Shown: positions 1 to 22,809 of the stretch, in pieces
How positions within the stretch are numbered: the first letter of the stretch is position 1
Layout of the letters: every line of letters starts with the position of its first letter
NCBI GenBank assembly: GCA_003009755.1
Contig: PXUB01000008.1
Span: 1-22,809, forward strand
Origin: Thermoplasmatales archaeon SW_10_69_26
Lineage (GTDB): Archaea; Thermoplasmatota; SW-10-69-26
DNA: 22,809 nt
Reading direction: 5' to 3'
Notes under the pieces: model-generated
The model's database searches: none
Told to the model about the DNA's origin: nothing
The model's input: the letters and a program-made list of their open reading frames with translations, nothing else
Position numbers and translations under genes: made by a program

Positions 1-34
1 ACGGCTCGAGGCACGATCGAGGCCGACCACCTCG
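1..34. repeat. 34-bp exact duplicate of 523-556 at the window edge
   Basis: Bases 1-34 are identical to bases 523-556, in the same reading frame of the same gene (TARGTIEADHL in both). After base 34 the sequence continues as normal family sequence (LARAGFEVVGLD), while after 556 it continues LVLAVGAWLP. The duplicate replaces the place where the FAD-binding GxGxxG would be. This is most easily read as an assembly or contig-end artefact. Confidence 0.8.
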
Positions 35-1107
35 CCCGCGCCGGCTTCGAGGTCGTCGGGCTCGACCCCCGCGACCCCCCGCACAGCGAGGGCTCCCACG
101 GCGGCCGGACCCGCATCATCCGCAAGGCCTACTTCGAGCACCCGACCTACGTCCCGTGGGTCCGCCGAGCCTACCAGCTGTGGGCCCAGCTGCAAGAGGA
201 CGCCGACCGGGAGCTTTTCGTCCGCACCGGCGGCCTCCACGTCTCGACACCCGAGGGTCGGCAGAAGACCGACGCCCAGTACGCCGTACAGGCCCACGGC
301 CTCACCGCCGACGAGCTGGACGACCAAGAGCTGGTCGACCGCTTCCCCGGCTTCGCCCACCGCGAGGACCTCGAGGCGATCTACAGCCCACACTCCGGGT
401 TCCTCTGGGCTCGCGAGGCGATCGACGCCCAGCTCGCCCGCGCCCGCAACCACGGCGCGACCCTCTCCACGGGGGAAGGCCTGCAAGCCTGGGGGTCGAC
501 GGCGGAGGGGGTCCGCGTCCAGACGGCTCGAGGCACGATCGAGGCCGACCACCTCGTGCTCGCCGTCGGCGCCTGGCTGCCCGAGATCGCGCCCGCCCTC
601 CCCGTCACGTTCACCGTCGAACGCCAGGTCCAGTTCCGCTTCCCGGCCCGACGCCACGCCGACCGCTTCACGCCGGAGACGTTCCCCGTCTTCGCCTTCG
701 ATGGCCCCGACGGCCAGGTCTTCTACGGCATCCCCGTGCCCGACCGTGGCGTGAAGATCGCCGCCCACCACGGCGGCCAGACGACGACGGCCGACACCGT
801 CGACCGCACCGTCCGCGACGCCGACGAAGCCAAGGTCCGCCGCTTCGTGCGCTCGATCCTCCCCGACCTCGACGGCGCTCCCGCCCACGCCGAGGTCTGC
901 CTGTACACGAACACGCCCGACCACCACTTCCTGCTCGACCGCCATCCCGCCCACGAGGACGTGGTCGTGGCCAGCCCCTGCAGCGGTCACGGGTTCAAGT
1001 TCGCGCCCGCGATCGGCGAAGGCATCAAGGACCTGCTCGTCGCCGACGAGACCCGCCAACCCCGCTACCTCTTCCGCATGGGTCGGTTCGGGGCCTCCCG
1101 CTCGTAG
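1..1107 (+). CDS. Monomeric sarcosine oxidase / N-methyltryptophan oxidase-like flavoprotein (5' partial)
   Basis: The frame is open from base 1 to a stop at 1107 (368 codons), so the N-terminus is outside the window. The protein resembles the monomeric sarcosine oxidase / N-methyl-L-tryptophan oxidase family, which oxidatively demethylates secondary amino acids with covalent FAD and releases formaldehyde and H2O2. Visible landmarks are SHGGRTRIIRKAYFEHP (about residues 32-48), which carries the two substrate-side arginines; GVKIAAHHGG, with the lysine matching the oxygen-activating Lys; VCLYTNTPDHHF, whose Cys (codon 898-900) matches the flavin-linking Cys; and SGHGFKFAPAIGE near the C-terminus. 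The GxGxxG dinucleotide-binding motif expected before LARAGFEVVGLD is missing. In its place the first 34 bases duplicate an internal stretch of the same gene (see findings). The exact substrate cannot be told from sequence. It converges on the minus-strand regulator gene with a 2-bp gap. Confidence 0.85.
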   Translation, partial: TARGTIEADHLARAGFEVVGLDPRDPPHSEGSHGGRTRIIRKAYFEHPTYVPWVRRAYQLWAQLQEDADRELFVRTGGLHVSTPEGRQKTDAQYAVQAHGLTADELDDQELVDRFPGFAHREDLEAIYSPHSGFLWAREAIDAQLARARNHGATLSTGEGLQAWGSTAEGVRVQTARGTIEADHLVLAVGAWLPEIAPALPVTFTVERQVQFRFPARRHADRFTPETFPVFAFDGPDGQVFYGIPVPDRGVKIAAHHGGQTTTADTVDRTVRDADEAKVRRFVRSILPDLDGAPAHAEVCLYTNTPDHHFLLDRHPAHEDVVVASPCSGHGFKFAPAIGEGIKDLLVADETRQPRYLFRMGRFGASRS

Positions 1108-1109
1108 GC

Positions 1110-2093
1110 TCAGCTCTCCGAGACGGGGTCGGCGGTGTGTTGGTCCGCCGGGAAGAAGCACCGCAACGGACCCCGGCGCTCGTCCACGACCTCCTCGCGC
1201 TCGTCGAGCCGATCGAGGTGGTGCTTCACGGTCGCCTTGGCGGCGTCGAGGCGCCGGGCGATCTCGGACAGGTGCAGGCCCGGGTCCTCCGCGAGCAACG
1301 ACAACAGCCGCCGCTGGATCTCGGGCCGATCCGGCTCCTCGAGGACCTGGGCATCCGCCGGCCGGGCCCACCGCCAGGCGCCGCGCCGTTTCGTCTGCAC
1401 GACCAGATCGAAGCGCGCCAGAACCTCCAGGTGGTGCCGGGCGGTGCGGTAGCAGACGTCGAGCTCGTCGGCGACGTCCGGCGTGCCCAGGCCGGGCTCC
1501 TCCGCGAGCAACGACAGGATGCGTTGGCGGGCCGGGTGTTCGAGCGCCCGGTCCTTGCTCAGCTTGTGGTAGAGCCCGATGCCGGCCAGCCCGAGCAACA
1601 GCGAGGCCGTCAACGACGCCGCCGAGGCCTCGAGGCTGTTGCCCTGCGTCGTCGGCCACGCCGGATCGGCGTGCGCGGCCTCGCCCTGGCTGTGGGGCCC
1701 CGCGGTCCGGTGCTCGGCCGCGTGCTCGCCGTCCAGCCCAGCAGGGCCCGACGCCGTAGGGGGTTCCCGCTCGGCGGGATCGGGCTCCGCCTGGGCCCCA
1801 GCCACGCTGGCGGTCTGCCCCTCGTCCAGCTCCAGTGGGTCGTCGTCGCCAGGCAGGTGGGTTTCGGCGATCACGGTCAACCGGTCGATCGGGTCCAGGC
1901 TCCCTGCCGAGCGATCGATCCGGGCGGTGAGACGATCGACGTCGTCGCCGGCGTCCGGGCTCGCGGGGGCCTCGTCGACCAGGGCGGCCTCGGGGTCCGG
2001 GAGCTCGGGGAGTTCCTCGGCCGAGCACACCGTCGGGCAAGCCCCGGAAGCGGTCAGCAGCGCGAGCACGATAGCCGGCCAAGCGGGCATCAT
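1110..2093 (-). CDS. Membrane-anchored regulator: signal peptide, acidic extracellular region, TM helix, two winged helices
   Basis: The open frame runs up to 2219, but the ATG at 2093 (next Met at 2090) is preferred because it is followed at once by a signal-peptide-like stretch (PAWPAIVLALLTASGA). From that start the protein is about 327 residues. Residues 1-25 are the signal; about 26-155 are a low-complexity Asp/Glu/Pro/Ala-rich segment predicted outside the cell; about 158-177 (SLTASLLLGLAGIGLYHKL) are a TM helix. Two ArsR/MarR-like winged helices follow, at about 185-245 (LGTPDVADELDVCYRTARHH) and 255-315 (LHLSEIARRLDAAKATVKHH). This order is familiar from archaeal membrane-tethered transcription regulators; the ligand is unknown. 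The gene is divergent from another tandem-winged-helix gene, and a dyad lies between them. It could also be a lipoprotein-like or non-cleaved anchor. Confidence 0.75.
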   Translation of the reverse strand: MMPAWPAIVLALLTASGACPTVCSAEELPELPDPEAALVDEAPASPDAGDDVDRLTARIDRSAGSLDPIDRLTVIAETHLPGDDDPLELDEGQTASVAGAQAEPDPAEREPPTASGPAGLDGEHAAEHRTAGPHSQGEAAHADPAWPTTQGNSLEASAASLTASLLLGLAGIGLYHKLSKDRALEHPARQRILSLLAEEPGLGTPDVADELDVCYRTARHHLEVLARFDLVVQTKRRGAWRWARPADAQVLEEPDRPEIQRRLLSLLAEDPGLHLSEIARRLDAAKATVKHHLDRLDEREEVVDERRGPLRCFFPADQHTADPVSES

Positions 2094-2107
2094 CGAGGGG
2101 TTCGGCG

Positions 2108-2132
2108 GTTGCCACTTGAGCGTTTTGGCAAC
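2108..2132. promoter_or_regulatory. Candidate operator dyad between divergent regulators
   Basis: GTTGCCA (2108-2114) and TGGCAAC (2126-2132) form a perfect 7-bp inverted repeat with an 11-bp spacer and 18 bp between half-site centres. It lies 15-39 bp upstream of the ATG at 2093, where the TATA region of a near-leaderless transcript would be, and about 66 bp upstream of the GTG at 2198. Binding by either flanking winged-helix protein is inferred from position only. Confidence 0.45.
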
Positions 2133-2197
2133 GGTGTTGAACGCCCGTTCGAACCCGGTGGAGGGGAGCTCAAGGGCTCGGCGGGCGACGTGTCGCC

Positions 2198-2743
2198 GTG
2201 TCTGGTCGCGACGGTTCACCGACCCGCGAGGAGATCAAGGCGTGGCTGAACGAGGACCCGGGGGCCCGGCCCTCGGACGTGGCGGACGCGTTCGACCTGC
2301 ATCCATCGACGGCCGACTACCACCTGCGGCGGCTGGCCGAGAGGGGAGCGATCGTGCGCGAGCGCGTCGGCCGAGAGCTGCACCACTACCCGCACGGCGA
2401 GGGGTGGTGCCAGGATGCCCGGGCCGTGCACGCCCGGCTGACGGCCGCCGGCCGCGCCGTGATCGAACGCCTGCTCGACCGCGGCCTGGTGTCCCGACGG
2501 GCGATCGTCGCCCGCGGGCACTCGCGATCCGCGACGCGGTGGGCGATCGACAAGATGAGCGAGGCCGGCGTGATCGAGCGCGCCGGCTGGGGGATCTACG
2601 AGCAAGGCAGCGTGGACCTCGACTGCGCGACGGCGGCGCTGCGCGAGGAGCCGTGCCCGGCGTGCAACGACGTCGATCAGCCCACGCGACCGACGAGCAA
2701 CCCGTCACCCAAGGGCAAGATGGTGGCGTCGAGGTTCGACTGA
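2198..2743 (+). CDS. Soluble tandem winged-helix transcription regulator
   Basis: 181 residues from a GTG start. The reading VSGRDGSPTREEIKAWLNED begins directly with the first DNA-binding domain. First winged helix about residues 8-65 (ARPSDVADAFDLHPSTADYH, then a wing ending ELHHYPHGE). Second helix-turn-helix about 75-135 (AVIERLLDRGLVSRRAIVAR, then ATRWAIDKMSEAGVIERAGW). The C-terminal tail carries a CPAC pair (CPACNDVDQP) that could bind metal or be redox-active, but with only two Cys this is weak. There is no TM segment or obvious ligand domain. It is divergent from the membrane-anchored two-winged-helix gene, a shared domain layout that suggests a paired circuit. Its 3' end overlaps the convergent O-methyltransferase gene by 67 bp. 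Target genes are unknown. Confidence 0.7.
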   Translation: MSGRDGSPTREEIKAWLNEDPGARPSDVADAFDLHPSTADYHLRRLAERGAIVRERVGRELHHYPHGEGWCQDARAVHARLTAAGRAVIERLLDRGLVSRRAIVARGHSRSATRWAIDKMSEAGVIERAGWGIYEQGSVDLDCATAALREEPCPACNDVDQPTRPTSNPSPKGKMVASRFD

Positions 2744-3312
2744 TCGAGGGCCTCCTGCACGAAGGCGCGGACCTCCGCGGTCCCGTCGATCTCGCGGCCC
2801 TCGGTGAAGGTCGTGCCCTGCCAGAACACGTTGTCGGCGAACACGAGCCCGCCGTGGGCCGTCAACCGCGTGGCGAAGTCGAGGTACTCGGTCATCGACT
2901 CCTTGTCGGCGTCGATGAACACCGCGTCGTAGTAGTTCGTCGGCAGCGTGGGTAGCACGGCGCGCGCCTTGCCCGTGTGCACCTCGACGCGGTCGTCGAC
3001 GTCGGCCTTCTCGAACCACTCGCGAGCCTCGTCGGCGCGCTCGCTGTCGACCTCGATCGTCTCCAACGTGCCCGAGGAGGGCAGCGCCCGGGCGATCCAG
3101 ACGCCGGAGTAGCCCAGGCAGGTTCCGATCTCGAGCACGCGCTCGGTCTCGATCGAGCGCAGCATCAGCTGGATGAAGCGACCGGCCTCGGGCGTGATGC
3201 TGGGCAGGTCCCGCGAGCGGCAGGTGCCCTTGATCGAGGCGAGCACGCCGTCCTCGGTCGCGAAGCTGCGCCGGACGAAGTCGACGGCGGCCTCGTCGAC
3301 GAAGTTGGCCAC
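2677..3312 (-). CDS. O-methyltransferase, cation-dependent COMT-like family
   Basis: 211 residues from a GTG at 3312, chosen because a TATA-like box lies 28 nt upstream. It is a class I SAM-dependent O-methyltransferase of the caffeoyl-CoA/catechol type. Motif I is VLEIGTCLGYSG (residues 59-70); the acidic SAM-ribose residue is in TIEVDS (85-90); FIDADK (132-137) and FADN (158-161) carry the Asp and Asn residues that normally bind the divalent cation. The length fits the family's usual 210-230 residues. The physiological substrate cannot be deduced; bacterial and archaeal members act on varied catechol-like compounds. Its 3' end overlaps the convergent winged-helix gene. The next methyltransferase gene on the same strand lies 48 bp upstream but seems to have its own promoter. 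Confidence 0.88.
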   Translation of the reverse strand: MANFVDEAAVDFVRRSFATEDGVLASIKGTCRSRDLPSITPEAGRFIQLMLRSIETERVLEIGTCLGYSGVWIARALPSSGTLETIEVDSERADEAREWFEKADVDDRVEVHTGKARAVLPTLPTNYYDAVFIDADKESMTEYLDFATRLTAHGGLVFADNVFWQGTTFTEGREIDGTAEVRAFVQEALDQSNLDATILPLGDGLLVGRVG

Positions 3313-3336
3313 GAGGTCCCCTACGTCCCATCGGCG

Positions 3337-3343
3337 GTAAAAG
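3337..3343 (-). promoter_or_regulatory. TATA-like box of the O-methyltransferase gene
   Basis: On the minus strand this reads CTTTTAC, centred 28 nt upstream of the GTG at 3312. That spacing fits a leaderless archaeal transcript. Confidence 0.5.
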
Positions 3344-3360
3344 TTGCCGGCCTTGCTCGA

Positions 3361-3921
3361 TCACCGGTCCGCGATCACGCACACGCCCTCCTCGCCGGTC
3401 AGCCGGCGCGGGCGCTGGAACCCGGCGCGCACGAGCGCGTCGGTGAGGCCCTCGGCTGCGTCCGCGTGGCCCGGCGTGAACCCCACCGACAGGCGTCCGC
3501 CGTCGACGAGCACCCGCTCGAGCTCGCCCAGTGCGGTCACCGGGTCCCGCCAGGCTTGGTACGTGTCGACGGTGAACGCGCGCTCGAAGCTGGCGTCCGG
3601 CCACGGGAGGTTCTCGGCGACCCGGGCCCGCAGGTCCACCGTGCCCTCGTCGACCGCGGGCCGGTTGCGCTCGCGGGCGGCCTCGAGCATCGGGCCCGAC
3701 GGGTCGACGCCGCTGACCTCGGCGCCGGGTTGCTGGTCGAGCACTTCCTCGATGCCCACACCCGGCCCGAACCCGATCTCCAGGACGCGATGACCAGGGT
3801 TGAGGTCGAGCAGGTCCACGGTCCAGGCGATCGTCTCCCGGTTCCGGTGGGCCATCCACCACCCGCCAAGCCGGCCGAGCCAGCCCTCCGGGCGGTCGAA
3901 GGCGCGGTCGAGCAGACGCAT
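3361..3921 (-). CDS. Class I SAM-dependent methyltransferase
   Basis: 186 residues from the ATG at 3921. The N-terminal WWMAHRNRETIAWTVDLLDL is typical of a small family of stand-alone methyltransferases. Motif I follows at VLEIGFGPGVG (46-56), the SAM adenosine/ribose strand at SGVDPSGPMLEAA (about 75-87), and motif III-like LPWPDASFERAFTVDTYQAW (about 104-123). The C-terminal sheet ends early (VCVIADR), as in short members. It belongs to the broad Methyltransf_11/25 fold; substrate unknown. It probably has its own promoter (GATAAG, 3948-3953) and may also be read through into the O-methyltransferase gene. Clustering of two methyltransferases suggests small-molecule modification, but nothing proves shared substrates. 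Confidence 0.82.
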   Translation of the reverse strand: MRLLDRAFDRPEGWLGRLGGWWMAHRNRETIAWTVDLLDLNPGHRVLEIGFGPGVGIEEVLDQQPGAEVSGVDPSGPMLEAARERNRPAVDEGTVDLRARVAENLPWPDASFERAFTVDTYQAWRDPVTALGELERVLVDGGRLSVGFTPGHADAAEGLTDALVRAGFQRPRRLTGEEGVCVIADR

Positions 3922-3947
3922 CCGTCGATCCTCACAGGCCAGCGACG

Positions 3948-3953
3948 CTTATC
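3948..3953 (-). promoter_or_regulatory. TATA-like box of the small methyltransferase gene
   Basis: On the minus strand this reads GATAAG, centred about 29 nt upstream of the ATG at 3921, with no Shine-Dalgarno-like run in between. It fits a leaderless transcript. Confidence 0.5.
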
Positions 3954-4013
3954 GGTTCCGCCGGGAGAGGGGCGTGGATGCGGTTGGCAGGCCACCTGTC
4001 GACCGCGAGCGCG

Positions 4014-4742
4014 TCACGGTTCTTGCAGGTCGTACACGATGCGCGTGCGGCCCGATCCCTTGTTCTCGGTGCGGAGGATGCGCATCTCGCCGATCTCGCC
4101 GGTGCGTTCGACGTGCGTGCCGGCGCAGGGGGTGATGTCGACGTCGCCGATCTCGACGACGCGCAGCGTCGTGATGTGGTCGGGGATCAGGTGCAGCAGC
4201 GTGCGCTCGGTGTCGATGCGCTTCTTCAGCCGCGAGCGCTCCTCCTCGTAACCCTCGACGGGGATGTCGTCGTCGAACACCTCGTTGCAGGCGTTCTCGA
4301 TGCGCTCGAGCTCGTCCTCGGTGACCTCGTCCACGTCGAAGTCGACCCGGCTGTAGTCGGTGTGGATCTGGTTGCCCTTGGTGACGGCATCCCACTCGTC
4401 GTAGACGACGGCGGAGAGGACGTGCTGGGCGGTGTGCATCCGCATCAGCTGGTGGCGGCGCGTCCAGTCGATCTCGCCGGTCACGGGCGTGCCTTCGGCG
4501 GGCACCTCGCCGGTCACCTCGTGCAAGGGGTCGCCGTGGTCCTTGCGGACATCGGTGACGGACAGCTGGCGCCCGTCGACCTCGATCGTGCCCTCGTCGT
4601 GCGGCTGGCCGCCGCCGGTCGGGTAGAACAGGGTCCGATCGAGCTTGAGGTGGTCGTCGCTGGCCTCGACGACCTCGGCCTCGAACGTCTTCTCGTAGGC
4701 CCGCTCGGGGTCGGGCAGGTACAGCAGATCGGTGTCCGCCAT
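4014..4742 (-). CDS. alaX: Alanyl-tRNA editing protein AlaX (AlaX-M type)
   Basis: 242 residues from the ATG at 4742. AlaX proteins are free-standing relatives of the AlaRS editing domain and hydrolyse Ser (or Gly) wrongly attached to tRNA-Ala in the cytoplasm. The zinc ligands are visible: HTAQH (H103, H107) and CAGTH (C206, H210). The N-terminal FYPTGGGQPHDEGTI (39-53) is the glycine-rich motif of the medium-length class, and the total length of about 240 matches that class. There is no AlaRS catalytic core, so it acts in trans. A weak TATA-like CTAACA lies about 28 nt upstream of the start. The next minus-strand gene upstream, a secreted protein, is 55 bp away and functionally unrelated. 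Confidence 0.92.
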   Translation of the reverse strand: MADTDLLYLPDPERAYEKTFEAEVVEASDDHLKLDRTLFYPTGGGQPHDEGTIEVDGRQLSVTDVRKDHGDPLHEVTGEVPAEGTPVTGEIDWTRRHQLMRMHTAQHVLSAVVYDEWDAVTKGNQIHTDYSRVDFDVDEVTEDELERIENACNEVFDDDIPVEGYEEERSRLKKRIDTERTLLHLIPDHITTLRVVEIGDVDITPCAGTHVERTGEIGEMRILRTENKGSGRTRIVYDLQEP

Positions 4743-4797
4743 CTCGCCCCGACAGGGGATGGCAGGGGTGTTAGGCGTTTCGGCGGGGCCCCTGGGC

Positions 4798-6573
4798 TCA
4801 CCCGGAGCTGACCGGGAGGCTGGCGTACCCGGCCACGGGTCCCTGGCCGGCGACGGGTTGGCCGGGCCAGACGGCCGCGGTCACCTCGTGGTGGGCCTCG
4901 ACGACGGGCCCGGTGCCCGCCTCGACGAGGAGCGCGGGACCGACCGGGCTGGGCCGCGTGATGACGTCCGCGTCGCCGTAGCGGAGGCCCGTGCCGGTCC
5001 CCGAGCTGACGCCGCTCACCCGGTCCTGCGCGCAGGTCGTCGCGTCGGCCGAGACGGTGGCCGTCGTCTCGAAGGCGCCGGCCTGGTAGGCGGCGGAGGG
5101 ATCGAACACGGGCACGAACAGCTGCGTCGACGGCTGCGCGGGGGCTCGCGCCGCGGCGCTGGCGGTGGCGGGCGGAGCCGTCGTCGTCTCGACGGGCACG
5201 CGCTCGAGGATGGGCTCGGCGTCCACCGGCTCGAGCGGGGCGGCCGGCGACGCGCCGCCCTCGTCGAGGAGGAGGGACAGCTCCATCGCCTTAGAGACGG
5301 CGACCGTCACGTCGACGACGCCGGCCGGGAGGCTGCCCTGGGTCTGGGAGCGGGTCAGCGTCGCTCGGCCGTCCTCGTCGGCGGGCTGGACCCCGACCCC
5401 AGTCGACCAGTCCTCGGGCACCGACCGGCACGTGGTGACCTCGGGGGCCGTGGAGCCGGTCGGGTGGGCCAGCGCGGCTGCGAGGGTCGTCTCGGTCGTC
5501 GCCTCCGTCCACACCGAGCGGAGGGCGTTCCCCGTGGGGAGGTCGAGCTGGAAGCGGTAGACGCCTGGACCGGGCGCTTCAACGTCCACGATGCGCTCGT
5601 CGACGTGCACGTTCCGGGCGGTCCCGTTCGTGCCGTCGCCGGCGAGCTCGGCCGCGTCCCGGTCGGGGCAGTCGGCGACCTGGCTTCGCGCGGGGATCTC
5701 GGTGACCAGCTCGAGGTCGAGGTGGCGGAACCGGTCGACGTCCTCGACGATCGAGCCGGTCGTCTGGGCGGCGAACGCGGCGGCGCCCAGGTCCCAGGTC
5801 ACCATGCCGAGCGCTGCGCCGCCCTGCAGGGTCGGGTTCGCGCGGTCGACCCGCACGACGGGCGCGCCCTCGTCCCCGTGCGAGGTCGGGCCGACGGCCT
5901 CGAACCACCGCGTGTTGATCCCGCCGTCGAGGTCGGCGATCGTCGCCGTCCGCTGCTTGGTGGCCGGTCGGGCGTCGAAGCCGGCGCCTTGCCCGTGGTA
6001 GAGGACGACGTCGCCGCGTCGCGCGTCCCCGAGCCCGGTGGGCCCGCCGCGCAACGGGAGCGTGGCTTGGGCCTGGTAGACGAGGTCGGGCGGGACGCAG
6101 ACGAGGCCGACGTCGGTGTTCACCGGCTCGGTCGCATCGCGGGCGAACACGACGGGGCCCAGCTCGACGTACTCGGGAGGGCCATCGGGGCACCAGCGAG
6201 CCTCCGCGTCCGAGGTGTTCGTGCGATACAGGCAGCTCTGCGTCACCGCTTCCACGGTCACGTTCCTCGGGTGGACGTTGGCCCCCGGGCCGTGCGTGGC
6301 GGTGGCCTCGGCCGGGCCGGTGATGCAGCTCCCGGTGGTCCCGAGGTACAGCCGGTCGTCCCGGTCCTGCCAGTAGAAGCTCGCCGTGCACGACCCCGTG
6401 TCCCCGTCGCCAGCCGCGGCGACGAGCTCCGATCCCGGCCCCACGCCGGGGTTCACGATCGAGGCGGCAGGGTGCGCTTGGGCGTCGACCGCGACCGACA
6501 GCGCGGTCAGGCTCGCCACCGCGGCGAACGCAGCGATCCCGGCGACGAGCGCGAGCCTCCCCACGCCTCTCAT
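4798..6573 (-). CDS. Secreted trypsin-fold-like protein lacking catalytic His and Ser (pseudoprotease candidate)
   Basis: 591 residues. Residues 1-33 are a signal peptide (LALVAGIAAFAAVASLTALS, likely cleaved after AQA). Residues about 58-275 look like a chymotrypsin-fold serine protease in which motifs are in order but altered. LYLGTTGSC (76-84) stands where the family has TAGHC, so His is replaced by Ser. NTDVGLVCV (152-160) keeps the Asp strand. SHGDEGAPVV (231-240) stands where GDSGGP is expected, so the nucleophile Ser is replaced by Glu235. ALGMVTWDLG follows like the usual VGIVSWG. Cysteines at 62, 83, 114, 128 and 159 may form disulphides. Residues 300-591 are an Ala/Pro/Thr-rich region of no recognised family; no C-terminal TM helix is seen. 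It is probably secreted and non-proteolytic. The protease relationship is my reading of motif order and needs a profile test. Confidence 0.6.
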   Translation of the reverse strand: MRGVGRLALVAGIAAFAAVASLTALSVAVDAQAHPAASIVNPGVGPGSELVAAAGDGDTGSCTASFYWQDRDDRLYLGTTGSCITGPAEATATHGPGANVHPRNVTVEAVTQSCLYRTNTSDAEARWCPDGPPEYVELGPVVFARDATEPVNTDVGLVCVPPDLVYQAQATLPLRGGPTGLGDARRGDVVLYHGQGAGFDARPATKQRTATIADLDGGINTRWFEAVGPTSHGDEGAPVVRVDRANPTLQGGAALGMVTWDLGAAAFAAQTTGSIVEDVDRFRHLDLELVTEIPARSQVADCPDRDAAELAGDGTNGTARNVHVDERIVDVEAPGPGVYRFQLDLPTGNALRSVWTEATTETTLAAALAHPTGSTAPEVTTCRSVPEDWSTGVGVQPADEDGRATLTRSQTQGSLPAGVVDVTVAVSKAMELSLLLDEGGASPAAPLEPVDAEPILERVPVETTTAPPATASAAARAPAQPSTQLFVPVFDPSAAYQAGAFETTATVSADATTCAQDRVSGVSSGTGTGLRYGDADVITRPSPVGPALLVEAGTGPVVEAHHEVTAAVWPGQPVAGQGPVAGYASLPVSSG

Positions 6574-6655
6574 CGCTGGCCGTGATCCGCTCGGCTATGC
6601 AAATCGGTTTCCCTCCCTTCGACGGAGGGGGGACCTTCCGCGGGCCGGCACGTTC

Positions 6656-7369
6656 ATGTCCGGACCCGAGCTAGCCCGGCGCGTGCCCACGGTCCCCGAC
6701 CACGTGGACCTCGACGAGCTCGAGGCCGAGCAGCGGGAGCTGGCCAGGAAGGTCCGCATCGAGGACGACCTCGACGACCCCGAGACGGTGGCCGGCTTCG
6801 ACGTCGGCTACCAGGGTCCCCGCGGTTTCGGCGCGCTCGTCGTCGCTCGTCTCGACGACGGTACGATCCTCGAGACCCTCGAGACGGTGACCGAGGTCCC
6901 GATGCCCTACATCCCGGGCCTGCTGGCGTTCCGCGAGCTGCCGGTGCTGCGGGAGCTTTGGCCCGAGACCACCGAGGACCCCGACGTGTTGATCGTGGAC
7001 GGCGGCGGCTTGATCCACCCGCGCCGGTTGGGCAGCGCCTCGCACGCCGGCGTCGAGCTCGACGTGCCCGCGATCGGTGTCACGAAGAACCTGTTGCTGG
7101 GCGAGGTCCACGGATCGCTGGCCGATCAGGGCGACGTGGCCGAGATCGTCGACGACGGCGAGCGGCTGGGCTACGCCTACCGCTCGTGCACGCGGCCCAA
7201 CGCCAAGCACCCGGTCTACGTCAGCCCCGGGCACCGAATCACGGCCGAGACGAGCCTCGAGATCGTGCGAGGGCTGTGCTCGGGCCGCTCCAAGCTGCCC
7301 GATCCCGTGCAGGCCGCCCACCGCGCCGCCGCCCGGCTGAAACGCTACCACGACCAGGTGGACCGGTGA
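6656..7369 (+). CDS. nfi: Endonuclease V (deoxyinosine repair)
   Basis: 237 residues from the ATG at 6656, where the recognisable protein begins; the frame stays open upstream but that sequence is antisense to the divergent gene. Endonuclease V nicks DNA one base 3' of deoxyinosine and starts repair of deaminated adenine. The active site is complete: GFDVGY with D49, AFRE with E94, and VDGGGLIHPRR with D115 and H121. The spacings match the E. coli pattern (D35, E89, D110, H116). The wedge motif PYIPG (84-88) that holds open the lesion strand is present. Length is as usual (about 220-240). The gene is 7 bp upstream of the secreted EF-hand gene, so the two may be co-transcribed. A TATA box for it is not obvious. 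Confidence 0.93.
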   Translation: MSGPELARRVPTVPDHVDLDELEAEQRELARKVRIEDDLDDPETVAGFDVGYQGPRGFGALVVARLDDGTILETLETVTEVPMPYIPGLLAFRELPVLRELWPETTEDPDVLIVDGGGLIHPRRLGSASHAGVELDVPAIGVTKNLLLGEVHGSLADQGDVAEIVDDGERLGYAYRSCTRPNAKHPVYVSPGHRITAETSLEIVRGLCSGRSKLPDPVQAAHRAAARLKRYHDQVDR

Positions 7370-7376
7370 GGCATCT

Positions 7377-8123
7377 GTGCAGGCCGACAACGTGAAGAGC
7401 CGCCGACGATACGAGGTCGAACCCGTGCCCACTCCCGATCCGACGCGGATCCCCCGGCTCGCGCTGACGGTGATCGTCGCCCTCGTGTGCTTGGCGGGAT
7501 CCAGCCAGGCGGCCGTCGAGGGCGAGGTCGACGTCGAGCTGCACACCCTCGAGGAGGGCGCCCTCGAGGCCGAGCTGACCCTCACCGACGCCGAGGCCGA
7601 CGAGCTCCGGTCCCGCGCCGACCGGGACGACGACGGCGAGGTCGGCACGCTCGAGGCCGCCGGCGCCGAGCAGGTGCTGGCCGACCGCTTCGAGGGATCG
7701 ACCGACGCGTACGCGATCGACGGCAACCCGCTGGATCTGCAGGGAGCCGGCGTCGACGCCGACCGGCTGCAGGGACCGGTCGACCGCACCGAGCCGGTCG
7801 GGCTCTCCGTGGAGGCCGACACCCGCGTCTCGCCCGGCGAGGCCCCGCACACGTTCGCCCTCGAGGGCACGTTGACGACGGTCTCCGGCGAGACGCGCAT
7901 CGCCCACACCGTGCGAGCCCCCGGCGGGTACGCCATCGGCGCGACCGAGGGCTTCACCGCCGAGGACGACTGCCAGGCCCGCAGCCCCGCCGGGACCGAC
8001 GAGGCCTCGATCACGTTCGAGGAGAGCGAGGCCTGCTCCCGCGACACCCCGATCGATCCCTGGTTCGCGCTGGCCGGGATCGCGGCTGCCGGGCTGACCC
8101 GCCGCCGTCACGAGGACCCGTAG
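7377..8123 (+). CDS. Secreted protein with EF-hand loop and C-terminal membrane anchor
   Basis: Up to 248 residues from the GTG at 7377; GTGs at 7392 or 7425 are equally possible, and the last places the signal peptide (RLALTVIVALVCLAGSSQA) closer to the N-terminus. No family recognised as a whole. One near-ideal EF-hand calcium loop is visible at residues 82-93 (DRDDDGEVGTLE: Asp at 1, 3 and 5, Gly at 6, Val at 8, Glu at 12), with helices on both sides. A following DGNPLDLQGAGVD may be a degenerate partner. The C-terminus (IDPWFALAGIAAAGLTRRR) has a short hydrophobic helix and a basic cluster, like an archaeal surface-anchoring tail, but I cannot assign a sortase class. Two Cys pairs may form disulphides. 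It starts 7 bp after endonuclease V and overlaps the convergent gene by 16 bp. Confidence 0.7.
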   Translation: MQADNVKSRRRYEVEPVPTPDPTRIPRLALTVIVALVCLAGSSQAAVEGEVDVELHTLEEGALEAELTLTDAEADELRSRADRDDDGEVGTLEAAGAEQVLADRFEGSTDAYAIDGNPLDLQGAGVDADRLQGPVDRTEPVGLSVEADTRVSPGEAPHTFALEGTLTTVSGETRIAHTVRAPGGYAIGATEGFTAEDDCQARSPAGTDEASITFEESEACSRDTPIDPWFALAGIAAAGLTRRRHEDP

Positions 8124-9586
8124 AGGGCCGCAGCGTCACCACGGTTGCTGTTCGACTCGTAGAACGACAGGCCCTCGACCTCGTCCTCGTGGGGGCCCTC
8201 GTAGTCGAGGACGTACAGCCCGTTGCGGATGTCGACCACGTACACGAGCCCATCCTGGACGACGGGGTAGCTCCACATGCCGACCTTGACCGGACCCTGC
8301 GTGAGGGCCGGGTCCTCGACGGCGACCGCGGGCAGCGGCTCGGGTCGGAACTGGGCCACCTGCTCGGGCGCGCCCGGGTCCGAGATGTCCGCGACCACGA
8401 CGCCGCCAGCGTACCACGTGTGCAGCGCGAGGTTGGGGGTCACGGTCGGGTTGTGCGAGCTGTAGCTGGTCGTGTTCGAGGCGACCTGACCTTCGGGGGT
8501 CCGGCAGAAGCTGTCCGTGTTCTCCTCGATCTTGAACTCCGAGCGGACCTGCGGGTGCGCGGGGTCCGTCAGGTCGATGGCGCGCGCCCACGACCACGGG
8601 CACCCGGTGATCACGTCGCTGAAGCCGACCACCGGCGTGTTGCCGAGCCCGGCGTACCAGCCGTAGGTCTCGTCGGTCGTCCACACGTAGGGCCGGTCGG
8701 GCACCTTGACGGCGCTGTGGGCACCCGGGGAGCCCCAGCGCGCGCTGTCCTCGGGCGAGGTCACCAGTTGCATCTGGGGCTCGTCGGCGTCGGCCGCGAG
8801 GGCGCTCGTGTCGAGGACAGCCATGCCGCCCTCCGAGTGGGCGAGGTAGGCCCGCGTGCCGTCGGGGTGCACCGACAGCGAGTGCAGCGATCCCGGCAGG
8901 CCCCCATCCCAACTGGGGCCCTCCTCGACCGTGAGGCCGTCCGCCGTCGGCGACAGCTCGGCGACGAGGAGCTCGCCGTGGTCGCCGTGGGGTGTGGACT
9001 GGAACAGCAAGGCCCGTTGCGAGGGTCGGCTGGGGTCGATCCACAGGTGGAACTCGTGCGGCGTGTCGCGGGGATCGTAGGTGGCCAGGTGCTCGGGGTC
9101 CTCGGCGTGGGCGCCCGAGACGTCGTAGAGCTCGTACTCGGCGTCCGGCTGGGCGTCCTCGGCGTTGTAGCAGGCGTGGGCGGCCGGATCGCAGGGGATG
9201 TCGAGCACGATCAGCACGCCGGCGTCGGGCCACAGCCGGAGCTCGCGGCTGGACTCGCCGGGTTGGGCGTGATGGGGCTCGGCGATGCGGTCCACGACCT
9301 CCGGCTGGCTCGGGTCGCTCACGTCGACGACGAGCACGCCGGCCTGGGCGTGGGTGCCGTCGGCGCGGTACCCGACGTAAGCGTGGTCCTCGCCCACCGC
9401 CAAGGCCGAGTTCATCCCCCGACGGTCGAGCGGGCTGTGACCCACGACGTCCACCTGGTCGGTCGTCCGCTGGCCCCAGGGGCTCAGCGGCAGCTGTCCA
9501 GCGGCGGGCACGACCAGGGAGACCGCTGCGAGCACAGCCACGGCCGCGGCCAGCAGCGATCCCCGTTCTCCCCAGCGTCCATCCAC
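8108..9586 (-). CDS. Secreted LVIVD-repeat beta-propeller protein
   Basis: 492 residues from a GTG at 9586; the much longer open frame upstream (to 12247) is antisense to other genes and lacks coding character. Residues about 8-30 are a signal peptide (LLAAAVAVLAAVSLVVPAAG). The rest shows repeated LVIVD-type propeller blades: AGVLVVDVSDPSQPEVVDRI, GMAVLDTSAL, ARAIDLTDPAHPQVRSEFKI, GGVVVADISDPGAPEQVAQF and GLVYVVDIRNGLYVLDYEG, each with the x-V-D-x-S/T-D-P pattern followed by a strand. Such propellers are extracellular scaffolds that bind proteins or polymers; no enzyme motif is seen. Cysteines (e.g. CDPAAHACYN) suggest disulphides. It has no C-terminal anchor (ends AALYGSS). Function beyond a surface/exported propeller is unknown. 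Confidence 0.8.
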   Translation of the reverse strand: MDGRWGERGSLLAAAVAVLAAVSLVVPAAGQLPLSPWGQRTTDQVDVVGHSPLDRRGMNSALAVGEDHAYVGYRADGTHAQAGVLVVDVSDPSQPEVVDRIAEPHHAQPGESSRELRLWPDAGVLIVLDIPCDPAAHACYNAEDAQPDAEYELYDVSGAHAEDPEHLATYDPRDTPHEFHLWIDPSRPSQRALLFQSTPHGDHGELLVAELSPTADGLTVEEGPSWDGGLPGSLHSLSVHPDGTRAYLAHSEGGMAVLDTSALAADADEPQMQLVTSPEDSARWGSPGAHSAVKVPDRPYVWTTDETYGWYAGLGNTPVVGFSDVITGCPWSWARAIDLTDPAHPQVRSEFKIEENTDSFCRTPEGQVASNTTSYSSHNPTVTPNLALHTWYAGGVVVADISDPGAPEQVAQFRPEPLPAVAVEDPALTQGPVKVGMWSYPVVQDGLVYVVDIRNGLYVLDYEGPHEDEVEGLSFYESNSNRGDAAALYGSS

Positions 9587-9700
9587 GGTTCCACTCCCAG
9601 CCCCCCATGCGTGACCGTGACAAAGACGTTGCGGGTGCCGGGATCGGGAGGCCGGCCAGCCCCCACGGGTCACCGATCGTCGGGCGGCGGAGGCCAGCCG

Positions 9701-9870
9701 CGCGCTGTAAGGATAAGAAATGGGGGGGACCACCAAGTACGCGAAGGGACGCCAGGGCACAAGGGGGAGCAGCTGCCGTGACAGAGCCGCCCGGCGGCGA
9801 GTCACTAGGCCCTTCGTGGCCTTGGCGATCCTTCGTGTCCTTCGCGGCCCCTGCTTAACGAGACAGCCCG
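9701..9870 (+). mobile_element. MITE-like palindromic element, copy A, with 9-bp target duplication
   Basis: Full-length copy (170 bp) of a three-copy family. The ends read CGCGCTGT (9701-9708) and ACAGCCCG (9863-9870), an imperfect inverted repeat that continues inward (GATAAG against GTTAAG) and then along arms of about 40 bp (9726-9765 against 9810-9849). The centre holds a nested palindrome, GTGAC (9778-9782) with GTCAC (9801-9805), enclosing CCGCC/GGCGG. Immediately outside, GGCCAGCCG occurs both at 9692-9700 and at 9871-9879, a perfect 9-bp direct repeat as left by transposition. No ORF is inside. TATA-like GGATAAG (9711-9717) lies near the left end. It sits upstream of the PINA gene, whose own TATA box is outside the element. 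Confidence 0.8.
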
Positions 9871-9892
9871 GGCCAGCCGGGCCCGCCCTTTC

Positions 9893-9898
9893 AAATAA
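9893..9898 (+). promoter_or_regulatory. TATA box of the PINA gene
   Basis: AAATAA, centred about 25 nt upstream of the GTG at 9920. This spacing is why I chose the GTG rather than the ATG at 9910, which is in another frame. A purine-rich GGAGGGGG (9899-9906) could also act in ribosome binding if transcription starts further upstream. Confidence 0.55.
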
Positions 9899-9919
9899 GG
9901 AGGGGGCGTATGGCCGGGC

Positions 9920-11860
9920 GTGCGCCGCATCCTGGTCCCCGACGCCAGCGTCCTCGTGTCCGGTCGCTTGACCCACCTCATCGAGGAGGGCGACGTCGAG
10001 GAGGCGGATATCGTCGTGCCCGAGGCCGTGCTCGCCCAGCTCGAGCACCGTGCCGTCGAGGGCCGCGAGTCCGGCGTCACCGGCATCGACGAGGTCTCCA
10101 CGCTGCAGGACCTGGCCCGCGACGACCGGGAGATCGACGTCCACTTCACCGGCGAGCGTCCCCACCCCCGCGATCTCGAGCAGGAGAACGAGACCGAGAT
10201 CCGCGGCCGGATCCGCGAGGCCGCCAGCCAGGAGGGCGGTCAGCTGGTCACCAGCGACCGCGTGCAGGCCCACGTCTCCCGAGCCCGCGGCCTCAACGTC
10301 TGGTACCTGCATCCGTGGGCCGAGGAGGACGAGCCGGAGACCGAGGAGCTCGAGCTGTTCCGCTTCTTCGACGACGACGTGATGAGCGTCCACCTCAAGG
10401 CCGGCACCGCGCCCGTCGTCAAGCGCGGCACACCGGGCAGCATGCGGCTCGAGAAGCTGGCCGGGGGCCCGCTCGAGCACGCCGAACTGTCCCCGATCGC
10501 TCGCGAGATCATCGAGGGGGCCCGCCGCGATCCCGACGCCTTCGTCGAAATCGAACGCCCCGGCGCGACCGTGTGCCAGCTGGGCGCCACGCGCGTCACG
10601 ATCGGTCGCCCGCCCTTCTCCGAGGGCCTGGAGATCACGGCCACGCGCCCGGTCGCCAAGCTGGGCCTGGAAGCCTACGATCTGTCGGGCGAGATCCTCG
10701 AGCGCACGATCGACGGCTCGCGCGGCATCTTCATCTCCGGCAGCCCCGGGTCGGGCAAGTCCACGTTCGCCCAGGCGTTGGCCGACGAGCTGCACGGCCA
10801 GGACACCGTCGTCAAGACGATGGAGGCGCCTCGGGACCTGCAGGTCGACGAGGACATCACCCAGTACGCGCCGCTGGAGGGCTCGATGGAGCTCACCAGC
10901 GACGTCCTGTTGCTCGTGCGGCCCGACTACGTGATCTACGACGAGGTCCGCAAGACCGAGGACTTCTCGATCTTCGCCGACATGCGGCTGGCCGGCGTCG
11001 GCCTCGTCGGCGTCACGCACGCCAACCGCGCCATCGACGCCGTCCAACGCCTGCTGGGCCGCGTCGAGCTGGGCATGATCCCCCAGGTCGTCGACACCGT
11101 CATCCACATCGACCGCGGCCAGATCGACCACATCCTCGAGCTCGAGCTCACCGTCAAGGTGCCCGAGGGCATGCAGGAGGCCGACCTGGCTCGCCCGGTC
11201 GTCACCGTCAGCGACCACGGGACCGGTCGGGCGCTGCACGAGATCTACACGTACGGCGAGCAGACCGTCGTCATGCCGATCCAGGAGCCCGGCCAAGGCC
11301 CCGGCGGGCAGGATTCCCGCCGCGACGAGCTCGCCGAGAGCCAGCTGGCCTACAAGCTGCGCCGCCACATCGACGGCAACTTCGAGGTCGACGTCACCGG
11401 GTCCAACAGCGCAACCGTGTACGTCTCGCAGTCCCAGATCGCCAGCGTGATCGGCTCCGGCGGCCGCAACGTGCAGCGCCTGGAGGACCAGCTCGGCGTC
11501 GACCTGGACATCCGCACCTTCGAGGACAAGCGCGAGGAGGAGAGATCGCGGTCCTCGGGGGCATCGACGAGCTCGACCAGCTCGGGCCCTCACGGTGGCG
11601 GCGGTGGCGGATCGACGCCGGACGCCAGCGAGCGCTACCAGCAGCTCTCGCCGGAGGTCCGCCGCACCGAGCAGAACGTCGTCCTCGTCCTCAGCCCCGA
11701 GATGGCCGGCGAGCACGGCGCCGTCTACGTCGGCGACGAGCGCCTGTTCGCGGCCACGATCGGCCGCAACGGCGAGATCCGCGTCCGCCGCGGCTCGGCC
11801 GAGGGCCAACGCCTGCAACAGGCGTTCCGCGACGGGCCACCGGTCACCGTGCGGGTGTGA
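9920..11860 (+). CDS. pina: PINA-type ATPase: PIN domain, secretion-type RecA ATPase, KH domain
   Basis: 646 residues from the GTG at 9920. The N-terminal PIN nuclease-like domain (about 1-130) has D8 (LVPDAS), E35 (VVPEAV) and D113 (VTSDR), the usual acidic set. A VirB11/PilT-like ATPase core follows, with Walker A GSPGSGKST (274-282), Walker B YVIYDE (337-342) and sensor-like VGVTHANR (363-370). A KH domain at about 498-533 has its loop at IGSGGRNV (511-518), followed by a Ser/Gly-rich linker (541-568) and a small C-terminal domain. This layout matches the archaeal PINA proteins, for which Holliday-junction branch migration has been reported in Sulfolobus. The gene stands alone between a MITE copy and a hairpin-rich convergent region. 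Confidence 0.9.
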   Translation: MRRILVPDASVLVSGRLTHLIEEGDVEEADIVVPEAVLAQLEHRAVEGRESGVTGIDEVSTLQDLARDDREIDVHFTGERPHPRDLEQENETEIRGRIREAASQEGGQLVTSDRVQAHVSRARGLNVWYLHPWAEEDEPETEELELFRFFDDDVMSVHLKAGTAPVVKRGTPGSMRLEKLAGGPLEHAELSPIAREIIEGARRDPDAFVEIERPGATVCQLGATRVTIGRPPFSEGLEITATRPVAKLGLEAYDLSGEILERTIDGSRGIFISGSPGSGKSTFAQALADELHGQDTVVKTMEAPRDLQVDEDITQYAPLEGSMELTSDVLLLVRPDYVIYDEVRKTEDFSIFADMRLAGVGLVGVTHANRAIDAVQRLLGRVELGMIPQVVDTVIHIDRGQIDHILELELTVKVPEGMQEADLARPVVTVSDHGTGRALHEIYTYGEQTVVMPIQEPGQGPGGQDSRRDELAESQLAYKLRRHIDGNFEVDVTGSNSATVYVSQSQIASVIGSGGRNVQRLEDQLGVDLDIRTFEDKREEERSRSSGASTSSTSSGPHGGGGGGSTPDASERYQQLSPEVRRTEQNVVLVLSPEMAGEHGAVYVGDERLFAATIGRNGEIRVRRGSAEGQRLQQAFRDGPPVTVRV

Positions 11861-11862
11861 GT

Positions 11863-11955
11863 CCGGAGAGCGGCGAAACCGCCCGCTCTCCGGAGAGGCC
11901 GAATCTCCGATTCGGCCGAATTGCGAGGGTTCCTGCCGCCAGGCGAACCCTCGCA
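11863..11955 (+). terminator. Three consecutive hairpins after the PINA gene
   Basis: The hairpins begin two bases after the PINA stop codon. Hairpin 1 (11863-11893) pairs CCGGAGAGCG with CGCTCTCCGG and extends into its loop. Hairpin 2 (11897-11917) pairs GGCCGAAT with ATTCGGCC around a 5-base loop. Hairpin 3 (11922-11955) pairs TGCGAGGGTTC with GAACCCTCGCA and extends inward (CCTG/CAGG). A T-rich stretch (TTTTCTTCTT, 11969-11978) follows soon after. The array may protect the 3' end, end transcription or form a structured RNA; which one cannot be told from sequence. Confidence 0.6.
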
Positions 11956-11963
11956 TCCTTGCC

Positions 11964-12023
11964 GAAGGTTTTCTTCTTCCGGGGGTCGGCAGACACCGAG
12001 GCCCCCTGAAAAAGAAAACGTTC
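11964..12023. terminator. Bidirectional terminator-like inverted repeat with pyrimidine tracts on both strands
   Basis: GTTTTCTTCTTCCGGGGG (11968-11985) pairs imperfectly with the arm ending at 12019, with GGGGGTCGG against CCGAGGCCCCC around a CAGACA loop. Each strand therefore shows a T-rich tract (TTTTCTTCTT on plus, TTTTCTTTTTC on minus). It lies between the convergent PINA and CheB-CheR genes, the place expected for a two-way terminator. The remaining 12024-12261 shows no convincing gene, only a small CGTCGC/GCGACG hairpin near 12212-12228. Confidence 0.55.
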
Positions 12024-12261
12024 CGTCGTTGCCCGTCGAGCGCGCCTGGGGAACGAGCGCCCGAGGCAGCGGTGGCGTGCCCGCGCGGAGGAGGAGAGGA
12101 AGGCGGCCGACGAGTCGTGGTGGGAGCCTCCCCGGCGGCCGCCAGGCACCCGGCCCCCCGCTCGGTCCTCGCAGGGGTCAGGGCCCACCGAGGGCACGGT
12201 CGGGACCACGGATAACGTCGCTCAAGGCGACGGTTCGGGGCTTGCAAGGATGTCGTCCCCG

Positions 12262-14853
12262 TCAGAGGCTATCCATGGGGTCCGATCCCCCCCCCTCCCC
12301 CCAGAAGACGAGGACCGCCCCGTCGATCCGGTCGTCGTCGTCGGTCCGGTAGGGCTTGATGCGCAACCGGTAGCGGTTCCCCTCGTCGTCGGTGAGGCTG
12401 GTCCGGTTCACCGACAGCGTGTCGAGGACCTCGCGGATCTCGGCCTGCAGGTCCACGTCGAAGGGGATGTTGAGGTCGGCCAGCGGGCGGCCGACGTCGG
12501 CCGCGATCAGGCCCAGAAGCTCGGCCGCCTGCGGCGTGAACCGCCGGATGTCGAGCTCCGCGCCCAGCATGACGATCGGGAGACCGACGCCCTCGAGCAG
12601 GTTGACGAGGTCGGCGTTCACCTGCTTGATCTCCTCGTTGCGCTGCCGCAGCTCCTCGTTGGCGCGGTTGAGCTCCTCGTTGGTGGACTGCAGCTCCTCC
12701 TTCGTCGTCTCCAGCTCCTCGTTGGTGGACTGCAGCTCCTCGTTCGTGGAGAGAGCCTCCTCGTGCGCGGACCGCAGCTCCTCGTTCGTCGCCTCGTAGT
12801 CCTCGATCACGGACTGCAGGTAGCCGCGCGTGGCCTCCAGCTCCTCCTCGAGCTCCTGCACCCGCCCGGCGTCCTCGTCGGGCCCGGGCTCGAAGAGATC
12901 CCCGAGCAGCCCGCCGACGCGGTCGAACAGCCTTCCCTCGGTCCGCTGGGGGTCCTCGAAGGCGACCATCAGGTGCCCGGCTTGCGGGTCGCCCGGCGGC
13001 ACGGGGGCGACCTGGAGGCCGACCTCGCGGCGCTCGTCGCCGCGACGGAAGCGGACGGGCGCTCCGCGGACGGGCCCACCGGTCTCGCGGATCTCGTCCA
13101 CGGCCGAACGGATCGCCACGGCCAGACCGCGGGGCGCGATCCGCATCAGGTCCAGGCTGGCCTGGCCCTCCTCGGGATCCAGGTAGTCGCTCACGTCGCC
13201 GCGGAACTCGGTGACGGTGAGGTCCTCGTCGAGGACGATCGCCGGCGGGGCGTACAGGTCCAGCGCGACCTGGTCGACCTCGCGGCTCACGTCCTCCGGT
13301 TCCACGGGTCCACGATCTCCTCCCACGTCCGTCCGGCTCCGCGAGACCGTGCCCAGGCCCGTGGGTGCCACCGGGTGGCGGGCCTGGCTGGCTCGCTTGG
13401 GGCGGTAGATGTTGTGATCGTGGTCCAAGGGCTCGAAGAGCTTCTGGAAGCGGTGGACGCTCTCCGAGGAGCCGAGGACGAGGGCGCCCTCCGCGTCGAG
13501 CGCGTAGTGCAGCGCCCGCGCGACCTCCTCCTGGTGGTCGCGGTCGAGGTAGATGAGCATGTTGCGACAGCTGACGATGTCGATCTCCGAGAAGGGGGGA
13601 TCGTTGAGCAGGTCGTGGCGGGCGAACACGCAGGCGTCGCGCAACCGCTCCCGCACGCGGTAGGCGCCATCTTCCTCCACGAAGTGGCGCTCCAGGCGCT
13701 CGTCGCCGAGGTTGTCGGCGATCGCGAGCGGGTAGCGGGCCTCGCGCGCGATCTCGATCACGCGCTCGCTCACGTCGGTCCCGAACAGCTGTATCTCGCG
13801 GTCGAGGCCGCGCTCGGCGAGGTGCTCGTCGACGACCATCGCCAGCGTGTACACCTCCTCGCCGGTCGCACAGCCCGGCACCCAGATCCGGATCGGGTCC
13901 TCGTCCGTGTCGTCGACGAGCTCGGGGAGGACCTCGTCTTCGAGGGTCTGGAAGACCTCCGGGTCGCGGAGGAACTCGGTGACGTGGATCAGGCTCTCGT
14001 CGTGCAGGCGCCAGATCTCGTCGGCGTCCTCCTCCAAGCGATCGACGTAGTTGGCGATGCCGACCGTCCGCGTGGCGACCATGCGCCGACGGATGCGGCG
14101 GACCAGCGTCGAGCGCCGGTAGCGGGAGAAGTCCACGCCGGTCCGCTCGCGCACGCGGTCGAAGATCTCGGCAAGCGCGTCGTCTGGCAACGCGTCCGCG
14201 TCCCGGCGGCTGGCCCACCGGTCCCGGACGCGCTGGAGCTCGTCCGCGATCGCGGCGGGGGCCAGCACGTGGTCGACGTAGCCAGCCTCGATCGCGCTGC
14301 GCGGCATGCTCTCGTGCTTGGCGGTCTCGGGGTCCTGCACGATCGCGATGCCGCCGCGCTGCTGGATGGCTTGCAGGCCGCTGGCGCCGTCGGCGAGGCC
14401 GCCCGACAGGACCACACCGACGGCCTGGGCCCGGTAGGTGGCCGACAGGGACCGGAAGAAGCGATCGATCGCGTAGGAGATGGCATCCTCGTCCGCGACG
14501 ACGGGTGCCAGGCGATCATCCTCGACGCCGGGGACCTGACCGGATGGGGCGACGTGGACGACGTTCTCCTCGATCGCCATCCCCTCCTCGATCTCGACGA
14601 CGTCCATCTCGGTGGCGGCCGCCAACAGGTCGGTGAGCTGGCTCTCCTCTCCCGGCTCGCCGTGCGTGACGACGACGATCGCCATGCCCGGTTCAGCCGG
14701 CAGCTCGCCGAGCAGGGGCGAGAGGGCTCCGAGCCCGCCGGCCGAGGCCCCGACACCGACCACGGGGAACCCGTCGCGATCGGCGGATCCGAGAGCTCGC
14801 GCGGCGGGCCGGTCGGCGGCGGTGTCGGTCGGTTCCTCGCGGTCGTCGTGCAT
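12262..14853 (-). CDS. CheB-CheR-PAS fusion protein without kinase domain
   Basis: 863 residues from the ATG at 14853. Residues about 28-200 are a CheB methylesterase domain with its triad in place: GASAGG (S37), VVTHGEPG (H64) and LADGASGL (D155). Residues about 222-485 are a CheR methyltransferase domain, with SAM-binding [14 protein letters not shown] (326-339) and SCRNMLIYL (428-436). A PAS-like region spans about 525-635. A coiled coil follows at about 664-750 with [19 protein letters not shown]-type heptads, then a second PAS at about 755-855 and a short tail. In bacteria this fusion usually continues into a histidine kinase; here the protein ends after the PAS, while a separate PAS kinase lies 1.9 kb away. 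There is no receiver domain in front of CheB, so the esterase is not controlled by ordinary CheB phosphorylation. The Bat-type regulator ends 41 bp upstream on the same strand. Confidence 0.88.
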
Positions 14854-14894
14854 GGGAGCTTCGACCCAAGGCGCGCTCGTTGGAAAAGGGTTCC

Positions 14895-15593
14895 TCAGCC
14901 GCCCTCGGAGCTTGTGGTCTTCGTCGGCTTGGCGCTTTCCGCCTGTGGGAGATCCGAGCCGACCGAGAGGGCCGGACCGCGGAGCTGGTGCACCGCGTAG
15001 GCGGCGACGAGGCGTTCGATCCCCCGACGCAACAGCGTCGACAGCGACCCCGTCGACCGATCCATGTCCTCGGCCACGTCCGCCAGCTGGACCTCGCGAG
15101 GCACCGAGAAGTACCCGGCCTCGAAGGCGGCCAACACCGCCTCGCGCTCCTTGCGCGTGAGCGGGTCCTCGCTGTCAGCCTCGGGCTCGCCGTCGGGCTC
15201 GGTCACCTGCTTGAGCACCGCTTGGTCCCCCAACCCGTCGACGAACGCGGACACCTCGTCCCGGCGGCCGACGAGGGTCACGAGGGCCGATCCATCCTCG
15301 CTCACCACCACGGACGAGGAGGCGAAGTGATCGAAGATCTCGACCCACGGGGCCGGGAGCTCGTCGGTCTCGACGGCGAGGATGCGCTCGGCGGACCCGG
15401 CTTGGCGCACCGTGAAGCGCCCGTGCAGGCGGATCCAGGAGGTCAGCGCGTCTCGGTCGGCGTCCCGGCTCCAGAGGTAGAGGACCCACACCCCTCGGAC
15501 GTGGATCCCCCGCAGGTGGCACTCGACCGGAGGTTGACGGAAGCCGAGCACCTCCGCCGGGACCCTCACTTGCGCGTGCACGTCATCCGCCAT
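14895..15593 (-). CDS. Bat-type (HTH_10) transcription regulator
   Basis: 232 residues if started at the ATG at 15593 (MADDVHAQVRVP); the frame remains open to 15722, but that stretch is the MITE arm. The N-terminal region (1-135) resembles the sensor-associated domain of bacterio-opsin activator relatives. Residues about 145-200 are a clear HTH_10 domain (LTRKEREAVLAAFEAGYFSV, then DVAEDMDRSTGSLSTLLRRG). Such proteins activate transcription in halophilic and related archaea, often with PAS/GAF input that is absent here. A TATA-like CTGTAAG near 15606-15612 is only about 16 nt from the ATG, so the GTG at 15581 is a possible alternative start for a leaderless message. It is probably co-transcribed with CheB-CheR-PAS (41-bp gap), suggesting that it responds to the same signal. 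Confidence 0.85.
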   Translation of the reverse strand: MADDVHAQVRVPAEVLGFRQPPVECHLRGIHVRGVWVLYLWSRDADRDALTSWIRLHGRFTVRQAGSAERILAVETDELPAPWVEIFDHFASSSVVVSEDGSALVTLVGRRDEVSAFVDGLGDQAVLKQVTEPDGEPEADSEDPLTRKEREAVLAAFEAGYFSVPREVQLADVAEDMDRSTGSLSTLLRRGIERLVAAYAVHQLRGPALSVGSDLPQAESAKPTKTTSSEGG

Positions 15594-15660
15594 CGCAGCG
15601 TTCCCCTTACAGCCCTCCCCATCGGCACCGCGACGGTTAGGTTTTGGCATGCCCCGGGCG

Positions 15661-15829
15661 CGGGCTGTGAGTATAAGAAACGGGGGGACCACCAAGTACG
15701 CGAAGGGACGCCAGGGGCACAAAGGAGAGCAGCTGCCGTGACAAAGCCGCCCGGCGGCGAGTCACAGGGCCTTCGTGGCCTTGGCGATCCCTCGTATCCT
15801 TCGCGGCCCCTGCTTAACGAGACAGCCCG
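15661..15829 (+). mobile_element. MITE-like palindromic element, copy B, in a divergent promoter region
   Basis: Full-length copy (169 bp) of the same family and orientation as copy A, with perfect 8-bp terminal inverted repeats: CGGGCTGT (15661-15668) and ACAGCCCG (15822-15829). The flanks are CCCCGGGCG (15652-15660) and CCCCCGGCG (15830-15838), a 9-bp direct repeat with one mismatch, again fitting a target duplication. It carries the clearest TATA-like stretch of the three copies (GTATAAG, 15671-15677). It lies in the 297-bp space between the divergent Bat gene (start 15593) and the wHTH-FHA gene (start 15891), so its insertion has altered the shared upstream region. Confidence 0.8.
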
Positions 15830-15890
15830 CCCCCGGCGTTGAACCTCCTAGGACGAGGAACCATGCCCCCTTCCCGGAGTTGGTATACCT

Positions 15891-16607
15891 ATGAAAGGCA
15901 ACGGGGGGGCTGGCCGAAGCGATCGCGGCGACATCGACGAACGACTGGTCCGGCGCCTGAAGGCGATCGCCTCCCCGAGCCGATTGCAACTGCTCGCCCA
16001 GCTGAAGCAGCCGAGCCCTGTCTCGGAGATCCGGTTGGAAACCGCCGAGGACGAGGGTCGCGACGCGAAGATGACCGCGCAGGGGGTCCGCCACCACCTC
16101 GCCAAGCTCCGCAGCGCCGGGTTCGTCGAAAGCCGGTCCGTCGACAACGAGGGCCAGCGGGTGAACGAGTACCTGGCCCGGACGGACCAGCTCTACGAGC
16201 TCGCCGAGGCCATCCGGGCGATGCCGACAGCGCCTGGCGGCTCGATCGAGGACCTCGGCGCACCCCCGACGTGGGACCCGCCCGCGATGATCCCCTCGCT
16301 CACCGTCGTCCACGGCGAGGAGATCGGGCGCTCGTTCGCGCTCGCCGGCGAGCCGAGCTTCGAGCACCGCGGGTGGGTCATCGGCCAAGGCCCCAACGTC
16401 GACGTCCCCCTGGCGTGGGACGCCCTCGTGGACGATCAGGCCGGCGAGATCGAGCGCGAGGGCGGCGAGTTCCGCCTGATCGACCTGCGCTCGGCCTCCC
16501 GCCGGTTGTCCCTCAACGGCGAGGAGCTCGAGCGCGGCGCCAGCCGCCCGATCGCCGACGGCGACCTCGTCGGCGTCGGTCGCTCGCTTCTGTGCTTCCG
16601 CGAGTAG
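15891..16607 (+). CDS. Winged-helix / FHA-domain fusion regulator
   Basis: 238 residues from the ATG at 15891, with a GGAG 11 nt upstream and a TATACC stretch (15883-15888) too close to serve as its TATA. Residues about 18-98 are an ArsR-like winged helix (IASPSRLQLLAQLKQPSPVS, then TAQGVRHHLAKLRSAGFVES). Residues about 135-237 look like a forkhead-associated domain: VIGQGPNVDVPL (163-174), EIEREGGEFRLIDLRS and LSLNGEELERG (206-216). FHA domains bind phosphothreonine; here the Ser-x-x-His of the binding loop appears as DDQAGEI and the following Asn-Gly as LNG, so phosphopeptide binding may be weakened or lost. The sequence suggests a DNA-binding protein that reads a partner. It is followed by the histidine kinase gene 114 bp downstream, probably in one transcript. 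Confidence 0.75.
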   Translation: MKGNGGAGRSDRGDIDERLVRRLKAIASPSRLQLLAQLKQPSPVSEIRLETAEDEGRDAKMTAQGVRHHLAKLRSAGFVESRSVDNEGQRVNEYLARTDQLYELAEAIRAMPTAPGGSIEDLGAPPTWDPPAMIPSLTVVHGEEIGRSFALAGEPSFEHRGWVIGQGPNVDVPLAWDALVDDQAGEIEREGGEFRLIDLRSASRRLSLNGEELERGASRPIADGDLVGVGRSLLCFRE

Positions 16608-16721
16608 CTGTCGGGATCTCCCCGCGAGCGAAGCCGTCCTCGCTGCCGCGAGGTGGGTTCATGTTCGGTCGACCCAAACCCCTCCAACGACGAGGGACCA
16701 TCCCTCGTTCGGGAGCCACCC

Positions 16722-18788
16722 GTGACCGAAGACGTCGACGAGGAGCCGCCGGGCTCGGACCAGGACGAGGCGATGGAACGCCGGTTGGCCCAAAGCCAGG
16801 CCCTGACCGAGTTCACCCAGCGCGCGCTCAAGGGCATGAACTTGGACTACCTGCTCCAGCAGGTGTGCGTGGCCATCGTCGACGTGCTCGAGACCGACTA
16901 CTGCGACGTGTTCCAGCTATTGCCCGAGAAGGAACAGCTGATTCTGCGCGCCGGCGTCGGCTGGCCTGAGGAATACTACGATACCAAGACGCTGGACACC
17001 TCGCCCGGGTCCCAGAGCGGCTACACGGTGAACACGTGGGAGCCGACCGTCGTCGAGGACATCGAAGAGGACGGGCGCTTCCGCCGGCCCGAACTGTTCG
17101 AGGAGGCCGAGGTCCGGGGTGGAGTCACCGTCACCGTGCCCGGACCCGACGTGCCGTGGGGCGTGTTCGGCGTCCACTCGCGCGAGCCGCGCTCCTTCGA
17201 CCAGTACGATGTGACCTTCGTCCAGTCGATGGGCCAGGTCCTCAGCCAGGCCGTGCAACGCGCCCGTTCCGAGCGCGCCATCCAGGACGAGAAACGACGC
17301 TTCGAGAGCCTCCTCCAGGAGGCCGAGGACTACGCCATCTTCAGCCTCAACCCGGAGGGACACGTCGACAGCTGGGCCCTCGGCGCCGAGCGCATGATGG
17401 GGTACACCGAGAAGGAGATCCTCGGCATGCACTTCCAGATCCTTTACCCCGAGGAGAAACGCCGGGAGGGCCGCCCGATGCACGACCTCCAGCGAGCCCT
17501 CGCGCAGGGTGGCGCCGAGGACGAGGGCTGGCGGATCCGCAAGGACGGCTCCCGGTTCTGGGCCAACGTGACGATCAACCCCTATCACGACGAGGAGGGC
17601 AACCACCAGGGGTTCTGGAAGATCGTGTACGACATGACCGAGCGGGTCGAGCGCGAGCGCGAGCTCGAGCGCAGCGAGCGGCGCTACCGTGCGCTCGTCG
17701 AGAACTTCCCGAACGGCAACGTCGGCATCTTCGACCGCGATCTCACCTATCGAGCCGTGGGCGGCGAGCTGTTCGCGGAGGTCGGCGTCGACCCGGAGCA
17801 GCGGCTGGGGCGATCGATCTTGGAGGCCTACCCGGAGGACATCGTCGAGGAGGCCGAGGAGCACTTCCGCGCCGCCCTGGCAGGCGAACCCCGGTCCTTC
17901 GAGGTCGATTTCTACGGCCGCCACCTCCAGGTCCGCACCGTCCCGCTGCGGGACAGCGAGGGCGACGTCTTCGCCGGACTGGTCATGGCCCAGGACGTCA
18001 CCGAGCGGGAGATCTACGAGGACAAGCTCGAGGAGTCCAACCAACGGCTCGAGCAGTTCGCCTACGCCGCCAGCCACGACCTGCAAGAACCGCTGCGGAT
18101 GGTGACCAGCTACCTGGAGCTCGTCGACGACCGCTACGGCGAGCAGTTCGACGAGGAGGGCCGCGAGTTCATGCGGCACGCCCTCGACGGCGCCGAGCGC
18201 ATGAGCCGCCTGATCGACAGCCTGCTCGCCTACGCCCGCGTGGCCGGGGAAGGCGCCGAGACCCAGCGGGTGGATACCCAGGCGGTCTTCGAAGATGCTC
18301 TCCACGACCTCGAGATGCACATCCAGGAGACCGGGGCCGAGGTGGTGGCCGAGCCCCTACCCGACGTCGAGGCCGACCCCAACCTGCTGGCCCAGGTGTT
18401 CCGCAACCTCCTGTCGAACGCGCTCAAGTACAGCGGCGACGAACCGCCTCGGGTCCACGTCGGGGCCGACCGCGCGGGGGACCGCTGGCGGTTCTGGGTC
18501 GAGGACGAGGGCATCGGCATCGAGGAGACGGACATCGATCGCATCTTCGACGTCTTCGAGCGCGTCAGCGACCCGCGGACCGACGAGGAGGACCAGGGGG
18601 CCGGGGTCGGGCTGGCGATCTGCCAGCAGATCGTCGACCGCCACGGCGGGGAGATGGACGTCGAAAGCGTGCCTGGCGAGGGCTCGGTCTTCTCCTTCAC
18701 GATGCCGGCCGCCGACACGATCGAGCCCCCCGAGCCCGACCACCCGGGCACGGAGGGAGCCTCCAGCGCGGCCGCGGCGTCGGAGTGA
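16722..18788 (+). CDS. Soluble GAF-PAS-PAS sensor histidine kinase
   Basis: 688 residues from the GTG at 16722; an upstream GTG at 16653 in the same frame would add 23 residues. Domains in order: GAF about 25-185 (NLDYLLQQVCVAIVDVLETD and on), PAS about 195-315 (YAIFSLNPEGHVDSWALGAE), PAS about 322-430, HisKA about 440-505 with the phospho-acceptor His in ASHDLQEPLRM (codon 18075-18077), and HATPase about 545-680 with N box NLLSNALKYS, G1 DEGIGIEE, F box FDVFERV and G2 GAGVGLAICQQI. No TM helix is visible, so it senses cytoplasmic signals such as redox state, light or ligands. There is no receiver domain on it or nearby, so its phosphorylation target is unknown. MITE copy C starts 17 bp after its stop. 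Confidence 0.9.
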   Translation: MTEDVDEEPPGSDQDEAMERRLAQSQALTEFTQRALKGMNLDYLLQQVCVAIVDVLETDYCDVFQLLPEKEQLILRAGVGWPEEYYDTKTLDTSPGSQSGYTVNTWEPTVVEDIEEDGRFRRPELFEEAEVRGGVTVTVPGPDVPWGVFGVHSREPRSFDQYDVTFVQSMGQVLSQAVQRARSERAIQDEKRRFESLLQEAEDYAIFSLNPEGHVDSWALGAERMMGYTEKEILGMHFQILYPEEKRREGRPMHDLQRALAQGGAEDEGWRIRKDGSRFWANVTINPYHDEEGNHQGFWKIVYDMTERVERERELERSERRYRALVENFPNGNVGIFDRDLTYRAVGGELFAEVGVDPEQRLGRSILEAYPEDIVEEAEEHFRAALAGEPRSFEVDFYGRHLQVRTVPLRDSEGDVFAGLVMAQDVTEREIYEDKLEESNQRLEQFAYAASHDLQEPLRMVTSYLELVDDRYGEQFDEEGREFMRHALDGAERMSRLIDSLLAYARVAGEGAETQRVDTQAVFEDALHDLEMHIQETGAEVVAEPLPDVEADPNLLAQVFRNLLSNALKYSGDEPPRVHVGADRAGDRWRFWVEDEGIGIEETDIDRIFDVFERVSDPRTDEEDQGAGVGLAICQQIVDRHGGEMDVESVPGEGSVFSFTMPAADTIEPPEPDHPGTEGASSAAAASE

Positions 18789-18805
18789 CCCCGCATCGTC
18801 GGCCC

Positions 18806-18955
18806 CGCGCTGTAGGGATAAGAAACGGGGGGGGACCATCAAGTACGCGAGGGGACGCCAGGGCACAACGGGGAGCAGCTGCCGTGACAACGCCGCCCGG
18901 CGGCGAGTCACAGGCCCTTCGTGGCCTTGGCGATCCTTCGTGTCCTTCGCAGTCC
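18806..18955 (+). mobile_element. MITE-like palindromic element, copy C, truncated at the right end
   Basis: Same family and orientation as copies A and B. It begins CGCGCTGT (18806-18813) with TATA-like GGATAAG (18815-18821), keeps the arms and the nested GTGAC/GTCAC palindrome, but stops matching after CCTTCGCAGTCC near 18955. The terminal CTGCTTAACGAGACAGCCCG of the other copies is absent, and methyltransferase coding sequence begins there. No target duplication can be scored because the right boundary is lost. Confidence 0.78.
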
Positions 18956-19666
18956 TACGAGCTGCTGGCCCACCACTACGACGCCATCCACCGATCCAAA
19001 ACCTACCGGCGCGAGGCCGACCGGGTGCTGGCCCACCTCGACCACCAGCTCGAGGGTCCCGGCGACCAGCTGCTGGGCGTGGCCTGCGGATCGGGGCGCC
19101 ACATCGCCGAGTTCACCCACCGCTACGCGTGCCTGGGCGTCGACGCCAACGCCGGCATGCTGCGCCTGGCCCGCGACCGGGTGCCCCAGGCGCGGTTCGT
19201 GCAGGCCGACATGCGCGAGCTGTGCCTCGCCAAGCGGTTCGACGCGCTCACGTGCCTGTTCGGCTCGATCGGCTACCTGCGGACGTGGGCCAACCTCGCG
19301 CAGGCCGTCGAGCGCTTCGCCGACCACCTCCGCGAGGGCGGCGCCTTCGCGATCGAGAGCTGGATCCCGCCCGAGCGTCTGCGCAAGCCCCTGCGCAAGG
19401 TCCGTTCCTACGAGGACGGCGACCGCGCCATCGCCCGCGTCGGGGTCGCCTCGCCGCCTGTGGATGGCTGCAGCGAGCTCACGCTCGAGTGGCTGATCGC
19501 CGAGGAGGGCGAGGAGATCAGCCGGCACACCGAGCACCAGCGGTTGGGCGTGTTCGGCGTCGACGAGACGCTGGATCTGCTCGCCGAGCACGGCCTCGAA
19601 GCGACCGTCGACGAGCAGGGCCTCACCGAGGACCGCGTCCTGTTCGTCGGGAACCGCGTGGGATAG
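18884..19666 (+). CDS. SAM-dependent methyltransferase, dTDP-aminosugar N-methyltransferase-like
   Basis: 260 residues if started at the GTG at 18884, which lies inside MITE copy C; the family sequence itself begins about residue 23 (SYELLAHHYDAIHRSKTY). No ATG or GTG lies between the element and that point, so the original start seems lost and the element may supply the new one. The sequence resembles TylM1/DesVI-type N,N-dimethyltransferases: YDAIHRSKTYRREADRVL, motif I LLGVACGSGRHIAEF, GVDANAGMLRLAR, QADMRELCLAKRFDALTCLF, GSIGYLRTW and ESWIPPERL. Those enzymes methylate nucleotide-linked aminosugars. No sugar genes are nearby, so the substrate here is uncertain. The core domain looks intact to its natural C-terminus. 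Confidence 0.78.
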   Translation: MTTPPGGESQALRGLGDPSCPSQSYELLAHHYDAIHRSKTYRREADRVLAHLDHQLEGPGDQLLGVACGSGRHIAEFTHRYACLGVDANAGMLRLARDRVPQARFVQADMRELCLAKRFDALTCLFGSIGYLRTWANLAQAVERFADHLREGGAFAIESWIPPERLRKPLRKVRSYEDGDRAIARVGVASPPVDGCSELTLEWLIAEEGEEISRHTEHQRLGVFGVDETLDLLAEHGLEATVDEQGLTEDRVLFVGNRVG

Positions 19667-19768
19667 GGAGCACGAGGGACACCAAGGTGAAGGGCACGAA
19701 GGGACAAGCTGGGGAGGTCAGGGTGGGGACCACGAGGGACACCAAGGGGGCTAAGGGCACGAAGGACC
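19664..19768 (+). repeat. Tandem direct repeat, two units of about 60 bp
   Basis: CACGAGGGACACCAAGG occurs at 19671-19687 and again at 19731-19747, each followed by an AAGGGCACGAAGG-like stretch. The repeat starts at the stop codon of the methyltransferase gene. Its vocabulary (CACGAAGG, GGACACCAAGG) is close to one arm of the MITE family, so it may be a decayed or arm-only derivative, but no terminal inverted repeats are present. Confidence 0.65.
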
Positions 19769-19804
19769 GAGCAGGGAAGGCGGCAGGCAACGCCGGGCCG
19801 TCCG

Positions 19805-19951
19805 ACGGAGTGGGAAGGGCCCGTGGAAGATCAAAGGATCAAACGCTTGATGCCGTTTCGGAGGTGGGGGTTCGCCGACGTTCAGCAGAAAGCCAAGACG
19901 CTTCCCCGTGGCCTCCAGATACGTGAGGGTCTGAGCCGTGTGAGCGGACGC
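19805..19951 (-). pseudogene. Fragment of a GxxExxY-family gene
   Basis: On the minus strand, residues 45-93 of a short open frame read SAHTAQTLTYLEATGKRLGF and LLNVGEPPPPKRHQAF. This looks like the C-terminal end of GxxExxY proteins (pattern AQ-L-YL-ATG-LGLLINFG). The N-terminal part, including the GxxExxY motif itself, is not present upstream. It is therefore a truncated remnant, in line with the degraded character of this region. Identification rests on one short conserved block. Confidence 0.5.
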
Positions 19952-19983
19952 GAAGGGATTTGGAATCCCCGCTCCGGAGAACC

Positions 19984-20013
19984 CGGGGGGTAGGGCGTCT
20001 GAGCCCACCCCCG
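19984..20013. other. GC-rich hairpin in the degraded region
   Basis: CGGGGGG (19984-19990) with CCCCCG (20008-20013) and the inner GGGC/GCCC form an imperfect hairpin. Just overlapping, GGCGTCT (19993-19999) and AGACGCC (20026-20032) form a second, alternative inverted repeat. No function assigned. Confidence 0.35.
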
Positions 20014-20040
20014 CTCCCAATCGCAAGACGCCGTCCGCCG

Positions 20041-20072
20041 CCCCCCGCTCGGGGGGCTCTCCTTTTCTTTCT
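20041..20072 (+). terminator. C6-GCTC-G6 hairpin followed by a T-rich run
   Basis: CCCCCC (20041-20046), loop GCTC, GGGGGG (20051-20056), then CTCTCCTTTTCTTTCT. This looks like an intrinsic terminator on the plus strand. The downstream TTTCTATTAC could also serve as a weak TATA for the small ORFs that follow. Confidence 0.45.
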
Positions 20073-20321
20073 ATTACGCTCACCCAGCGTCAGCTGCGTC
20101 GATTTCAGCAGGACCTTGTCAAAGCCGCGAGCGATCCCCAGCTGATCGAGCTGGGCATCCCACCGTCCTGGCCGCTGGCCCTCGCCATGCACCTTGAGGC
20201 GCTGGCCCCGCGGCTGGCGCTTCCACCGCCGGGACGCCTCCCGTCACCCCTGGCGATGCGATCTCTCGCTCAAGTGCGTACGCTGCGCGCACGTCTGGTG
20301 TCACGGTCTCGCCGTGACTGA
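20073..20321 (+). pseudogene. Possible 5' half of a frameshifted small gene
   Basis: The frame from 20073 reads LTQRQLRRFQQDLVKAASDP and on to IPPSWPLALAMHLEALAP, which has protein-like composition and GC-biased third positions up to about 20195. After that the GC bias moves to the frame of the next feature, while this frame continues without bias to a stop at 20321. No ATG or GTG start is visible before 20187. I read it as either the first part of one gene broken by a frameshift near 20195-20215 or a degraded fragment. No family recognised. Confidence 0.35.
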
Positions 20322-20397
20322 AGAGGAGTCCGAGCGCCACGGCGAGGGCGTGCTCGACCGGCGAGAGGCCGAGACCCTCCTGCGCGAGGACGGGTGA
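20194..20397 (+). CDS. Small Cys-containing protein, possibly 3' part of a frameshifted gene
   Basis: 67 residues from a TTG at 20194, with strong GC bias at third codon positions. It contains WRCDLSLKCVRCAHVWCHG, a CxxC pair with additional Cys and His that resembles a small zinc-ribbon, followed by an acidic helix (TEEESERHGEGVLDRREAET). It overlaps the 20073 frame for 128 bp. The small ORF at 20403 starts 5 bp after its stop, so the two look like an operon remnant. Small CxxC proteins of this size are common in plasmids and proviruses, but I cannot name a family. Confidence 0.4.
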   Translation: MRRWPRGWRFHRRDASRHPWRCDLSLKCVRCAHVWCHGLAVTEEESERHGEGVLDRREAETLLREDG

Positions 20398-20402
20398 TCG
20401 CT

Positions 20403-20531
20403 GTGACGGTCGTCTTGGAGATCGCGACGAAGCCCGCCGACCGGGCGCGGTTCGCCGAGGGGGGAGAGATCGCGTTGGCCGGTTGGTCGTTGGGTCTTGC
20501 GAGGATGCTCCTTCGACCGAAGGAACCATAG
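20403..20531 (+). CDS. Hypothetical 42-residue protein ending inside an inverted repeat
   Basis: Starts with GTG 5 bp after the preceding stop and reads TVVLEIATKPADRARFAEGG and on to SLGLARMLLRPKEP. Third positions are strongly GC-biased, supporting past or present coding. The stop TAG (20529-20531) is part of GGAACCATAG, one arm of the 10-bp inverted repeat described next, so its natural C-terminus may have been cut off by an insertion. Confidence 0.35.
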   Translation: MTVVLEIATKPADRARFAEGGEIALAGWSLGLARMLLRPKEP

Positions 20532-20695
20532 AGGCTGAAATGCCCAATGCGGCGGCCACCGGCGGAGTGTGCGTTGTACAGCCCGGGATGCCGTGACGAC
20601 CTTGCCAGGAAGCCGACGACCGCCGACTTCTCCACCACGCACCCTCCCGACGATTCGGCGCGGGCCATTCCAGCGGCTGAGGAGCCTATGGTTCC
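20522..20695. repeat. Palindromic insertion-like segment with GGAACCATAG ends
   Basis: GGAACCATAG (20522-20531) and its reverse complement CTATGGTTCC (20686-20695) bound 154 bp. The similarity continues inward in weaker form: AGGCTGAAATGCCC on the left against CCGCTGGAATGGCCC on the right, then AGTGTGCGTTG against AGGGTGCGTGG. The two converging ORFs both end at the TAG of these repeats. No ORF inside is convincing. It may be a second, unrelated MITE-like insertion; no clear target duplication is seen. Confidence 0.5.
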
Positions 20696-21552
20696 TCCAC
20701 GTGCACGACGCAGGATCGATGGAACCGCCAATCGTCGGGGTCCGGAGATCCAAGTCCTAGTCTGTCGAAGGTTGCGTTAACGGCTCGCCCAGGGGTTTCT
20801 GCGTCGTCATCACCTCGGACCAGGACGGTCACAGTATCAAGAGCGTCGACCTTAACGCTGACGTTTGTTGCATTTACCGTTTGGCTGATCTCCGCCACGG
20901 CAACACCTGTCCGGAACCCCCACGGCTCGGCCTCGAAGGAACGCTCCTCCCCGGCGGCCTGCTCACGCGCTACCGGACGCGGGTCAACGTCCTCAAAGAG
21001 AGTATCTGTGGCCCAGGGCCCGTTGAATGGCATCTCGTATCGTGTAACGTTAACCATTTCTCCCTCGGGAGTCGACCGGACCGCCTGCCAGGCCTGAGCT
21101 TCGAAGAAACGGTCCGTCTCCTCCTCCACGGATCGCCGATCAAGGTCGGTGACGTTCTCAACGAACGACCGAAAGCGATCCCGGGTCTCCTCCAGGGGGC
21201 CATCCTCGAACGTACCCAGGACTGTTGCGTCACCACGGTTGTAGACGAGACGGAGTTCGGAAACGCGATCTTCCGCCGGCCGCCATTCGACGGATAAAAG
21301 CGACATGTTCGTCCCCTCCTTTCGATCTTCTGGGAGAGGAAACCCTTCTGGCGGGATGTTCACCGTCACGGGTCCGTGTTCCCCAGAACGCGAAGCGACT
21401 TCCTGGTAGATCCCTGATTGTTCCCAGGTCAGAGACGCCGGGCAGTCACTACTCTCTCTTTCCCCTGCTGGCTCACCAACCCCGAGGCAGCCGGCGGCAG
21501 CAGAGAAAGCTACGAGAAGGGCTACCATGGCGCCTGTTGCGTTCATCCACAT
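20686..21552 (-). CDS. Secreted lipoprotein of unknown function
   Basis: 288 residues from the ATG at 21552, with a TATA box 25 nt upstream. The N-terminus MWMNATGAMVALLVAFSAAA followed by GC is a lipoprotein signal with lipobox AAGC and the lipidated Cys at residue 22. The mature part is acidic with several N-glycosylation sequons (NMS, NVT, NAT, NVS), fitting an exported archaeal protein. No family recognised. The extreme C-terminus (VVHVEEP, stop) is formed by the GGAACCATAG inverted-repeat arm, so the original end may be altered. GC content is lower than in the first 19 kb. Divergent from the next secreted-protein gene. Confidence 0.72.
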   Translation of the reverse strand: MWMNATGAMVALLVAFSAAAGCLGVGEPAGERESSDCPASLTWEQSGIYQEVASRSGEHGPVTVNIPPEGFPLPEDRKEGTNMSLLSVEWRPAEDRVSELRLVYNRGDATVLGTFEDGPLEETRDRFRSFVENVTDLDRRSVEEETDRFFEAQAWQAVRSTPEGEMVNVTRYEMPFNGPWATDTLFEDVDPRPVAREQAAGEERSFEAEPWGFRTGVAVAEISQTVNATNVSVKVDALDTVTVLVRGDDDAETPGRAVNATFDRLGLGSPDPDDWRFHRSCVVHVEEP

Positions 21553-21573
21553 GTTAGGGCCGAACAGAGACGG

Positions 21574-21579
21574 TTAAAT
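21574..21579 (-). promoter_or_regulatory. TATA box of the lipoprotein gene
   Basis: On the minus strand this reads ATTTAA, centred about 25 nt upstream of the ATG at 21552. It is the clearest archaeal-type box in the window and implies a leaderless message. Confidence 0.6.
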
Positions 21580-21665
21580 CTTGCTACGCAAGTGTTCACC
21601 ACCCCCAGCGAAGTGTCTACTTCGTATCGTTCATAACAGGGTAGTCCTTTTTGTGCAAGGGGAAC

Positions 21666-22475
21666 ATGTTCCGGAAATCGTTCGTACTCGTCGTATCGCT
21701 AAGCTTGATGTTCGTCCCGATGACTGTTGCTTCAACGAGTGTCGTTCCCGAACCCGTTGAGGACAGGCCTCTAACACCACCGCCGATGGGACCTGTTTCC
21801 CACTTGTACGAAGAGGCAGAGCCGACATTCACGAGTGAAGGTCCCGCTCTCAGCGAGGGGGAAGCAAGCATCGCAACCGTCAGCGATCATGTCGTGGGGA
21901 TGCGCGCCGACGAGCCCGAAACCACAGGGGTCGAGATTGAGTTGAAGGTCTCTGATCCGGAGGTGCCGGCCGACGGCAGTAGCTGTTGTTTCTATTGGTC
22001 TGCAATAGGAACTAGCAGCGATTCTATCACAAGCTCTGTGTTCGTGGGTTGGACCGAAACATCCTGGGAGGGAGGATCGAGCGACCAGTACGTTTTCGTA
22101 TACGATGGGTACGACGGTGTGTGGAATTTCTACGGGCAGTACAGTATCCTCCCAGGCGAAGTTGTGTCATTCTCGCTGACTCACGATAGCGGAAATTATT
22201 GGAATGCCTGGGTGTACTCCGGTGGAAGCTGGGATCTCTTGTGGAACGAATACGTGGGGTACTCATATGCGGACAACGGCCACCAGCAGGGAAGGGTCGC
22301 CGACGACGGTACACACTTCCTTATCCACGACCCGTACTTTAGCGATACCGGTATCGGATTGGACTACGGATGGAATACCTGGGATACATCCATCGACACA
22401 CACCAACATAGTGATTCCGAGTACCAGGCCCAAGTTGGAACCCAATGGACGGAATGGTGGGCTGAGAAGTCCTGA
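21666..22475 (+). CDS. Secreted aromatic-rich beta-sandwich-like protein of unknown function
   Basis: 269 residues from the ATG at 21666; a TTG five codons earlier is in frame but the ATG is followed at once by the signal peptide (RKSFVLVVSLSLMFVPMTVA). A Pro/Glu-rich linker (25-100) leads to a Trp/Tyr/Gly-rich domain (about 105-269), e.g. VGWTETSWEGGSSDQYVFVY, GVWNFYGQYSILPGEVVSFS and NYWNAWVYSGGSWDLLWNEY, suggesting alternating beta strands as in lectin- or glutamic-peptidase-like sandwiches. I do not recognise a specific family. A CC pair (GSSCCFYW) opens the domain. Third-position base use is near even, in contrast with the GC-rich rest of the window, so it was probably acquired recently. 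TATA-like TCATAAC lies at 21631-21637. Confidence 0.72.
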   Translation: MFRKSFVLVVSLSLMFVPMTVASTSVVPEPVEDRPLTPPPMGPVSHLYEEAEPTFTSEGPALSEGEASIATVSDHVVGMRADEPETTGVEIELKVSDPEVPADGSSCCFYWSAIGTSSDSITSSVFVGWTETSWEGGSSDQYVFVYDGYDGVWNFYGQYSILPGEVVSFSLTHDSGNYWNAWVYSGGSWDLLWNEYVGYSYADNGHQQGRVADDGTHFLIHDPYFSDTGIGLDYGWNTWDTSIDTHQHSDSEYQAQVGTQWTEWWAEKS

Positions 22476-22809
22476 GCTGAGACATCGTCGCGGCTTCTAT
22501 CGATGGTTCGCCGAGCGGGCCTCTCCCGCCTCCTTGGCGTAACCCACCCCGGCCGGGCCGACGCTTCCCGCAGGGTGCTGACCGTTGGCTCTCAATAGAG
22601 GCTGCCTTCTCCCGCTGGTCAAACTGGCGCGAGATGAAAACTGCCAACGCCCGAGCTAGAGGAACTGGAACTCAGTCTCGGAGGGTCAGGGGTCCCGTCA
22701 GGTTACGAGTTCTGACGGGAGTCGCATCGGGGGGCAGAGGAGGAAAAGGGCCCTTGTCGTCCGTGACCGGACGGTCGAGCTGGTGATCGGCGGCACCGAG
22801 CGCCCTCTT
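22476..22809. other. No convincing gene; one hairpin
   Basis: The last 334 bp contain no open frame with a credible start and coding bias. TCCCGTCAG (22693-22701) and CTGACGGGA (22712-22720) form a perfect 9-bp hairpin with a 10-base loop. The last bases are open on the plus strand (VVRDRTVELVIGGTERP-like from about 22757) and could be the beginning of a gene that continues beyond the window, but no start codon is visible. Confidence 0.4.

Follow-up and report, generated by a model that had tools for sequence, protein, structure and literature searches.

A MITE-type transposable element family with 9-bp target duplications located at a fixed distance upstream of putative promoters in a Thermoplasmatales archaeon

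Introduction

The window analysed here, a stretch of 22,809 bp from Thermoplasmatales archaeon SW_10_69_26, is contig C8 of a 2.82-Mb draft genome consisting of 49 contigs. Gene content and promoter type were the basis for assigning it to the Archaea in this analysis. The window contains three copies of a palindromic repeat of about 170 bp at positions 9701-9870 (copy A), 15661-15829 (copy B), and 18806-18955 (copy C). A preliminary description of this DNA had located the repeats at these positions, which were confirmed, and had regarded them as a non-autonomous element that is moved by a transposase in trans and generates 9-bp target duplications. The locus raises the question of whether the repeats were dispersed by transposition and, if so, what determines the sites at which they reside.

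Structure and copy number of the repeat family

Copy A is a full-length element of 170 bp on the plus strand and is bounded by imperfect 19-bp terminal inverted repeats, CGCGCTGTAAGGATAAGAA at 9701-9719 on the plus strand and, read inward, CGGGCTGTCTCGTTAAGCA at 9852-9870 on the minus strand, with 14 of 19 positions of the left repeat matching the reverse complement of the right one. The left arm (9729-9766, plus strand) carries the C-R-C-N-R-A-G-like units CACCAAG, CGCGAAG, CGCCAGG, and CACAAGG at a spacing of about 9 nt. It is followed by a central hairpin at 9778-9805 (GTGAC...GCCGCCCGGCGGC...GTCAC) and by the right arm (9808-9849), an inverted array with the minus-strand units CGCGAAG, CACGAAG, CGCCAAG, and CACGAAG. 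Copy B is also full length (169 bp, plus strand), and copy C, on the plus strand as well, lacks the right end. Copy C adjoins a methyltransferase-like reading frame (18922-19659) that starts at the truncated end of the repeat without an obvious start codon of its own, and the 5' end of this gene may have been altered.

BLAST searches of the genome retrieved at least 41 matches with 90-100% identity, which were mostly of full length with 90-95% identity, and 40 of 68 candidates were scored. With additional searches for both element ends, at least 46 copies were identified, truncated ones included. The multicopy element is 165-172 bp long, contains no transposase gene, and has retained its end sequences in about 40 copies. 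Most truncated copies have lost only the right terminal repeat (the last 15-25 bp) and end near position 145-155; these include L064, L075, L077, and L079 as well as copy C. Pairwise identity ranges from 89 to 98% (mean 93.8%, maximum 97.7%), divergence from the consensus averages 3.8%, and there are no identical copies in the aligned set.

The three copies in the window had been considered strikingly dense. In a simulation with 46 random points, three fell within 9.3 kb in 34% of the runs, so that three copies in this window are no significant accumulation (P = 0.34).

Target-site duplications and the origin of the family

For the analysis of insertion sites, every copy was aligned to copy A and its flanks were read from this alignment. 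Among the 37 full copies with both flanks, a 9-bp duplication is perfect in 20 and has one mismatch in nine (29/37), and no copy has a perfect flanking match longer than 9 bp. When flanks were re-paired between copies as a control, 8/9 identical positions were reached in 2.3%, a rate that is explained by self-pairings. In the window, copy A is flanked by the perfect repeat GGCCAGCCG (9692-9700 and 9871-9879) and copy B by CCCCGGGCG (15652-15660) and CCCCCGGCG (15830-15838), which match at 8/9 positions; both pairs had been correctly described before. In the copies L014, L016, and L026, the repeat is present with a small shift or indel. The copies L006 (C29:70402) and L071 (C38:104292) carry reciprocally exchanged duplications, with GCCGGGAGG on the left and CCGGTGGGC on the right in the former and the reverse arrangement in the latter. 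Such an exchange is expected either from a crossover between two copies or from an assembly misjoin, and under both explanations it supports the 9-bp duplications.

Thus, duplications accompany most other copies across the genome, and the earlier core reading of a non-autonomous element moved in trans is supported. The family is of the MITE type and, like other prokaryotic MITEs (PMC10969869), it is short, gene-less, multicopy, and intergenic and has terminal inverted repeats and target duplications.

A fold-back of copies over almost their full length, which had also been proposed, is real but imperfect. The folding energy is about -84 kcal/mol as RNA, and z = -1.8 was obtained for single-stranded DNA. 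Strong folding and an intergenic location would also be compatible with regulatory or structural palindromes of the REP or terminator-like kind that were dispersed by recombination or gene conversion. This explanation is extremely improbable, as most copies have precise ends and 9-bp target duplications and as no compensatory changes on both sides of a base pair were found across the copies, so that there is no sign of selection on the fold itself. The lack of compensatory changes also leaves an RNA role of the fold unsupported, and an Rfam search of the window gave no match. The family therefore originated by transposition and not as a dispersed regulatory palindrome. The idea of an active or recently active family was not borne out: because the copies have diverged and nine of the 29 duplications already contain a mismatch, movement is placed in the past, and signs of very recent movement were not seen.

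A different kind of repeat is located at 12674-12846 on the minus strand of the window, where 21-bp repeats within a CheB/CheR/PAS gene apparently encode a heptad-type repeat.

Insertion phased to putative promoters

Genes were called with a simple codon-usage model trained on the clear genes of the window. Since gene calls can err, the flanks of the copies were also searched for a promoter-like motif independently of any gene call. In 68 flanks, each 80 bp long, 29 matches to the motif AANNTTTWW at ≥6/7 positions were obtained. The distance between the insertion edge and the start of the motif is 14-18 bp for all 29, and none occurs elsewhere in flank positions 1-70. At a threshold of ≥5/7, 34 of 38 full copies fit on one flank, compared to 0-3 copies at six other offsets. 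Columns 16 and 17 (A/A), which lie outside the columns used for picking the side, contain an A in 19/30 and 22/30 cases, respectively. Genes lacking a MITE have this motif most often at -33/-34 relative to the start codon, and 12 of their 18 matches fall in the interval from -38 to -29. This is the spacing expected for BRE/TATA elements in leaderless archaeal genes, and the promoters considered here are assigned from motif and spacing.

The distance to the start codon is concentrated at 47-55 bp. It amounts to 46-55 bp in 19 of 30 copies, while uniform insertion into the same gaps would place 3.2 ± 1.7 copies in this range (maximum 11 in 5000 trials). A preference of this kind could in principle result from random or merely intergenic insertion if selection had left only the copies just upstream of promoters. 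The genome is compact, the disruption of a gene or core promoter would be deleterious, and an intergenic bias is found in some other insertion sequences (PMC9208149). However, avoidance alone should scatter the copies, whereas even in long gaps (416/52, 126/49, and 138/54 bp) about 50 bp separate a copy from one start codon, and the motif is limited to a band of five positions. A model that forbids only insertion at less than 45 bp from the start predicts 11.8 copies in the observed range (P = 0.001) and reproduced the alignment of the AT box in 0/5000 trials. Selection alone is accordingly a very unlikely cause of the pattern.

The shared orientation of the three copies in the window, which had seemed special, has no counterpart in the genome. 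Among 44 copies with gene calls, 22 are located between divergent genes, 18 between tandem genes, two between convergent genes, and one within a gene. The promoter motif is faced only by the left end of the element in 19 copies, only by the right end in 13, and by both ends in two. Copy B obeys the phasing on its left side, where the BRE/TATA-like motif AAAACCTAA (5/7; 15637-15645, minus strand) starts 16 bp outward and faces a minus-strand HTH_10 gene. Copy A lies 50 bp upstream of the start codon (9920) of a plus-strand gene for an ATPase with T2SSE/AAA and KH domains (9920-11860); its TATA-like box TTTCAAATAA (9889-9898, plus strand) at 19-28 bp from the edge is a weaker match (4/7). Insertion of this MITE thus occurs at a fixed distance upstream of putative archaeal BRE/TATA promoters, without a preference for orientation.

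Together with the link to gene-associated arrays described below, this phasing goes beyond the preliminary description. No report of a promoter-phased archaeal transposon was found in the open-access literature, and phased promoter targeting is not mentioned in the passages on archaea and on promoters of a review on MITEs (PMC10969869).

Search for the mobilizing transposase and related elements

A full-length insertion sequence or another parent element with the ends of the MITE was not found in the draft assembly, in which all unpaired ends derive from truncated or relic copies. Insertion sequences are often lost from draft bins, and the parent element may be located outside the bin or may have been lost. 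Transposases of the IS256 type (PF00872) are absent from the genome. An IS4/IS5-type transposase (PF01609, DDE_Tnp_1) was rejected as mover of the MITE, since its only gene, at C32:94339, is frameshifted and associated with the unrelated inverted repeat GGGCTYGCACATAAA; the corresponding insertion sequence (L160, G000:C32:94339-94833) is present as a single copy.

The MITE family was not detected in 59 other genomes, and a genome from the same taxonomic family as the archaeon (75% complete) contains no copy and yielded no empty site. Three weak matches outside the own genome were chance similarities in unrelated sequence. Searches of plasmids, phages, and IMG/VR gave no match either.

Several known systems share aspects of the behaviour of the MITE. 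The bacterial Mutator-like groups p-MULT 3/4 have direct repeats of 8-9 bp, inverted repeats of 18-39 bp, and a conserved terminal cytosine; TnGBS and ISLre2 elements insert 15-17 bp upstream of the -35 boxes of sigma-A promoters, and members of ISKra4 insert in both orientations (PMC3942029, Guerillot et al.). The 9-bp repeats of the MITE fall within the range of p-MULT 3/4 (ISLre2, ISKra4), and both the MITE and TnGBS/ISLre2/ISKra4 insert at a constant distance from a downstream promoter, a putative archaeal one in the case of the MITE. The ends of the MITE are imperfect over about 19 bp and have a C as outermost base on the 5' strand, while the cytosine in PMC3942029 is given without strand. 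In contrast to TnGBS, ISLre2, and ISKra4, which encode a transposase and target bacterial sigma-A promoters, the MITE is gene-less and targets an archaeal BRE/TATA-like box. Thus, in its mode of insertion the MITE works like an ISKra4/ISLre2 element, a likeness of behaviour in a family for which no transposase was found. The mostly archaeal, Mutator-like ISH6 (p-MULT 2) has also been discussed in connection with promoters and duplicates the AT-rich motif AANATNTT (PMC3942029). Unlike ISH6, the MITE duplicates 9 bp that are GC-rich and located beside the AT-rich box instead of within it.

Inverted arrays bracketing GxxExxY genes

The inner part of the MITE resembles sequences found at a group of genes encoding GxxExxY proteins (TIGR04256/PF13366, PDDEXK_3), to our knowledge a widespread family without an assigned function. 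Inverted C-R-C-N-R-A-G arrays with a unit spacing of 8-11 nt bracket these genes not only in the own genome but also in a second member of its class and in 17 genomes from other phyla. Of 53 loci, 34 have unit pairs in forward sense on the upstream side and 29 have them in reverse sense on the downstream side; the opposite senses account for 11 loci each and distant flanks for 0-1. Among 198 Bacteroidota genomes, a GxxExxY gene is present in 17/17 genomes with three-unit arrays compared to 99/198 overall (hypergeometric P = 3.6e-6, not corrected for kinship). Gene-less palindromes, dispersed in the genomes, make up most of the arrays in GxxExxY genomes. Bracketing arrays or palindromes were observed at window positions 19690-20083 and at the loci L031, L032, L058-L062, L083-L099, and L130-L159.

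The own genome encodes GxxExxY genes, and the window contains a remnant of the C-terminal part of one on the minus strand (19751-20083; PF13366, E = 5.8e-4). A genome-search match covers 19871-19951 of the remnant, and its C-terminal peptide also occurs in a copy at C20:41065. The remnant adjoins an array of CACGAAGG-like units (19690-19775, plus strand), one stretch of which is 69% identical to the left arm of the MITE; the CACGAAGG tandem pattern itself has no exact match in the genome. In the arms of the MITE, a 7-mer (CACCAAG, CGCGAAG, CGCCAAG, CACGAAG) recurs about every 9 nt, the two arms forming arrays in inverted orientation. With a unit model derived from bacterial GxxExxY arms, both arms score in the matching sense, the left arm with a chain score of 29.8 (shuffle maximum 24.0, 0/2000) and the right arm with 36.9 (shuffle maximum 20.7, 0/2000). 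These sequence comparisons lead to the conclusion that the core of the MITE is the same kind of palindrome as the arrays bracketing GxxExxY genes.

The resemblance suggests a comparison with REP/REPIN-RAYT systems, in which, as in the case of GxxExxY, a gene is bracketed by inverted short repeats and solo palindromes are dispersed in the same genome. RAYT is a tyrosine (HUH) transposase, whereas GxxExxY is a PD-(D/E)XK-type protein with putative mobility. On this model, the nuclease-like GxxExxY protein itself would mobilize the element, and the MITE would be a gene-less GxxExxY element; the unit arrays common to both, the dispersed gene-less palindromes, the association in Bacteroidota, and the GxxExxY genes and remnant in the own genome all point in this direction. 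Mobilization by GxxExxY is nevertheless unlikely. Visual inspection of GxxExxY loci revealed no 9-bp duplications and no CGSGCTGT ends, and no MITE copy with a GxxExxY gene inside CGSGCTGT ends was seen. Unlike the bracketing arrays, the MITE contains no gene and is delimited by outer ends of its own with 9-bp duplications, and we know of no transposase activity in the GxxExxY family. In a Bacteroidales genome (G070; L117, L120, L123), unit palindromes are located within another kind of MITE, whose ends are of the GAGTCCACTCCGAAAAGTC type and whose flanks show apparent 6-bp duplications (AAGATT, AATATT); this suggests that such palindromes are passengers of ordinary transposons.

A broader and still rather unlikely reading is that GxxExxY and the C-R-C-N-R-A-G arrays constitute an undescribed mobile system across domains, comparable to RAYT/REP except that its protein is of the PD-(D/E)XK type; the archaeal MITE would then be a promoter-directed, gene-less derivative of this system. 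GxxExxY is not among the known defence genes in PADLOC, a sequence search found no solved relative, and no paper on GxxExxY arrays was found in the open-access literature.

Proposed mechanism and significance

The repeats probably represent a non-autonomous MITE family derived from an insertion sequence and inserted in trans at a fixed place upstream of archaeal promoters. A transposase acting in trans would recognize the CGSGCTGTNNNGNTAAG-type ends and cut the target with a 9-bp stagger, resulting in a 9-bp duplication that starts at the insertion edge. The element would be joined at a position from which the BRE/TATA-like box is about 16 bp and the start codon about 50 bp away, and either of its ends could face the promoter. 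Based on these distances, the duplication would cover positions from about -48 to about -40 relative to the start of a leaderless transcript. The inner C-R-C-N-R-A-G palindrome would be a GxxExxY-type palindrome captured between the transposon ends, which is the simplest reading of its resemblance to the bracketing arrays.

Fixed-distance integration upstream of promoters is a feature of the yeast retrotransposons Ty1, Ty3, and Tf1. It is also already known for bacterial Mutator-like elements (PMC3942029). If the proposed mechanism is correct, the archaeal BRE/TATA case would extend this strategy to the third domain, and whether the minimal TBP/TFB complex serves as the beacon could then be tested simply in vitro. 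For the organism, it would mean that a single element was placed beside dozens of promoters without breaking them, creating a uniform set of upstream sequences. In addition, the link to the inverted arrays provides a first handle on the GxxExxY protein family.
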